Shown here one piece after another: positions 1-64,000 of a stretch of 64,000 bases of DNA. The translations under genes and the position numbers were made by a program. The notes under the pieces are model-generated. The model did no database searches, was not told where the DNA came from, and saw only the letters and a program-made list of their open reading frames with translations. Numbering within the stretch: the first letter of the stretch is position 1; every line of letters starts with the position of its first letter. The DNA is from Myxococcus stipitatus (GTDB lineage: Bacteria; Myxococcota; Myxococcia; Myxococcales; Myxococcaceae), in the NCBI RefSeq assembly GCF_038561935.1, contig NZ_CP102770.1, forward strand, positions 682,001 to 746,000, given 5' to 3'.

Positions 1-414
1 GGTGGTGGGGCCGCGCTCGGTGAGCAGCGCCTCCGTGTAGTTGTCCGTGGCGCGCAACGTCTGGGGCAGCCGCTGCACCAGCCTGCGGGGCCCCAGCAGC
101 CGCATGACGCCGTACACCGCGCGGCCGATGAGCGTCTGTCCATAGCCCTCCACGTGCGCGGAGGCGAGGTTGCGGAAGGCCTGCTCCAGGGGGACCGAGG
201 GCCAGGTCTCCTCGGCGATGATGCGCAGGCAGTGCGCCCACTGCGTCACGGGGTAGGCGGGCAGCAGCGGGCGGTCCACGTCGAGGCCCGCCTGCCGGAG
301 CCGCAGGCGCAGCCGGGGGGAGAGCCGTCCGCGCAGGCCGTGCTGGAGGAGTCCCTCCACGACCTGGATGTAGACGAGTCGTTCCTCGAGGGGAACGGGC
401 TTGCCGGGCTTCAC
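1..414 (-). CDS. DUF2378 family protein (partial, C-terminus outside window)
   Basis: Only the first 138 codons are in the window; the gene runs off the left edge. The translation carries the features of the myxobacterial DUF2378/TIGR02265 family, including YGQTLIGRAVYGVMRLLGP and a following LPQTLRATDNYTEA stretch. The family is myxobacteria-restricted and of unknown function. I chose the GTG at 414 because a TGAGG Shine-Dalgarno lies about nine bases upstream and the reading frame is continuous from there. It starts 10 bp after the stop of the esterase gene on the same strand, so the two are probably co-transcribed. Confidence 0.8.
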   Translation of the reverse strand, partial: MKPGKPVPLEERLVYIQVVEGLLQHGLRGRLSPRLRLRLRQAGLDVDRPLLPAYPVTQWAHCLRIIAEETWPSVPLEQAFRNLASAHVEGYGQTLIGRAVYGVMRLLGPRRLVQRLPQTLRATDNYTEALLTERGPTT

Positions 415-424
415 TCCGGGCGCC

Positions 425-1255
425 TCACGACAGGAGCCAGCGCATCGCCACGGGGAGACGGCGCTGCCAGTCCTTCTCGTGGTGCTCGCCGCCGGGCTCC
501 AGGATGAGGGAGACCTCGTGGTCCGCGTAGCCCAGGCCCTTGAGGTGGTCGTAGAAGGCGCGCGTGGCCTGGCCGTAGTGCAGCGGCAGTCCGTCCGCGT
601 GGATGAACTCCTGGGCGCCGGCATCCAGGTAGATGCGCGTCCAGCTCCGGTGGTGGGCGCGCCACTCGGCGAAGAGGCGGCCCTCGCTCCACATGACGGT
701 GGGGGACAGCGCGCCGATGCGGCCGAACACCTGGGGATAGCGGTGGCCCAGGTACAGCGACATGAGGCCGCCCAGCGAGGAGCCCATGGCCCCGGTCCAC
801 TGGGCGCCGGGGCGCGTGCGGTAGTGGCGGTCGACCAGCGGCTTGAGCTGCTCCACCAGGAAGCGGGCGTAGACCTCGCCTCGGGCCTTCAGCGGGCCTC
901 GCGCGTCATTCCAGGGAGAGTACTCCTGGAGCCGGCCCTGGCCCGAGTCCACCGCGACGATGATCCACGGCTCCAGGTGCCCGTGGTGCACGCCCTCCTC
1001 CATCGCGAGGTTGGCGCACCACGTGTCGAAGAGGGCGGACTCGGGATGGGCGAAGACGTTCTGCCCGTCGTGCATGTAGAGCACGGGGAAGCGATGCCAG
1101 GGCATCGAGTCGTAGGCATCCGGCGTGTAGACGCGCACGGTGCGGGAGAAGCCCTCCTGGGGGGAGGGGAAGTCTCGGACGATGTGGACGTGGCCCATGG
1201 ATGCGGGAGGAAGCATGGCATGGATGGGAGCGCGGTGCTCGTCCCCTCGGGTCAT
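425..1255 (-). CDS. Putative esterase D-like alpha/beta hydrolase
   Basis: A 276-residue protein of the putative-esterase family (PF00756; esterase D / enterochelin esterase-like). It has the early strand VLYMHDGQNVF, the nucleophile elbow GSSLGG (Ser about residue 160) and a late GGEHHEKDW segment that supplies the catalytic His. Family members hydrolyse acyl or phosphodiester-type esters; the substrate here cannot be told. No signal peptide is evident, so it is probably cytoplasmic. The open frame extends upstream to 1519, but that extension is Arg/Pro-rich shadow sequence. ATG starts at 1255, 1216 and 1198 are all possible and none has a strong ribosome site. It precedes the DUF2378 gene by 10 bp. 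Confidence 0.8.
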   Translation of the reverse strand: MTRGDEHRAPIHAMLPPASMGHVHIVRDFPSPQEGFSRTVRVYTPDAYDSMPWHRFPVLYMHDGQNVFAHPESALFDTWCANLAMEEGVHHGHLEPWIIVAVDSGQGRLQEYSPWNDARGPLKARGEVYARFLVEQLKPLVDRHYRTRPGAQWTGAMGSSLGGLMSLYLGHRYPQVFGRIGALSPTVMWSEGRLFAEWRAHHRSWTRIYLDAGAQEFIHADGLPLHYGQATRAFYDHLKGLGYADHEVSLILEPGGEHHEKDWQRRLPVAMRWLLS

Positions 1256-1401
1256 GCGGTGGTTCTCGAGCGTACACGCCGAGCGGCGGACCGCCTCGGG
1301 AGGTTGGCCCCATGACTGCACGAGAGCTTGGAGATTGGGGGGTGGGCAGGCTCTGCCATAATGGCGATGCAGCGGCCACCGCCCCCTCCGGAGACCCCTT
1401 G

Positions 1402-1596
1402 ATGGAACTGCACCGCCTGCACCTCTCCGCGCTGTTGATGGTGACCGAGGCCGACCTTCGGGTGGCCCGGGCCGCGCTGGATGGAACGGAAGAAGCCCGT
1501 CGCAGATATGCCGCCGCACTGGCTCGCGCGGTGGCGGCGAAGTCGGTGACGGAGGAGCTGCTCCTGGCGGACCCTCGGCAGGTGGACCGCGTGTGA
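1402..1596 (+). CDS. Small hypothetical protein (64 aa)
   Basis: A short reading frame starting MELHRLHLSALLMV, with a GGAG ribosome site eight bases before the ATG. The product is an amphipathic, Ala/Leu/Arg-rich all-helical peptide without a signal sequence. It is divergent from the esterase gene, sharing a region of about 150 bp with it. Third codon positions are GC-rich, as in the neighbours, which supports coding. I do not recognise a family. The open frame continues upstream of 1402, but the ribosome site favours this start. Confidence 0.55.
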   Translation: MELHRLHLSALLMVTEADLRVARAALDGTEEARRRYAAALARAVAAKSVTEELLLADPRQVDRV

Positions 1597-1697
1597 CGCG
1601 GGTCCGGTGTGTGGACGCGCGGCCTGCGTGACGGACGGCCCCCGGGTGGGCTGCCGCTGGAGGTCGCGATGGTCTTCGGCGTGCAGGGTGGCGCCGC

Positions 1698-3713
1698 GTG
1701 CATCGGTTCCTCGGGGTGTTGCTCCAGGTGGGGTTGGGGTGTGGAGGGTTGGGGGCGTGGGCCGCGAGTGCGGCTCCCTACGAAGTGGAGCAGGGCTTCG
1801 AGGATGAGCAGGAGCTCTTCGCGCTCTGGGAGGACGGGACGCTCTCCGCGGAGAGCTGGGCCGCGCTCGTGTCGCTGCGGCGCGCGGGTGTGGACGTGGA
1901 GCGGGCCTCGCGGGGCGCGCTCTATGCGCTTCCGGGGCTGACGTACTCGGAGGTGGATGCGCGGTTGAGGCCGTCCTCCTCGCGTCGCGGTGTCCTGACG
2001 GAGGAGGAGGCGCGCCGGCTCGCGCCCTTCCTGGTGAAGCGGGAGCCGGAGGGTGTGTCGGGGGACGCGCGGTGGATGACGGCGTTCTCCGCGTCCGACT
2101 CGCTGGCGCCCCCCGTGGCCTTGCAGCTTCGCGCGGGGGGACTCGCGGGGATTCGCGTGGGGCTGCTCGCGACCTGGGCGCGCCGCAGGCTCGGGGACCT
2201 GCATCGGGAGCCTCGGAGCCGAGCGCTCCTGGTGGGGGCTCCGGGGGCCGCGCTGCTGGTGCCCAAGTTCCATGGACAATGGATGGGCACGCATGCCCAT
2301 GTATTGGTGGGCACCTATCGGCTGGGCTTCGGTCAGCGGCTGACGCTGGACACGACATCGCTTCCGGCGCCCGAGGGCTTCCTTCCGGATGATGGCGTGA
2401 AGCCCCTGGGAGGGCTGGAGCGGGAGTGTCTGCTCGTGGAGGCCGGGTGTGACGCGGCGACGCGCGGGGCCGAAGTCACTCCGGACTTCCGCTGGGACGA
2501 GGGCTTTCGCGGCGTGGCCGGCACGGTGCGTGGGGCCGTGGGCGAGGGCTTGCTGCTGACGATGACGGGCTTTGGTTCCTACCAGAGCCGCTCGCTCCAG
2601 CGGTCCGAGGTGCTGGACGCGGTGACGTGTCCTCCCGTGTCCATGGAGAAGGGGCGCTGCGAGGCGCTCGAGGTCCTCGTGCCGGTGGCGAGGTCTCGGC
2701 GGGAGCGGCTTCGGGCGCACACGGTGCCCGGGGTGTTTCGCGAGTGGGCGGGAGGTGGCAACGCGACGCTGGAGCTGTCTCCGCGCGCGCGAGTCGGAGT
2801 GACGGGCTGGGGCGCGAGCCCGGTCTGGCCAGACGCGGTGGGGCGGCTCGACTTCCGACCGGGCGCTCGCTATCCGGCGGGGGGCGCGTTCGGCGCGGTG
2901 GGGGTGGATGCGGCGTGGGGCGTGGGGCCCGTGGACCTCTTCGTCGAGGGCTCGCGGGCCTTCGACTCCGCTCCGGGAGGTGGTGGGGGTTGGGCGGCGC
3001 TGCAGCGCACCGTCGTCTCGGGGACCGGGCGGGAGCTGGAGTTGTCACTGCGCTACCGGGGCCGAGGGTTCATCAACCCCTATGGGGGGACACCCTCCGA
3101 GCCCGAGGGGCTGGGCGTGCGGCTGCGCTACGTGCATCGGCAGGCGGAGACGTGGCGGTTTCGCGGACAGGTGGAGGCGAGCGAGGGACGGAGGCGGCTG
3201 CGAGCCTCCGCGCGCGTGGACTGGCGGACGCCGACGTGGCTTCAGCCTTCGCTTCAACTGAAGCTTCGGGAGTCGGGCGTGGGCCAGGACGAGGCTTGCT
3301 CGGGGGCCGACGGAGAGCAGGACGAACAGGACTCCTGCTCCCGTGGAAGCAGGTACGAGGTGGTGACGCAGGCCCGCTCCGTGCTGTCCGAGTCGGTGGA
3401 GGTGACGGCGCGGTATGGGGGCGCGCGGGTGGTGGAGAGAGGGCGGCCCGTGGCCCGGTGGGATGGACATGCGCTCGTGGGGCTGAAGGTGCGCGCGGGA
3501 GACGCGGCGCGCTTCGGGGCTCGGGTCCAGTGGAAGGACGAGGACCTGTCGGAGCACACGCGGCTTCTGCGGGAAGTCCGCACGACGGTGGATGGGGGGT
3601 GGACCGCGCTGGACGCCCTGACGCTGCGAGGCCGCTATGCGTGGGTCTTGGATTTGAAGGGACGGGAGGCGCCAAGGCACCTGTTCCAGGTGGATGTGGA
3701 GACGCGCTTTTGA
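1698..3713 (+). CDS. Exported helix-hairpin-helix / outer-membrane beta-barrel-like protein
   Basis: A 671-residue protein with a cleavable-looking signal peptide ending near AASA. A short helical segment at residues 35-110 contains YALPGLTYSEVDARL, the pattern of helix-hairpin-helix units seen at the N-terminus of some bacterial outer-membrane barrel proteins. The remaining 550 residues alternate polar and hydrophobic residues in many strand-like stretches and end in ...FQVDVETRF, a C-terminal Phe typical of outer-membrane barrels. The start is a GTG at 1698, the only candidate placing the signal sequence at the N-terminus. It lies 20 bp before a lamin-tail lipoprotein, itself overlapping a nuclease gene. 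This suggests an exported DNA-handling set, which is an inference. Confidence 0.65.
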   Translation: MHRFLGVLLQVGLGCGGLGAWAASAAPYEVEQGFEDEQELFALWEDGTLSAESWAALVSLRRAGVDVERASRGALYALPGLTYSEVDARLRPSSSRRGVLTEEEARRLAPFLVKREPEGVSGDARWMTAFSASDSLAPPVALQLRAGGLAGIRVGLLATWARRRLGDLHREPRSRALLVGAPGAALLVPKFHGQWMGTHAHVLVGTYRLGFGQRLTLDTTSLPAPEGFLPDDGVKPLGGLERECLLVEAGCDAATRGAEVTPDFRWDEGFRGVAGTVRGAVGEGLLLTMTGFGSYQSRSLQRSEVLDAVTCPPVSMEKGRCEALEVLVPVARSRRERLRAHTVPGVFREWAGGGNATLELSPRARVGVTGWGASPVWPDAVGRLDFRPGARYPAGGAFGAVGVDAAWGVGPVDLFVEGSRAFDSAPGGGGGWAALQRTVVSGTGRELELSLRYRGRGFINPYGGTPSEPEGLGVRLRYVHRQAETWRFRGQVEASEGRRRLRASARVDWRTPTWLQPSLQLKLRESGVGQDEACSGADGEQDEQDSCSRGSRYEVVTQARSVLSESVEVTARYGGARVVERGRPVARWDGHALVGLKVRAGDAARFGARVQWKDEDLSEHTRLLREVRTTVDGGWTALDALTLRGRYAWVLDLKGREAPRHLFQVDVETRF

Positions 3714-3733
3714 CGTGCGTGGGGAGGGGCGAC

Positions 3734-5563
3734 GTGAGGGGTTGGGGCTGGTGGTTGGGATTGTTGGGGCTGAGTGCGTGTGGTGTGTCTTCGGACGAGT
3801 GGGCGGAGGAGGCGTGTGCGGCCGTGTTGCCAGGGGACCTGGTCATCACGGAGTACCTGAATGACCCTGAAGGGACGGACACGGGGCGGGAGTATGTGGA
3901 GCTCCACAATCCCCACGCGAAGCCCGTGGCGCTGGAGTCGCTGACGCTCTACGTGGCGCGCTCGGATGGCTCGCAGGAGAAGGGGTTCTCCTTCACGGAG
4001 CCGCGCTCTGTCCTGGCGGGGGACTACCTGGTGTTGGGCGATGTCCGCGACGGGCCCCTGCCCGCGCACGTGGACCTGTCGTATGGCGATGCGCTCGGCG
4101 CGCTGGGGAACGCGTCGGGCAAGCTGGGGGTGCGGTGTGGCTCCCGGGTGATTGACGAGGTGCCGCTCTCCGCGCCCGCGAGGAGTGGCCTGGCGCGGGC
4201 CCTCGATGGGCGGCTGTGGCCGGACTCGGCTGGCAATGATGACCTGTCGCGGTGGTGTGATGTGCCCTGGGCCTCCGGTGGGAGTGGGACGTTCCACGGG
4301 AGTCCTGGCGCGGCGAACGCTCCGTGCGCTGCGGAGGATGGCGGGTCCGTGGGAGAAGGCGTCGCGACGTGTGTCCCGCTGGGGGCCACGTCGCCCCGGA
4401 GCGTGAAGTGGCCTCGGGTGGGGGAGCTGGTCATCACGGAGGTGATGGTCAATCCGCTCGGGGACGACACGCTGGGCGAATGGGTGGAGGTCCTGGCCAC
4501 GGCGCCCGTGGACCTCAATGGGCTGAGCATCGGGTCGGACACCACGGGGGCGAAGCTCCAGGCGCCGCATTGTCTGTCGCTCCCCGCGGGTGGCTTCGCG
4601 GTGCTGGCCCGGCGCGAGGAGGCGGTCCTCAACGGGGGACTGCCGACGCCCGTGGCCGTGCTGGGCGTGGACCTGCGCAACTCGGGCGGCGTGGTCCAGG
4701 TGCGGGCGGGCGAGGTGATGGTGGATGCCATGGCGTATGGCGCCTCGGAGGAGGGGGTGGCGACGCAGGTGTCACCGAGGGCGGCGAGTGCCTCTGGCAA
4801 TGACGCACCGGCCGCCTGGTGTCGCGCGACGGAGCCGTACGGGCCTCGTGGGAACCGGGGCACTCCGGGGCGGGTGAATCTCGCGTGTGACGAAGGGGCT
4901 GCCGCTCCGGATGGAGGGACGCCTGGTGGCGGACGCGATGGGGGTGTCGACGCCGGGGTTCCCGATGGGGGCGCTCGCGATGGAGGTGGCTCCGACGCGG
5001 GAAGCATGGGGCCCTCATGCATCGACCGAGGGACGGGCAAGGCTCGTGCGGTCCGGACGCCCGGCGTCGGGTCCTTGGTGCTCACGGAGCTCATGGCAGA
5101 CCCCGCCGCCGTGGCGGATGGCATGGGCGAGTGGGTGGAGGTCCTCGCGCTGCGCGAGGTGGACCTCAACGGCGTCACCCTGATGAACGAGGGTGGCGCG
5201 AGCACGACGCTCGAAGCGGCGCTCTGTCTGTCCATGAGAGCCGGGAGCCGAGGTGTCCTCGCGCGCAACGCGGACGCCTCGGTCAACGGCGGCCTCCCCT
5301 CGGTGCTGGCTTCGTTCCAGTTCAACCTGGCCAACGCCTCGGGCCCGCGCTCGCTGCGGCTCGGCGTGGCGGGGCAGCTGCTGGACAGCGTCGCCTGGAC
5401 TCAGGCCGCGACGCCTGGCGTGTCCTGGCAGGTGGACCCCGCGAGCAGCGACCCCTGGCGCAACGATGTGCCGGGAAGCTTCTGCCTGTCTCCCGCGAGC
5501 GCGCGGTATGGCCTGGGGGACCGAGGGACACCGGGCCTGGAGAACCGCGCATGCGCTCCCTGA
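3734..5563 (+). CDS. Lipoprotein with three lamin-tail domains
   Basis: A 609-residue lipoprotein. The GTG start is preceded by GGGGAGGGG, and the signal ends in the lipobox LSAC. Three lamin-tail (LTD, PF00932) repeats begin near residues 36, 232 and 447, each opening with LVITE/LVLTE followed by a GEWVEV or REYVEL segment. The last two repeats share VDLNG and a Cys-Leu-Ser pair. A Gly/Asp/Ala-rich linker at about 395-430 joins repeats two and three. Bacterial LTDs are exported immunoglobulin-like modules often found with nucleases or as surface anchors. The stop overlaps the start of the thermonuclease-fold gene by 13 bp, indicating translational coupling. Confidence 0.85.
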   Translation: MRGWGWWLGLLGLSACGVSSDEWAEEACAAVLPGDLVITEYLNDPEGTDTGREYVELHNPHAKPVALESLTLYVARSDGSQEKGFSFTEPRSVLAGDYLVLGDVRDGPLPAHVDLSYGDALGALGNASGKLGVRCGSRVIDEVPLSAPARSGLARALDGRLWPDSAGNDDLSRWCDVPWASGGSGTFHGSPGAANAPCAAEDGGSVGEGVATCVPLGATSPRSVKWPRVGELVITEVMVNPLGDDTLGEWVEVLATAPVDLNGLSIGSDTTGAKLQAPHCLSLPAGGFAVLARREEAVLNGGLPTPVAVLGVDLRNSGGVVQVRAGEVMVDAMAYGASEEGVATQVSPRAASASGNDAPAAWCRATEPYGPRGNRGTPGRVNLACDEGAAAPDGGTPGGGRDGGVDAGVPDGGARDGGGSDAGSMGPSCIDRGTGKARAVRTPGVGSLVLTELMADPAAVADGMGEWVEVLALREVDLNGVTLMNEGGASTTLEAALCLSMRAGSRGVLARNADASVNGGLPSVLASFQFNLANASGPRSLRLGVAGQLLDSVAWTQAATPGVSWQVDPASSDPWRNDVPGSFCLSPASARYGLGDRGTPGLENRACAP

Positions 5564-6039
5564 TTCAGCCCCTGGCGTGTCTGGGATTGCTCATCGCTTG
5601 CGGTGGCGGCGGCGAGGCGGCGACTTCCTGTGGCCCCAGCAAGGCGCGGGTCGCGGAGGTCATCGACGGAGACACGCTCGTCCTCGAAGGGGGTGAGCGC
5701 GTCCGCTATGTGCTGGTGGACACGCCGGAGAGCACGGCCGGAAGGCACGAGTGCTTCGGACCGGAGGCGCTGGCGTTCAACCGGAGCCTCGTCGAGGGGC
5801 GCGAGGTGACGCTCGTCGACGCGGAGGCATGCGAGGACCGCTTCGGCCGGCGGCTCGCCTATGTCTCCGTGGATGGCCACGATGTGAGCGCGCTCCTGAT
5901 AGAGCGCGGCTTCGCGTGTGTGCTGCACGTTCCTCCGGCGGGGACCTCCAGGCAGGCGGAGCTGCGAGCGCTGGAGTCGCAAGCGCGACGCGCGCGGCGG
6001 GGGCTCTGGGGCGCGTGCTCACCGGTGCCCTGTCGATGA
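5551..6039 (+). CDS. Thermonuclease-fold (SNase-like) lipoprotein
   Basis: A 162-residue protein of the staphylococcal nuclease family. The visible active-site series is IDGDTLVL (metal Asp), VRYVLVDTPES (Arg, Asp, Glu) and EDRFGRRLAYV (second Arg), all in the family order. The leader ends in LLIACGGG, a lipobox, so the enzyme should be anchored to an envelope membrane and face the periplasm or the outside. It begins inside the end of the lamin-tail gene and is probably translated by coupling. Family members cut single- and double-stranded DNA and RNA with calcium. The intact catalytic set argues for an active enzyme. Target choice (scavenged or competitor DNA) is open. Confidence 0.88.
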   Translation: MRSLIQPLACLGLLIACGGGGEAATSCGPSKARVAEVIDGDTLVLEGGERVRYVLVDTPESTAGRHECFGPEALAFNRSLVEGREVTLVDAEACEDRFGRRLAYVSVDGHDVSALLIERGFACVLHVPPAGTSRQAELRALESQARRARRGLWGACSPVPCR

Positions 6040-6276
6040 GGGGCTCGTGTGGCTGCTCTCCAGGCGAGGCTCCCTCCAGGCGGCTCCGCGAGGCAGGGAG
6101 CCCAGACGACGCGAGCGCCATATTCCAATCCTGACGGCCATGCCTACGCGTCAATCATCCAGCCCGGTCCGCGCACCGACGTGGCGGGAGCAGGGCGAGC
6201 CCTGGGAAGCGAGCGCCCGAGGGAGCGGGTGCTGTCTGTCCATGGCCGGTGGGCCCGGAGCGGGGAGGCACCTCGC

Positions 6277-8562
6277 ATGAATCCCTGCTCCACGCTCCCC
6301 GGTCCCCTGGCGGACCTGCTCACCGCGCGTCGGGAGGACATCGCCCGGCGCTGGGAAGCGAAGGCGGGGACGGCGGGAGGCAGCGGCCTGCTGGGGCGGC
6401 ATGAGCAGACGGCCAGCGCGGTGGAGTGGGTGGACGCGGTGGTGGACCTCCTGCGCCTGCTGAGCGCGGTGCCCGAGTGGGACGCGGCCCCTGGTGCGAG
6501 CCCGCCCGGCACGAGGCCCCACCCGGCGGGCGCGGATATCGCGGTGGTGGTGCGCGAGTACGGACTCCTGCGGGACGTGCTCTTCGAGGTGCTCGAGGAG
6601 TCGGGGTGGGTGCTGGACGTCGCGCAGGTGCGCGCGCTCAACCGGGCCGTCGACGTATGCATCGCCGACGCGGTGGCGCGACATGCGCGGGTGCGGGAGC
6701 AGACGCTGCGCGCCACCGAGGCGCAGATGCAGGACATCCTGGACCACGCGCCGACGGCCATCTACGTGAAGGACGAGCTGGGCCGGTACGTCTTCGTCAA
6801 CCGCGCCTACGAGGACATCTCCGGGATGACGCGGGCGGAGGTGATGGGCCGCACGGACCTGGACCTGTATCCCCGGGAGATGGCGGAGGTGTTCGTCGTC
6901 AATGACCGGCAGGTCCTCCTGTCGGGACAGCCGTTGGAGTCCGACGAGCGCGTGTGGTGGAAGGGCGAGTGGCGCATCTACCAGTCGCTGAAGTTCCCGC
7001 TGATGGGAGAGGGGGGCCACGCGCGAGCCGTGTGCGGCATCTCGTCGGACGTGACGCAGGCCCGGGGCGTGCAGCGCGAGCGGGACGAGGCCCGTGAGCG
7101 CCTGCGCCGCATCATCACCGCGCTGCCCGTGGTGCTGTGGACGACGGACTCGGAGAGCCGCGTCACCCTGGTGGAGGGCCGAGGCGTGCGCGCCATGGGC
7201 AAGCAGCCCACGGACTTCCTCGGGCGCGACCTGCGCGAGATGTACCCGAACCATCCGCACCTCCGCGAGACGACGCGCCGCGCGCTGTCGGGAGAGTCGT
7301 TCTCCACGGAGCTGGAGCTGGATGGCGCCTGGTTCATGGTCTACGTCTCCCCGGAGGTGGACGCGGCGGGGCGGGTGGTCAGCGTGTCGGGCGTGTCGCT
7401 GGACATCACCGAGCGCCGCCGCGCCGAGGAGGTGCTGCGCCAGTCGGAGATGCGCTACCGGCTGGCCACGCTGGCCACGCGCGACGTCATCTACGACTGG
7501 GAGCTGGCCACCGGCCACATCGAGTGGAGCGAGCTGGCGGCCCGGCAGTTCCGGCTCCCCCCGGATGCGCCGGAGATGGACATCGACTGGTGGACGCGCG
7601 CCATCCACCCCGAGGACCGGGAGCGGGTCGGCCAGGAGATGGAGCGCATCATCGCGTCGGGGGACCGCCAGTGGCATGACGAGTACCGCTTCCGGCGCGG
7701 GGACGGCACGTGGGCCGTCATCGAGGACCGGGGCCACGTGGTGCGCGACGAGGAGGGCACGGCCCTGCGCATGGTGGGCGCCATGCACGACGTCACCGAG
7801 CGACGGGCCGCGGAGGAGGAGGCGCGTCGGCGCGCGGAGTTCGAGCAGCTGCTGATTGGCATCGTGGGCCATGACCTGCGCAACCCCCTGTCCGCCATCA
7901 CCATGGCCTCCACCACGCTGCTGCGGCGCGAGTACCTGGATGAGCGCCAGCGCAAGGTCATCGACCGCATCCTCTCCAGCGCGGAGCGGGCCACGCGGAT
8001 GCTGCGCGACGTGCTGGACTTCACCCAGGCCCGGCTGGGCGGCGGCATCCCCATGCAGCCCCAGCCCCTGGACCTGCACGAGCTGACGCGGCAGGTGCTG
8101 GACGAGGTGCGGCTGGCCCACCCCGAGCGGAGCCTGGAGTTCGAGTTCAGCGGCGATGGCGCGGGCCTCTGGGACCCGGACCGGCTGGCGCAGGTCCTCA
8201 CCAACCTGGTGAACAACGCCCTGAGCTACAGCCCCAGCGAGTGCCCCGTGCTGGTGCGCACGCACGGCACCCACGACGCGGTGACGCTCAGCGTGCACAA
8301 CATGGGCGCCCCCATTCCCGCGGAGCTCCTGCCCCGTCTCTTCGAGCCCATGAAGCGCGCCGAGCGCAGGGACCCCAGGGAAGGGCGCGGCCTGGGGCTG
8401 GGGCTCTTCATCGTCAAGCACATCGTGGATGCGCACGGCGGGCGGCTGCGCGTCCGCTCCGACGAGAAGGAAGGCACCCTCTTCGTGGTGCGCCTGCCTC
8501 GCAGGCTCCTGGTCCAGGCGCTCGGCGTGCCGGGGGCTCGAGGGCCCGGCTCCTGGCCGTAG
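6277..8562 (+). CDS. Multi-PAS sensor histidine kinase
   Basis: A 761-residue soluble-looking kinase. The N-terminal 130 residues are helical and resemble the RsbRD-type sensory region. Three PAS domains follow (about 150-265, 275-385, 395-510); the first contains DILDHAPTAIYVKDELGRYVFVN and the third HDVTERRAAEEE at its end. The phosphoacceptor His532 lies in IVGHDLRNPLS. The ATPase domain shows NLVNNALSYSP and GRGLGLGLFIVKHIV; the G1 region reads HNMGAPI, a common variant. No transmembrane segment or receiver domain is present. The start is set by GGGGAGG eight bases before ATG 6277; the open frame upstream is non-coding leader. No response regulator is adjacent. Confidence 0.88.
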   Translation: MNPCSTLPGPLADLLTARREDIARRWEAKAGTAGGSGLLGRHEQTASAVEWVDAVVDLLRLLSAVPEWDAAPGASPPGTRPHPAGADIAVVVREYGLLRDVLFEVLEESGWVLDVAQVRALNRAVDVCIADAVARHARVREQTLRATEAQMQDILDHAPTAIYVKDELGRYVFVNRAYEDISGMTRAEVMGRTDLDLYPREMAEVFVVNDRQVLLSGQPLESDERVWWKGEWRIYQSLKFPLMGEGGHARAVCGISSDVTQARGVQRERDEARERLRRIITALPVVLWTTDSESRVTLVEGRGVRAMGKQPTDFLGRDLREMYPNHPHLRETTRRALSGESFSTELELDGAWFMVYVSPEVDAAGRVVSVSGVSLDITERRRAEEVLRQSEMRYRLATLATRDVIYDWELATGHIEWSELAARQFRLPPDAPEMDIDWWTRAIHPEDRERVGQEMERIIASGDRQWHDEYRFRRGDGTWAVIEDRGHVVRDEEGTALRMVGAMHDVTERRAAEEEARRRAEFEQLLIGIVGHDLRNPLSAITMASTTLLRREYLDERQRKVIDRILSSAERATRMLRDVLDFTQARLGGGIPMQPQPLDLHELTRQVLDEVRLAHPERSLEFEFSGDGAGLWDPDRLAQVLTNLVNNALSYSPSECPVLVRTHGTHDAVTLSVHNMGAPIPAELLPRLFEPMKRAERRDPREGRGLGLGLFIVKHIVDAHGGRLRVRSDEKEGTLFVVRLPRRLLVQALGVPGARGPGSWP

Positions 8563-8680
8563 CGCGGGGCGCGCGGTTCCCGGGATTCCCGGCGACACGG
8601 GAAGCTCTCAAGGTCCACTTGCTCCTGTCGGCGGGCCCGGCTAGCACGGGGGTCGTGACTTACTTCCCTCGGAGGGGTGA

Positions 8681-9553
8681 ATGAAGAAGGTCCTCATTGG
8701 GCTGGGTATCGGCTGTGGTGTCATCATCCTGGGCGGTCTCATCGCGGTGTTCGCGGGCGGGGCGTATCTGTTCGGCAAGGTGAAGGACAGCGGCGCCATC
8801 GCGGCGGCCCAGGCGGTCGAGAAGCAGTCGGGACAGATGGCCGAGCTGAACAAGGCCTACCCCTTCAAGGCGCCCGCCGACAACGAGGTGCTGGAGCTCG
8901 AGGAGGCGCGGCTGGCCACGTACCTGTCGGTGCGCGAGGCGGCGATTCCCGCGTACAAGCTCTACGAGGAGAAGGGCAAGGCCTTCCAGGCGAAGTACGG
9001 CCGCGGCGACGGCAGCGACGGCAAGGCGAAGGCGGACTTCAGCAGCACCATGGAGGCCGTCAACCTCATCACCAGCCTGACGGTGGACGTGCGCGCCGCG
9101 TTCATCGACGGCCTGACGAAGCACAAGATGTCGCCCAACGAGTTCCAGGCCATCACCCAGACGGTCTACGCGTCGATGGCGGCGGACATCAACGCGCAGG
9201 TGAACCAGGGCCGCTCGAAGGCCGTGGAGCTGATGGAGAAGCAGATCAAGGACCTGGACAAGAAGCTGGAGGACGCCAGCCTGTCGGCCGAGGAGCGCGA
9301 GGGCTACGTCACCATGCGCACAGGCCTGCAGGAGAACATCGACGCCATGTCGGGCGGCGACACCGGCGAGGAAGGGGCGCTGTCGGAGGCGTCCAAGAAG
9401 GCCGCGGCCGCCAACATGGCGCTGCTCAAGAAGCATGAGGAGCGCGTCAAGGGCATGGAGAACGCCGCCCTGGATGCGCTCCTGCTGAGCGACTCGGGCA
9501 TGGTCATGCCGGAGCTCGAGGACTCCGGCGACTCCGCCGAGTCCGCCGACTGA
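8681..9553 (+). CDS. Membrane-anchored helical protein, unknown function
   Basis: A 290-residue protein with one N-terminal transmembrane segment (residues 4-30, Gly/Ile-rich) and a long extracytoplasmic helical region rich in Lys, Glu and Ala. A coiled-coil-like stretch covers about 180-225 (VELMEKQIKDLDKKLEDAS). The tail is acidic, ending in EDSGDSAESAD. A GGAGGGG ribosome site precedes the ATG. Gly/Cys residues in the membrane segment give a weak lipobox-like look (GIGCG), but there is no clear signal peptidase II pattern. I recognise no domain. It stands alone and is followed by a strong hairpin terminator. Confidence 0.7.
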   Translation: MKKVLIGLGIGCGVIILGGLIAVFAGGAYLFGKVKDSGAIAAAQAVEKQSGQMAELNKAYPFKAPADNEVLELEEARLATYLSVREAAIPAYKLYEEKGKAFQAKYGRGDGSDGKAKADFSSTMEAVNLITSLTVDVRAAFIDGLTKHKMSPNEFQAITQTVYASMAADINAQVNQGRSKAVELMEKQIKDLDKKLEDASLSAEEREGYVTMRTGLQENIDAMSGGDTGEEGALSEASKKAAAANMALLKKHEERVKGMENAALDALLLSDSGMVMPELEDSGDSAESAD

Positions 9554-9581
9554 CGACGCCGCGTCGTGTCGCTTCGAGGCC

Positions 9582-9608
9582 AGCCCCTGGCGCACCGTGC
9601 CAGGGGCT
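9582..9608 (+). terminator. Hairpin terminator after the anchored helical protein gene
   Basis: A perfect 10-bp inverted repeat (AGCCCCTGGC / GCCAGGGGCT) with a 7-base loop lies 29 bp past the stop codon. There is no T-run, as is common in high-GC genomes. Confidence 0.65.
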
Positions 9609-9944
9609 GCCTCACCGGTGAGCTCGGATTCCCCAGCGCGGGGGGTCCTTGATGCTCCCAGGGAATCACAGACATGTCCGCTGGCGGACCCGCCGTGGCC
9701 CTTTGGGCGCGCAGCGGGGGACCCACACCGCCCGCATCAGCGCCGGGGTGCCCAGATACCCCCGGGCAGGCGGATGTGGGCTGCCGGACCCATACAGACA
9801 GGCCGAGCCCTTTTCGCTCTCTTTGCGAGCATCCCTTCACGGGATGTGTCAGCGTCGCGCGGGGCGCCTCGTGAGGGGGCGCCGATAAGCGGTCGCGCAG
9901 GGGGAGGGGCGTGACGTGACGAAGGAATGGGAGGAGTCGTACCG
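9609..9944. other. Intergenic region without a supported gene
   Basis: About 340 bp between the terminator and the ArsC-like gene. Short open frames exist, but none has a ribosome site with convincing codon use. A 6-bp hairpin (CATCCC-TTCAC-GGGATG, 9830-9846) and a GGCGCC-bounded repeat near 9867-9887 lie upstream of the downstream gene and could be leader structures. Otherwise I see nothing in it. Confidence 0.5.
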
Positions 9945-10352
9945 ATGAACAAGGTCATCTTCGCCTGCGTGCGCAACGCGGGCCGCTCGCAAATGGCGGC
10001 GGCGTTCTTCAACGTTCTGGCGGACCCTCAGAAGGCGTGTGCCATCTCCGCGGGGACCGAGCCCGGCGAGCGTGTGCACCCCGAAGTGATGGCGGCGATG
10101 CGTGAGATGGGGTTGGAGTTGAACGACGTCAAACCCCAGCGGCTCACCGAGGACATGGCGCGTGACGCGCAATGGCTCATCACCTTGGGCTGCGGCGAGG
10201 CGTGCCCGAGTGTCGCGGGCCTCAAGCGAGAGGATTGGCCCCTGGACGACCCGAAGGGGAAGCCGGAGGCGCTGGTGCACCGCATTCGCGATGAAGTGGC
10301 CGCGCGGGTCGCGGGGCTGCTGGAGCGCGAGGGGTGGATGCGCGCCGGGTAG
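9945..10352 (+). CDS. arsC: Low-molecular-weight phosphatase family, ArsC-like arsenate reductase
   Basis: A 135-residue protein with the phosphatase P-loop C8-VRNAG-R14-S near the N-terminus. A second Cys pair sits in LGCGEACP (Cys83, Cys87), followed by EDWPLDDPKGK and an HRIRDEV...RV helix. This arrangement matches thiol-linked arsenate reductases of the LMW-PTP fold rather than tyrosine phosphatases. The expected activity is reduction of arsenate to arsenite through an intramolecular disulfide or a thiol cofactor. No arsenite exporter or ArsR repressor is next to it, so the physiological role is less certain. The start is ATG 9945, preceded by GGGAGGAG; an in-frame upstream ATG at 9927 lacks such a site. 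Confidence 0.75.
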   Translation: MNKVIFACVRNAGRSQMAAAFFNVLADPQKACAISAGTEPGERVHPEVMAAMREMGLELNDVKPQRLTEDMARDAQWLITLGCGEACPSVAGLKREDWPLDDPKGKPEALVHRIRDEVAARVAGLLEREGWMRAG

Positions 10353-10486
10353 TGGCGCCGTCTGGCCTCGAGGGGGGACCAGCCAGGGAGGTGCGCCGAC
10401 CGCTCGCCTCCGTCAGGCCCCCCGCCGCGTCGTGAAGGCGCATCTTGCGGACGAATCGAGCTGTCGTCCGAACGAGGTGCGCCGCG

Positions 10487-12031
10487 ATGAACCCAGTATC
10501 CACTGTCCCGCACGGGGAGCCGCGAGCCCCGACTTCACCCAGCCCCGGCTTCGCGTTCCCGGCCCGGCCCGTGGCCTTCATCCAGGCCCCGCGGCGGATG
10601 CTGGTGGCCACGGTGGCGGTGGGCCTCGTCGCGCAGGGGTTGTTGGACCGCGCGAGCTGGGGCGTGTCCTTTCCCCTGGTCATCCTGGCCACGCTGGGCG
10701 CGCTGGTGGCGCTGGGCGGGCGCGAGGCCTGGGAGCGGGCGCGGCCCAATGCCTGGCTGCTGGGGCCGGTGCTGGTCATCGCCGGCTTCGTGGCGGTGCG
10801 CGACAGCCCGTGGCTGCGGACGCTGAACGTGCTGACGACCTCGTGGTTGATGTTGTTGCTGATGCACTTCTGGGGCGGCGGCCGGGTGCAGCGGCTGGGG
10901 ATGGGCGGCTATCCCGCGGTGGTGTTGTCCTCCGTGGGGCGGGGCCTGGCCTATCCGCGGGTGCTGGCGCGCGAGGCCATGGACCTGGCCTCGCCGAGGA
11001 AGCGGCTGCCCTTGCTGGTGCCGGTGCTGCGGGGCCTGCTCTTCGCGCTGCCGGTGTTGATGGTGTTTGGAATGCTGCTCGGGGGCGCGGACGTGGCCTT
11101 CGCCGCCGCGCTGGAGCGGGTGTTCGATGTGGACCTGGGGGACTTCGTGGCGGAGTCGCTGCGGCGCGTGCTGGGGTGGCTGCTCTGCGCGGTCGCCGCG
11201 GCGGGCCTGCTGGGACACGCGCTGCGGCGGCGCTCGTCGGGTGAGGCGGGGGACGCGGAGGAGGCGCCCTCCGAGCGCTGGCTGGGCTTCACCGAGGCCC
11301 TGGTGCTCATCCTCGCCGTCAACGCGCTGTTCCTCGCGTTCGCGAGCTTCCAGGTGCAGTACCTGTTCATCGGAGGCGCGTCGTCACCCGCGCCGGGGTA
11401 CTCGTATTCGGAGTACGCGCGGCGGGGCTTCTTCGAGCTGCTCGCCGTCACCGTGATGACGCTGGGCCTGGTGATGGGGCTTGCCCGCTGGGCCCGGCGC
11501 GAGTCGCCCGTGGCGCGCCTGCTCTTCCAGGTGGGGACCTCCGTCATGGTGGCGCTGACGCTGGTCATCGTCGTCTCGGCGATGAAGCGGCTGGTGATGT
11601 ACGAGGATGTCTTTGGTTACACGCGGCTGCGCATCTTCTCGCATGTCTTCATGGTGCTGTTGGGGGTGGTGCTGACGTGGCGGGGCGTGACGCTGTGGTG
11701 GCGGCCGGAGCGCTTCGCCATGGGCGCGCACGTCGCGGCGCTGGTGGCGGTGATGGGCGTGAATGTCATCAACCCCGACGCGCTCATCGTGCGCTACAGC
11801 CAGGTGGAGTCCAGCCAGGTGCCGAAGGGGTGGGTGGACACGGCGTTGCTGCGCACGTTGTCCGCGGATGCCGTGCCGGAGTTGATGCGGCTGTACGCGG
11901 GGACCCCCCTGCTGGAGAGCGCGCTCCCGGTGGAGGCCTGCCCGGAGATGACGTGGCCTGAGTGGAGCGTGTCCCGTGCTCGGGCCTGTGCGGTCTTCGG
12001 TGGGGTGTTGCCTTCCCCGACGCGCGACTAG
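10487..12031 (+). CDS. DUF4173 multi-pass membrane protein
   Basis: A 514-residue integral membrane protein with roughly ten hydrophobic helices between residues 35 and 420 and a soluble C-terminal tail of about 90 residues. The region ...NALFLAFASFQVQYLFIGG followed by YSYSEYARRGFFELLAV is diagnostic of DUF4173 (PF13687). The function of the family is unknown. A C-terminal SQVPKGWVDTALLRTLSADAVPELM segment resembles the helical repeats that end this family. The start is ATG 10487. The stop shares the CTAG tetranucleotide with the stop of the convergent TonB-like gene, a 4-bp tail-to-tail overlap. Confidence 0.82.
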   Translation: MNPVSTVPHGEPRAPTSPSPGFAFPARPVAFIQAPRRMLVATVAVGLVAQGLLDRASWGVSFPLVILATLGALVALGGREAWERARPNAWLLGPVLVIAGFVAVRDSPWLRTLNVLTTSWLMLLLMHFWGGGRVQRLGMGGYPAVVLSSVGRGLAYPRVLAREAMDLASPRKRLPLLVPVLRGLLFALPVLMVFGMLLGGADVAFAAALERVFDVDLGDFVAESLRRVLGWLLCAVAAAGLLGHALRRRSSGEAGDAEEAPSERWLGFTEALVLILAVNALFLAFASFQVQYLFIGGASSPAPGYSYSEYARRGFFELLAVTVMTLGLVMGLARWARRESPVARLLFQVGTSVMVALTLVIVVSAMKRLVMYEDVFGYTRLRIFSHVFMVLLGVVLTWRGVTLWWRPERFAMGAHVAALVAVMGVNVINPDALIVRYSQVESSQVPKGWVDTALLRTLSADAVPELMRLYAGTPLLESALPVEACPEMTWPEWSVSRARACAVFGGVLPSPTRD

Positions 12032-12870
12032 CGGATGATGCGATAGCGGAAGGGCAGGACCACGGAGATGCGGGCGCCGAGCGCGGGAGGGGGAGGCGGG
12101 AAGGGGGCCTCCTCGCGCACGGCCTTCATCGCGGCGTCGCAGAGGAGCGCGTGGGGACAGGCCCCCGCCAGGGCGAGCCCGAGCAATTGGCCTTGGGCGC
12201 CCACGGTGATGCGCAGGGGGACGATTCCCTCGATGCCGGCCGCTTCAGCCGCTTCGGGATAGGGCAGGTCCGCGAAGCGGTCTCGGAACATCGTCCGGAG
12301 GTAGTCCTTCTCGTGGCCGGTGATTTCCTCAGAGGGGACGGGCATGACGACGGGGAGGAGGCCCGCGCTGCTGGCGGCGAGCACGTTGCTCACCAGTCCA
12401 CCGATGATGCCGCCCGTCACGCCGCCCGTCATGCCGCCTGGAGTCTTGGGGGCGTGGGACGAGGCGTCTTCGAGCGCGGCGGTGCTGGGAGGGTCCTCGT
12501 CCGGGAGGGGCGTCGCGGGGGGAGGCTGGGTGATGGGGCGCGGGAGCGGGAAGGGCCGCGCGCGCGCGGCGGTGGCGCGATGAGGCCCGGAGGAGGAGGT
12601 GACGGCGGCGGCCCCGGCGGGGGGCGGTGGCGCGGTGGCGAGCAGGTGGAGGACGAGGGCGACGTCCTCGGGGGCGGTGTCAGCGGTGGAGCGCGAGGCG
12701 CCTTGCCAGCAGGCGTTCAGGCCGACGAGCAGGAGGACATGGAGCGCGACGATGAGCGGGACGACGCCGCAGGCGCGCGTCAGGTTCCTGGCGTCATGGG
12801 CACGCGCGTGGAGGATGGAACTGAAAATCCTCGGCTCGGCGGAGCCGTCCTTTGGTCGTGTGTCTGGCAT
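12028..12870 (-). CDS. TonB-family C-terminal domain protein
   Basis: A 280-residue protein with one transmembrane helix (about residues 36-54, VVPLIVALHVLLLVGLNAC). A Pro-rich periplasmic spacer follows (residues 75-145, including PPPPAGAAA and LPDEDPPS), then a C-terminal TonB-like domain. The latter shows FADLPYPEAAEAAGIEGIVPLRITVG, the usual P-x-A-G-G-V-V-L-hydrophobic pattern. TonB proteins carry ExbBD-derived energy to outer-membrane receptors. Two Cys in the C-terminal domain (AGACPHALLC) may form a disulfide. No ExbB/ExbD or receptor gene is adjacent; an ExbD-like gene is at 58 kb. It is downstream of the PilT-like gene on the same strand. Confidence 0.8.
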   Translation of the reverse strand: MPDTRPKDGSAEPRIFSSILHARAHDARNLTRACGVVPLIVALHVLLLVGLNACWQGASRSTADTAPEDVALVLHLLATAPPPPAGAAAVTSSSGPHRATAARARPFPLPRPITQPPPATPLPDEDPPSTAALEDASSHAPKTPGGMTGGVTGGIIGGLVSNVLAASSAGLLPVVMPVPSEEITGHEKDYLRTMFRDRFADLPYPEAAEAAGIEGIVPLRITVGAQGQLLGLALAGACPHALLCDAAMKAVREEAPFPPPPPALGARISVVLPFRYRIIR

Positions 12871-13026
12871 TCCCCACCCCGTGCGCCCGCCGTGACAAGG
12901 GTCTCGCGGGACGCCCCACCCACCCGTGAAGGTGTTAGTGGCGGCAATGACATCCGGGAAGGGTTTATAGCCCGAGGGGCCGTGCGGCGATGCTCAGTGC
13001 GCGAAATGGTTGTCGGGTGGGAGGCA

Positions 13027-14061
13027 TCAAGGACTCCACGCCTGCACGTGGCCCTCCTGCGTGACGGTGTGAAGCGAGCGTTCGGTCTGCCCGGTGGCCT
13101 CATTCCGCGTGTGGTGGACGATGAGGGGCGCCACGGGGGCTTCGGGCAGGGCCTCGCGCAGCTTCGCGAGCGCGGCCTCGGGGCTCGCGGCCTCGAGGGT
13201 GAACACCGTCGCGTGGCCGGTGAGGCTGGAGTGGAGGAGGAGCTGGAGGTCCTCGGTGGTGCGAGGCTCGTCCGCCACCACCACGTCCGGGTCCTGTCGG
13301 AGGAGCGCGCGCAGCACCTGGGCGAGCGTCGTGCCATCGCCCACCCGCACCGTGCCGAACCTCGCGTCCACCGCGCGCGGATGTTCGAGCGCGGCCAGCG
13401 TGTTCGTGAAGTCCGGGAGCGCCTCCAGCGCGGCGTGGAGCGAGGTGCTCCGCCCGGAGCCTCGCTCACCTGAGAACACGACGGGCCGACCCTGGAACAG
13501 GGTGTCGAGGCGCAGGAGGCGCTCGGTGAGGAACGCGGCCTCGGGCGCGCCGAGGTTCAGCAAGGTGGAGAACGGAGGCTGCGCCGCGCGGAGCGTCTCG
13601 TCGCGCGCGAAGGCGGCGATGGTGGTGCTGCCGGGGCTCTCCTGGAAGGTCACCCAGAAGTGGGCCTCGGGCGTGGACGTCACGGTTCCTCGCGCCGGGC
13701 GGGCGGCGTCATGGCCTCGTCGCGTGAAGGTGGCGAGGGCCTGGTGCATCGACGCGAACAGCTCCGGGGTGAGGGGCTGGCGGACGGCCCGCCGGTCCTG
13801 TCCCAGCAGGCCCTCGTGTCCGGGCGCGTCCGGGCGGAGGATGAAGAACGAGGCGCCCGCGACGGTCTCCTCGGCCTCGACGTCCGACCACACGGAGAAC
13901 ACGTGCGTGTGCGTCTGCGCGGCGAGGGAGAAGAGGGCGGCCGCGGCCTCGAGTGGCGAGGCGGGCGGAGGCGGCGGCGCGGGCACCGGGATTCCCTCGG
14001 TGGAGAAGTGTTCGAACAGGCCGGAAATCAGCTCGGCGGGGGTGGTGGCGCGGATGCTCAC
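13027..14061 (-). CDS. PilT/GspE-like ATPase, variant Walker A
   Basis: A 344-residue protein with the C-terminal half of a type II/IV secretion ATPase. The P-loop is GERGSGRST, with Arg where Lys is usual. It then shows LRQDPDVVVADEPRTTEDLQ (Walker B / Asp box) and TGHATVFTLEA, which replaces the usual TGH-x-V-x-x-T-x-H-A His box, the His being lost. The N-terminal 170 residues are unlike PilT and contain a Pro run. Loss of the P-loop Lys and box His suggests weak or no ATP hydrolysis. I prefer GTG 14061 (AGAGGAG, eight bases away) over GTG 14094. No pilus genes are nearby. Confidence 0.65.
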   Translation of the reverse strand: MSIRATTPAELISGLFEHFSTEGIPVPAPPPPPASPLEAAAALFSLAAQTHTHVFSVWSDVEAEETVAGASFFILRPDAPGHEGLLGQDRRAVRQPLTPELFASMHQALATFTRRGHDAARPARGTVTSTPEAHFWVTFQESPGSTTIAAFARDETLRAAQPPFSTLLNLGAPEAAFLTERLLRLDTLFQGRPVVFSGERGSGRSTSLHAALEALPDFTNTLAALEHPRAVDARFGTVRVGDGTTLAQVLRALLRQDPDVVVADEPRTTEDLQLLLHSSLTGHATVFTLEAASPEAALAKLREALPEAPVAPLIVHHTRNEATGQTERSLHTVTQEGHVQAWSP

Positions 14062-14147
14062 GATGAGGGCTCCTCTGTGAGCGGATGATGACACGCGTCA
14101 CGTGCTTGGGGGTGACAGGGGAGGGGGCTCGGGGCTACGAAGAGACG

Positions 14148-14693
14148 ATGAGCCAGGACTGGAACGCGACGAACGCGCCCACGGCGGCGTTTGATTCTGG
14201 GGCCGAGCATCGTCTGCTGAACCGGTGGGTGGGGCGCTGGGAGGGGCCCACGCGGACGTGGTTCGACCCGTCCGGTGCTCCCGAGGAGTCGCGCACCCAG
14301 GCGCGTGTCGAGCCGCTGCTCGGCGGCCGGTTCGTGCGCTGGGACTATCACTCCACGGCCATGGGCCAGCCGCATGCGGGGCAGCTCATCGTGGGCTTCG
14401 ATGTCCTGGAGAAGCAGTTCACCGTGGCGTGGGTGGACAGCTTCCACATGAGCGCGAACATGATGGTCTCCACGGGGGCGCCTCGGGAGGATGGGCGTGT
14501 GTCCGTGCTGGGCAGCTACGCGGCGGGGGCGTGTGACGAGCAGGGCGTCACGCGGTCGCAGCGGTGGGGCTGGCGCACGGTGATTCATCAGCCGGACGCG
14601 GACACGCTGGTGCTCGAGTCCTTCAACATCTCACCCGAGGGTCATGAGGACCGCGCGGTGGAGACTCGCCTGACGCGGCGCCGAGAGGCGTAG
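14148..14693 (+). CDS. DUF1579-like protein
   Basis: A 181-residue soluble protein beginning MSQDWNATNAP. It carries HRLLNRWVGRWEGPTRTWFDPS and LGGRFVRWDYHSTAMGQPHAGQLIVGFD, the signature of DUF1579, a lipocalin-like beta-barrel family. A heat-stable-barrel role in binding small hydrophobic ligands has been suggested for relatives; function is unproven. Divergent from the PilT-like gene, with a spacing of about 85 bp, so both promoters must be compact. The next gene begins 12 bp after its stop and is probably co-transcribed. Confidence 0.72.
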   Translation: MSQDWNATNAPTAAFDSGAEHRLLNRWVGRWEGPTRTWFDPSGAPEESRTQARVEPLLGGRFVRWDYHSTAMGQPHAGQLIVGFDVLEKQFTVAWVDSFHMSANMMVSTGAPREDGRVSVLGSYAAGACDEQGVTRSQRWGWRTVIHQPDADTLVLESFNISPEGHEDRAVETRLTRRREA

Positions 14694-14705
14694 CCGGGGA
14701 TTCAC

Positions 14706-16316
14706 ATGAAGCTGGATGACCTGGTGCTGGCGTTGACCGTCTCGTTGCTCCGCGTGGAGCGGGAGCGGTGGTTGGACGTGCTGACGCGGGTGGAGACGGA
14801 GCTGGGGTCGGGGTGGACGCTGCGGCTGTTGGAGGTCCCGGGGACTTTCTCGGTGGGCGCACGGACGCGGGAGGGGCAGGAGCTGTCGCTCGAGTCGTGG
14901 CGCGAGGTGTTGGATGGCGAGGGGCTGGTGAGTGTCCGCGCCATGGACCTGGGGGGCATGGGCCCTGGGGAGCTGCCGGACTATGTCTCCGCGGCCTTCG
15001 CGAACTCGGAGGCGCTGGTGCTGGACGTGCGCACGCAGCGCGGCGCGGGCCTGTACCAGTTGGAGGTGGGGTTCAGCGGCTCGTCGCTCATCACCTCGCG
15101 GCAGTTCGTGGACTTCGCGCGGGCGCAGCCGGGCGTGGAGCGGGTGATGGAGGCGCTCTCCCATGTCATCACGGACTCCAATCTGATGAACCAGCGTCCC
15201 GCGGTCTCTCCGGGACAGGTGGGGACATATCTGGGCTCTCGCGAGGGCGCGGCGGTGTTCGACCTGGTGGGGAGCGACTTGCTGCGGGAGCTCCAGGCGG
15301 CGGTGCTGCGCGGGGGCCGGGAGGTGGTGATTGCCGAGGACTTCCGTTCCTTCTTCCAGACGTTGGACCCGGATGACTTCGAGCGGAGCCTGCTGCCGCC
15401 GGAGCGGCTGGCGGAGTTCGTGCCGTCGGACGAGCGGGTGTACTTGTCGGGCGAGGACTTCGGGCGGGACTTCGTGACGTTGGTGGAGGCGCAGCCCTTC
15501 GCGGAGGACATCTGGAGGCGCGCGGCGGAGACCCTCAACCGGTTCCAGGGGGAGGAGGCCACGCCGTACACCGCGGAGTCGCTGCGGGACTTCCTGAGGA
15601 CGGCGGAGGGGCCGGCGCTGCAGGGGATTCCGTCGGGGAACCTGATGGAGGAGCTCCAGATGGGCTGCAAGGCGCATGGCGCGGAGCTCGTGGTGCCGGA
15701 GGGGGTGCGGGAGCGGGTGAGCGCGGCGGGGCCGACGAAGGAGGAGCGGGCGAAGGACCCGGGGTTGATTCCGGAGCGGGAGCGGCTGCGGCTGGTGCCG
15801 AATCACTCGGGCTATCAGGTGTATGTGTTCAACGCGCTGAAGGTGGCGCGCTCGCCGCTGTTGTCGCCGCGAGGGACGACGGACACGCGCGCGGAGCTGT
15901 TGCAGGGCCTGCGGGAGGCGGAGGACTTCGCGCAGCGGAAGGGTTCGCTCTTCGCGGAGGCGTTCCGGCTGGCGCGAGTCGTGTTGGAGGGGACGGGCTT
16001 CCAGCTTCGCGAGGCCACGCCGGAGCGGCTGGCGGCGGTGCGCGAGGTGTTCCGAGGGGCGGAGCTGGGGGAGAGGGCGTGGGAGGCGTTCGAGCGCCGC
16101 ATGGGGTTGCTGGCGTTGTTCCAGGTGTTCCCCTCATCGGAGGAGCGGCTGAGGGGGCTGGTGGCGTGCTCGGTGGCGGATGTCTTTGGAGGGATGGGCT
16201 CGTGGAACGACGAGTTCTTCGAGTCCGACGAGGACCAGGCCTGGTACGAGCGGGTGACGCAGCGGCTGTTCCGCGCGCTGCGTGAGTACTTCGTGACGGT
16301 GGTGAACGCGAGCTGA
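14706..16316 (+). CDS. Hypothetical protein (536 aa)
   Basis: A 536-residue soluble, acidic protein with no signal peptide or membrane helix. The N-terminus (MKLDDLVLALTVSLLRVERERWLDV) is helical. The middle alternates helix and strand, and the C-terminus (about 390-536) is mostly helix, ending near QRLFRALREYFVTVVNAS. Two conserved-looking Cys (about 324 and 496) are not in a motif. It follows the DUF1579-like gene by 12 bp. Codon use is strongly G/C-ending, so it is certainly coding. I do not recognise a family and give no function. Confidence 0.75.
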   Translation: MKLDDLVLALTVSLLRVERERWLDVLTRVETELGSGWTLRLLEVPGTFSVGARTREGQELSLESWREVLDGEGLVSVRAMDLGGMGPGELPDYVSAAFANSEALVLDVRTQRGAGLYQLEVGFSGSSLITSRQFVDFARAQPGVERVMEALSHVITDSNLMNQRPAVSPGQVGTYLGSREGAAVFDLVGSDLLRELQAAVLRGGREVVIAEDFRSFFQTLDPDDFERSLLPPERLAEFVPSDERVYLSGEDFGRDFVTLVEAQPFAEDIWRRAAETLNRFQGEEATPYTAESLRDFLRTAEGPALQGIPSGNLMEELQMGCKAHGAELVVPEGVRERVSAAGPTKEERAKDPGLIPERERLRLVPNHSGYQVYVFNALKVARSPLLSPRGTTDTRAELLQGLREAEDFAQRKGSLFAEAFRLARVVLEGTGFQLREATPERLAAVREVFRGAELGERAWEAFERRMGLLALFQVFPSSEERLRGLVACSVADVFGGMGSWNDEFFESDEDQAWYERVTQRLFRALREYFVTVVNAS

Positions 16317-16320
16317 GGGG

Positions 16321-16683
16321 TTACTCGTCGCGGTGGACGGTGCTGGGGGAGAAGGCGGGGAGGCAGATGGCGACGTATTCAGCGCCCTCGGGTTCGGGGG
16401 TGCTGTAGCGGACCCATTCGCCGGGCTCGCAGATGACGGACTGGCCGCCGTGGACGTCGAGGAAGCCGTTCTTGTGTTCGACGCGGAGGACGCCGGAGAG
16501 GACGAGGGTGATTTCCTTGAACTCGGGTGTCTGACCGGGCTCCAGCCAGCCGCCGGGGCTGGTCATGTGCGCGACGCTGACGTCGGAGGTCTTGGTGGTG
16601 GCCTTTCCGACGTACTCGTGGATGAGCTTGGGCTTGTTGCCAACGGCCGTCACGCGCATGGGAGTGGGAATCAGGGTCGGCAT
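16321..16683 (-). CDS. Cupin-domain protein
   Basis: A 120-residue single-domain cupin. Motif 1 appears as PEFKEITLVLSGVLRVEHKNG and motif 2 as GQSVICEPGEWVRYSTPEPEGAEYVAI. The usual metal-binding His pair of motif 1 is replaced (EFKE...), so it may bind ligand without metal. Small lone cupins are often sugar-binding, isomerase-like or regulatory; the substrate cannot be told here. It is convergent with the preceding gene, with only 4 bp between the stops. Confidence 0.78.
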   Translation of the reverse strand: MPTLIPTPMRVTAVGNKPKLIHEYVGKATTKTSDVSVAHMTSPGGWLEPGQTPEFKEITLVLSGVLRVEHKNGFLDVHGGQSVICEPGEWVRYSTPEPEGAEYVAICLPAFSPSTVHRDE

Positions 16684-16857
16684 GGAAGGCTCAGGGGAGA
16701 CTGCGGGGAAGTGTCTCGGCGAAGCAGGTTACCGCACGCGGTGCGAGCACTCCCACGGTTTCCCCGCGTGAAGCCGGGCTCCGTGCGCGAATGAGTACAG
16801 CCTTGCCGCATCCGTTCAGCGTGAGCAGTGCGGACGACGTGTTCAGCGTCGTCTGGC

Positions 16858-19278
16858 TCAGTCTTGGGTGTGGGCGCGCTGCAGCTCTGCGATGAACTCC
16901 GCTGCGTTCAGGTGACGCTCGTCGGGCTCGATGCTGGTCGCGCGGCGCAGGACATTTTTGATGGGGAGGGGGCACGAGAGCTGCTCGAAGAAGCGCTCGG
17001 GGGTCCGCATCAGCTGGTGGAAGGGGAGCTCGGCTCTGTGGAACCCGAAGATGGCCGTCATGCCCAAGCTGTAGACGTCTGCCCTGGCGTCGGCGTCTTG
17101 GGGGCGTTCGAGGCACTCGGGTGCTGCGTACACGAGTGTCCCCATGGCTCCTGTGCGAGTGCCCCCCGTCGTGTCGGCGGCACCCACGAGGTCGAAGTCG
17201 GTGAGCAGGGGCTGCGCTTGTTCGTTGAGGAGGATGTTCGCGGGCTTCACGTCGCGGTGGACGATTCCCTTCTCGTGCGCCAGCGCGAGGGCTTCGCCGA
17301 CACGGAGGATGATGCGGATGACCTGCTCCGGCGTGAGGGCCCGCTGGAGCACGGCTCTGTGGAGGCTGCCTCCTGCGACGTACTCCATGACGAAGTAGTG
17401 GAAGCCACCCTCTTCGCCGTGTTGCTCCAGGACCTTGACCACGGACGGATGGGGAAGCTCCGCCATGCGGCGAGCGCCTCGGAAGAATCGCTCCCGTCGC
17501 TCGGGATCTCCTGCGAGGTTCGTGTGCAGCACTTTGATGGCGACGGTGTTCTGAGTCGTCTGGTCGAGGGCTCGCCAGATGGTGCCAAAGCCGCCGCGGC
17601 CGACGGCCTCAATCAACAAGTAGCGGTCATCCTTGCCCAGCGAGCCTCCTGCTCGCAGTTGGCCACCTTCACGAAGTTGGCGACGCAGTGAGAGGATTTC
17701 TTGGTCGACGTGGGTGGTGCTGGTCTTTGCGGCTTGGAGTCGCTTCTTCCGGAGCTTGGCCCCTTCGAGCTGGGCGACCAGGTGTCGAGTCTGCTCATCC
17801 GGGTACTGGGGCGTCGTTGTCGGCTGAGCTGGCGCGGGCTCGGAGATGAAGAGCCCGTGGGCCAAGAAGTCGACGAGCACCACGGCGGCGGTGCGCGAGG
17901 CGAACTGGTGGAAGTGGTCGTTCTTGAACTGGTCGCCGAAGTCGGAGATGCCTCGGATGACCAGCCAGGGAATGCCTGCGCGGCGGCATGCGGCCACCAG
18001 CCCTGCGGCCTCCATCTCGCCGACCTCCACTCGGCCGTGCTGCTCTTCGCGGACGGACTGGAGCTTCGAGGGGTCTCTCAGGAGCTTCTCGCCGCTGGCG
18101 ATGGTCGCTGCACGCGCAGAGAGGCTTGAGGCGACGTGGTCGCGGAACTCCGCCTCTTGGCCCGCGGAGGGTTTGGGAGGCGCTCCACCCAAGTCACGAA
18201 AGCGCGCGTTGAGCCGTGCTTCGTTGGGGCGATAGGTGACGACGTCCTGGTTCATCGCGTGTGGGAGGCGGTCAATCTCAGGACGCTGCTCGAAAGTCGG
18301 TGCGCCACCCTGGGCGGAGGGAAGTAGGGCCCCAGGCTCGTAGGCGACGACGCGTTCGGAGAGGACGACGTCTCCAATTCGGACCTTGCCCCTGATTCCA
18401 GCGGCAATGCCCATGAGAATCAGTACGCGCGGCTGGTGCTTCTCGATGATGTGGGAGGCCGCGGCAGACGCATCGTAGTTGCCAGCGCCGCCAATGCAGG
18501 TGACGAGGAGCCGATAGTCTCTTTGCGTCAGCTGGGAGCGCAGCGAGCTGCGGAAGGAGATGGTTCCTCGCTCGTCTCTTTCGCGCTCCGTCTCTCGGAT
18601 GCCGAGCGTTTCGAGGACGGCGAAGAGCTCTGGCTGGATGACCGTCATGATGGCGACGTCCAAGCCAGAGGGGGCAGGTGCGCGCACCTGCTGGGGGGCC
18701 TGCTGCGGCAGCGGGGGCGCGTCGGGGCTCGGAGGGGGCGCTCCCTGAAAGTCTCTGAGCCACTGCTGCACCAGCGGGTGCTGGGTTGGGGCTTCAGCCC
18801 ACGCAGGCCATGGCTCGTGAGAAAAGGTCCTGAGGAGCGCGAGCCCCGATATCTCGAAGTCCCACAGGTAGCCCTGTTTGACAGAGCGCATGATGGTGAT
18901 GGGGCCGGTGGAGGGCTGAATCAGCCTCAAGAAGTCGGCCAGGACGGCATTGAGAGCGATGGGCTCCTTCAGGGAGAAGTACTCGACGGCGACTTGCCAC
19001 TCGTTCTTGTCCGTCGTGATGGCTGTGGCCGTCACACGCCCCAGGGCTCGAATCCTCTTCGCGTAGTGGATGAGAAGATCCCCAGGCCTGAGCTGACTGA
19101 CCCGCGTCCAGTGCGCGAACTCACCGCCACTGCGGTTCTTCTGCGGCGCGCGGATGTAGCCCCCCTCTCTCGCGGCGTCGTAGGTGAAGCCCTGGTTGAC
19201 CCAGAAGACTCGCGGGAGCTCTGGCGGGGAGGCGGTGTCGGCTTCAGGGGGAGCGGAGTCCACAGTCACGTTTTGCAT
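16858..19278 (-). CDS. EVE domain - nucleoside phosphorylase - Ser/Thr protein kinase fusion
   Basis: An 806-residue three-part protein. Residues 23-150 are an EVE/PUA-like domain (VFWVNQGFTYDAAREGGYI, HWTRVSQLRPGDLLIHY), a fold that reads modified bases. Residues 206-475 form an MTA/SAH nucleosidase-like phosphorylase: IGGAGNYDA, MGIAAGI, IGDVVLSE, catalytic-type Glu in EMEAAG (421-426) and Asp446 in IRGISDFGD. A coiled-coil linker spans 495-540. Residues 553-800 are a Hanks kinase with GRGGFG, Lys582, HRDVKPAN (Asp676), an atypical DFD (694-696) in place of DFG, and APE. The start is uncertain: ATG 19278 gives a sensible N-terminus, ATG 19377 is possible, and neither has a clear ribosome site. 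Divergent from the SitA-like toxin gene. A defence role is inferred. Confidence 0.85.
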   Translation of the reverse strand: MQNVTVDSAPPEADTASPPELPRVFWVNQGFTYDAAREGGYIRAPQKNRSGGEFAHWTRVSQLRPGDLLIHYAKRIRALGRVTATAITTDKNEWQVAVEYFSLKEPIALNAVLADFLRLIQPSTGPITIMRSVKQGYLWDFEISGLALLRTFSHEPWPAWAEAPTQHPLVQQWLRDFQGAPPPSPDAPPLPQQAPQQVRAPAPSGLDVAIMTVIQPELFAVLETLGIRETERERDERGTISFRSSLRSQLTQRDYRLLVTCIGGAGNYDASAAASHIIEKHQPRVLILMGIAAGIRGKVRIGDVVLSERVVAYEPGALLPSAQGGAPTFEQRPEIDRLPHAMNQDVVTYRPNEARLNARFRDLGGAPPKPSAGQEAEFRDHVASSLSARAATIASGEKLLRDPSKLQSVREEQHGRVEVGEMEAAGLVAACRRAGIPWLVIRGISDFGDQFKNDHFHQFASRTAAVVLVDFLAHGLFISEPAPAQPTTTPQYPDEQTRHLVAQLEGAKLRKKRLQAAKTSTTHVDQEILSLRRQLREGGQLRAGGSLGKDDRYLLIEAVGRGGFGTIWRALDQTTQNTVAIKVLHTNLAGDPERRERFFRGARRMAELPHPSVVKVLEQHGEEGGFHYFVMEYVAGGSLHRAVLQRALTPEQVIRIILRVGEALALAHEKGIVHRDVKPANILLNEQAQPLLTDFDLVGAADTTGGTRTGAMGTLVYAAPECLERPQDADARADVYSLGMTAIFGFHRAELPFHQLMRTPERFFEQLSCPLPIKNVLRRATSIEPDERHLNAAEFIAELQRAHTQD

Positions 19279-19420
19279 TGAACACCGGGGCTCTCGCTTC
19301 GGGAAGGCAAACCCCGTGAATGCCCCCTTGTTGGAGGCGCCTGTGGAGGGCTGGGGGCCTTCATGACTCGGGGGCATTCATTGCGCTGCGACTGGCAGTC
19401 TGGAGGTGCTGGAGGTGTGC
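19279..19420. promoter_or_regulatory. Divergent promoter region between the kinase fusion and the SitA-like gene
   Basis: 142 bp separate the two start codons and must hold both promoters. It is lower in GC than the flanks near 19261-19280 (ACGTTTTGCATTGAAC). A GGAGGTG ribosome site for the toxin lies at its right end. I cannot place -35/-10 boxes with confidence. Confidence 0.4.
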
Positions 19421-20944
19421 ATGCACTGGAGGCGATGCGGTCCGGTGGCTTCGTTGTGGGTTCTGTGGCTGCTGGCGGGCTGTGCTTCGGCTCCACATGC
19501 TCTGGGGAACGGACGAAGCCTGGGCTTCACGCCGAGCAGTGCCGCGGACTCGGAGTCGGGTGCTCCGGCACGTGGCTCGCGCTCCCGTGCGGACCCTGAG
19601 CAACCCCAGCGCCTCCATCGACGTGTGCATTCGCGTGACAGTGCGACGCGTGTGCGGCCGGGTGTCGGGGCTGAGTCGGTGGAGGCGGATGCGCAGGGCG
19701 CCTTGCTGACGCGTCAGGCGGTTCTTGATGCGGTGGGGGAGGTGACGCTCTCGCTGGATGGGGTGGAGGGTTCGCTTACCGAGTTGGCGAACCGTCCTCC
19801 GTCTCTCGGTGGATGGGGGCTCACTGGGGTGTTTGCTCGCTACGTCGAGCATGGCTCGCATCAGGTGGTGTGGCTCCGAGGGGCTCTCGGGAGCGCCACC
19901 ACGCTGGTGGATGTGGCCGCGGACGTGGGTGATTCGAGCATGGACCTGGGCCTGCTTCGCATGACAGGCCCCAAACTCCAGGCCGCGATGTTCGGGACGT
20001 TGCTGCTGGCCACCTGGGTCGATTTCCTTCAGCTCTCCGATGCCGTGCTCCGGCACTGTCCGATGTGCAGTGTGGAGAAGTTGTTCGTGGACCTGCACCG
20101 AGTGCGGGGCTTGATGGAGCCCACGCTGAAGGACCTTGCGTCATTGGAGCCGGAGCGGGTGGAAGCGGCTGCGACCGCGATGCCCGAGTTGATGGGGAAG
20201 CTGACTCAGGAGTTCGCCACGCTTCAGGCCGAGACCCGCGCCACTTTGAAGTTGGGTGAGAAGGTCATCGCGGCGGCGCAGGCGCTGGAGATGCTGACGA
20301 TGATTTCAACGCTGCGGATGTCGCTGCCCCGACTGCCTCCGGCGGCACCCATGACGGTTGGCATGGGCTTCGTGATGCGCGCGGGTGGAGTGATGGCGGG
20401 CTCGCGAATCGTCGTCTCCGCGGAGTGGGTGGAGATGATGCGAAGGCTCGCGCAGGCGGGCGTCATCTCCCTTCCCGCCATCAGCGCGGCGGTTCGCATC
20501 CACGGCGGACAGGTGTTGATGGCCCAAGCGCATCAGGACCTACCCCAGGGCGTGCGAGACGCGCTCGGAGACAGTCCCGAGGTGCGAGGGATGAAGGTGA
20601 CAGGCAGGGCAGGGGCGGGCATGTCCGAGGCCCCGAAGCATCACGTCCTGCCGCGTGAGCACCGCGAGTGGTTCGAGCAGCGGGGCTTCAAGGGCGACAT
20701 GGACATCGACCAGTTCTGCGTGAGGCTCGAACGGGCGGACCACGAGGCGATTCATGGAGGCGGGAACTGGAAGCTGGGGCGCCTGTGGCCAGGAGAATGG
20801 AATCAGAGAATCATGACCGCTTTGCGCGAGGCAGAGGCCCGCACAGGGCGGATGTTGACGCCGAGCGAAATCCTGAAGCTCGTCGCGAAGAACATGCGGG
20901 ACTATAGAGTCCCGATGAACTTCACCCCTGGGAGGGGGCGATGA
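19421..20944 (+). CDS. SitA-like polymorphic toxin lipoprotein (TIGR02269 / DUF2380 type)
   Basis: A 507-residue outer-membrane lipoprotein: leader WVLWLLAGC with the modified Cys at residue 21, followed by Ala-Ser, compatible with outer-membrane sorting. A low-complexity spacer (25-90) leads to a long helical region with two hydrophobic stretches (about 185-210 and 310-335). The last hundred residues are a nuclease-like toxin module: K406-HH-VLPREHREWFEQRG, then LERADHEAIHGGGNWK and WPGEWNQRIM, a His-rich HNH/EndoVII-like layout. This is the architecture of myxobacterial SitA toxins, which pass between kin by outer-membrane exchange. ATG 19421 has GGAGGTG seven bases upstream. The next gene overlaps by ATGA, as expected for an immunity partner. 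Confidence 0.78.
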   Translation: MHWRRCGPVASLWVLWLLAGCASAPHALGNGRSLGFTPSSAADSESGAPARGSRSRADPEQPQRLHRRVHSRDSATRVRPGVGAESVEADAQGALLTRQAVLDAVGEVTLSLDGVEGSLTELANRPPSLGGWGLTGVFARYVEHGSHQVVWLRGALGSATTLVDVAADVGDSSMDLGLLRMTGPKLQAAMFGTLLLATWVDFLQLSDAVLRHCPMCSVEKLFVDLHRVRGLMEPTLKDLASLEPERVEAAATAMPELMGKLTQEFATLQAETRATLKLGEKVIAAAQALEMLTMISTLRMSLPRLPPAAPMTVGMGFVMRAGGVMAGSRIVVSAEWVEMMRRLAQAGVISLPAISAAVRIHGGQVLMAQAHQDLPQGVRDALGDSPEVRGMKVTGRAGAGMSEAPKHHVLPREHREWFEQRGFKGDMDIDQFCVRLERADHEAIHGGGNWKLGRLWPGEWNQRIMTALREAEARTGRMLTPSEILKLVAKNMRDYRVPMNFTPGRGR

Positions 20945-21408
20945 GTGGCAGCGGCGCCTGGCAAGGCAACATCAGGGCACGACTCCATGAGCGGGTCCGC
21001 GAGCGCGGCTTCGACTCGCTCACTGCCTTTGCCGAGGCCCATCCCGCCGTTCCGTTGCATGCATTGGCGGATGAGCTGGGGGCCGACGTCGCGGCGGTGC
21101 AGATTCTGAATGAGCTGCTCGGTGAAGCAGTGCAGCGCAGGCAGGTCACTCGATTCGTGCGTGACGTGCTCGTGCGTGAGCTGGCGGATGGCCTCCCCGA
21201 TGGTTGGCCGGCCGTGCTGGACGACGCGAGCCGATTTGAGGTGGCCATGGCGCTGGGGCGCTGGACGTCCTACAGCCCGGTGACACACGAGGACCGGGTC
21301 CGGAAGGCCAGTGGGGCTCTCCTCGCGCAGCCACCGCCGGCGGGCTGGCGTCCTCTCGGACCTGATGACGAGCTGCTTCGCTCGCTCCTGCCCGACGACG
21401 AAGCCTGA
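20941..21408 (+). CDS. Putative immunity protein for the SitA-like toxin
   Basis: A 155-residue cytoplasmic protein with no signal peptide. It overlaps the toxin stop by the ATGA tetranucleotide, so translation is coupled. It is mostly helical (RARLHERVRERGFDSLTAFAEAHPAVPLHALADELG) with a Pro-rich C-terminus. I recognise no domain. Immunity function is inferred only from its size, tight coupling and position directly after a polymorphic toxin, as in SitA-SitI pairs. These immunity proteins are highly divergent, so lack of similarity is not evidence against it. Confidence 0.65.
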   Translation: MSGSGAWQGNIRARLHERVRERGFDSLTAFAEAHPAVPLHALADELGADVAAVQILNELLGEAVQRRQVTRFVRDVLVRELADGLPDGWPAVLDDASRFEVAMALGRWTSYSPVTHEDRVRKASGALLAQPPPAGWRPLGPDDELLRSLLPDDEA

Positions 21409-21511
21409 CGTGCGCTGATGGGCCACGCATCAGTGCTCGGCCGTGCGGTCCTCCGCCTGCTCGATGCTCCCCCTGCTCCCGCCGCCGGCGTCTTGCACAC
21501 CACAAGGCACC

Positions 21512-21534
21512 GTCTCCACCTTGGCCCTGGAGAC
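21512..21534 (+). promoter_or_regulatory. Hairpin sequestering the DUF1254 ribosome binding site
   Basis: A perfect 7-bp inverted repeat GTCTCCA / TGGAGAC with a 9-base loop ends eight bases before ATG 21543. The right arm contains the GGAG ribosome site, so a folded leader would hide it. It may alternatively act as a terminator of the toxin-immunity operon. Confidence 0.45.
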
Positions 21535-21542
21535 AAGACCCC

Positions 21543-22934
21543 ATGGCCCTTCAGATTCCGACCGCCGCGCACCACGCCTTCGAGCACTCGTTCCCCACGC
21601 CCGAGACCGCTCGGAGCATCTACGACGAGCAGGACTTCCAACGCGCCGTGGAGACCTACCGCTTCTTCTATCCCTCCGTCTCCATGGAGGGCATCTTCAA
21701 TGGCAACCGCGAGGCCGGCATCGAGGACGGCAAGGCCCTCATGGTGCTCGCCGCGGGGCCTCGCCACCTCGTCTTCACCGCGAACTCCGACACGCCCTAT
21801 GCCTCCGGCGCGCTCGACCTCAAGGCCATGGGCCCCATCGTCATCGACGTCCCTCCCGGCCCCTACATCGCCCTCGTCAATGACCACCACCAGCGCTGGG
21901 TCGTCGACATGGGCATCCCCGGTCCCGATGGCGGCAAGGGCGGCAAGTACCTCGTCCTCCCGCCTGGGTTCTCGGGCTCCACGCCTCCCGGCTACCACGT
22001 CGCTCGCTGCGACACGTACAAGGCCCTCATCGCCATCCGCGCACTCCCCATCGACGGAGACGTCGCCGGCGCCCTGGCCGCGCTCCGCGAGGTGAAGGTC
22101 CATCCCCTCTCGAACCCCGCCGCCGTGCTCCCCTACGTCGACGGCACCACCCGCGCGCTCGATGCCACCCCGCTGCGCTGGGAGAAGAATCTCGAGTATT
22201 GGCGGCGACTCCATTCCATCATCAACACCGAGCCCTCGCTCGACGAGTTCCGCCCCATGTACGGCGCCCTCGCGGCACTCGGCGTCGCCAAGGGAAAGCC
22301 CTTCGCCCCGGATGAGCGCATGCGCACCGTCCTGGAGCGCGCCGCCAGCTTCGCCCTCGAGCAGATGCGCGTCGAGGGCTTCGCCAGCCAGCGTCCCGAC
22401 CGCGTCGTCTGGAAGGACCGCCGCTGGGAATGGATTGGCCTCATCGTCGACGACGCCAACTTCGAGACGCCCGAGTACCTGGACCTCCAAGCCCGAGACC
22501 GCTGGTTCGTCCAGGCCATCGTCGCCTCCCCCGCCATGTTCCGAAGGCAGGCGGGCGTCGGCTCCATCTACTTCCTCGCCGCACGCGACCAGCGCGGCGC
22601 CTACCTGGATGGCGGCAAGAACTACAAGCTCGTCGTCCCCCAACCCGTCCCCGCGAAGATGTTCTGGTCCGTCACCGCCTACGACGCCAGCACGCGCTCA
22701 CAGGTACAGACGCCTCAGGACAAGGCCGTGCTCGGCTCCCTCCAGACCCGCTTCCAGCCCGGCCCGGATGGCGCCATCGAGCTCCGCTTCGGCCCCCACC
22801 CTCCCGCCGGCCAGGAGCAGCAGTGGATCCAGACCGCCCCCGGGACAGGCTTCTTCCTCTACTTCCGAATCTACGGCCCCGAGCCCGCGAGCCTCGATGG
22901 CTCATGGAAGCTGGAGGACGTGACCGAGGCCTGA
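21543..22934 (+). CDS. DUF1254 / DUF1214 domain protein
   Basis: A 463-residue protein with the two-domain layout of this family: DUF1254 at about 30-165 (AVETYRFFYPSVSMEGIFNGNREAG; TANSDTPYASGALDLKAMGPIVIDVPPGPYIALVND) and DUF1214 at about 340-450 (YFLAARDQRGAYLDGGKNYKLVVPQPVPAKMFWSVTAYDASTRSQV). Function is not established. Unlike many relatives it has no signal peptide. Third positions are strongly C-ending (GTC, CTC, CCC), different from the toxin island just upstream, which marks the island's right edge. The start follows a GGAG held in a hairpin. Confidence 0.85.
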   Translation: MALQIPTAAHHAFEHSFPTPETARSIYDEQDFQRAVETYRFFYPSVSMEGIFNGNREAGIEDGKALMVLAAGPRHLVFTANSDTPYASGALDLKAMGPIVIDVPPGPYIALVNDHHQRWVVDMGIPGPDGGKGGKYLVLPPGFSGSTPPGYHVARCDTYKALIAIRALPIDGDVAGALAALREVKVHPLSNPAAVLPYVDGTTRALDATPLRWEKNLEYWRRLHSIINTEPSLDEFRPMYGALAALGVAKGKPFAPDERMRTVLERAASFALEQMRVEGFASQRPDRVVWKDRRWEWIGLIVDDANFETPEYLDLQARDRWFVQAIVASPAMFRRQAGVGSIYFLAARDQRGAYLDGGKNYKLVVPQPVPAKMFWSVTAYDASTRSQVQTPQDKAVLGSLQTRFQPGPDGAIELRFGPHPPAGQEQQWIQTAPGTGFFLYFRIYGPEPASLDGSWKLEDVTEA

Positions 22935-22958
22935 CGGCCCCCGGAAGACAGACATGCA

Positions 22959-23441
22959 TCAGAGAGGCTGGTGCATCACGAATGCATCGACATCGCCCGC
23001 GGTCGGATGGTGGAACGCGAGCGGCAGCCGTCCGACGATGGTGAAGCCCATCGCCTGCCAGAGCTTCACGGCGCGCTCGTTCGTGCTGACGACGAAGTTG
23101 AACTGCATGGCGCGATAGCCACGCGAGCGCGCGTGCTCCAGCGAGTGCGCGCACATGAGGCGCGCGATGCCTCGGCCCGTGGCGGCCCTGTTCGTCATGT
23201 AGCCACAGTTGCAGACGTGCTTCCCACCCCCCGCCTGGTTCGGGCGGATGAAGTAGGTGCCGAGGATGACGCCGTCCTCCTCCGCGACGAACGTCTCCTT
23301 GTCCGGGCCCATCCAATAGGCGAGCGCCGCCGCCTCGCTCATGTCCGCGTCGAGCGCGTACGTCGTGCCTTCGCGAATGGTGGGGAGGATGATGGCTGCG
23401 ATTCCAGCGGTGTCACCCGCCTCGGCTCTCCGGATGCGCAT
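22959..23441 (-). CDS. GNAT-family N-acetyltransferase
   Basis: A 160-residue GNAT enzyme. It begins MRIRRAEAGDTAGIAAI, has the central strand TFVAEEDGVILGTYFIRPN, and the acetyl-CoA motif AATGRGIARLMCAHSLEHARSRG (a Q/R-x-x-G-x-G/A variant). It ends with VSTNERAVKLWQAMGFTIVGRLPLAFHHP. Such proteins acetylate small amines, antibiotics or protein N-termini; the substrate is not evident. Convergent with the DUF1254 gene and 45 bp downstream of the VOC gene on the same strand. Confidence 0.85.
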   Translation of the reverse strand: MRIRRAEAGDTAGIAAIILPTIREGTTYALDADMSEAAALAYWMGPDKETFVAEEDGVILGTYFIRPNQAGGGKHVCNCGYMTNRAATGRGIARLMCAHSLEHARSRGYRAMQFNFVVSTNERAVKLWQAMGFTIVGRLPLAFHHPTAGDVDAFVMHQPL

Positions 23442-23486
23442 GGCGGGAACATACAGAACCCGCCAGGCAGGCCGCGCCTCAACGCC

Positions 23487-23858
23487 CTATCGCTCGGCTG
23501 ACTGCTCTTGGAACTCCAACCGGTTCCCGAACGGGTCCGCGCTGTGGAACCGACGGACCCCCGGCACCGAGGAGTCCCAGGTCACCACGCAATCCGCGCC
23601 GTGCAGTCGAGCCCCCAGCGCCTCCAGCTCCGTCGCCCGAAAGCCGGGATGCGCCTTCTTCGCGGGGAGAAACGGCTCCTCCACGCCCAGGTGGAGGGCG
23701 CGCCCATCGGCCAGCTCGAACCAGAGCCCGCCCCGCTTCGCCAGCTCGGGGGGCTTGGGGACCTCGCGCAGCCCCAGCAGCCCTCCGTAGAACGCCCGCG
23801 CCCGAGGCTCCTCGCCCCGAGGCATCGCGAGCTGGATGTGATCAATCCCTTGAATCAT
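23487..23858 (-). CDS. VOC-family (glyoxalase-like) protein
   Basis: A 123-residue vicinal-oxygen-chelate domain protein: MIQGIDHIQLAMPRGEEPRARAFYGGLLGLREV, then GLWFELADGRALHLGVEE and a C-terminal FHSADPFGNRLEFQE. Metal-ligand positions (first-strand His, His in LHLG, Glu in LEFQE) are all present, so a metal enzyme such as a lyase or dioxygenase-type protein is likely. I placed the start at ATG 23858, behind a GGGGGGCAGG stretch; the frame is open to 23933 but the extra residues are not VOC-like. Confidence 0.83.
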   Translation of the reverse strand: MIQGIDHIQLAMPRGEEPRARAFYGGLLGLREVPKPPELAKRGGLWFELADGRALHLGVEEPFLPAKKAHPGFRATELEALGARLHGADCVVTWDSSVPGVRRFHSADPFGNRLEFQEQSAER

Positions 23859-24097
23859 GTCCTGCCCCCCTGTCTCGAATCCCGAGTCTGGCGGGACTCT
23901 AATCGCGGCAGTCCGCCCTCGCCCTGACTTCAACGACGTGGCTCACGGCCCACGGCAGGCCCGTCACCCGGCCGTGATTTCGCGGGGTTCCGCTCCTATT
24001 GACGATTGGCAGGCGACTTGAAAAGGAAGGTGCATCGGGCGCAGTCTGGCCCACTCCGGCCCCCGAGCCAGACCCCTTTCTCCTTCAAGGAAGCGCG

Positions 24098-24991
24098 ATG
24101 CTTTCCGTCATCCTTGCCCTGCTGCTGTCGCAGACGCCGCCTGCCGCCAACCCGCGCCAGCAGGGCGTTCCCATCGGGAAGGGCAAGACGCTGCCCACCG
24201 TGAAGCTCAGCGCCCCCACCGGAGGCTGGACGGTGGACCGGATGCTGCTCGTCGAGGGCACCCTCAGCGACACCACCATCGACCCCGTGGTCGTCTCCAT
24301 CAACGGCGACCGCTACCTGATGCGCACCTTCAACGGGCGCTTCAGCCGCAAGTTCCCCGCGGGCAGCGGCAAGAACATCGTCACGGTGATGGCCACCAAC
24401 CAGGCCGGCACCGCGCGCGCGCAGGCCACCAGCTACGCGCAGATTCCGCCCGTCCCCTTCAAGGTCATCCTCACCAGCGACACGGACGGCGTGTACACGG
24501 ACCTGCACGTCTACGAGCCCACCGACACGAGCGTGAAGGACTCGGCGCTGCAGATTTCGTCCATGGCGCACGTGTACTGGGCGGACACGTCCAGCCCGTC
24601 GGGTGGCACCTTCTTCCTCAACTCGCAGGGCGGCGACTTCGACCAGCCCGCGTATGGCCCGTACCTCTACATCCACCGCGCGCCCCCCAAGGGCGTCTAC
24701 CTGGTGGCGACCAACTACTGGCCCAGCGGCGACAAGGCCCACACCCTGGCCACGCTCAACCTCGCGCTCTTCGAGGGCACCCCGCACGAGGTCCGCCGCA
24801 TGGTGCGCATCCCGCTGGCCACGCCGGGCACCACGCGCGTGCTCGCGTGGGTGAACGTGCTGGGGGACGGTCAGGCGGAGGTCTACGTGCCCTCGCAGGA
24901 CCCCAAGCCCACGCGCGCGGGCTGGCCCAACAACCTGGACGCGGCCCTCAAGGAGCTCCAGTCGAACGGCGACGGCGGCGGCGAGTACTGA
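24098..24991 (+). CDS. Exported YfaP-like (DUF2135-type) protein
   Basis: A 297-residue exported protein with a short signal ([12 protein letters not shown]) and beta-sandwich modules. The first, about 40-115, resembles a bacterial Ig-like fold ([29 protein letters not shown]). The second, from 125, contains [21 protein letters not shown] and [20 protein letters not shown], the pattern of DUF2135 domains as in E. coli YfaP. It is the first gene of a six-gene operon ordered like yfaP-yfaT-yfaA-yfaS-yfaQ. ATG 24098 has AAGGAAG upstream; the open frame from 23999 is leader. Likely a periplasmic accessory of the alpha-2-macroglobulin. Confidence 0.72.
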
Positions 24992-25027
24992 CGCGCATCG
25001 CGCCTCTCGCGCCCGGGTCCCCACGCC

Positions 25028-25618
25028 ATGCTCGCCGCCCTGTCCCTGCTCTTGCTCCTGGAGGCCACCGCGCCGGCCGCGCCCGCGCCGGAGTCGCGCG
25101 ACGTGCTGCTGCGTCGGCAGGTGGCGCAGCTGGCGCTGGCGCAGGTGCGCAAGCAGGACGCCGCGTGGCATCCGGACCAGCGCGACTGCGCGGGCCTCAT
25201 CCGCTTCGTCTTCCGTACCGCCTACAAGAACATCGCGCCGGAGCGTCTGTCTTCACCGCTGTGGTTGGACGCGCGCGGCAGGCCCTCTGACTTCGCGGAC
25301 GCGGAGTCGCTCCTGCAGCACAGCCTGGTGCCGTTGGGCCGGGACGAGGCCACGCGGGAGCGCGTGCGCACCGGAGACGTGCTGGCCTTCCGCCGGGAGC
25401 AGGACTCGGGCCCCATCTTCCATCTCATGCTGGTGGTTCGCCCGGAGGACCGGGCGCATGCACCCGCGCGTGTCGTCTATCACCCGGGGGAGAAGGGCGC
25501 CGCGGTGCGCACCGGGCTCCTCCACAACCTCGCCGACGAGGCGCCTCGAGAGTGGCGCCCGGTGCCCGCGAACAGCGCGTTCCTCGGCTTCTATCGTTTC
25601 AAGGAGTGGATGCCATGA
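25028..25618 (+). CDS. YfaT-like DUF1175 protein, NlpC/P60-like motif
   Basis: A 196-residue exported protein (signal MLAALSLLLLLEATAPAAPA). The core matches DUF1175: DQRDCAGLIRFVFRTAYK, RVRTGDVLAFRRE, then FHLMLVV and VVYHPG. The Cys54 in D-C-A-G-L and later His132/His152, with an intervening G-D-V-L, follow the order of NlpC/P60-type cysteine peptidases that cut peptidoglycan peptides. That relation is my inference from the motif order. It is second in the alpha-2-macroglobulin operon and overlaps the next gene by ATGA. Confidence 0.72.
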   Translation: MLAALSLLLLLEATAPAAPAPESRDVLLRRQVAQLALAQVRKQDAAWHPDQRDCAGLIRFVFRTAYKNIAPERLSSPLWLDARGRPSDFADAESLLQHSLVPLGRDEATRERVRTGDVLAFRREQDSGPIFHLMLVVRPEDRAHAPARVVYHPGEKGAAVRTGLLHNLADEAPREWRPVPANSAFLGFYRFKEWMP

Positions 25619-27228
25619 CATCTCCGTCGAGCCCTCCCCCGGGCCCGCCCCCCGCGGCGAGCCCCCCTCCCCAGCGAGGCGGCCCCAACAAGGGGCTGCT
25701 CGTGGGCATCGTCGTCGCCGTCGTCGCGGTTGTCGCCGTGGGCGCGTTCCTGCTCGGCCGCCGCTCGGGGTCGTCCGACTCCGGTGACGGCACGCACACG
25801 CCGCTGGTCGCGGGCGGCAAGTCCGAGGGCGAGGCGCAGGTGGAAGGCCTGCCCGAGCCGACCACGGCGGACATGACGGTGCCGGACAACGCCGCGCCGG
25901 AGGCCTTCTGGGTGGACGTGCTCCATCCCGCGAAGGTGCGCGACGCACTGGCGAGCAACACGTGGCTGCGCTCGCAGCTGTCGCAGCCGCTGGGCAAGGG
26001 CTTCGTGGGCGGCTGGGCCGCGTTCCTGGGCTCCACGGGCGAGGACCTGAAGGGCGGCTTCAACGGCGCCGTGTTGGATTTGCTCGTGGGCAAGCTGGGG
26101 AACGCGCCGTTCCGCGTGATGTGGTTCGCGGGTGACGCGCGCGCGAGCACGCCGGCGTTCATCGTGCCCGAGGCGAAGGAGTCGATGCTCACGGCCTTCA
26201 ACGTGCTGGACGCGGTGGCCAGGCGCGGCACGCTGGTGGCGAAGACGTGCCCGGGGGGCTCGCCCACGTCGGTGGCGGAGGGCTTCGAGGTGAAGCGCTG
26301 GCTGGTGGCGGAGCAGACGCTGTGGGCGGGCAAGTCGGCGGACCGCGTGGTGCTGGCGCGCCACCCCGTCGCGGTGCTCCAGGGTCTGTGCATGGAGTCG
26401 CCGAAGCTCGAGCCCGAGGACGGCGTGGACGTGGAGGTGGGGCTCTACGCGGACCTGCTGGGCCGCGAATCGCAGCTGCTGGGGCACGTGCTGGGGATGG
26501 GGCCGCTCACGCGCCTCCAGTTCGGCGTGGAGGGGGACCGGCTGGTGGGCAAGGGCATCGCGGGTGAACTGAAGGAGGGCGTCGCGCACCTGGACACCGC
26601 GCCCCTGTCCGAGGACCTGCTCAAGCTGGTGCCCGAGGAGACGCCGGTGCTGTTCGCCGTGCAGCTGAAGCTGCCGGAGGTGCTGAACACCGAGACGCTG
26701 AAGGCGTTCTGGGAGTCGGGCGGCAAGGGCCCCACGCGCACGCGGCAGGTGGCGGTGGTGTGGACGCCGCGCGGGGACTCGGCGCTGCCGCAGGACGTGG
26801 CGCTGGTGTGGGGACGGCAGGAGGACGCGACGTCGCTCCAGGTCCTCTTCGCGGGGGGCTCGCGGCAGGTGGTGTCGGCGACGGTGTGCAAGCACGTGGT
26901 GCTGGCGTCGAGCGAGGCGGAGCTGTCCGCGCTGCGCGCGGCGTGTGAAGGCAAGAAGCCCAGCCTGCTCAACGCGGCGGGGCCGGTGGTGGCGGGCTTG
27001 AAGGAGCCCGGCTCGGTGGTGGTGGGGGTGAATCTGGGGCGGATGCTCAGCGGCCTGACGATGGACGGTTACCTGTCCGAGGCCCGGGTGGGGCGCAACG
27101 CGCCGATGCCCAAGACGGTGCCCCCTGAAATCGAAGCGGCGCGGCGCGACCTGGAGTCGCTGCCGTACCTGGGCCTGCGCGGCACCGTGCGGGGCGATTC
27201 GTTGGTTCCTGGAGGTTTCGGGTCATGA
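25615..27228 (+). CDS. YfaA-like (DUF2138-type) membrane-anchored protein
   Basis: A 537-residue protein with a Pro-rich cytoplasmic head (SPSSPPPGPPPAASPPP), one transmembrane helix at about 27-48 and a large periplasmic domain. Its position (between DUF1175 and the alpha-2-macroglobulin), size and topology match E. coli YfaA (DUF2138, about 560 residues). Recognisable stretches are RVMWFAGDARASTPAFIV and the repeated LLKLVPEETPVLFAVQLKLPEVL. Sequence support for the family is modest. It overlaps both neighbours by four bases (ATGA), so stoichiometric synthesis is likely. Function unknown; an accessory or anchor of the macroglobulin is plausible. Confidence 0.65.
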   Translation: MTSPSSPPPGPPPAASPPPQRGGPNKGLLVGIVVAVVAVVAVGAFLLGRRSGSSDSGDGTHTPLVAGGKSEGEAQVEGLPEPTTADMTVPDNAAPEAFWVDVLHPAKVRDALASNTWLRSQLSQPLGKGFVGGWAAFLGSTGEDLKGGFNGAVLDLLVGKLGNAPFRVMWFAGDARASTPAFIVPEAKESMLTAFNVLDAVARRGTLVAKTCPGGSPTSVAEGFEVKRWLVAEQTLWAGKSADRVVLARHPVAVLQGLCMESPKLEPEDGVDVEVGLYADLLGRESQLLGHVLGMGPLTRLQFGVEGDRLVGKGIAGELKEGVAHLDTAPLSEDLLKLVPEETPVLFAVQLKLPEVLNTETLKAFWESGGKGPTRTRQVAVVWTPRGDSALPQDVALVWGRQEDATSLQVLFAGGSRQVVSATVCKHVVLASSEAELSALRAACEGKKPSLLNAAGPVVAGLKEPGSVVVGVNLGRMLSGLTMDGYLSEARVGRNAPMPKTVPPEIEAARRDLESLPYLGLRGTVRGDSLVPGGFGS

Positions 27229-30200
27229 GGACGGTAGCTCGACTCGCGGTACTGGCGGCGGTGGCGCTGTCCGGCATGGCCCTGGCCAAGCCGCTCTACA
27301 TCACGGTGCCGCGCTCGTATGTCAGCGGTGAGCCGGTGGCGGTGGACGTGGCGTTCGAGGACAAGGGGCCCGTGGAGCTCCGCGTCCTCAAGCCCGACAA
27401 CCTGGAGGCGTTCATCCGCGCGCAGGGCGACCTGCGCCGCGCGTACCAGACGCCGCCGACGATGAACAACCCGGGCCGCGCGCTCAGCCGGGGCGTCAAC
27501 GCGGTGAGCTCGCCGGGCAAGTGGCTGTTGGGTGCGCTCAACACCAGCTTCCGCGACACCGTGGGCGACGTGCTTCCCCAGGCGCCCAACCTGCCGGGCT
27601 CCAGCGAGCCGTTGGCCAAGGTGTCCGAGGGCCCCAAGAAGCTGGTCGGCGTGCCGGCGGGCTTCACCGTGGCGCGCAGCCAGTGGCTGAACCTGGACCT
27701 GGGCGGCGCCGAGCGCGACTTCAACGTGCCGGGCTTCGACACCAGCGGCGGTGGCTATGGCTTCCAGGAGCGCCGCGTGGTGCTCGCGCCGCTGCCCGCG
27801 GGCACGTACGTGCTCCAGCTGGTGCAGGGGTTGGTGGAGGGCCAGGTGGTGCTGGTCGTCAGCGACCTGACGGTGCAGCTGAAGCAGACGGATGGCGAGG
27901 TGCTGGTGCGCGTGGCGGGCCGGGACCAGAAGCCCGCCGTGGGCGCGCAGGTGCAGGTGTACCTGCCCAAGGGCAAGGGCCCCGCGGGGACGACGGACAA
28001 CAAGGGCGAGGTGCGCCTGTCCGTGACGGAGCCGCGCATCATCGCCACCGCGTCGGTGGGCGGAGACACGGCCATCGTCGACACGGACTTCTACTCCACG
28101 CTGGCGGTGGCGCCGGACGTGTTCATCTACAGCGACCGGCCCATCTACAAGCCGGGCCACGAGGTGAAGTTCCGCGGCGTGCTGCGCCAGCCGGACACGT
28201 ACCTGGCGCGCCTGTTCACGCCGAAGAAGCGCGACGTGACGGTGAAACTCATCTCGCAGGAGGGCCGGGCCCTCACCACGCGCGTCGCGGTGGATGAGTT
28301 CGGCGCCTTCCACGGCACGCTCAAGGTGCCCGAGGACCTGGGCACGGGCGTGATGCGCGTGGAGGCGGAGCTGGACGGACAGCCGCACCAGGGCGAGGCG
28401 CGCGTGCAGGACTACGTGAAGCCCACGTTCTACCTGGAGGCGGAGCCCGAGTCGGAGACGGTGGTCCCCGGACAGAACCTGCGCGTGACGGTGCGCGCGC
28501 GGCGCTACGCGGGCGGCGTGCCCGCGGGCGCGAAGTACGAGGTGTTCCTCTACCGCACGCTGCTGGATGCGCCCGCGTGGGTGGATGACTCCGGCAAGGG
28601 CGGGCAGGGCAGCGACGTGACGTACGGCTCGCAGTCCTCCAACGAGGGCAAGCTGAGCGTGCCCGAGCGCCTGTACTCCTCCGTCGCCGAGCGCGGCGCC
28701 GCCGAGGACCCGTGGTCCTCCGCCTCCGCGTTCGACGCGAGCGGCGAGGCGAAGATTGAAGTCGCCGTGCCGGAGCTGAAGGCGGGTGAGGACCGGCTGC
28801 CGTACCGCTACTCGCTCACCGTGCGCGCGCGGGATGACCAGGAGACGTTCGCCAACTCCACCTCCGCCTTCTTCCTGTCGAAGGTGGAGGTGCTGGGCCT
28901 GGCGCGCTACTCCGACGCGGTGGTGGCGAAGAGCGGCGAGGCGACGCTGGCCGTGCGCGCGACGACGCTGTCGGGCAAGGCCTACGGCGTCACGCAGGGC
29001 GAGGTGGAGTTCGTGCTGCGCCGCGCGGATGGCTCCGAGAAGAGCCTGGGCAAGCGCTCGTTCACCACGGCGGCGGACGGGACGCACCGCGAGAAGGTGC
29101 CGACGTCCGACGTGGGCGCGGTGCTCGCGCGAGTCACCGTGAAGGACAAGCGCGGTGAGACGTGGCAGGGCGAGGAGTCGCTGCTGGTGATTGGCGCCGA
29201 GGACGAGCCGGTGGCGCAGGTGCCGAACCTCACGCTGGCCTCGCTGTCGGGCACGCTGGAGCCGGGCGACACGGCGCGGCTGGTGGCGCTGATGCCGGAC
29301 GGCTGGGGCGCGGGTGGGCGCGACACGGGCCCGGTGTGGGTGACGCTGTCGGGCGGGCGCCTGCATGACACGCAGATGGTGGAACTCAAGGGCCGCACGC
29401 TGGTGCACAGCTTCAACGTGGAGAAGCGCTTCGGCGGCGCGGTGTATGCGTCCGTCGCGTACCCCACGGCCACGGGCCGGTGGGAGGAGCGCACGGTGTC
29501 CTTCCGCGTGATTCCGCGCGAGCGCACCCTCACGGTGGAGCTGCAGCCCCAGCGCGCGGAGGCCACGCCGCTCACCGAGCAGAGCATCGACGTGCGCGTC
29601 ACGGACCACGAGGGCAAGGGCGTGGTGGCGCAGCTCTCCGTGGGCGTGGTGGACAAGGCGGTCTACGCCATCCAGACGGAGTTCCGTCCCAAGGTGCTGG
29701 ACTTCTTCTACCCGCCCGCGCGCAACAACGTGTCCAACTTCTACTCGGCGGAGTTCCAGGGCTACGGCTATGGCGAGGCGCTCGCGCGGAAGATGGCGGG
29801 CCTGCCGGACCATGCCTTCGCCTCCATCAAGCCGCCGAGCCGTCAGACGAAGGACCTGGAGAAGGACACGGCGCACTGGGACCCGACGGTGGTGACGGAC
29901 CGCGATGGCCGCGCCACGGTGCGCTTCACGCTGCCGTCCAACCAGACGCTGTGGGTGGTGACGGCGGTGGCGGCGGACACGTCCGGCCGCTTCGGCGAGG
30001 GCACGTCCGAGTTCGCCACGCGCGGCGGGCTGAACCTGTACGCGGCGCTGCCGCAGTTCATGCGCGAGGGCGACGAGGCGCTGGCCTCCGTCCGCCTGTC
30101 CGCGGGGGAGAAGTCGCCCGCGAGCCAGGTGCTGGACGTGAAGCTCGCGTCCCTGGGCGCGCTGAAGGCGGACCAGTCGCGGCACAAGGTGGAGCTGGCG

Positions 30201-31946
30201 AAGGGCGGCGAGCAGGTGGTGCCGCTGACGCTGAAGGCCACGGCGACGGGCTCCGCGCAGCTGGCGGTGGACGTGTCGGGCGGCAAGGACCCGCTGAAGG
30301 ACCGCAAGCTGTTCCAGGTGGAGCCCGCGGCGGTGGAGGACTTCGTCAAGGTGAGCGCGTGGGGCGGCGGTGCGCTGGAGGTGCCCGCGGCGAAGGAGGC
30401 GACGCTGACGAGCGTGGAGCTGGTGCTCCAGCCGTCCATCGTCGACGCGTCCCTGTCCAACATGCGCGAGCTGCTCACGTACCCGTACGGCTGCCTGGAG
30501 CAGCTCGTGTCGACGACGGTGCCCAACGTGGCCGTCTACCAGGTGCTCCAGAAGGGCGACGCGCTGGCGAAGCTGGACCCGGACACGCAGGCGCTGTTGG
30601 AGGAGGCGCGCAGCCGCTCGGTGCAGGGCACGGCGCGCATCCTCAACCTGTCGGTGAAGGGCGGTGGCTTCACGTGGTTCGGCGGCTACAGCACGCCCAG
30701 CCTGCCGCTGACGCTCATCGCGTTGGATGGTCTGGCGTACGCGTCCGAGGCGGGGCTGGTGGACCGCGCGGACCCGCGCCTCGTGGAGAGCGCGCGGTGG
30801 CTGGAGGCGCAGGACGGCCTGCCGCCCGAGTACGAGGCGACGCGGGCGTACGTGCTGGCGCGTCTGGAAGGGCCGAAGCAGGCGGCGCGGGTGCGTGCGC
30901 TGGTGGAGGCGTCCGAGTCGGGTGACCTGTACCCGCTGGCGCTGGCGGTGCTCGCGGCGGAGAAGGCGGGCATCATCAAGGAGCCCGCGCTGCAGGCGCG
31001 CATCAACGCGCTGGTGAAGAAGAGCTCCGAGGGCTTCACCACGCTGGCCGCGTACCGTCCGGGCCAGGAGATGGCGCTGTCCGAGGCGTTCTTCCACTTC
31101 CCGCTGCGGCGCGTGGGCATGACGGCCATCGCCGCGCACGCGGCCTCGTTCGGCTCGCTGGACATCACCCGCGCGCGCAAGCGCATCCTGGAGCTCCTGT
31201 CGGAGCCGGGCCTGTCCACGTTCGACCGGAGCACGGCGCTGCTGCACTCGCTGTGGCTGCTCGAGCGCGACGTGAAGGCGTTCAAGGGCATGACGCCGCC
31301 CGAGGTGAAGGGGGTGAAGGGCGACGTGAAGTTCGCGCCTCGCGGCATGGGCCTCGTCGCGATGCTGGCGCCGGGGACGCGCACGGTGGACGTGGGCGGC
31401 TTCGACGGCGTGGCGACGCTCCAGGCCACCGCGCGGGTTCCGGTCGCGGCGGCGGGTGTCCAGGCCGAGGGCATGTCCTTGCAGCGCGCCTACTACGTGC
31501 TGCGCGAGGGCGGGAAGGTGAAGCTGGGCGCGGGGGACACGGTGTCCCAGGGCGAGGAGGTCTACGTGGAGCTGACGATGGACGCGCGCGGGGGCAACTC
31601 GGTGCGGTCGGCGTACTACGTGGTGGAGGACTCGGTGCCCGCGGGCTTCGTGGCGCTCCAGGAGGACAAGGCGTTCCGAGGTCCTCCGCACTCGCTGCCG
31701 CTGGCGCCCGAGGCGCTGAAGCGTCGGGTGCTGGACCCGGAGCGGGCCACGTTCTTCTTCGAGGAGCCCGCGCCCTGGAGCGACAGTCCGCGCACGGTGG
31801 GCTACGTGCTGCGCGCGCAGTTCCCAGGCACGTTCTCCGCGCCTCCCGCGCGCATCGAGGACATGTACGCGGCGAGCATCCACGGCCGCACGGCGGGGGA
31901 CTCGCTGAAGGTCGTCCCGTCGAAGAAGGGCACGGGAGACCTGTAG
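27225..31946 (+). CDS. Bacterial alpha-2-macroglobulin with CLEQ thioester motif
   Basis: A 1573-residue exported protein (signal ending SGMALAKP). Macroglobulin-like domains MG1-MG7 run through about residue 850, including SDRPIYKPGHEVKFRGVLR, the conserved entry to the MG region. After it come the bait-type and A2M-core segments: WDPTVVTDRDGRATVRFTLP and QTLWVVTAVA. The thioester motif is YPYGCLEQ, with Cys1090 and Gln1093. A helical thioester domain follows, then a receptor-binding-like end. Such proteins trap proteases covalently in the periplasm. In a yfa-type operon the E. coli homologue (YfaS) is thought to lack the thioester, so this copy is notable. It overlaps the upstream gene by ATGA and is followed by 3 bp. 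Confidence 0.92.
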   Translation: MRTVARLAVLAAVALSGMALAKPLYITVPRSYVSGEPVAVDVAFEDKGPVELRVLKPDNLEAFIRAQGDLRRAYQTPPTMNNPGRALSRGVNAVSSPGKWLLGALNTSFRDTVGDVLPQAPNLPGSSEPLAKVSEGPKKLVGVPAGFTVARSQWLNLDLGGAERDFNVPGFDTSGGGYGFQERRVVLAPLPAGTYVLQLVQGLVEGQVVLVVSDLTVQLKQTDGEVLVRVAGRDQKPAVGAQVQVYLPKGKGPAGTTDNKGEVRLSVTEPRIIATASVGGDTAIVDTDFYSTLAVAPDVFIYSDRPIYKPGHEVKFRGVLRQPDTYLARLFTPKKRDVTVKLISQEGRALTTRVAVDEFGAFHGTLKVPEDLGTGVMRVEAELDGQPHQGEARVQDYVKPTFYLEAEPESETVVPGQNLRVTVRARRYAGGVPAGAKYEVFLYRTLLDAPAWVDDSGKGGQGSDVTYGSQSSNEGKLSVPERLYSSVAERGAAEDPWSSASAFDASGEAKIEVAVPELKAGEDRLPYRYSLTVRARDDQETFANSTSAFFLSKVEVLGLARYSDAVVAKSGEATLAVRATTLSGKAYGVTQGEVEFVLRRADGSEKSLGKRSFTTAADGTHREKVPTSDVGAVLARVTVKDKRGETWQGEESLLVIGAEDEPVAQVPNLTLASLSGTLEPGDTARLVALMPDGWGAGGRDTGPVWVTLSGGRLHDTQMVELKGRTLVHSFNVEKRFGGAVYASVAYPTATGRWEERTVSFRVIPRERTLTVELQPQRAEATPLTEQSIDVRVTDHEGKGVVAQLSVGVVDKAVYAIQTEFRPKVLDFFYPPARNNVSNFYSAEFQGYGYGEALARKMAGLPDHAFASIKPPSRQTKDLEKDTAHWDPTVVTDRDGRATVRFTLPSNQTLWVVTAVAADTSGRFGEGTSEFATRGGLNLYAALPQFMREGDEALASVRLSAGEKSPASQVLDVKLASLGALKADQSRHKVELAKGGEQVVPLTLKATATGSAQLAVDVSGGKDPLKDRKLFQVEPAAVEDFVKVSAWGGGALEVPAAKEATLTSVELVLQPSIVDASLSNMRELLTYPYGCLEQLVSTTVPNVAVYQVLQKGDALAKLDPDTQALLEEARSRSVQGTARILNLSVKGGGFTWFGGYSTPSLPLTLIALDGLAYASEAGLVDRADPRLVESARWLEAQDGLPPEYEATRAYVLARLEGPKQAARVRALVEASESGDLYPLALAVLAAEKAGIIKEPALQARINALVKKSSEGFTTLAAYRPGQEMALSEAFFHFPLRRVGMTAIAAHAASFGSLDITRARKRILELLSEPGLSTFDRSTALLHSLWLLERDVKAFKGMTPPEVKGVKGDVKFAPRGMGLVAMLAPGTRTVDVGGFDGVATLQATARVPVAAAGVQAEGMSLQRAYYVLREGGKVKLGAGDTVSQGEEVYVELTMDARGGNSVRSAYYVVEDSVPAGFVALQEDKAFRGPPHSLPLAPEALKRRVLDPERATFFFEEPAPWSDSPRTVGYVLRAQFPGTFSAPPARIEDMYAASIHGRTAGDSLKVVPSKKGTGDL

Positions 31947-31949
31947 CGC

Positions 31950-34187
31950 ATGGGGTGGGCCTTCATGGTGGCCGTGCTGCTGGCGGCCACCCCCACCTTC
32001 GTCACGCGAGGGGACGTGACGCCCGAGCCGGACCTTCGCCGCGAGGCGGAAGCCGGCTGGGCGGCACTGGAGGCGGTGTATGTGGCGGAGGCGGGGGGCG
32101 CGCCGGCGAAGGCGCCGGCCTCCATCGTCCTCCAGAAGGGCCAGGCCCTGACGCCCGAGCGCAACGCGCAGGGCCGTCCGGGCCTGGTCGAGCTGAGGCA
32201 GAACACGCCCGGCGTGCTGGATGAGCGGCTGCGGGTGGCGCTGCGGCACGAACTGGCGCACCAGCTCTTGTGGTGGGCCTGTCCCCAGTCGAGCGAGGAC
32301 CGGCTGTTCCACGAAGCCTTCGCGGTGGCGCTGAGCGGCGAATTGCCCGCGTGGCGCGAGGGGGCCTATCAATCCCTCTCACGCGCGGCGGCGGAGCTGG
32401 CGGCCTCGCCCGCGGTGGACTCGACGCGGGCCCGGCGCGCGCTGGCGCGGCTGCTCAGTGAGTCGGTGGGGTTTCCCAAGGCGCTGTCTCGCCGGCTGCG
32501 CCAGTGTCACGACGGCGCGCGGTGGGTGGTGCCGCTGTCCATCGACGAGCTGGCGGACGTGCAGGTGCGCGCGGCGGGGCCGGCCACGGTGGTGTTGAGC
32601 CGGCACTCGGGCGAGGTGCTGCTGTCGGAGGGCGAGGTGCGACGTGCGCTGCCGTATGGCTCGGCACTGAAGCCCTTCGTGTACGCGGCGGGCGTGGGGC
32701 ACCCGGTGCTCCCTCCGCGCGCGGAGGTGCAGGAGTGGGCGTGCGGTCCGGACCTGCCGAAGCGCGTGGATGCGCGCACGGCGATGCTGCGCTCGTGCAA
32801 CGGGTACTTCCTGGACTGGGAGGCGAGTGGCTCGGCGCCTCGGGGCTTTGGGGCGTGGGAGCCCGTGTTGTTGGCGCTGGGGTTGACGGGCAAGCCCGCG
32901 GACATGGCGGACGTGGTGGGGTTGCGCTCCACGCTGGCGCTGTCGCCGTGGGGGATGGCGCAGGCGTATCGGCTCCTGGCGGAGGCTCGGCCGGATGTGC
33001 TCGCGCTGCTGGCGGACAACGCGGCGCGAGGCACGCTGGCGGAGCTGCCCGCGTCGAAGGCGCTCTCGGGCGTGTCGACGAAGACGGGCACGGTGCGGGA
33101 TGCGGCGAGCCGGCCTCAGTACGGCTGGATTGCGGCGGTCGACGGGGACCTGGTCGTGGTGGCGGTGCGCCCCGGGAAGATGCCGCGCCAGTTCGCGGAG
33201 GAGATTCCGGAGGTCCTGGCGCGAGCGCGCAAGCAGGCGGGACTGGAGGCCGCGCGGGTGCAGGTGCTGGGGCTCGTGTCCTCGCGCGAGGTGGAGGCGC
33301 GGTGCTCGGGCGTGGGCTTCGCGGTGGAGGAGGGGATGCCGAAGGCGGCGCCCGGGGAGTGGGCCCGGCTGGAGGGGCTCACGGCGCGCGGCGCGGCGGT
33401 GTGTCTGGGCGCACCCTGGAGGCTTCGCTTCCCAAAGGGACCCGAGGAGGGGCGGGACTACGCGGGCGTCTTCTCGTGGTCACCCGCGCCGGCGTACCGG
33501 CCACCCCCTGGAGTGCCCACGTCGAGCAGCGCGATGAAGGCGCGGCGGGGCTCGGACTTCGTGTTCCGCACCACGCGCTTGCAGTACACGGCGGGCGTGG
33601 TGGCGGCGGAGGACGTGTCGCTGAAGGGCGAGGCGCGTCTGGCGTTGGCGCGAGTGGTGGCGCACAACGAGCGGCACAGCCGTCACCCGGGCCGCGCCGT
33701 CTGCGACACGACGCACTGTCAGGCCTTCCGAGGCACGGTGCGGGTGCAGCGCGACGACGCGAAGGCGCTGGCGCTGCCCGCGCTGAAGTGGCGGGAGTGG
33801 CTGTTGTTCTCGCAGGGGGGACAGGAGCCCTGGAAGGAGGAGCGGACCCGAGGCGAGGTCGAGCGGATTCTCGGCAAGGGGCTGGTGTCGCTGCGCTTCG
33901 AGGCGGGGCGGGTGCAATACCTGCTCACCGAGCGCGATGGCTCGGCGACGTACGAGGAGGGGCGCTCGCTGCCGTGCGAGCTGTTGCGCTCGGGTCTGAA
34001 GCTGGCGTCGTGTCCCCGGACGGCCTCGTTCAACGGCGGGGTGCTCGTCTTCGAGGGACGCGGGCGCGGCCATGGAGAGGGATTGGACGTCGAGGCGGCG
34101 AAGGCCAGCGGGCTTCGCAGTGATGCGATTCTCGAGGCCGCGTATGGCCGCTCGCGGCCGGAGCCTCGCGATGGGGATGTAGAGTAG
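31950..34187 (+). CDS. YfaQ-like fusion: HELAH motif, penicillin-binding-type transpeptidase, SpoIID-like domain
   Basis: A 745-residue exported protein. Residues 60-150 carry H100-ELAH and a downstream FHEAFA Glu, a zincin-type motif. Residues 190-420 hold an intact penicillin-binding set: S238-ALK (SxxK), S282-CN (SxN) and K378-TG in STKTGTVRD. From about 530 a SpoIID/LytB-like part appears: VVAHNERHSRHPG, CDTTHCQAFRG, and GRGRGHGEGLDVEAAKASG near the end. E. coli YfaQ (DUF2300) occupies the same operon place. Here the motifs imply peptidoglycan binding or repair coupled to the alpha-2-macroglobulin, much as PBP1C pairs with YfhM. The catalytic claim is motif-based. It starts 3 bp after the macroglobulin stop. 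Confidence 0.75.
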   Translation: MGWAFMVAVLLAATPTFVTRGDVTPEPDLRREAEAGWAALEAVYVAEAGGAPAKAPASIVLQKGQALTPERNAQGRPGLVELRQNTPGVLDERLRVALRHELAHQLLWWACPQSSEDRLFHEAFAVALSGELPAWREGAYQSLSRAAAELAASPAVDSTRARRALARLLSESVGFPKALSRRLRQCHDGARWVVPLSIDELADVQVRAAGPATVVLSRHSGEVLLSEGEVRRALPYGSALKPFVYAAGVGHPVLPPRAEVQEWACGPDLPKRVDARTAMLRSCNGYFLDWEASGSAPRGFGAWEPVLLALGLTGKPADMADVVGLRSTLALSPWGMAQAYRLLAEARPDVLALLADNAARGTLAELPASKALSGVSTKTGTVRDAASRPQYGWIAAVDGDLVVVAVRPGKMPRQFAEEIPEVLARARKQAGLEAARVQVLGLVSSREVEARCSGVGFAVEEGMPKAAPGEWARLEGLTARGAAVCLGAPWRLRFPKGPEEGRDYAGVFSWSPAPAYRPPPGVPTSSSAMKARRGSDFVFRTTRLQYTAGVVAAEDVSLKGEARLALARVVAHNERHSRHPGRAVCDTTHCQAFRGTVRVQRDDAKALALPALKWREWLLFSQGGQEPWKEERTRGEVERILGKGLVSLRFEAGRVQYLLTERDGSATYEEGRSLPCELLRSGLKLASCPRTASFNGGVLVFEGRGRGHGEGLDVEAAKASGLRSDAILEAAYGRSRPEPRDGDVE

Positions 34188-34207
34188 GGCGCACGGAGGT
34201 TCGACGG

Positions 34208-34915
34208 ATGGCGGATGTGGGGACGTTGGATTCGATGGGGCGCGAGGTGTCCTACGAGGAGCTCGCGGAGCGCCTGAAGGGCCACGAGCTGTTGCGCTGG
34301 TTGATGGACAACCGCACGTTGGTCGACGAGGAGCCCCAGCCCCGGCTCATCGAGGGGAGCGTCGAGGTGACGCATGACCTGGTGACGGGCGACGGGCCCT
34401 GGCTGCTGGTCATCCTGGGGGACCTGGTGACGACGGGGGACCTCCGCTTCAGGACGGATGACTACGCCACCAGCTCGCTGCTCGTGACGGGGAGTCTGCG
34501 GGCGCGCAATGTCCGGTATGGCGGCAGCGCCCGGGTGGCGGTGGACAAGGACCTGGTGGCATCCGGTGTCATCGTCGGCACGGGAGGGGATTCAGAGGCG
34601 AACCTGGGCGTGAGCGGGACGCTGACGGCGCGGGCGGTGCTGCTCGATGCACATACGTCCATCTGGGCGACCGCGGGCGGGCCTCGCTCGGTCCCCGAGG
34701 GTTTCCGCACGCTCGTCGTGGGAGGCAGGGGCTGGCGGGAGTTCCCGCTGGACTTCGACATCGATGAGCTGTCGCTCCACGCGCAGACCTTCGTCCCCGA
34801 GGTCCTCACCCGAGGTCTGCTGGACACCGACAAGGCGCTGGCGCACGCACGGACGGGAGGCAGCCCCTTCCTCCCCGACGTCGAGCGGCGGCTGAAGGAG
34901 AAGCGCGGCCTCTGA
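34208..34915 (+). CDS. Hypothetical beta-helix-like protein (bactofilin-type repeat pattern)
   Basis: A 235-residue soluble protein. Residues 50-150 alternate short hydrophobic strands with Gly/Asp turns (LLVILGDLVTTGDLRF, SLLVTGSLRARNV, VDKDLVASGVIVG, LGVSGTLTARAVLL), the look of a right-handed beta-helix such as in polymer-forming bactofilins. No signal peptide. It begins 20 bp after the YfaQ-like stop and may be the last gene of that operon. The assignment to bactofilin-like proteins is by pattern only; several myxobacterial proteins of unknown function share it. Confidence 0.55.
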   Translation: MADVGTLDSMGREVSYEELAERLKGHELLRWLMDNRTLVDEEPQPRLIEGSVEVTHDLVTGDGPWLLVILGDLVTTGDLRFRTDDYATSSLLVTGSLRARNVRYGGSARVAVDKDLVASGVIVGTGGDSEANLGVSGTLTARAVLLDAHTSIWATAGGPRSVPEGFRTLVVGGRGWREFPLDFDIDELSLHAQTFVPEVLTRGLLDTDKALAHARTGGSPFLPDVERRLKEKRGL

Positions 34916-34917
34916 CG

Positions 34918-36297
34918 TCAGGCCGCGGACTGGACGATGGAGGGCCTGGGGAACGTGAGCGTCGCGCGCGTGCCCTGCTGGGCGGCGTGGTGGAAGGAGA
35001 GGGTTCCACCGTGTGCCTCGACGATGCGGCGCACCAGCGTGAGCCCGAGCCCCAGTCCACCCGTCTCGCGCGTGCGGCTGCGGTCGGTGCGGAAGAAGGG
35101 CGTGGAGAGCTGGGGCAGGTCCGTGGCGCTGATGCCGATGCCCCGGTCCTCGACCTCCAGCCTCACGGAGTCCGCGTCCACCAGGGCCCGGAGCGTCACG
35201 GGGCTGCCGGGCTCCGAGTACTTGCGCGCGTTGTCGAGCAGGTTGTGGAGCGCGCGTCGCACGAGCACCGCGTCGGCGTCGAGCGAGGGCAGGTCCTCCG
35301 GCAGCTCCAACTGGAGCGGGCACTCGGGCGCGCCGCGCTGGAAGCGCTCGGCGGTGTCCTTCAGGAAGTCCTGGAGCGGGAGGTCGGCTCGCTGCACGCG
35401 AGGGCCTGGCTGGCCCGCCTGGTTCACCTCCAGGTCCAGCCGCGCCATCTGCATCACGCCATCCACGAGTTGCTGGAGCTCACCGATGTCCCGTCGCAGC
35501 TCCGGCAGCCGCTTCGCCAGCTCATCGGGGATTCCATCCTCGACCAGGTCCAGCGTCACACCCAGCCGGGCCAGGGGTGTGCGCAGCTCGTGAGAGACAT
35601 TGGCGAGCAGCTCCTTCTGGCCTCGGATGAGGCCCTCCATCCTCGCGGCCATCTCGTCGAAGGAGCGCCCCAGCATCGCGACTTCACTTCGGCCCTGGAT
35701 GCCCACTCGCGCGGACAAGCGACCCTGGCCAAACTCCTCCACCACCGCCGTCAGCCGCTCCAGGGGGCCGGCAATCAACCGCGCCGCGGGCAGCGCGAGC
35801 ACCGCCAGCACGAGCAGCACGACGGCCAGGAGTCCTCCCATCAACGAGTAGTAGTTGAGATGAGAAGGTGAGTAGTGGAGGAGGTAGCCCACCAGGGTGT
35901 CGCCCTTCCAGGCCGGAACGACGAGGACGGTCTCTCCATCCCTCTTGAACCAGGTCTGGCCCGCCCGGAACCTGCCGAACTCGTCGGCATCCAGCGCCGT
36001 GAAGGGAGGCTGTGCCGAGGAGTACTTCACCGTGCCCTGGAGGTCATACTTCGTGGCACGGACTCCGAGCTCCGCTCCGAGCTTGTCCAACAAGGGCTCC
36101 AGATCGGGGGAATCCGAAGCGGCCAGGGTCTCCAGGCGTTTGTAGTTCTCGGAGACGATGGCGTCTCCGACCTGGGTCCTGTCCAGGATGGAGCCGGTGA
36201 TGGCGAGCGACACCATCGAGCCCACCAGCATCACCACTCCGTAGAGGAAGATGCGCCAGAACATCCGGCGAGGGTGGAACCAGCTCGGTGGCTTCAT
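34918..36297 (-). CDS. Two-component sensor histidine kinase
   Basis: A 459-residue membrane kinase: TM1 at 14-36, a periplasmic loop of about 120 residues, TM2 near 155-180, HAMP, HisKA with VSHELRTPLARLGVT, and an ATPase domain with NLLDNARKYSEPG, VEDRGIGI and GLGLGLTLV. The start overlaps the stop of the OmpR-family regulator by ATGA, so they form a pair. The layout resembles CpxA/EnvZ-type envelope sensors. The operon's first gene is a beta-lactamase-fold hydrolase, so the signal could relate to the cell wall, which is inference. Convergent with the bactofilin-like gene; only 2 bp separate the stops. Confidence 0.93.
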   Translation of the reverse strand: MKPPSWFHPRRMFWRIFLYGVVMLVGSMVSLAITGSILDRTQVGDAIVSENYKRLETLAASDSPDLEPLLDKLGAELGVRATKYDLQGTVKYSSAQPPFTALDADEFGRFRAGQTWFKRDGETVLVVPAWKGDTLVGYLLHYSPSHLNYYSLMGGLLAVVLLVLAVLALPAARLIAGPLERLTAVVEEFGQGRLSARVGIQGRSEVAMLGRSFDEMAARMEGLIRGQKELLANVSHELRTPLARLGVTLDLVEDGIPDELAKRLPELRRDIGELQQLVDGVMQMARLDLEVNQAGQPGPRVQRADLPLQDFLKDTAERFQRGAPECPLQLELPEDLPSLDADAVLVRRALHNLLDNARKYSEPGSPVTLRALVDADSVRLEVEDRGIGISATDLPQLSTPFFRTDRSRTRETGGLGLGLTLVRRIVEAHGGTLSFHHAAQQGTRATLTFPRPSIVQSAA

Positions 36298-37001
36298 GCT
36301 TCGTCCCCTCGGTCCAGCACATAGCCCACGCCGCGCACCGTCTTGAGCAGCCGTGGGTGGCGCGCGTCGTCCCCCAGCTTCTGGCGCAGCCGGGACACAT
36401 GCACGTCGATGGCGCGGTCCACGGGCCCGTCCACGTCGCCAGGCTTCGCCAGCTCCAGGAGCTGCTCGCGCGAGAGCACCCGCCCGGCGCGCTCCGCGAG
36501 CCCCAGCAGCAGCGCGAACTCGTGCTGGGTCAACGGCAGCGTCTGTCCCTTGAGCGTGGCCTTCATGGCCGCGCGGTCCAGCGCGAGCTCGCCCACGCGC
36601 AGCACCTCTCGCGACGGGCCCAGGTGTCCCCGGCTGCGGCGCACCAGCGCCTGGATGCGCGCCAGCAGCTCGCGCGAAGAGAAGGGCTTGGCCAGGTAGT
36701 CATCCGCGCCCAGCTCCAGGCCCATCACCCGGTCCGCCTCCTCGCCCCGCGCGGTGAGCATCAGGATGGGCACCGCCGAGCGCGCCCGCAGCTCCCGGCA
36801 CACGGTGAGCCCATCCTTCCGAGGCAGCATGATGTCGATGAGGATGGCGTCGAACGAGCGCCGCGAGGCCTCCAGCAAGCCCAGCTCTCCGTCGCGCGCG
36901 ACACAGGTCCGCACGCCGAAGCGTTCCAGGTACTCGGCGGTGAGCCGCGCGAGGTGGCTGTCGTCCTCGATGAGGAGCACGTTGATGGGGGGCGAGTTCA
37001 T
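36294..37001 (-). CDS. OmpR-family response regulator
   Basis: A 235-residue regulator with a receiver domain (acidic pair in LLIEDD, phosphoacceptor Asp56 in ILIDIMLP, LTARG, and Lys in LAKPFSSREL). The C-terminal winged helix shows LTQHEFALLLGLAERAGRVLSREQLLE and DVHVSRLRQKLGDD...LLKTVRGVGYVL. Its output should be tandem direct repeats bound as dimers. Such a repeat, GTTACAATCGTTTACATTCC, lies upstream of the operon's first gene, suggesting autoregulation. A TGGAG site precedes the ATG; 12 bp separate it from the hydrolase stop. Confidence 0.94.
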   Translation of the reverse strand: MNSPPINVLLIEDDSHLARLTAEYLERFGVRTCVARDGELGLLEASRRSFDAILIDIMLPRKDGLTVCRELRARSAVPILMLTARGEEADRVMGLELGADDYLAKPFSSRELLARIQALVRRSRGHLGPSREVLRVGELALDRAAMKATLKGQTLPLTQHEFALLLGLAERAGRVLSREQLLELAKPGDVDGPVDRAIDVHVSRLRQKLGDDARHPRLLKTVRGVGYVLDRGDEA

Positions 37002-37013
37002 CGTGACTCCAGC

Positions 37014-38318
37014 CTAGCGTGGGGACGCGGAGCCTTGGGTCCGCGAGGTGCTGCCCACGGTAGGCGGCCCCACATGCACCAGCTCCTTCACCCGAACAGG
37101 GAAATTCCCGAAGGAATCGGCGCGGTCGGGCTCGCCCTTCCCGTCCTCGACGTAGTTGTACATGCGCACCGCGACCAGCTGGTGCTCGGGAAGGACGACC
37201 AGGAATTGTCCCAACCAGCCATTGGCGTTGGCTCCGACGAGGGGGCCCATCTCCGTCCGCCTCCACTTCTGGTTCCGGCCCATGACTTCCTTCTGGAGCT
37301 CCGGAAGGGGGACCCCCAGCGCATCGAGGTAGCTGTCCTCGTCCTGGAAGTCGCGGCCGAGCAGCGCCGTCGCCGCCTGGATGATGGGCTGAGGGACGCC
37401 CGCCTGCTTCCAGGCGGACAGCAGCACCTCATCCACGAAGCTCCGGCGCCACGCGGGCTCGGGCCACCACAGGAGGCCCGTCGCGCTGGCGGGGCCTTCA
37501 CCCGGGGCCAGCATCCGCTTGACCCACTCCTGCGGCAGGAGCTGGCGAAGTTGCCACAGGCCCCCGTTCACCAGGAGCTGGCCCACCTTGGCCAGGTCTC
37601 GCGGCCGGATCTGCAGGCCCGACATGGCGTGGGGATTGCCCGCCCGGTCCAGGTCCCAGCGATAGTCGGTGATGCCCATGGGGCGGAAGAGCGCGTCGCC
37701 GAGGTAGCGGTCCAGGCGCTTGCCGGACGCCTTCTCGACGATGGCCGCCAGCAGGTTGACGGCCTTGTTGTTGTACTGGAGTTGAGTGCCGGGCGCGTGA
37801 GCCATCTCCGAGGCCAGCGCGAGCTTCACGAAGTCCGGGCTCGAGTAGATCTCCCCCGTGCCCTGCCCGACGTCGAGGCCCGAGGTGTGGTTGAGCAGGT
37901 GGCGCAGGGTGATGTCCTTCTTGCGGCCCTGGTTCCACTCCGGGAAGTACTGGTGCACCGGCACGTCCAGCGAGGGAATCTTCCCGTCCGCCAGCAGCTT
38001 CACCACGGCCATGCCCACCACGGACTTGGTGACGGACATCGCCTCGATGCGGGTGGGGGCCTCGCGGAAGCTCCACTCCCCGATGAGCTTGCCGTTCTTC
38101 AGGATGACGACCGCGCTGGAGTGCGTGGTCTTGGCCTCCTCGAGCAGCCGCTCCAGGGCCTTCGGGTCGATTCCCTCCGCCTCCGGGGACTCGGCGCGCG
38201 GCAGGTCCTGGGCCGGCGCGGCGAGGGACGGACGCGCCGCGAGGAGCACCAGGCCCGTGGCCAGCAAGGAGAGGACGGCTCGAGCGACTCCGCTTCGGTG
38301 ACGACGGTACGTGGACAT
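37014..38318 (-). CDS. Exported serine hydrolase, class C beta-lactamase family
   Basis: A 434-residue periplasmic protein with a signal peptide (VLSLLATGLVLLAARPSLA). The fold is that of class C beta-lactamases and DD-peptidases: the nucleophile motif SVTK in RIEAMSVTKSVVG, YNN in LQYNNKAVNLLA, then a C-terminal Gly-rich segment PLVGANANGWLGQ in place of the usual KTG box. HTSGLDVG follows as in many esterase-type members. It could be a beta-lactamase, a peptidase or an esterase. Being in one operon with a two-component pair suggests that its expression is controlled by envelope or cell-wall stress. Confidence 0.83.
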   Translation of the reverse strand: MSTYRRHRSGVARAVLSLLATGLVLLAARPSLAAPAQDLPRAESPEAEGIDPKALERLLEEAKTTHSSAVVILKNGKLIGEWSFREAPTRIEAMSVTKSVVGMAVVKLLADGKIPSLDVPVHQYFPEWNQGRKKDITLRHLLNHTSGLDVGQGTGEIYSSPDFVKLALASEMAHAPGTQLQYNNKAVNLLAAIVEKASGKRLDRYLGDALFRPMGITDYRWDLDRAGNPHAMSGLQIRPRDLAKVGQLLVNGGLWQLRQLLPQEWVKRMLAPGEGPASATGLLWWPEPAWRRSFVDEVLLSAWKQAGVPQPIIQAATALLGRDFQDEDSYLDALGVPLPELQKEVMGRNQKWRRTEMGPLVGANANGWLGQFLVVLPEHQLVAVRMYNYVEDGKGEPDRADSFGNFPVRVKELVHVGPPTVGSTSRTQGSASPR

Positions 38319-38388
38319 CGGACCCCCCAGCGCTTCGGGTAGATGGGATGGTCGTACTCAACGCCCGTCATGTCGCGGCGGTATGTGC

Positions 38389-38408
38389 GGAATGTAAACG
38401 ATTGTAAC
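38389..38408 (-). promoter_or_regulatory. Candidate OmpR-type operator upstream of the hydrolase operon
   Basis: On the minus strand the sequence GTTACAATCGTTTACATTCC contains TTACAATC and TTACATTC exactly 10 bp apart. This is the spacing and core (GTTACA-N4 tandem) recognised by OmpR-like regulators. It lies 71-90 bp upstream of the hydrolase start, in front of an operon that encodes an OmpR-family regulator. Confidence 0.55.
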
Positions 38409-38434
38409 GGCCGCGCGGCCCCCTCAAAAGACAA

Positions 38435-38464
38435 CGCCGGAGCCTCCTGGTGGAGACTCCGGCG
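38435..38464 (-). terminator. Rho-independent terminator of the M43 protease gene
   Basis: An 8-bp stem (CGCCGGAG / CTCCGGCG) continues after a 1x1 mismatch into a 4-bp inner stem with loop TGGT. Read on the minus strand it is followed by TTGTCTTTTG, a T-rich tract that is rare in this genome. It lies about 30 bp past the protease stop. Confidence 0.75.
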
Positions 38465-38495
38465 ACATCCCAGCCGTCAAGCTGTCGGGGGAAGA

Positions 38496-39386
38496 CTAGC
38501 GGTAGGTCGCGGTGAGGCTGTCCGCGCGCTCGATCTGACCCGCGGTGAGCGAGTTCATGCAGGAGTCGTCCGTGTAGTCCATGAAGTTGGTGATGGGGTC
38601 CGCGCCGCCGCCCGCGCACGTGTCGCGGCCCGCGGGGCAGCCGTAGGCGGGAGAGGCCTCGGCCGGGGTGTCGCTGACGGAGTCTCCCGCGCCGGTGCAG
38701 CCGCCCTGGAACGTGTGGTACAGGCCCAGCCAGTGGCCGACCTCGTGCGTGCCCGTGTCACCCTCGTTGTAGGGCGCCGCGGAGCCGCCGGGGACGCTGC
38801 TGTAGAGGAGGACCACGCCGTCCTGCAGGGGGGCGCTGTTGTAGCTGGAGGGGAACGTCGCCCAGCCCAGCAGGCCGCCGCTCAGCTCGGCGGAGTAGAT
38901 GTTGAGGCTCTCGGGGCCACCCTTGCGCAGCGCCTTCTTCATGGCGCGCTCGTTGGCGCTGCCGCTCCGCAGGGCGAACCACTTGGAGTTGGTCGTGCGC
39001 GTCGTGCCCTGGAGCACGAAGCGGAACGGGGTGTTGGCGTAGGCCGCGTTCAGCACGTTCATCTGCGCGGTGATCTGCGAATCGGGGATGTCGCCGTTCG
39101 CCAGGCCCGTGCCCTTGTTGATGACGTGGAAGTAGGTCGGCACCGTCACGGAGCCCACCGCGCGCATCTCCATCTTGCGGCTCTTCACGTAGGCGTCGAT
39201 GGCGGCGCGCTCCTCGGCGGAGGGCTCGATGGTCGCACAGCCACGCAGACCCGCGACCTGCTCAGCGGTCGGGTCCGCCGGAGCCGGCGTCTCCCCGGCG
39301 CTGTCGTTCTGACACGCGGTGAGGCTGAACAGCGCACCAGCAACCACGGCCAGACGACTCGCTCGCTTCGCGACGATGCCAATCAT
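38496..39386 (-). CDS. Pappalysin-type (M43) zinc metalloprotease lipoprotein
   Basis: A 296-residue lipoprotein (lipobox LTAC, Cys about 25). The zinc site is HEVGHWLGLYH, the full metzincin pattern HExxHxxGxxH, and the Met-turn follows as NFMDYTDDSCM. Cys-rich sequence around the site (GGCTGAG, YGCPAGRDTCAGGG) matches the cytophagalysin/pappalysin M43 family. Probably anchored in the outer membrane and active outside the cell in predation or matrix turnover. Start ATG 39386 is preceded by GGAG. A longer open frame upstream to 40514 is not real. Ends in a clear T-tailed terminator. Confidence 0.9.
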   Translation of the reverse strand: MIGIVAKRASRLAVVAGALFSLTACQNDSAGETPAPADPTAEQVAGLRGCATIEPSAEERAAIDAYVKSRKMEMRAVGSVTVPTYFHVINKGTGLANGDIPDSQITAQMNVLNAAYANTPFRFVLQGTTRTTNSKWFALRSGSANERAMKKALRKGGPESLNIYSAELSGGLLGWATFPSSYNSAPLQDGVVLLYSSVPGGSAAPYNEGDTGTHEVGHWLGLYHTFQGGCTGAGDSVSDTPAEASPAYGCPAGRDTCAGGGADPITNFMDYTDDSCMNSLTAGQIERADSLTATYR

Positions 39387-39708
39387 TGCCAACTCCAGGG
39401 AAGGGGGTGAAACAACGAATAGCCGAGCAAAGCAGCGCGAGTCAATGGTGCCATGAGACAATTTGTCTTGATTCCCCGTACGACTGACGCCGCACGGCGG
39501 GATAAGTGAGACATTCATGCTCCAGTCATGAGGGGGTGAATGTAAAATGTCTTTCATTGTGGCCGATGGCCGTGTGGCGGGGTCTGGGGTGTCCTCCGCC
39601 TCACGGATGGGGGTGCCATGGGGGGCGGGCGTCCGAGCGAGCGGCGATTGCCGGGCTCCGGGGGGTGAACCACTTTGCGTCATTCCCTGTCGACGAGGAG
39701 GACTGCAC
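39387..39708. other. Divergent intergenic region (M43 protease / DUF4142 gene)
   Basis: About 320 bp with both promoters. It is locally AT-richer (39440-39550) than its surroundings. It includes the palindrome AGACAA-T-TTGTCT (39456-39468) and AGACATT / AATGTCT half-sites near 39510-39560. No supported gene was found. The palindrome lies about 75 bp from the protease start and may be an operator. Confidence 0.5.
39456..39468. promoter_or_regulatory. Palindrome AGACAA-T-TTGTCT, possible operator
   Basis: A perfect 6-bp inverted repeat around a single T, in the divergent region and close to the M43 protease start. AT-rich in a GC-rich setting. No regulator is known to me for this sequence. Confidence 0.35.
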
Positions 39709-40386
39709 ATGGCTCGAAAGATTCGTGGTGGTGGAGTGGCGGCCCTGGCGGCGACGCTGGCGTTCGGGGCCATGACGGGCACCGCGCTCGCGGAGGATGC
39801 GGACAAGAAGGTGAAGAAGGAGCAGAAGGAGATTGGCGAGGCGGCGGCGGAGCGCACGCTGTACGTGGGCAAGCTGGCCCTCTTCGACGCGAAGCAGGTG
39901 GCCCTGGGCAACCTGGCGCTGGAGAAGTCCCAGAACCCGGAGGTGCGTGCGTTCGCCCAGAAGCTGGTGGATGCGCGCCGCCAGCACATGTCCGACCTGA
40001 GGACGTGGGCGGACGCCAAGTCCATCGAGGTCGCGAACATCGACCTGACCAGCCCGAGCTCCGCGACGGGTGGCTCCGGGTCGGCGCCTCCCGCGATGCA
40101 GGAGGGCTTCGACAAGAAGATGGAGGGCGTCGACGAGCGCCTGAACAAGGCCATCACCGAGGCCGAGAAGGACCTGGACAAGCTCCGGGAGAAGGAAGGC
40201 AAGGACTTCGACAAGGCGTTCCTCTCGCGCGTCGCGGATGACGGCAAGAAGGGGCAGGACCTCGTGAAGGACGGGCAGAAGAAGTACAGCTCGGATGCCG
40301 CCTTCATCGCCCTGCTGAGCAAGACGCGCCAGGGCATCCAGAGCGAGGAGACGCAGGCGAAGGACCTCGAGAAGCTCGTGCGCTGA
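39709..40386 (+). CDS. DUF4142 exported protein
   Basis: A 225-residue exported protein (signal peptide AALAATLAFGAMTGTALA). The mature part is a long, charged, all-helical region: VALGNLALEKSQNPEVRAFAQKLVDARRQHMSDL is the typical first segment of DUF4142, a ferritin-like helical bundle family. Metal ligands of true ferritins are not visible. The linker at about 115-130 is Ser/Gly-rich. ATG 39709 is preceded by GAGGAGG. It is followed by a strong hairpin. Function unknown; relatives are linked to envelope or stress roles in various bacteria. Confidence 0.85.
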   Translation: MARKIRGGGVAALAATLAFGAMTGTALAEDADKKVKKEQKEIGEAAAERTLYVGKLALFDAKQVALGNLALEKSQNPEVRAFAQKLVDARRQHMSDLRTWADAKSIEVANIDLTSPSSATGGSGSAPPAMQEGFDKKMEGVDERLNKAITEAEKDLDKLREKEGKDFDKAFLSRVADDGKKGQDLVKDGQKKYSSDAAFIALLSKTRQGIQSEETQAKDLEKLVR

Positions 40387-40411
40387 CGGCGCATCGACGT
40401 CCATGACGGCG

Positions 40412-40440
40412 CGGCGCGGTGACGTCCGGTCACCGCGCCG
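40412..40440 (+). terminator. Strong hairpin terminator after the DUF4142 gene
   Basis: A perfect 12-bp inverted repeat (CGGCGCGGTGAC / GTCACCGCGCCG) with a 5-base loop, 26 bp past the stop codon. Confidence 0.75.
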
Positions 40441-40529
40441 TTGCCGCGTTCCCGCGTCGGGTGGAGGACACCGCGGCCCCGCGTCCGGAGGCGGGTTGAC
40501 GTCGCGCGGGGCAATACCTATCCCGACGC

Positions 40530-41501
40530 ATGGCAAATGCCTGGAGGTGGGTGCTGGCCGGGTGGTGCGTGGCCCTGTGCGCGTGCACGGCGCCGTCGCC
40601 CCATGTCGCGCCGGTGGCTCCCGAGGGTGCCACGCCCGTGGGGCCCTTCGCGCCGGAGGCCCGCGCGCTCTTCGAGGGCTGCATCCCGATTCCCGACAGC
40701 GCGACGTCCCGGCTGTATCGCTGTGGCGAGGTCACGGTGTGGCTGGTGGAGCGCAAGGACGTGCCCGCGGAGCGGGTGCTGGCGCTGGCCCGCGCGCGGG
40801 TGGTGGAGCGCCTGGGGGAGCAGGTGGTGGTGGCGGACGGGGCGCTGCCGCTGGCGGGGCGCTCGTGGCCCGCAGCGCGCTTCGCCATCTGTGAGTCCGG
40901 GGCTGACGGGCCGGGGGCGTGTCGCGCGGGAGGCTACCTGGTCTCCGTGGCCGAGCCATTGGGCAGACAGCGGGAGCTGGGCTGTGTCGCGCGAGGCAAT
41001 GGCGCGCCCGCCCTGGCGCGGTGTCTGGAGTTCTTCGAGTACCTGGCGGCCCATGGCAACCCGGAGGGGGATGTGTTGGAGGTGGAGGGGGTGCTGCTGC
41101 CGCCTCGGCTGCCGTGGCGCTCGCTCGCGGTGCCCGAGGGGTGTCAGCCCGCGGCCTCGACGAGCCGGGCGGGCCGCATCCGGTGTGACGACGCGTCCTT
41201 CGTGTGGAGTGTGTATCGCCCCGCGCGCGCCGAGGTGACGGAGCGCTGGCGGGACCAGGGGGTGTCCGAGTTGCGCGATGCCTTGCCCGGCGCGGGGCCG
41301 GTGGAGGAGGTGGCGTGTCGGCTGGAGCAGCTCCCCGCGCGGTGTCTGCGATTCACGGCGCCGTCGGCCCGAGGGCCCCTGGTGGTCTGGGTGGGCGCGG
41401 TGGAGTGGAAGGACCGGGCGCTGTTCGCCTCGTGTGCTTTTCTCGCGAAGTCCGAGCCGGACTTCCCCGCCGTCTGCAATGGTGCCTTCTCACTGCCTTG
41501 A
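40530..41501 (+). CDS. Hypothetical lipoprotein
   Basis: A 323-residue lipoprotein (leader WCVALCAC; lipidated Cys19). Contains nine or more Cys in the mature part, suggesting several disulfides in the periplasm. Repeated-looking halves: both about 75-145 and 210-310 contain an R-C segment, a VWLV/VWSV strand and a helix, so it may be an internal duplication. No family recognised. It is separated by 30 bp from the ABC transporter operon and might be co-transcribed with it. Confidence 0.7.
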   Translation: MANAWRWVLAGWCVALCACTAPSPHVAPVAPEGATPVGPFAPEARALFEGCIPIPDSATSRLYRCGEVTVWLVERKDVPAERVLALARARVVERLGEQVVVADGALPLAGRSWPAARFAICESGADGPGACRAGGYLVSVAEPLGRQRELGCVARGNGAPALARCLEFFEYLAAHGNPEGDVLEVEGVLLPPRLPWRSLAVPEGCQPAASTSRAGRIRCDDASFVWSVYRPARAEVTERWRDQGVSELRDALPGAGPVEEVACRLEQLPARCLRFTAPSARGPLVVWVGAVEWKDRALFASCAFLAKSEPDFPAVCNGAFSLP

Positions 41502-41531
41502 CCCACCTCGACGGCGTGAAGGGGCCGACCC

Positions 41532-42293
41532 GTGTATGCCTTGCAGGATGTCTCCAAGCGCTTCGGCACGACGCAGGCGCTGCGCTCGCTGACACTCTCC
41601 CTGCCGGAGGGACGCACCACCGTGCTGCTCGGGCCGAGTGGCTGTGGGAAGTCCACGCTGGTTCGGCTGCTCAATGGCTTGCTTCACCCGGACACGGGGC
41701 GCGTCCTGTACGCGGGCCAGCCCTTGCCCACGGAGGCGAAGGCGCTGCTCGGGCTCCGCCATCGCGTGGGGTACGCGCTCCAGGGTGGCGGGCTGTTTCC
41801 GCACCTCACGGGGGAGGGGAACCTCACGCTCATGGCCCGGCACCTGCGCTGGCCGGAGGCGCGCATCCGCGAGCGGAGGGACCTGCTGGTGGAGCTGACG
41901 CGGTTTCCTCCCGAGGCGCTCGCGCGCTATCCGGCGCAGCTCTCGGGTGGGCAGCGGCAGCGGGTGGCGTTGATGCGCGCGCTCATGTTGGACCCGGAGG
42001 TGCTGCTGCTCGACGAGCCGCTGGGCGCGTTGGATCCGCTCGTGCGCCATGAGCTGCAGGCGGACCTGCGGAGCATCTTCGCGCGGCTGCGCAAGACGGT
42101 GGTCCTGGTGACGCATGACCTCGCGGAGGCGGCGTTCCTCGGAGACGACATCGTCCTCATGCGTGAGGGGCAGGTGGTGCAGCAGGGCCGCCTGGTGGAC
42201 CTGGAGGAGCGCCCGGCGGACCCGTTCGTCACGCGCTTCATCCAGGCCCAGCGGTGGGCCACCTCCTCCGTCCCCGAGAGGGCCCCGACATGA
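41532..42293 (+). CDS. ABC transporter ATPase, glycine betaine / choline (OpuCA-like) type
   Basis: A 253-residue ATPase: Walker A GPSGCGKST, Q-loop in GYALQGGGLFPHLT, signature LSGGQRQR, Walker B VLLLDEP with D-loop GALDPL, and switch THDLAEA. The pattern Q-G-G-G-L-F-P-H is typical of quaternary-amine importers. No CBS domains follow, so it is OpuC/OsmV-like without the ionic-strength sensor. Overlaps the next gene by ATGA. Imports compatible solutes when coupled to the fused membrane/binding protein. GTG start at 41532. Confidence 0.92.
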   Translation: MYALQDVSKRFGTTQALRSLTLSLPEGRTTVLLGPSGCGKSTLVRLLNGLLHPDTGRVLYAGQPLPTEAKALLGLRHRVGYALQGGGLFPHLTGEGNLTLMARHLRWPEARIRERRDLLVELTRFPPEALARYPAQLSGGQRQRVALMRALMLDPEVLLLDEPLGALDPLVRHELQADLRSIFARLRKTVVLVTHDLAEAAFLGDDIVLMREGQVVQQGRLVDLEERPADPFVTRFIQAQRWATSSVPERAPT

Positions 42294-43819
42294 GCGTGTG
42301 TTGGCGAGTCCTCGCGGGACTCCTCCTGCTCACGGGGATGATGGGGGCCTGCGGGCGCGCGAGCTCGACGGACGGAGTTCCTTCGGTGCGCGTGGGGTCC
42401 AAGAAGTTCACCGAGTCCGTCATCCTGGGCGAGATGGTGGCGCAGCTCGCGAAGAGCACGGGGGCGTCGGTGCGGCACCGGCGTGAGCTGGGCGGCACCG
42501 CGGTGCTGTGGGAGGCGCTGCGCCGCGATGAGCTGGATGTGTATCCCGAGTACACGGGCACCCTGCGTCTGGAATTGCTGTCGCGCCTCCAGTTGAAGGA
42601 TGACGAAGCGCTGCGCGCGGCGCTCGCCGCGGAGGGGCTGCGCATGAGCGCGCCGCTGGGCTTCAACAACACCTATGCGCTGGGCATGAAGGAGGCCGAA
42701 GCCGAGCGACTCGGCATCCGTCGCATCTCCGACCTGCGCGCCCACCCCGAGCTCCGCCTGGGCTTCAGCAACGAGTTCATGGAGCGCGCCGACGGCTGGC
42801 CCGCGCTGCGCGACACCTATCGCCTCCCGCACAAGGACGTGCGGGGCCTGGACCATGACCTCGCCTATCGCGGCCTGGAGGCGGGCTCGGTGCAGGTGAC
42901 GGACCTGTACTCGACGGACGCCGAGATTGCCGCCCATGGCCTGCGCGTGCTGGAGGACGACGCGCACCACTTCCCCGTGTACGACGCCGTGCTGCTCTAT
43001 CGCGCGGACCTGGAGACGCGGGCCCCGGAGGCGCTGGAGGCCATGCTGCGGCTGTCGGGCGCGCTGTCGGAAGACGCGATGGTGAAGCTCAACGCCCGTG
43101 TCCGCGTGGACCGGGTGCCGGAGGCGCAGGTGGCCTCGGACTTCCTCGGCGGCCAACTGGGGGTCGCGACGAAGGTCCAGGGGGAAGGCCTGGCGTCCCG
43201 CGTGTGGCGGCGGACGCGAGAGCACTTGTCCCTCGTGGGTCTGTCATTGCTGGTGGCCGTGGCGTTCGCGGTGCCGTTGGGGGTCATCGCCGCGCGCCGT
43301 CCCCGCTTGGGACAGGCCGTGCTGGGATTGGCGGGCATCCTCCAGACGATTCCCTCGCTGGCGCTGCTGGTGGTGATGATTCCCTTGTTAGGGATTGGCT
43401 CGCGTCCGGCCCTGGCCGCGCTGTTCCTCTACAGCCTGCTGCCCATCGTCCGGAACACGGCGGCGGGACTGACAGGCATTCCCCTGGAGGTGCGTGAGTC
43501 CGCGGACGCGCTGGGCCTGTCCCCGCGCGCGAGGCTCTGGCGCATCGACCTGCCCATGGCCTCGCCCTCCATCCTCGCGGGCATCCAGACGGCCGCCGTC
43601 ATCAATGTGGGCACCGCCACCCTGGGCGCGCTCGTGGGCGCGGGCGGCTACGGCCAGCCCATCCTCACCGGCATCCGCCTGGATGACACGGGGCTCATCC
43701 TCGAGGGGGCGATTCCCGCCGCCCTGCTGGCCCTGCTCGTCAGCGCCGGGGTGGAGGCCGCGGGGCGCGTGCTCGTGCCGCGAGGACTCCGCCTGCGCGC
43801 GGAATCGGAGTCTCGCTGA
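42290..43819 (+). CDS. Fused substrate-binding protein and permease, glycine betaine/choline ABC importer
   Basis: A 509-residue fusion. The N-terminal leader ends in MMGACG (a lipobox-like site). Residues 33-290 form an OpuAC/OsmF-like binding domain (VRVGSKKFTESVILGEM, LDVYPEYTGTL, DLYSTDAEIAAHGL). Residues 315-500 are the membrane domain with five helices and the EAA loop ALGLSPRARLWRIDLPMASPSI. The order binding domain then permease is the reverse of the common permease-then-binding fusion, such as BusAB. It pairs with the upstream ATPase through a 4-bp overlap. Confidence 0.9.
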   Translation: MSVCWRVLAGLLLLTGMMGACGRASSTDGVPSVRVGSKKFTESVILGEMVAQLAKSTGASVRHRRELGGTAVLWEALRRDELDVYPEYTGTLRLELLSRLQLKDDEALRAALAAEGLRMSAPLGFNNTYALGMKEAEAERLGIRRISDLRAHPELRLGFSNEFMERADGWPALRDTYRLPHKDVRGLDHDLAYRGLEAGSVQVTDLYSTDAEIAAHGLRVLEDDAHHFPVYDAVLLYRADLETRAPEALEAMLRLSGALSEDAMVKLNARVRVDRVPEAQVASDFLGGQLGVATKVQGEGLASRVWRRTREHLSLVGLSLLVAVAFAVPLGVIAARRPRLGQAVLGLAGILQTIPSLALLVVMIPLLGIGSRPALAALFLYSLLPIVRNTAAGLTGIPLEVRESADALGLSPRARLWRIDLPMASPSILAGIQTAAVINVGTATLGALVGAGGYGQPILTGIRLDDTGLILEGAIPAALLALLVSAGVEAAGRVLVPRGLRLRAESESR

Positions 43820-43828
43820 CGGGAGGGA

Positions 43829-44803
43829 CTACACGGGCGAGGGGTGGGTCGCCGCCGTCTCCGCCACGGCTTCGGCGCGAGGTGCGTCGGACGACAGCCC
43901 CGCCGCGCACAGGCTCACCACCGCCATCCACACGAAGTCCGCCATCAGCAGGTGCACCAGCTGCAGCCACACGGGCGCCAGCAGCACCACGTTCACCGCG
44001 CCCACCGCGAGCTGCGCGACGTACAGGCCCGTGATGACCGTCGCGGCGCGCTTCACGTCGGCGGACGGACGCAGCTTCGCCATCCACCGTCCGATGAAGA
44101 CCAGGAGCGCGCCCATGCTGATGGCCAGCACCGGGTGCAGCACCCTCCGGCGGACCAGGACGTGCGCCGTGTCGGAGACGTCCTGGCGCAGGCCCTCCAT
44201 CAGCGTCTCGGAGGGGAACAGCGTGTCGCCCAGCGCCGCGATGGCGCCGCTCACGCCCAGCAGCAACATGCCCGCGATGCTGAAGCCCACCAGCGCGCCC
44301 ACCCAGCCCTGGCCTCGGAACGTCAGGGGGGCGTGGCCTCGGGAGAACCACACCACCAGCGTCTGCGCGCCCACGAGCAGGAACGTGTTGACCAGGTGCA
44401 CGCCCATCCACACCGCGCGCCCCAGGGAGGCGTTGTCCGCCACGTACTTGAGGAGGACGATGCCCGCCCCCACCAGCGCCTCCGTCAGCATGAAGAACAG
44501 CGCCCAGCTCGCCGCCTTGCGCACCGGGTGGCCCTTGGCGTGTGCCCGGAGCGCCCACACGCACAACCCCAGCGCGAGCATCATCACCAGCCCGCTCGTC
44601 ACCCGGTGGGTGTACTCAATCATCGTCTGGATGGAGGGCTCGCGAGGCACCACCTCCCCATTGCAGACCGGCCAGTGGTCGCCGCAGCCCGCACCGGAGC
44701 CCGTGGCCCGGACGAACGCACCCCACAGAATCACCCCCAGCGTGAAGACCAGCACTCCGACGCTGAAGACCTGGAACCGACGTGACGAGGCGGCGTGATT
44801 CAT
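43829..44803 (-). CDS. ctaA: Heme A synthase (COX15/CtaA family)
   Basis: A 324-residue protein with eight transmembrane helices. It has the diagnostic segments GAFVRATGSGAGCGDHWPVCNG, EYTHRVTSGLVM (heme-ligand His), GVHLVNTFLLV, VLHPVLAISMG and LVHLLMADFVW. CtaA converts heme O to heme A for cytochrome c oxidase. The Cys pair in CGDHWPVC is the redox pair of some bacterial forms. ATG 44803 is preceded by AAGGGGAG; an upstream ATG at 44833 is less likely. Convergent with the permease fusion, 9 bp between stops. No cytochrome oxidase genes are adjacent. Confidence 0.92.
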   Translation of the reverse strand: MNHAASSRRFQVFSVGVLVFTLGVILWGAFVRATGSGAGCGDHWPVCNGEVVPREPSIQTMIEYTHRVTSGLVMMLALGLCVWALRAHAKGHPVRKAASWALFFMLTEALVGAGIVLLKYVADNASLGRAVWMGVHLVNTFLLVGAQTLVVWFSRGHAPLTFRGQGWVGALVGFSIAGMLLLGVSGAIAALGDTLFPSETLMEGLRQDVSDTAHVLVRRRVLHPVLAISMGALLVFIGRWMAKLRPSADVKRAATVITGLYVAQLAVGAVNVVLLAPVWLQLVHLLMADFVWMAVVSLCAAGLSSDAPRAEAVAETAATHPSPV

Positions 44804-45023
44804 CGCGCTCCCCTTAACCCACTTCGCCCCCACCCGCTGCCCGGCCCGGCCCCTCCCGCTTCACCCGGCCCATCAGCCCGGCTGCTCGGCCCCTGCCCCG
44901 CAGGGCTCACGCCGTATCCGGAAGGGCCTCGCCGGATGCTCCAGTCGCGCCGTTGGATATATGTGTGTGACGCCCCCACCCAATCGGATGATTTCCATTG
45001 AACACTTCGGGCCGCCTACGGGC
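44804..45023. other. Intergenic region upstream of heme A synthase and of the small RNA promoter
   Basis: About 220 bp, very C-rich from 44830 to 44940, then locally AT-rich (TTGGATATATGTGTGTGA, 44953-44970). It should hold the promoter of the heme A synthase gene. No ORF is supported. Confidence 0.45.
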
Positions 45024-45039
45024 TGGCACGTATGGTGCT
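45024..45039 (+). promoter_or_regulatory. Sigma-54 type promoter for the small RNA
   Basis: TGGCACGTATGGTGCT matches the -24/-12 consensus TGGCACG-N4-TTGCW: a full -24 element, 10 bases between GG and GC, and GTGC at -12. It predicts a start near 45050. The adjacent bEBP gene provides a candidate activator. Confidence 0.75.
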
Positions 45040-45049
45040 TAACGATTGG

Positions 45050-45174
45050 TCAGTGCGCGACGGACCTCTCCGGAGGCTGGCGACACACCGCTTGAACAGG
45101 AGACCGCTTCCGAGTGGTCCCGGTACCCAGGGGTCGAAGCTTCCCCCCTCTTCGACCCGTGGGTGCGTTCTTTC
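45050..45174 (+). ncRNA. pxr: Candidate sigma-54-dependent small RNA resembling Pxr
   Basis: No convincing ORF lies downstream of the sigma-54 promoter, but three hairpins follow in order. These are CCTC-TCCG-GAGG (45065-45076), GACCGCT-TCCG-AGTGGTC with a UNCG-type tetraloop and one G.U pair (45102-45119), and a 9-bp stem GGGTCGAAG / CTTCGACCC (45131-45158) whose 10-base loop CTTCCCCCCT holds a run of six C. A GTTCTTTC tail follows. From memory, M. xanthus Pxr is a small developmental-control RNA with a sigma-54 promoter, a C-run loop and a neighbouring enhancer-binding gene; this fits. The 3' end is estimated and identity is unconfirmed. Confidence 0.62.
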
Positions 45175-45235
45175 AGAGGCAGTCGGCGTCGATGCCTCGA
45201 TGGGTTCCCACAGGGGTGTGGGGAAACAGGGCGGG

Positions 45236-45267
45236 GCGCATCGCGGGTTGGGGAGGATTCCTCGCCC

Positions 45268-45283
<16 letters not shown>
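45236..45283. terminator. Bidirectional hairpin terminator
   Basis: Perfect 12-bp arms GCGCATCGCGGG (45236-45247) and CCCGCGATGCGC (45272-45283), with an inner GAGG-ATT-CCTC helix. The right arm includes the last codons of the enhancer-binding gene, whose stop is in the loop. It can end both the minus-strand gene and any long plus-strand read-through from the small RNA. Confidence 0.65.
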
Positions 45284-48231
<2,948 letters not shown>

Positions 48232-48414
48232 GACACCGCACCCCTTGTGCCCCCCGCCGAGACAGCCTCATGGGCCTTTTCCAGGGAGAATGCAATCGAT
48301 TGGATATTTCCACGGCTGACGGACAGGCGCCCCGGGGTGCTTCGGGGTACTTCCAGACCTGGGCGGGCCTATCGCGATGCCTTCCCTGGAGGGCCCGAGC
48401 CGTTATCGTACAGC

Positions 48415-49449
48415 GTGCCCGAACGCGTTCCCGATTCAGCAGCCTCCTCCCCCGAGCTTCAAGATGAACGACTGCGCCGCCTGGAGACGGCCCTCACGGA
48501 GGGCCGCGCCCGGGAGGATGCGGCCGTGGAGGCGTGGGTCCGGAAGACGGGGCGGCTGCCTCCTCGCAAGGTGAGGCGCCAGTGGGAGAAGCAGTGGCGC
48601 AAGGAGGCGCAGCGCTCGGTGCGCGCGGCGCAGAAGGCCCAGCGCGAGGCGTCCTCCTGGGACCCGGCGAGGGCGGCCGTCTTCGGCGTCATGGGGTTGG
48701 TCTTCACGGCGATGGCGATGAGCGACCGGAGAATCTGGTGGATGCTCTTCATCGCGCTGGGGTTCTTCCTGACGGCGGCGAAGCACGCGAAGCGCCCCGC
48801 GCTGGAGGAGAAGCAGGGCCTGCCGGAGAGCGAGGGCGCGAAGGACGTCCAGGTGGCTCCGCCCCAAGCGCAATCACAGCCGGAGCCTCCGGCCCCGGAC
48901 GTGGCGGACCCCAGGTCGGCGAAGGTGGATGCGCTGTGCACGCGGCTGCTGGCGGAGCTGAAGGACGGGCCGTCGGTGCTGCGCGAGGTGGTGCACGCGC
49001 CGGAGCGCACGGTGGAGGCGCTGCGCCAGGGCTGTCACGCGCTGGTGCGGCGGGAGCGGGAGCTGCGGGCGCTGGTGACGCCGGAGGAGGCGCGGCGGCT
49101 GGAGTCGGAGCGGGAGACGCTCTCGGCGCGGGTGGAGGCGGAGAAGGACGCGGTGGTGCGTGAGCGCTTGAGGGGCGCGCTGACGGCGTTGGACTCGCAG
49201 CGGACGCAGCGCGCGGAGCTGGCCACGGCGGCGGACCGCCTGGAGGCCGAGTACACGCGGCTCTACTACACGCTGGAGGGCCTGTACGCGCAGGTGCTGC
49301 GCGTGCGCTCGGCGGACGCGGCCGGCGAGGATATCGCCGGACTGGGCCTGCGCCAGAGCGTGGAGCAGCTGGGCGCGGAGGTGGAGGCGGTGACGGAGGC
49401 GCTGGAGGAGGCCCACCGTCCGCACGATGGCCGGGTGCGCACGCGCTGA
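48415..49449 (+). CDS. Membrane protein with long coiled coil
   Basis: About 344 residues. The N-terminal 75 residues are charged helix (LRRLETALTEGRAREDAAVEAW, RQWEKQWRKEAQRSVRAAQK). Two adjacent transmembrane helices (about 85-120: AVFGVMGLVFTAMAMS; WWMLFIALGFFLTAA) follow, then a Pro-rich spacer. The last 180 residues form a heptad-rich coiled coil (ERETLSARVEAEKDAVVRERLRGAL). The start is uncertain: GTG 48415 is chosen as the first GTG giving charged helix; there is no good ribosome site. Function unknown. Convergent with the aldehyde dehydrogenase, 3 bp between stops. Confidence 0.7.
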   Translation: MPERVPDSAASSPELQDERLRRLETALTEGRAREDAAVEAWVRKTGRLPPRKVRRQWEKQWRKEAQRSVRAAQKAQREASSWDPARAAVFGVMGLVFTAMAMSDRRIWWMLFIALGFFLTAAKHAKRPALEEKQGLPESEGAKDVQVAPPQAQSQPEPPAPDVADPRSAKVDALCTRLLAELKDGPSVLREVVHAPERTVEALRQGCHALVRRERELRALVTPEEARRLESERETLSARVEAEKDAVVRERLRGALTALDSQRTQRAELATAADRLEAEYTRLYYTLEGLYAQVLRVRSADAAGEDIAGLGLRQSVEQLGAEVEAVTEALEEAHRPHDGRVRTR

Positions 49450-49452
49450 GCG

Positions 49453-50865
49453 TCACTCGCTGACGGCGCCCGCCCTCGCGACGGGCGCCGCGCCGGACGT
49501 GCTGGCGACGCGCACCGTCTTGGCGTTGAGGAACTCGTGCAGGCCCAGGTCCGCGAGCTCCCGCCCGTGGCCGGAGTGCTTCACCCCGCCGAAGGGCAGC
49601 CGCGCGTCGGAGACCACCATCTCGTTGACGAACACCATGCCGGCCTCGAGGCCGTCGATGAACTGACGCTGCTCCTCCGCGTCGCGAGTCCACACGCTCG
49701 CGCCCAGGCCGAACGGGGTCGCGTTGGCGAGCTCCAGGGCGTGCGCCGCGTCCCGTGCGCGCAGCAGCGTGGCCACCGGGCCGAACAGCTCTTCCTGGAA
49801 GGCGGGGGCGTCCGGCGGCGGGTCCGCGAGCACCGTCGGGGGATAGAAGTTCCCGGGGCCCTGCAATGGCTTGCCGCCGAGGAGCAGCCGCGCCCCGGCC
49901 TTCACGCTGGCCTCCACCTGCGCGTGCAGGCCCTGGAGGATGCCGCCCGTGGCCAGGGGGCCCATGTCTGTCTTCGGGTCCATGGGGTCGCCGACGGTGA
50001 TGCGCTTCAGGCGCTCGATGAAGCGGCGCTCGAACGCGTCGGCGATGGGCGCGGCGAGGATGAAGCGCTTGGCGGCGATGCAGGACTGGCCATTGTTGAC
50101 GAGTCGCGCGGACACGGCGGTCTCCACCGCCTGGTCAAGGTCCGCGCTGGGCAGGACGATGAACGGGTCGCTGCCGCCCAATTCCAGCACCACCTTCTTG
50201 AGCGCCTTGCCCGCGGCCGCGCCCACGGCCCGCCCCGCGCCCTCGCTCCCGGTGAGCGTCACGGCGCGCACGCGCGGGTCCTCGATGACGCGATTCACCT
50301 CCGACGTCTCGATGAGCAGTGTCTGGAAGGCGCCCGTGGGGAAACCCGATTGCAGGAACAACTCCTCCAGCGCGAGCGCGCACTGGGGCACGTTGTGCGC
50401 GTGCTTGAGCAGGCCCACGTTGCCCGCCATCAGCGCGGGCGCGGCGAAGCGCACCACCTGCCAGAAGGGGAAGTTCCACGGCATGACGGCGAGCACCGGG
50501 CCCAGGGGCTGGTAGCGCACGAAGGCCGTGTCGCCGCCCACCTCGACGGGGCGGTCCTTGAGCAGGCCCTCCGCCTTGGCGACGTAGTAGCGGCACGCGG
50601 TGGCGCACTTGCGGGCCTCCGCCTTCGCGGCCTCGAGAGGCTTGCCCATCTCCTCCGTCATGAGCCGGCCGTAGCGCTCCGCCTCCGCGTCGAGCAGCTC
50701 CGCGGCGCGGCGCATCCACCGGGCGCGCTCGGCGAAGGAGGTGCGGCGGTACTCGCGGAACGTGTCCGCCGCGCGCTGGAGCTTCGACTCCAGCTCCGCG
50801 GGCGTGAGGGCATCGAACGTGCGCAGCGTCTTTCCCGTCGCCGGGTTGATGGTCGCGATGGCCAT
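49453..50865 (-). CDS. NAD(P)-dependent succinate-semialdehyde dehydrogenase family enzyme
   Basis: A 470-residue aldehyde dehydrogenase. It shows MPWNFPFWQVVRFAAPALMAGN, the catalytic Glu in VVLELGGSDPFIVL, and the catalytic Cys262 in NNGQSCIAAKR. The C-terminal region contains EELFGPVA and LPFGGVKHSGHGRE. Sequence features (INPATGKTLRTF, ARWMRRAAELL) are those of the succinate-semialdehyde dehydrogenase group, which feeds GABA carbon into the TCA cycle. GGGAGGAG precedes ATG 50865. It is divergent from the FHA-type enhancer-binding gene. No GABA transaminase is nearby, so the exact aldehyde is open. Confidence 0.9.
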   Translation of the reverse strand: MAIATINPATGKTLRTFDALTPAELESKLQRAADTFREYRRTSFAERARWMRRAAELLDAEAERYGRLMTEEMGKPLEAAKAEARKCATACRYYVAKAEGLLKDRPVEVGGDTAFVRYQPLGPVLAVMPWNFPFWQVVRFAAPALMAGNVGLLKHAHNVPQCALALEELFLQSGFPTGAFQTLLIETSEVNRVIEDPRVRAVTLTGSEGAGRAVGAAAGKALKKVVLELGGSDPFIVLPSADLDQAVETAVSARLVNNGQSCIAAKRFILAAPIADAFERRFIERLKRITVGDPMDPKTDMGPLATGGILQGLHAQVEASVKAGARLLLGGKPLQGPGNFYPPTVLADPPPDAPAFQEELFGPVATLLRARDAAHALELANATPFGLGASVWTRDAEEQRQFIDGLEAGMVFVNEMVVSDARLPFGGVKHSGHGRELADLGLHEFLNAKTVRVASTSGAAPVARAGAVSE

Positions 50866-50994
50866 GGGGCTCCTCCCACGGCGGGTGATAGCAGCCGGCC
50901 CCCCGACGACAATGGCCGTCGCCGTGGAGCGTCCAGGGGCACACTCGCGCGGCCCGCGCGTTCCTGAAATGCGACAGAATGCCCGGCTCCCGCC

Positions 50995-52743
50995 ATGCCC
51001 CAGCTCCTCGTCCTCCCTGACGGCCGCCGCCTCCCCTTGGACAAGCCGGTGGTCTCCATCGGCTCCGACGCGACGTGCGACGCCGTGGTGCAGGCGCCCG
51101 GCGTGAAGCCCAGCCACGCGCTGCTGTTCCGCGACGCACGCGGCTGGAGCGTGTCCCCCGCGGGACGCGGCTGTGACGTCCGGGTGCGAGGCAAGCGCGT
51201 GGACCTGGCGCCCCTGGAGCCCGGAGACCGCGTGCGCGTGGGCACGGTGGAGCTGGAGCTCATCGAAGCCGTCGAGCCCACCACCGCCGTTGCGCGTGAG
51301 GAGCCCGCCCCGCGGTGCGGTGAAGGGCGCGTGGTGTCGCTGCTGTCGGAGCTGGCCTCGCGGATGTTGGTGCAGCGCCCCCCGCAGGAGGTGCTGGAGG
51401 TGGCGATGCGGGGGCTCGCCGACGTGGTGCGCGCGGACGTGGGCTTCCTCGTCACCGCGGAGTCACTCGAGGGGCCGCGCCGGGTGCTGTGCGCCACGGG
51501 GACGCGCCCGGACGTGGCGGTGGTGGACAGCCTGGTGGACCGGGTGATGACGTCGGGTGCCCCCGTGCGGGTGGCGGACGTGGCGGCCGACGCGGCGCTG
51601 GCGGGAGCGCCGAGCCTCACGGCGCTGCGGCTGTGCTCCGCGCTGGTGGTGCCGCTGCGTGTGGAGTCGGTGCCCCTGTCGGTGGTGTACCTGGGGCGGA
51701 GGCTGGGCGCGCCCGCGTTCTCCTCGACGGAGCTGGAGGAGGCGATGGCGCTCTCCGGGCTCGCGGCGCTGCTGCTCTCCACCCGGCGCGAGCTGACGGA
51801 GCTGCGCGCGCAGGTGGATGGGCTCACCCGCCGCATCGAGGCGGCGACCTTCGAGGGGCTCATCGGCGAGTCCCCCTCGATGCGCGCGATGTATCGGCAG
51901 GTGGAGCGACTGGGGCCCACGCCGCTGAACGTGCTCATCCAAGGGGAGACGGGCACGGGCAAGGAGCTGGTGGCCAGGGCGCTGCATCGGCGCAGCGGCC
52001 GTCGCGGGCGACTGGTGGCCATCAACTGCGCGGCGCTGCCGGAGAGCCTCATCGAGCGGGAGCTGTTCGGCCACGCGCGCGGCGCCTTCACGGGCGCGGG
52101 CCCGGAGCGCGCGGGGCTGGTGGAAGCGGCCGACGGGGGCACGCTCTTCCTGGATGAGATTGGAGACATGCCCCTGTCGCTCCAGACGCGCCTGCTCCGC
52201 GTGGTGCAGGAGCGCGAGGTGACCCGACTGGGGGAGCACCAGCCGCGCAAGGTGGACGTGCGCGTGGTGTCCGCGACGCATGTCTCGCTGGAGGAGGCCG
52301 TGCGGCGAGGGACGTTCCGGGCGGACCTGCGCTTCCGCCTGGACGAGGTGCGCGTGGAGGTCCCGCCCCTGCGCGAGCGCGGCGACGACGTGTTGCTCAT
52401 CGCGCACCACGTCCTGTCGCAGGAGGCGCGCAAGGCGAAGGGCTTCACCCAGAAGGCGGCGGAGGCGCTGCGGGGCCACCCCTTCCCCGGCAACGTGCGC
52501 GAGCTGTCGTCACGCGTGCGCCGCGCGGCGGTGCTGGCGTCGGACGAGCTCTTGCGGCCGGAGGACCTGGAGCTCGGCGGGGATGGCGCGCCCATGGTGC
52601 CGCTCGAGGAGGCGCGCGAGGCCTTCGTGCAGCGTTATGTCCGGGAGGCGATTGCTCGCAGCGGGGGCAGCAAGAAGGACGCGGCGGCGGCGCTGGGCAT
52701 CGGCCTGCGCTCCCTGTTCCGCTACCTCGGCGAGGGGGACTGA
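50995..52743 (+). CDS. Sigma-54 enhancer-binding protein with FHA and GAF domains
   Basis: A 582-residue regulator. Residues 8-88 form an FHA domain (VVSIGSDATCDAVVQAPGVKPSHALLFRD), which binds phosphothreonine. Residues 100-260 are GAF-like. The AAA+ domain, about 285-515, has [26 protein letters not shown] and LRERGDDV. A Fis-type HTH (SGGSKKDAAAALGIGLRSLFRYL) ends the protein. FHA-type regulators in myxobacteria link Ser/Thr kinases to sigma-54 transcription. A 20-bp palindrome and sigma-54-like elements lie just downstream, before a lipoprotein gene that may be its target. Confidence 0.93.
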   Translation: MPQLLVLPDGRRLPLDKPVVSIGSDATCDAVVQAPGVKPSHALLFRDARGWSVSPAGRGCDVRVRGKRVDLAPLEPGDRVRVGTVELELIEAVEPTTAVAREEPAPRCGEGRVVSLLSELASRMLVQRPPQEVLEVAMRGLADVVRADVGFLVTAESLEGPRRVLCATGTRPDVAVVDSLVDRVMTSGAPVRVADVAADAALAGAPSLTALRLCSALVVPLRVESVPLSVVYLGRRLGAPAFSSTELEEAMALSGLAALLLSTRRELTELRAQVDGLTRRIEAATFEGLIGESPSMRAMYRQVERLGPTPLNVLIQGETGTGKELVARALHRRSGRRGRLVAINCAALPESLIERELFGHARGAFTGAGPERAGLVEAADGGTLFLDEIGDMPLSLQTRLLRVVQEREVTRLGEHQPRKVDVRVVSATHVSLEEAVRRGTFRADLRFRLDEVRVEVPPLRERGDDVLLIAHHVLSQEARKAKGFTQKAAEALRGHPFPGNVRELSSRVRRAAVLASDELLRPEDLELGGDGAPMVPLEEAREAFVQRYVREAIARSGGSKKDAAAALGIGLRSLFRYLGEGD

Positions 52744-52771
52744 CACGCCGCCTCCTCGGGAGGCCCCCTGG

Positions 52772-52791
52772 ACGTGCCAGTCCTGGCACGT
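52772..52791. promoter_or_regulatory. 20-bp palindrome overlapping a sigma-54-like -24 element
   Basis: ACGTGCCAGTCCTGGCACGT has perfect 9-bp arms around TC. The right arm supplies CTGGCACG, continuing TTTGGGGCG: GG and GC are 10 bases apart, matching sigma-54 geometry, but the -12 box is GGGC, not TTGC. A second half-like repeat, GGCAC-TCGC-GTGCC, lies near 52850. Candidate operator of the adjacent FHA regulator for the downstream lipoprotein gene. Confidence 0.55.
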
Positions 52792-52955
52792 TTGGGGCGC
52801 GCCGAGCCCCCAGATGGGCCTGGGCGGTCTCGCAACCCCGTGGAATCGTGGCACTCGCGTGCCGGAGGAGGGCTCGGCACGGCCGTTGCGATGGGGGGAC
52901 GCATCGCGCGCCGGAGGCAAGAGCTGGCGCGCCACTCAACCTCACGGAGACGGAC

Positions 52956-53684
52956 ATGAAGCATGTGGTGATGGGACTGTTCCTGGCGCTGGCGGTGGTG
53001 GGCTGTGGCGGCACGAAGGACGACGACGGCGGCAATGACGACCCCGGCAAGCAGACCGAGGGCCTGTGCAGCGCGAGCAAGGCCTGCCCCTCCGGCCAGT
53101 TCTGTTTCAACGGCCTGTGCGCCATCGGCTGTCAGTCGAACGCCAACTGCGCGGCGGACCAGTACTGCGACCTCGAGGACACGGGCATGCCCGCCGCCTT
53201 CTGCAAGAACAAGAAGGCCGGGACGTGCAGCTCCAACAGCCAGTGCCTGAGCAACCAGATCTGCATCGAGGGCCTGTGCAGCCTGAAGCCGCCCGAGAAC
53301 CCGCCGACCTGCAACCCCAACACGTCGGACTTCAAGGACGGCTGCGACACGTATTCGGTGTGCCTGGACCCGGATGACCAGGGCAGCCAGAAGCCGTACT
53401 GCGCCAGCTTCGCGCCGTGCCCCGAGGACGGCGTGTGCCCCACGGGCCTGGGCGGCTCGGTGTGCAACGACGGCTACCTGGCGAACAAGGGCCGCTTCTG
53501 CATGCAGGGCCTCTGCCGTGAGAACTCCAACTGCCCCTCGTCGTGGAACTGCGTGAAGCCCTTCTCGGGCGCGGTGCTGGGCTTCTGCAGCCCTGGCACC
53601 ATGGGCATGCCGTGCACCGAGAACGCGCAGTGCAAGAGCGGCCAGTGCTTCTCCGCGCCCGGAATGATGGGCGCCTGCATGTAG
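52956..53684 (+). CDS. Cys-rich lipoprotein
   Basis: A 242-residue lipoprotein (lipobox VVGCGG, followed by KDDDGG). The mature part has repeated Cys motifs C-x-x-x-x-x-C-P-x-G-Q-F-C-x-x-x-x-C, about every 40 residues (CSASKACPSGQFCFNGLC, CSSNSQCLSNQICIEGLC, CTENAQCKSGQC), each predicted to be a small disulfide module like those in surface-exposed myxobacterial lipoproteins. The Asp run just after the lipidated Cys is unusual in outer-membrane sorting. GGAG lies before ATG 52956. It is followed by a long hairpin. Function unknown. Confidence 0.82.
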   Translation: MKHVVMGLFLALAVVGCGGTKDDDGGNDDPGKQTEGLCSASKACPSGQFCFNGLCAIGCQSNANCAADQYCDLEDTGMPAAFCKNKKAGTCSSNSQCLSNQICIEGLCSLKPPENPPTCNPNTSDFKDGCDTYSVCLDPDDQGSQKPYCASFAPCPEDGVCPTGLGGSVCNDGYLANKGRFCMQGLCRENSNCPSSWNCVKPFSGAVLGFCSPGTMGMPCTENAQCKSGQCFSAPGMMGACM

Positions 53685-53687
53685 TCG

Positions 53688-53738
53688 CGGAGCGCGGGCC
53701 TCGTGTTCCCGGGTCCGGGGATGCGAGGCGCCGCTCCG
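53688..53738 (+). terminator. Long interrupted hairpin after the Cys-rich lipoprotein gene
   Basis: Outer 7-bp arms CGGAGCG / CGCTCCG and inner 6-bp arms GCCTCG / CGAGGC, separated by small internal loops, with a GC-rich apical part. Directly after the stop codon. Confidence 0.6.
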
Positions 53739-53770
53739 GGGGCTGCTCTCCGCGGGAGGCTCCGCGTAGA

Positions 53771-54682
53771 GTGGCCAGCGCCTTGGTGAATCCTCGCGTC
53801 CTCTCGTTCCTGTTGCCGGTGTGGGTGCTGCTCTTCGCATCCGGCTGTCCGCTCGACATCCGCATCCGCTGTGAAGACTCCCGGGAGTGTGAGTCCGGGC
53901 AGGTCTGCGTGCGTGGTGGCTGCGAGGACCTGCTCGGAGAGCGGGTGGGGGATGATTGCGAGTCGGATGCGGAATGTGGTCCGGGCTTCACCTGCGGCGA
54001 GGGATTCCCGGGCGGGTACTGCCTCCTGGAGTGCTCGCGGGAGCGGCCGTGTCCCGAGGGGAGTGTCTGCTCGCTGGGCCTGGGCCGGTGCCTGAGGACC
54101 TGTGGCGAGCACTGCACCCGGTCGGGCTATGGCTGTGGACCGGTGCCCGAGTCCTCCGGGCCGCTCGATGCCTGCGTGCCGGTGGCGACACCGGCGGATG
54201 GCGGGAGCGACGGGGGCTGCACGGGCGCTGGGTGTGGGACGCCGGATGGCGGGGGCTTGGAGGAGGACTGCACGACGGACTTCCAGTGTCGTGCCGGGTG
54301 GCGGTGCAGCAACAGTCAGGTGTGTGTCGAGGGGCCTCGGCTGGGGGAGGCCTGCCGGGACAGCTTCGAGTGCGCGGTCTACGCCACCTGCCCCAAGGAG
54401 CGGCTGCGGTGCGAGGAGACCTGCAACGCGCAGGTGGGCGGGCTCTGCTCGGCGGGCTATCGGTGCGCGCCGGACGGACTGTGCGTCCGGGAGTGCTCGG
54501 GGGTGCCGGCCACGGTGGGGGAGGAGTGTGAGAACTCGATGGACTGCTCTCCGTGCAGCGTGTGTGTGGCGTCCGCGCCGGGGTTGCGGTGCCGCCAGCC
54601 GTGCCGATTGGACAGGGACTGCCCGGGCGGTGCGACGGGGGCCTGTGAGTCGGTGGGGCAGGCGAAGTATTGCCGGTTGTAG
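53771..54682 (+). CDS. Second Cys-rich lipoprotein
   Basis: About 303 residues. The leader (VLSFLLPVWVLLFASGC) ends in a lipobox, and the mature part has at least 36 Cys in repeats such as CEDSRECESGQVCVRGGC, CESDAECGPGFTCGEG and CTTDFQCRAGWRCSNSQVC, each about 40 residues. A Gly/Asp linker at about 140-165 divides two blocks. Similar in design to the preceding lipoprotein, but with a different sequence, so possibly an old duplication. GTG 53771 has GGGAGG upstream; GTG 53786 is an alternative. Function unknown; likely a surface or adhesion-type protein. Confidence 0.75.
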   Translation: MASALVNPRVLSFLLPVWVLLFASGCPLDIRIRCEDSRECESGQVCVRGGCEDLLGERVGDDCESDAECGPGFTCGEGFPGGYCLLECSRERPCPEGSVCSLGLGRCLRTCGEHCTRSGYGCGPVPESSGPLDACVPVATPADGGSDGGCTGAGCGTPDGGGLEEDCTTDFQCRAGWRCSNSQVCVEGPRLGEACRDSFECAVYATCPKERLRCEETCNAQVGGLCSAGYRCAPDGLCVRECSGVPATVGEECENSMDCSPCSVCVASAPGLRCRQPCRLDRDCPGGATGACESVGQAKYCRL

Positions 54683-54740
54683 GCGGGGCTGAATCGGCCG
54701 GGTTGCTCGCGGGGGGCGGCTCCCGGAGAATGCCCGGGTG

Positions 54741-56912
54741 ATGACGGGTGAGGTGCTTTCGGGCCGCTACCGGCTTGAGCGGGAGCTGGGGCGTGGTGGA
54801 ATGGCCACGGTCTTCCTGGCGACGGACTTGCGGCTGGCTCGCCCGGTGGCGTTGAAGCGCATGCATCCGGGGGGAGGCGCGGGGCGCGCGGAGCGCTTCC
54901 GCCGCGAGGCCGAGCTGGCCGCCTCGCTCCGTCACCCCAACGTCCTGGAGGTCCACGACTACGGCGAGGACGGAGCGCATGGCCCGTTCCTCGTTTGTGA
55001 GTGGGTGAGAGGCGAGGACCTGCGGGCGTTGGCGGGGAGGCTGGTGCCGGTGCCGCCCGAGGCCGCGATGGTGCTGGCCTGGGAGCTGGCGCGAGCGCTG
55101 GCGGCGGCGCATGCGGTGGGCATCGTCCACCGGGACGTGAAGCCGGAGAACGTGCTCGTGGCCGAGGGTGGGCCGCTGAAGCTGGCGGACTTCGGGCTCG
55201 CGGCGCTGGAGGACCAGGAGCGGCTGACGAGCACGGGGGCGGTGACGGGCTCGCTGCCGTACATGGCGCCCGAGCGCATCGACACGGGGGCGTATTCGTC
55301 CGCGTCGGATGTGTACGCGGTGGGGGTCATCCTGTTCGAGCTGTGCTCGGGGGCCACGCCGCACTCGGGCAAGGGTGCGGCGCACCTGGCCGCGTCGGTG
55401 ATGACGAAGGATGCGCCGTCCTTGACGGAGTGGGCACCGGGGACGCCGGAGCCGCTGGCCACGTTGGTGGCGGGGTGCCTGGCGAGGGATGCGAGGGACC
55501 GGCCGAAGGATGGCGCGGTGCTCGCGTCGGCGCTGGAGGCGCTGCTGCTCAAGCGGGTGGGGCCTCCGGCGGAGGTGGCGCGGGAGTTCTTCGGAAATCC
55601 GGTGGCTGTTGCAGCGAAGTGGCGGCGAGGTCGCTTCGAGGGGTTGCTGGAGGAGGGGCGCGGGCTGTTGGCGCGAGGGGAGGGGGCGCGGGCGGCGAAG
55701 GTGCTCAACGCGGCGCTGGTGCTGGAGCCCGGGTCGACGGAGGTGCTGGCGCTGCTGCGCGAGGGGCCGAAGCGCTCCCGGTGGAAGGGCGGGGTGCTCG
55801 CGGCGGGGCTCGTGGGGTGCGCGGTGGTGGGGTGGGGCGGGTGGACGCTGGTTTCGAGTGAAGGTTTGGGCGCGGGGCCCGTCAGTCCCGCCGCCATGCG
55901 GAAGCCGGTAGGAGTGGAAGAGGCGGGGGAACCTCGCCGAGCCGAAGTCCCGATGCGTCCTCCAGACGCGGTGAAGGTGCCCACGGGAGGCGAGCGGGAG
56001 ACAGGAGTAGCGGGGCGCTCTCCGGAGCCTGCGGCGGCGAGTGGCTCGAAGGCTCCCGTCGACTCCCGGCAGTCGGTGAGCGCGGGAGGGGCGCCAACGC
56101 ATGGCCAGGACGTGGTGCCCACCGGTGGTGCTCTCGCGGACTCGCGCGAGCGAGGAGTGTCGGGGCGGGTGCCAACGGATGGGCCGGCCGTGGCGTCCGG
56201 CGGAACGGCGGTGGCGACTCCAGCGGACTCGCGCGAGCGAGGAGTGCCGGGGCGGGTGCCAACGGATGGGCCGGCCGTGGCATCCGGCGGAACGGCGGGG
56301 GGCGCTCCAGGAGACTCGCGGCAGCACGCACCAAGCGAGAGCGTCAAGGCGTCTGCGTCCGGCTCGACGGGCAGCGAAGCTCGCGACCGCGCGAAGGAGG
56401 CAGGTCGAAAGTCAGACCCGGCGAAGCTCCCACGGTCCTCGGTGGCGGAGACGGCCCCTTCACCGGCACCCTCGCAGGTGGAGAGCCCGAAGCCCGCGGC
56501 GCTGAAGGTGACCTCGCGTCCGTGGGCGGAAGTGTTCGTGAATGGCGAGAGCCGAGGCTACACACCTCGCGTGCGTGAGCTCTCCCTTCCGCCGGGCACC
56601 CACCGGCTGCGCTTCGTCAATCCGCTGTGCGACGAAGTCGAAGTCTCGGTGACGCTCGCGGCAGGGGAGACCGTCTCGCGCGATGTGGTGCTGACACTGC
56701 GCAAGGCGGAGGTCGCCCTTCAGGCCCCCGTGGGCGCCAGACTCTTCGTGGATGGCCGCGAGGTGGGCACCGCGCCGCTGTCGGGCCCGGTGTCGCTCGA
56801 GCACGGCAAGCATCGGGTGAGCGCGCATCTTCCGGGCGCGGCTCCCGTGCAACGCGAGGTGGAGGTGGTGGCCGGCCGTCGCCTCGAGGTGTCGCTGGAG
56901 GTGTCCCCGTGA
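54741..56912 (+). CDS. Ser/Thr protein kinase with PEGA repeats
   Basis: A 723-residue transmembrane kinase. Kinase motifs are GRGGMATVF, ALKRM (Lys), HRDVKPENV, DFGLA and APE, within residues 8-275. After a transmembrane helix at about 353-375 comes a long, low-complexity extracytoplasmic linker holding a 29-residue tandem repeat. Two PEGA domains form the C-terminus: SRPWAEVFVNGESRGYTP and PVGARLFVDGREVGTAPL. PEGA domains bind envelope components, so this is a probable envelope sensor. The start is ATG 54741, with in-frame GTG 54738 one codon earlier as an alternative. It shares one base with the next gene (TGATG), which suggests translational coupling. Confidence 0.92.
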   Translation: MTGEVLSGRYRLERELGRGGMATVFLATDLRLARPVALKRMHPGGGAGRAERFRREAELAASLRHPNVLEVHDYGEDGAHGPFLVCEWVRGEDLRALAGRLVPVPPEAAMVLAWELARALAAAHAVGIVHRDVKPENVLVAEGGPLKLADFGLAALEDQERLTSTGAVTGSLPYMAPERIDTGAYSSASDVYAVGVILFELCSGATPHSGKGAAHLAASVMTKDAPSLTEWAPGTPEPLATLVAGCLARDARDRPKDGAVLASALEALLLKRVGPPAEVAREFFGNPVAVAAKWRRGRFEGLLEEGRGLLARGEGARAAKVLNAALVLEPGSTEVLALLREGPKRSRWKGGVLAAGLVGCAVVGWGGWTLVSSEGLGAGPVSPAAMRKPVGVEEAGEPRRAEVPMRPPDAVKVPTGGERETGVAGRSPEPAAASGSKAPVDSRQSVSAGGAPTHGQDVVPTGGALADSRERGVSGRVPTDGPAVASGGTAVATPADSRERGVPGRVPTDGPAVASGGTAGGAPGDSRQHAPSESVKASASGSTGSEARDRAKEAGRKSDPAKLPRSSVAETAPSPAPSQVESPKPAALKVTSRPWAEVFVNGESRGYTPRVRELSLPPGTHRLRFVNPLCDEVEVSVTLAAGETVSRDVVLTLRKAEVALQAPVGARLFVDGREVGTAPLSGPVSLEHGKHRVSAHLPGAAPVQREVEVVAGRRLEVSLEVSP
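56136..56309 (+). repeat. Two-copy 87-bp tandem repeat within the kinase gene
   Basis: Copies 56136-56222 and 56223-56309 are nearly identical over their first 75 bases. Each encodes 29 residues beginning ADSRERGV. Their very low divergence suggests recent duplication, and length variation between strains is expected. Confidence 0.85.
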
Positions 56913-57631
56913 TGGGGGCAGCGTGGTTGTTGGTGGCGCTGGCCGCCTCTCCGCTGGATGGTGCTCGGAGCGCCTATCAGTCCGGTGAGCTGACGCAGGC
57001 ACGCACGGAGCTGGAGTCGTTGCTCTACCCGCTGAAGCTGGAGGGAGAGTCGCTGGAGGCGGAGGGGCACCTGCTGCTCGCGGCGACCTACCACGCGCAG
57101 GAGGAGAACGCGCGCGCCGAGGACGAGGTCGTGCGTGCGTTCGCCGTGCGCGAGGACCTGGGCGTGGACCCGCTCTTGTATCCGCCAGACTTTCTCGCCT
57201 TCGTGGGGAGAGCCCGCACGCAGCACCAGTCGCGCATCGCGGAGCTGCGCGCGGAGCGGCGTCCTCGCCTGGTGCCTCCGCCCGCGCCGCTGGTCGAGCC
57301 GGTGTCGAAGGATGCCGAGGTGCCCACCCTCTCGCGAGCCTGGTACCTGGCGCCGCTGGGCATCGGACACTTCAAGCACGGGCGTTCGCGGATGGGGACG
57401 GTGATGGCGGTGACGCAGGGGGTGGGGCTCGCGGTGGCGGGGGCCTCGCTGGGGGCGTCCTTGTCGATGCGGGGGGCGGACGGGCGTTACAGTGCGAGTG
57501 ATGCGGGGACGGCGCGGACCCTCAATGTGACGTACCTGGTGGGGGCGTATGTGTTCGCGGCGGCCTATGCGTACGGCGTGCTGGATGGGATGGTGTTGGC
57601 GCCGGAGACGCCTGCCCGGCCGGGTCCCTGA
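56912..57631 (+). CDS. Exported helical-repeat protein with C-terminal membrane helices, kinase partner
   Basis: A 239-residue protein with a short signal-like N-terminus (MGAAWLLVALAASPLDG). Residues 18-100 form TPR-like helices (YQSGELTQARTELESLLYPLKLEGESLEAEGHLLLAATYHAQEENARAE). A basic spacer follows, then two transmembrane helices at about 160-185 and 205-225. Its start overlaps the PEGA kinase stop by one base. It is probably the partner or substrate of that kinase. TPR-type plus membrane tail proteins of this kind follow many myxobacterial kinases; the role is not known. Confidence 0.7.
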   Translation: MGAAWLLVALAASPLDGARSAYQSGELTQARTELESLLYPLKLEGESLEAEGHLLLAATYHAQEENARAEDEVVRAFAVREDLGVDPLLYPPDFLAFVGRARTQHQSRIAELRAERRPRLVPPPAPLVEPVSKDAEVPTLSRAWYLAPLGIGHFKHGRSRMGTVMAVTQGVGLAVAGASLGASLSMRGADGRYSASDAGTARTLNVTYLVGAYVFAAAYAYGVLDGMVLAPETPARPGP

Positions 57632-57693
57632 GGAACAGGCGGGACTTTCACGGTCCCCTGGCTGCATTTAGATGCAGGAGAATGGAGGTCGGT

Positions 57694-57936
57694 ATGTCGC
57701 GCGAAATCGTCCGCGAGCGCTCGTTCAATCCCATCGTCGCGGGTTTGCTGTCGCTCTTCTTCCCGGGGTTGGGACAGCTCTACAAGGGGCACCTCATCCG
57801 GGCCATCCTGTGGTTCTGCTTCGTGGGCGTGGGCTACTGGCTGCTGGTTGTCCCCGGCGTCGTGCTGCATGTCCTGTGTGTGCTGGGGGCCACGTTTGGA
57901 AGTGCGGGGAAGGAGCGGTTCCGGTTCGCGCGGTAG
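57694..57936 (+). CDS. Small two-helix membrane protein
   Basis: An 80-residue protein. After MSREIVRERSFNPIVAGLLSLFFPGLGQLYKG it has a first helix, a G-Q-x-Y-x-G turn as in TM2/DUF5683-type proteins, and a second helix (WFCFVGVGYWLLVVPGVVLHVLCVLGATFG). The FFPGLGQLYKG motif is conserved in small bacterial TM2-like proteins of unknown role. GGAGG before ATG 57694 decides the start over ATG 57682. A CTGCAT-TTAG-ATGCAG hairpin lies just upstream. Confidence 0.75.
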   Translation: MSREIVRERSFNPIVAGLLSLFFPGLGQLYKGHLIRAILWFCFVGVGYWLLVVPGVVLHVLCVLGATFGSAGKERFRFAR

Positions 57937-58047
57937 CCGGGCCTCGCGGCATGACGAAACGATGACCCTCCGTGGGCGGAGTGTCGGCCAACGGAGGGGG
58001 CGGGCCCTGTACTCAAGAGGCTGTCTCGATTCAGAGGGAGCAGCCGC

Positions 58048-58467
58048 ATGGGTATGTCCATGGGAGGTGGCCGTGGGGGGATGAAGAGTGAGATCAACGT
58101 CACGCCCTTGGTCGACGTGGTGTTGGTGCTCCTCATCATCTTCATGGTGGTGACGCCGATGATGAAGCGGGGGAAGGAGGTCGAGCTTCCCCGGGCCCAG
58201 CAGACGGAGGAGGACGGACCGGACCCGCTGATTCTCTCCATGACGCCGGACCGGAAGCTGTTCGTGGAGTCGGAGGTGTCCGCGAGTGACGCGGACTTCC
58301 AGAAGAAGCTGCGGGAAGCGATGCGCCAGGACCCCCAGCGGCGGCTGTTGCTGAAGGCGGACCAATCGCTGACCTACCGCGACGTGATGAAGGTGATGCT
58401 GCTGGCGAAGGCGACGGGAGCGGAGAAGGTGTCGCTCGCGGTGGTGGAGCCGAAGCAGGACAAGTAG
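58048..58467 (+). CDS. ExbD/TolR-family biopolymer transport protein
   Basis: A 139-residue protein: N-terminal cytoplasmic MGMSMGGGRGGMKSEINVTPLVDVVLVLLIIFMVVTP, with the functional Asp in the membrane helix (VDVVLVLL), then a periplasmic domain ending VSLAVVEPKQDK. ExbD/TolR forms a proton channel with ExbB/TolQ to power TonB or Tol. No ExbB partner is beside it. The TonB-like gene at 12 kb is not nearby. GAGGGAG precedes the ATG. Confidence 0.9.
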   Translation: MGMSMGGGRGGMKSEINVTPLVDVVLVLLIIFMVVTPMMKRGKEVELPRAQQTEEDGPDPLILSMTPDRKLFVESEVSASDADFQKKLREAMRQDPQRRLLLKADQSLTYRDVMKVMLLAKATGAEKVSLAVVEPKQDK

Positions 58468-58513
58468 CGCCCGATTCCGAGGGACAGGCGCGCCAGGGCA
58501 TAGTCTCGCGGAT

Positions 58514-59239
58514 ATGCGGGGACTCTGGGCACGGATGTCTGGGCGGCACGTGGCGGTGACGCGGCTCTACGGGATGCTGCTGTTGCTGTTGGTGTGCTGC
58601 CTGGGGTTCATCGCGCTGTCGGACGAGGTGACAGAGGGGGAGACGCAGGACTTCGACGAGCGGGTGTTGCGAGCACTGCGCAGTCCCGGAGACCTGTCGG
58701 TGCCGCGAGGCCCCTGGTGGCTGCGTCCCATGGCGGAGGACGTGACGTCACTGGGGGGCGCGCCGGTGTTGTTGCTGGTGACGCTGGCGGTGCTGGGCTT
58801 CTTGGCGCTGGCGAGGCGCTACCGGACGGTGTTGTTGGTCCTGGTGGCGACGGTGGGTGGGACGCTGTTGAACGGGGGGCTGAAGCATCTCTTCGCGCGT
58901 CCAAGGCCCTCGGTGGTGCCGCATCTCCAGCACGTGGTGTCGACGAGCTTCCCGAGCGGGCACGCGATGTTGTCTGCGATTGTGTACCTCACGCTGGGAG
59001 GGCTGTTGGCGCAGCTCGCGGAGCCCAGGCGGTTGAAGGCATACATCCTCACGGTGGCCTTGCTGCTCCCGCTCCTGGTGGGACTGACGCGGGTGTACCT
59101 GGGCGTGCACTACCCCACGGACGTGCTGGGCGGCTGGGTGGCGGGACTCGCCTGGGCCCTGCTGACCGCGCTGACCGCGCGCGCCTTGCGAAGGCGCAGC
59201 CCGGCGCTTCGCGAAGAAGCCCACCGTGGGGTGGAATGA
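58514..59239 (+). CDS. PAP2-family membrane phosphatase
   Basis: A 241-residue protein with five or six membrane helices and the three phosphatase motifs: KHLFARPRP, SFPSGHAM and TRVYLGVHYPTDVLGG. Such enzymes remove phosphate from phosphatidate or undecaprenyl pyrophosphate. The motif set looks fully active. It overlaps nothing; the following lipoprotein starts 17 bp after its stop and is probably co-transcribed. Confidence 0.9.
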   Translation: MRGLWARMSGRHVAVTRLYGMLLLLLVCCLGFIALSDEVTEGETQDFDERVLRALRSPGDLSVPRGPWWLRPMAEDVTSLGGAPVLLLVTLAVLGFLALARRYRTVLLVLVATVGGTLLNGGLKHLFARPRPSVVPHLQHVVSTSFPSGHAMLSAIVYLTLGGLLAQLAEPRRLKAYILTVALLLPLLVGLTRVYLGVHYPTDVLGGWVAGLAWALLTALTARALRRRSPALREEAHRGVE

Positions 59240-59256
59240 TGGGACATGGAGGACAC

Positions 59257-59682
59257 ATGAAGCGCCGCGGAACGGTCTCGCTGGGCATGCTCCTGCTGCT
59301 TTCGGGGTGCGCACGGTCCCGGCCAGAAAAGGCGCCGCCCGAGGAAGCCGCGCACTACAGGTTCCCCATCACCCTGCCCACGGAAGGACAGCAGGTCCTC
59401 TCCGGCCCCATCGCATCGGCCGTGTCCCTGGCCATGGAGGACTTCCTCCCGCTCGGACACACGCCCCCTCGTGACGCGAGCCCCATGGAGCTCTGTGCCT
59501 CGCGCCGAGACGCCTACGACGTGACAGCCGTCCCGGGCTCCGCCGACGCGAGCGTCATCTTCGTCAGCTTCTCGCCGCGCGCGAGCGCCTGCCGCGACCT
59601 CCAAGGCCCCAGCCGCTCCGACACGCCCGTCGTCTACGCCGTGGACATCGCCCGAAGCCGCATCCTCTCCGTCCAGAAGTAG
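59257..59682 (+). CDS. Small hypothetical lipoprotein
   Basis: A 141-residue lipoprotein (leader ends LLLLSGC). The mature part contains ITLPTEGQQVLSGPIASAVSLAMEDFLP and two Cys (in ELCASRR and RASACRDL) that may pair. The last third has strand-rich sequence (DVTAVPGSADASVIFVSFSP). GGAGG lies just before the ATG. Downstream of the PAP2 gene by 17 bp. No family recognised. Confidence 0.75.
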   Translation: MKRRGTVSLGMLLLLSGCARSRPEKAPPEEAAHYRFPITLPTEGQQVLSGPIASAVSLAMEDFLPLGHTPPRDASPMELCASRRDAYDVTAVPGSADASVIFVSFSPRASACRDLQGPSRSDTPVVYAVDIARSRILSVQK

Positions 59683-59690
59683 TCGTCCCG

Positions 59691-59710
59691 CCGGGCGCCT
59701 CGCTGCCCGG
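59691..59710 (+). terminator. Possible weak hairpin terminator
   Basis: Six-bp arms CCGGGC / GCCCGG with an 8-base loop, nine bases past the small lipoprotein stop. No T-run. Confidence 0.4.
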
Positions 59711-59856
59711 ACCGCCGAGGAGGCGACCTTCGCCGCACCCCCTCCTCACGAAAAAGCCCCACCCCGTCGCCCGCTGCGCGAAAGTCGCGGCCCCGTGCGC
59801 CGTCCCTCGCTCCGCTCCTCACCCCGCTCCCCCGCACCTCTCGCGAGGTCCTGGGC

Positions 59857-61605
59857 ATGAGCGTGTGGAGCTGGCTGCGCCGATGGTTCCCCGCGCTGCG
59901 GACCGAGTTCGTCCCCATCTTCTACGATGAGGCCTACCGCCTCCCGCTCACCGGCATCGAGAACACCGTCGGCGTCGAGCCTCGCGGCGTCGACTTCACC
60001 GCCTGGTACCTCCTCGAGAAGCACGTCGTCCGCCCCGCCGACGTCTACCGCCCCCGCCCCGTGAGCTACGCCGAGCTCTCCCGCGTCCACGACGCCGCCT
60101 ACCTCGAGTCCCTCGGCCGGCCAGAGACCCTCGCGCGCATCTACGCCGTGGACCCGTCCGAAGTCCCCGTCGACACACTCCTCTCCAACGTCCGCCTCGT
60201 CTGCGGAGGCACCCTCGGCGCCGCGCGCCTCGCCTTCGGCCGCCGAGGCCCCGTCGTCAACATGGCCGGCGGCTTCCACCACGCCGCCCCCGGACGCGGC
60301 GGTGGCTTCTGCGCCGTCAACGACATCGCCGTCGCGCTCGCCTCCCTCCAGGCCGATGGCTACGAAGGACACACCGTCGTCCTCGACCTCGACGCCCACC
60401 CGCCCGACGGGACCGCCGAGTGTCTCGCCGGCAACCCCAAGGTCTGGATTGGCTCGCTCTCCGGCAGCGACTGGGGCGCGCTCCCCGAAGGCGTCGATGA
60501 GACCCGCGTCCCCGACGGCATCTCCGACGACGGCTACCTCGCGCTCCTCGAGGCCCTCCTGTCGCGCATGCCCAAGGCCGACCTCGCCTTCGTCATCGCG
60601 GGAGGAGACGTCCTCGCCGGAGACCGCTTCGGCCGCGTGGGCCTCTCGGTGCAAGGCGTGCGACGCCGCGACCAGCTCATCGCCGACGCCCTTCGCGGAG
60701 TCCCGAGCGTCTGGCTCCCCGGAGGCGGCTACCACGCCGACTCCTGGAAGCTCTTCGCCGGCACCGTGCTCGTGCTCTCCGGCATGGGCGGCCGTCTCAT
60801 CAAGGAGCGCTACGACCCGCTGAGCGCGCGCTACCGCCGCATCTCCCGCCTGCTCATGCGCGAAGGCACCCCGCTCGACGACATCACCATCACCCTCGAG
60901 GACCTCGAAGGCTCGCTCGGCCTGGGCGGAGACCCGCAGCCCCGCGTGCTCGGCTACTACACGGCGCAGTCGCTGGAGTACGCGCTCTTCCGCTACGGCC
61001 TGCTGTGGCAGGTGGAGCGCCTGGGCTACAGCCGCCCTCGCGTCGAGGTGGGCTCCACCGGCGCGGGAGACCGCATCAAGGTGCTCGGCCGAGCCGGAGG
61101 CCAGGAGCACCTCCTGGTCGACGTCGTCGTGGAGCGCCGCACCATCGCCGACGAGCCCTACTTCTTCGTCAACTGGCTCAGCCTGCGCCACCCGCGCGCG
61201 CGCTTCAGCGAGCGCCGTCCCCAGCTCCCCGGCCAGGAGGTCCCCGGCCTGGGCCTGGCGCGCGAGGCCACGGAGATGTTCGTCCTGATGGCCCGGCGAC
61301 TGGCGCTCGCCGGCGTCGCGTTCCGTCCCATGTGGTACCACCTCGCCGTGGTGGCCAAGGCCCGCTTCCGCTTCGTGGACCCCGCGAGACAAGGCCGCTT
61401 CGAGGCCCTGATGCGAGACCTCGCCCCGCTCCCCCTGCTGGAGGCCACCCGCGCCGTCGCCGACGGCCGGGTCGTCCTCGACGGCGAGCCCTACCGCTGG
61501 GAGCCCGCGGACATGGTCCTGCGCCTGGAGCCCCAGCCGCTCGACACCGACGCCATCGCCGCCGAGCGCGAGCGCTGCCACTTCACCGTGGAACCGCGCC
61601 GCTGA
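59857..61605 (+). CDS. Histone deacetylase-family amidohydrolase with C-terminal extension
   Basis: A 582-residue protein. The first 330 residues are a class II/acetoin-utilisation-type deacetylase: FYDEAYRLPL, GGFHHAAPGRGGGFCAVNDIAVA (active-site His pair), LDLDAHPPDGTAE (Zn-binding Asp and His), GGDVLAGDRFG and PGGGYHADS (Tyr). All catalytic residues expected for Zn-dependent deacetylation are present. About 250 further residues (from LEGSLGLGGDPQPRV) have no family I recognise. Possible substrates are acetylated polyamines or proteins. ATG 59857 is the first good start. Confidence 0.87.
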   Translation: MSVWSWLRRWFPALRTEFVPIFYDEAYRLPLTGIENTVGVEPRGVDFTAWYLLEKHVVRPADVYRPRPVSYAELSRVHDAAYLESLGRPETLARIYAVDPSEVPVDTLLSNVRLVCGGTLGAARLAFGRRGPVVNMAGGFHHAAPGRGGGFCAVNDIAVALASLQADGYEGHTVVLDLDAHPPDGTAECLAGNPKVWIGSLSGSDWGALPEGVDETRVPDGISDDGYLALLEALLSRMPKADLAFVIAGGDVLAGDRFGRVGLSVQGVRRRDQLIADALRGVPSVWLPGGGYHADSWKLFAGTVLVLSGMGGRLIKERYDPLSARYRRISRLLMREGTPLDDITITLEDLEGSLGLGGDPQPRVLGYYTAQSLEYALFRYGLLWQVERLGYSRPRVEVGSTGAGDRIKVLGRAGGQEHLLVDVVVERRTIADEPYFFVNWLSLRHPRARFSERRPQLPGQEVPGLGLAREATEMFVLMARRLALAGVAFRPMWYHLAVVAKARFRFVDPARQGRFEALMRDLAPLPLLEATRAVADGRVVLDGEPYRWEPADMVLRLEPQPLDTDAIAAERERCHFTVEPRR

Positions 61606-61642
61606 GACACGTCACCCCGCATGGGCATGGTAGGCAGACACC

Positions 61643-62302
61643 GTGGACCTGGACGCCCTTCGCCGTGAACAACACAAGCTGCGGCTCTCCTGGATGCCGT
61701 GGCTCTACTTCACCCTCAAGCCGCGCCACCGCGAGTGGGCCGAGGCCTGGCAGCGCGAGGTGCAACAGCGCCTGCGAGACCTGGAGACGGTTGAAATCGC
61801 GGAGGGATGTTTCATCGCCCCGGAGGCCCGCGTCTTCGCCGAGCCCGGTCGCTCCGTCGTCATCGGCCCCGGCTGTAGCATCGCCGCGGACGCGTTCGTC
61901 CACGGCCCCGTCGTCCTGGGCCCTCGGGTGAGCCTCAATGCGCGGGTGAGCCTGGATGGCGGTGCGGGCGGCATCCGTATCGGCGAAGGCTCACGTATCG
62001 CCACGGGCGCCACCCTCTACGCCTTCGACCACGGCCTCGCGCCGGACCGCCCCGTGCGTGAACAGCCCGTGACCTCCCGCGGCATCACCGTGGGCGCGGA
62101 TGTGTGGATAGGTGCCAACGCGGGCGTGACGGACGGCGTCACCCTGGGAGACCACGCCGTGGTGGCCATGGGCGCGGTGGTGACGCGGGATGTGCCGCCG
62201 TGGGCCATCGTCGGCGGGGTGCCCGCCCGTGTGCTCGGGGACCGTCGAGACCGCCCTCGCTCGGGTTTTCCTGGCGGGTGGGAACCCGAGGACCAAGGGT
62301 GA
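61643..62302 (+). CDS. Hexapeptide-repeat acyltransferase
   Basis: A 219-residue left-handed beta-helix enzyme of the NodL/maltose acetyltransferase group. Repeats such as VVIGPGCSIAADAFVHGPVVLGPRV run through about 60-190. The catalytic His is in YAFDHGLAPDRPVREQPV, and the end contains VWIGANAGVTDGVTLGDHAVVAMGAVVTRDVPPWAIVGGVPARV, the classic terminal coil. Transfers acetyl or another acyl group from CoA to a sugar or similar acceptor. GTG start at 61643. It lies 37 bp after the deacetylase-family gene and may share its transcript. Confidence 0.88.
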   Translation: MDLDALRREQHKLRLSWMPWLYFTLKPRHREWAEAWQREVQQRLRDLETVEIAEGCFIAPEARVFAEPGRSVVIGPGCSIAADAFVHGPVVLGPRVSLNARVSLDGGAGGIRIGEGSRIATGATLYAFDHGLAPDRPVREQPVTSRGITVGADVWIGANAGVTDGVTLGDHAVVAMGAVVTRDVPPWAIVGGVPARVLGDRRDRPRSGFPGGWEPEDQG

Positions 62303-62431
62303 ACTTTCTCTGCCTTCATTGACTTCCCGACATTCGCCGGTTCTATGCTGGAATCCGACGTCGCCACGGGAGGGGCACGGGGTCATTGGACAGGGTTCTG
62401 GCCCCCCCGACCGTGGGCGCAGGAGGTCGAA

Positions 62432-64000
62432 GTGGCAGACGAGCGGCGGGACGTGGGGCAGGTCGAGTCCCCGGTACCGGTTCCCGAGACGAGCGCGGGC
62501 GGCCTGTCCTCCCGTGGTGCGTCGTCATCATCCCCCGACAGCGCGGCGTCGATGGCGCGGCGGCTCCAGGTATTGGAGGGGCTGCTCAGCGAGGTGGTGT
62601 TTCAACTCGACGCGCAGGGACGTGTCACCTACCTGGGCCCGGGCTGGGAGAAGCTGACCGGCTCATTGGGCGCGGTGTTTCACGGGCACCTGCTGGTGGA
62701 GGCCGTGCACCCGGTGGACCGCGCCGCGGCGCGCGTGCTGTTGGAGTCGGTGGCGGGGCAGCAGCTTCCGGAGGCCCGCCGGGAGATTCGCCTGGCCGTG
62801 GGCGATGACGCGCGCTGGGTGGTGCTGTCCGCGCGCGGTGTGCCCGGCGTGCCCGGGGAGGTGGTGGGCTCGCTGCTGGACATCGACTCGCGCCGCCGCG
62901 CCGAGGAGGCCGTCGCCACGCGTGAGCGGTATCTGGAGACGATGGTGGAGGTCCAGCGGCGGATGATGCCGCACCAGTTCCCCCGGGACTTGTATGCCTC
63001 CGTGGTGGAGCCCCTGGGCCGCGTCTCCGCCGCCAGCCGTGTCTACGTATTCGAGATGCACTACGGCCCGGACGGCGTGCTGCTCGCCTCGCAGCGCGCG
63101 GAGTGGTGCGAGCCGGGGATTCCTCCCAACCTGGAGGACCCGAACATGCACGGCCTGCCGTTCATGGAGGCCCTGCGGCCGGAGCAGTCCTCGGCGCTGA
63201 TGCGCGGCGAGCCCGTGCAGGCGCTGCCTCGAGGCTTCACGCCCACCCTCGCGCCCATGCTGGAAGCGCAGGGCGTCCGCTCCGTGCTGCTCCTGCCCGT
63301 CCATGTGCACGGGCAGCTCTTCGGCGTCATCGGCTTCGACAACTGCCGTGAGGCGCGGCCCTGGGGACCCATCGAGGTCAACCTGCTGTCGGGCGCGGCG
63401 GGCACGCTGTCGCTGGCGCTGGAGCAGCGCACGGACCAGGCGCTGCGCGTGCGCACGGAGACGACGCTCCGGCGCACCGAGGCCGGCGTCCACCTGCTCA
63501 TCGAGGCCTTCCCGGACCCGGTGATGGTGCACGTGGGGGACGGGGTGTTGTTGTCGGTGAACCCCGCGTTGGTGCAGTACCTGGGCTACCGCGACGCCTC
63601 GGAGATGCTGGGCCGTCACGTGCTGGAGCTGGTGCGCGAGGAGGACCGGAGCGCGGCGCAGCTCTACCTGGGGCAGGCGCTGGAGGGGAAGCGGGCGGCG
63701 CGCGCGGTGGAGGTGCCGCTGGTGCGCCGCGACGGAGAGACCGTCGTCGCGGACCTGGTGACGCTGGCCGTCGTGTTCGACGGAGCGCCCGCGTGGGTGA
63801 CCATCGCGCGCGACTACACGGAGCGCAAGCGCACCCAGGCGCAGATGATGCTCGCCGACCGCATGGCCTCCATGGGCCTGCTCGCCGCGGGCATCGCGCA
63901 CGAGCTCAACAACCCGCTCGCCTACGTGTTGTCCAACCTGGAGTACCTCCACTCCACGCTGGGCCCGCGCGCGCGGCCGCTGTCACCCGACGACATGGTG
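62432..64000 (+). CDS. PAS/GAF sensor histidine kinase (partial, 3' end outside window)
   Basis: 523 codons visible, open at the window edge. Order: PAS-like region (about 45-165, EVVFQLDAQGRVTYLGPGW; ends SLLDIDSRRRAEEAV), GAF (175-345: RVSAASRVYVFEMHYG, SVLLLPVHVHGQLFGVIGFDNCREARPW), second PAS (355-465, ending WVTIARDYTERKRTQA), then the HisKA start MLADRMASMGLLAAGIAHELNNPLAYVLSNL with the phosphoacceptor His. The ATPase domain is beyond the edge. GTG 62432 is set by GGAGG five bases upstream; an ATG at 62345 is possible but less likely. No membrane helix is seen. Confidence 0.88.
   Translation, partial: MADERRDVGQVESPVPVPETSAGGLSSRGASSSSPDSAASMARRLQVLEGLLSEVVFQLDAQGRVTYLGPGWEKLTGSLGAVFHGHLLVEAVHPVDRAAARVLLESVAGQQLPEARREIRLAVGDDARWVVLSARGVPGVPGEVVGSLLDIDSRRRAEEAVATRERYLETMVEVQRRMMPHQFPRDLYASVVEPLGRVSAASRVYVFEMHYGPDGVLLASQRAEWCEPGIPPNLEDPNMHGLPFMEALRPEQSSALMRGEPVQALPRGFTPTLAPMLEAQGVRSVLLLPVHVHGQLFGVIGFDNCREARPWGPIEVNLLSGAAGTLSLALEQRTDQALRVRTETTLRRTEAGVHLLIEAFPDPVMVHVGDGVLLSVNPALVQYLGYRDASEMLGRHVLELVREEDRSAAQLYLGQALEGKRAARAVEVPLVRRDGETVVADLVTLAVVFDGAPAWVTIARDYTERKRTQAQMMLADRMASMGLLAAGIAHELNNPLAYVLSNLEYLHSTLGPRARPLSPDDMV

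Follow-up and report, generated by a model that had tools for sequence, protein, structure and literature searches.

The window, i.e., the whole 64-kb stretch of Myxococcus stipitatus DNA that was analyzed, carries a conserved small non-coding RNA gene of about 125 nt in the intergenic region between two minus-strand genes (about 45050-45174, plus strand). The upstream neighbour, divergent from the RNA, is a COX15/CtaA-family gene (43829-44833, minus strand; PF02628, 3e-33) that occupies the same position in other genera too and served as a syntenic marker. On the opposite side, a gene encoding a sigma-54 activator of the enhancer-binding protein type (45268-48231, minus strand; Pfam PF00158, 4.3e-66) is convergent with the RNA, and about 94 bases separate the RNA end from the activator stop codon. 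The encoded protein contains an AAA+ domain with the GAFTGA motif, a long middle region and a weak N-terminal helix-turn-helix (weak HTH_28/HTH_3 matches), while the domain search detected no receiver domain in it.

A sigma-54 promoter of the TGGCACG-N4-GTGCT type (TGGCACGTATGGTGCT) is located at 45024-45039 on the plus strand, where it reads TGGCACG-TATG-GTGCT, and its position predicts a transcript start near 45050 on the same strand. The pattern TGGCAYN6TGCW matched the 64-kb window at this place only; the chance expectation estimated from shuffles was 0.49 per window, making the match weak evidence if taken singly. The TGGCACG and GTGCTT blocks were unchanged in 22 of 22 aligned relatives, and TGGCA[CT]G-N5-TGCT was retained in nine activator-bearing genomes belonging to three other genera. 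The promoter proposed in the initial annotation was thus both read directly and recovered as invariant blocks in relatives, and the coordinates reported there were accurate. A conserved -24/-12 promoter precedes the RNA at a fixed position, as expected for a sigma-54-dependent small RNA.

Folding of a 136-nt stretch around the RNA returned an energy of -63.8 kcal/mol (z -2.85, with 2 of 200 shuffles equally good) and displayed the three plus-strand hairpins described earlier, the first two with UNCG-type loops and the third with a 9-bp stem and a loop of six Cs. Hairpin 1 (45053-45086), delineated by fold and alignment, bears a UCCG loop on a C-G closing pair; it is the least conserved of the hairpins, and two relatives, G009 and G022, have lost it. 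Hairpin 2 (45102-45119) shows a UNCG-type UCCG loop closed by U-A, whereas most relatives carry c(UUCG)g; every pair is kept in the alignment, with a compensatory change at one of them. Hairpin 3 (45123-45166) is composed of the inner 9-bp stem (45131-45139/45150-45158 in the fold) and of a 7-bp outer stem that was absent from the initial annotation. Its 10-nt loop CUUCCCCCCU (45140-45149) includes the C-run (C6, 45143-45148), 99.4% of its cells are paired in the alignment, and again one pair shows a compensatory change. The tail GUUCUUUC (45167-45174) lies 3' of hairpin 3 and is terminator-like together with it; hairpin 3 is probably the terminator of the RNA, since long U tracts come after it in genus g32. 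C-loop hairpins with a stem of at least 9 bp arise by chance at about 0.84 per simulated 64 kb, and hairpin 3 is therefore not significant by itself. The promoter count, the fold z and the C-loop hairpin rate are suggestive only, and the significance of the RNA derives from its conservation rather than from such single-sequence scores.

A DNA search retrieved the region from 22 of 61 genomes, that of M. stipitatus itself included, all from one genus. The C-run and most stem positions, like the promoter blocks, were invariant in the resulting alignment. Pairing in the RNAalifold structure was retained in 98.8% of cells and fell to 45-52% when the partners were slid by 1-3 columns. The covariation score exceeded those of all 500 shuffles; two-sided changes occurred at only three pairs, a count not above that of the shuffles (76/500). 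As to coding potential, the earlier statement that no ORF is convincing held: the predicted transcript has no ATG start in the window copy, and the GTG/TTG frames are broken by indels among relatives, leaving no conserved reading frame. A locus in which the frame is not conserved and the covariation score is reached by 0 of 500 shuffles has the character of a structured non-coding RNA. The possibility that it encodes a small protein is close to negligible, as the GTG frames of about 40 codons that traverse many copies are shifted by indels, the hairpin pairs covary, and the GTG is so close to the predicted 5' end (4 nt) that a ribosome site has no room.

The distribution of the RNA was examined with a covariance model (R1), which matched 27 of 27 genus genomes. 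In 26 of them the match was full-length and located at the syntenic COX15/activator locus, with E-values from 1.2e-28 to 8.8e-19. In the remaining genome, G025, the activator-bearing contig breaks off near the expected RNA site, and the match recorded (1.3e-4, 33 bits) corresponds to a different place. The M. stipitatus genome holds a single full-length copy, the next R1 match having an E-value of 1.3. The locus also occurs in M. xanthus (RNA in L016; contig NZ_JABFNS010000037.1, L030). When the search was widened to 96 family genomes, further COX15-adjacent matches appeared in genera g8, g30, g4 and g32, and the order COX15-RNA-activator was preserved in g8 (6 genomes), g30 (2) and g4 (1). 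Inspection of the sequence 5' of COX15 yielded further loci in G101 and G099, where the promoter accompanies C-loop hairpins, and in G091 and G092, where the hairpin stands alone. The C-run loop is kept across Myxococcaceae genera, the run itself being near-constant and its flanking bases variable. Genus g31 gave R1 matches in 0 of 16 genomes, and eight upstream regions scanned there showed no promoter, no activator site and no comparable C-loop hairpin. Two weak R1 matches (L148 and L150) lie elsewhere in their genomes and were discarded as chance-like. At the g32 loci (L137, L143, L167, L168) the C-loop hairpin is kept together with neither an activator nor a sigma-54 match, which suggests that the promoter type was exchanged in this genus. 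Rfam 15 contains no family for the window RNA, a search at E 10 giving chance-like matches only, and no description was found in the open-licence literature. The RNA is a real conserved family of a known general kind, absent from Rfam 15 and apparently undescribed so far.

Several candidate activator sites were recognized ahead of the promoter. The candidate enhancer site GGATGATTTCC (44986-44996) begins 38 bases upstream of it. Further out, TTGGATAT (44953-44960) contains a TTGGATA that is invariant in 22 relatives, and TTGGAT precedes the promoter by 69-72 bases in 26 of 26 genus loci checked; a distal TATCCGG ... CGGAT inverted pair (44915-44937, about 100 bases upstream) forms a conserved block in 22 relatives. 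Of 96 family genomes, 36 have the activator gene, and the promoter was seen in all 35 loci examined that combine activator and RNA. In 34 of these 35 loci GGATGATTTCC lies 37-39 bases upstream of the promoter, twice as the one-base variant GGATGATGTCC; the exception, G029, shows by eye a diverged GGATGTCATCC at the site. Neither GGATGATTTCC nor GGATGATGTCC occurs in any of six loci lacking the activator (0/6), four of which, in g32, have no promoter match either, the other two being G101 and G099. Since the association was counted over related genomes, it represents few independent events; it provides good evidence, weakened by shared ancestry, that activator and GGATGATTTCC belong together, and a linked activator with candidate upstream sites is what a sigma-54-dependent small RNA would be expected to show. 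The convergent enhancer-binding protein is therefore the probable activator of the RNA, and GGATGATTTCC would be its binding site. In G101 and G099, promoter and hairpins persist with neither an adjacent activator nor the site, so that another activator can presumably serve, or the activator has moved.

The stretch that separates the RNA from the stop codon of the activator gene contains a hairpin element, TTCCCACAGGGGTGTGGGGAA (45205-45225), that is invariant in 22 genus relatives (copies L001-L022), occurs also in g30 (L142, L144) and has no U tract. It is followed by an inverted repeat, GCGCATCGCGGG...CCCGCGATGCGC (45237-45282), that extends over the stop codon; the genus alignment shows this repeat to be conserved. 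These elements, the convergent arrangement and the short distance to the stop codon would also suit a cis-acting role, in which the region would work as a terminator, or as antisense read-through limiting the activator by transcriptional interference or by pairing with its 3' UTR. Moreover, the loop GUUUCCCC of the M. xanthus-group copies is complementary to GGGGAAAC within the TTCCCACAGGGGTGTGGGGAA element. We regard such a role as unlikely, however, because the four g32 genomes devoid of the activator still keep the RNA hairpin, promoter and hairpins are likewise retained without it in G101 and G099, and hairpin 3 is itself terminator-like, with the long U tract in g32.

The initial annotation had taken the RNA for the M. 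stipitatus orthologue of Pxr, the model small RNA of myxobacterial development, which blocks fruiting-body development, is processed from a long to a short form, and whose direct targets are largely unknown (PMC11928866). The resemblance in design was borne out, the orthology was not. A Pxr query assembled from the published primers and probe (PMC5568312, PMC5684412) gave one match in the genome (C1:1421016-1421118, 92%), and the Rfam model RF01812, whose cut-off is 80 bits, scored 120.3 bits at the same place (G000:C1:1421011-1421118). At the window locus RF01812 returned no match at the gathering cut-off nor at E 10. The true pxr gene (L090) thus lies about 0.69 Mb from the window RNA, directly 3' of pxrR, an NtrC-type response regulator gene whose orientation it shares; it precedes an acetyltransferase-like gene, has its own sigma-54 promoter and contains a seven-C run in stem-loop 1. 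This arrangement corresponds to the published layout, in which pxr is expected downstream of pxrR, co-directional with it and before MXAN_1079/pxrA. The window RNA instead has COX15 on one side and, on the other, a convergent activator in which no receiver was found. The critical C-run of Pxr lies in the loop of its first stem-loop, SL1 (PMC5684412, PMC5568312), whereas that of the window RNA is in hairpin 3, the last one.

Comparison of the two genes confirmed their separateness. UUCCCCCC, in hairpin 3 here and in SL1 of Pxr, is the only stretch common to both; the longest shared word is the 8-mer TTCCCCCC, and the global alignment, suggested earlier as a check of orthology, yielded nothing beyond it, 23 of 500 shuffles being as good. 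A 30-base SL1 pattern with six Cs had found no match in the genome at 3 mismatches allowed, because the gene has seven Cs, and the longer query did match it. The description of Pxr in the initial annotation was sound, only tied to the wrong gene, and its remark that the C-run is one base shorter than in Pxr compared two different genes. Orthology is therefore refuted by RF01812, direct search and synteny. A reading as pxr orthologue, or as a duplicated paralogue of the kind seen in Cystobacter, controlling fruiting-body development, would have in its favour the sigma-54 promoter, the three hairpins, the C-run loop, the UUCUUU-type 3' end and the shared 8-mer; given the evidence above, and as the Cystobacter paralogues are in tandem at the pxr locus itself (PMC5568312), we consider it highly improbable. 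Very probably, the window RNA is a non-coding RNA dependent on sigma-54. In design it is Pxr-like, with a comparable size (about 110-125 nt), a U-rich 3' end, an apical-loop C-run containing UUCCCCCC, an adjoining sigma-54 activator gene and a distribution in Myxococcaceae. It is a separate family, differing in locus, in the hairpin that holds the C-run and in its candidate activator, which is convergent and may carry an N-terminal HTH but showed no receiver, whereas pxr has the response regulator pxrR upstream. A sigma-54 promoter with a C-run alone is insufficient to identify Pxr. Overall, the comparative data support a real and conserved RNA gene, its structure and promoter, its separateness from Pxr, and the joint occurrence of the activator gene and the promoter-linked site.

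As for function, we consider it probable that the locus encodes a distinct, conserved Myxococcaceae sigma-54-dependent small RNA that is activated by the convergent protein and uses its C-loop as a seed to repress mRNAs with G-rich sites. In the proposed mechanism, the activator would sense some signal, bind GGATGATTTCC and the related upstream sites and fire sigma-54 polymerase at 45024-45039, giving a transcript about 125 nt long with its end at the terminator-like hairpin. Hairpin 3 would keep its C6-C7 loop open as a seed that pairs with G-rich stretches of mRNAs, ribosome-binding sites being the most plausible location, and so represses the targets; the Pxr loop presents the same UUCCCCCC, and the two RNAs may share targets. 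We infer the transcription of the RNA and its direct activation by the neighbouring protein, as well as target repression and, by analogy with Pxr, the seed role of the loop. The C-loop is a natural seed candidate because a C-to-A change in the Pxr C-run loop abolishes function with the RNA still present (PMC5568312, PMC5684412).

A search of the M. stipitatus genome for a sigma-54 consensus followed 44-104 bases on by a C6 run found four places, against two for the reversed control. Two of the four are the window RNA and pxr; the other two are L172 (G000:C1:360319-360387) and L173 (G000:C1:459687-459764). The exact complement of the loop, GAGGGGGGAA, occurs at 24 sites in the genome versus 15 for the reversed pattern, and of 20 such sites inspected in the close relative G013, several are just 5' of a start codon. 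This small search found no conserved target, the best case being a 205-aa ORF with the G-run in near relatives only. Alternatively, the C-run loop might be a protein site, acting as a decoy or by titration and not by base pairing. A run that is near-constant among variable neighbouring bases would agree with this reading, as would the tandem C-loop hairpins of several relatives, expected of a multi-site decoy, and the absence of an hfq homologue from M. xanthus (PMC5684412). However, a single such hairpin is all that is kept in the window species, in the M. xanthus group and in others. Furthermore, we know of no C-run-binding regulator in these bacteria, and binding of a protein in place of mRNA appears improbable.

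The proposed mechanism has parallels in other bacteria. Sigma-54-dependent small RNAs are known elsewhere, the Qrr RNAs with LuxO and CrcZ with CbrB, in which an activator and sigma-54 likewise drive a trans-acting regulatory RNA; the window activator differs in not being a response regulator, M. xanthus lacks an hfq homologue, and the likeness is one of arrangement, with no relation in sequence expected. The Staphylococcus UCCC-loop RNAs also expose a C-rich loop, through which they presumably pair, but are unrelated in sequence and host to the window RNA. The same holds for PmaR of Agrobacterium (PMC6234868).

The window RNA thus plausibly works like Pxr, and myxobacteria seem to have two C-loop RNAs of the Pxr type rather than one. 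A second sigma-54-dependent C-run RNA with a candidate dedicated activator would offer a handle on shared targets, cross-talk and redundancy in M. xanthus. More tentatively, Myxococcaceae may possess a class of sigma-54-dependent RNAs with one C6-C7 loop seed, each with its own activator and all acting on the same target set. If this were true, two independent signals, one through pxrR-Pxr and the other through the receiver-less activator and the window RNA, would feed one target set, and the window RNA would act as another gate, so far unrecognised, on development or the nutrient response, M. xanthus included.

Other C-loop hairpins were observed in the family. At L149 (G025:C148:15377-15483, minus strand), a separate locus with no sigma-54 promoter near the hairpin, a terminator-like hairpin with loop GGTTCCCCCCCTCC is perhaps another C-loop RNA. 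Many relatives carry a second C-run-loop hairpin about 70 bases past hairpin 3 (L005-L009, L011, L013, L014, L018, L019, L021, L022 and the g8/g30 loci); neither the window lineage nor the M. xanthus group has it, and in g8 it is terminator-like.
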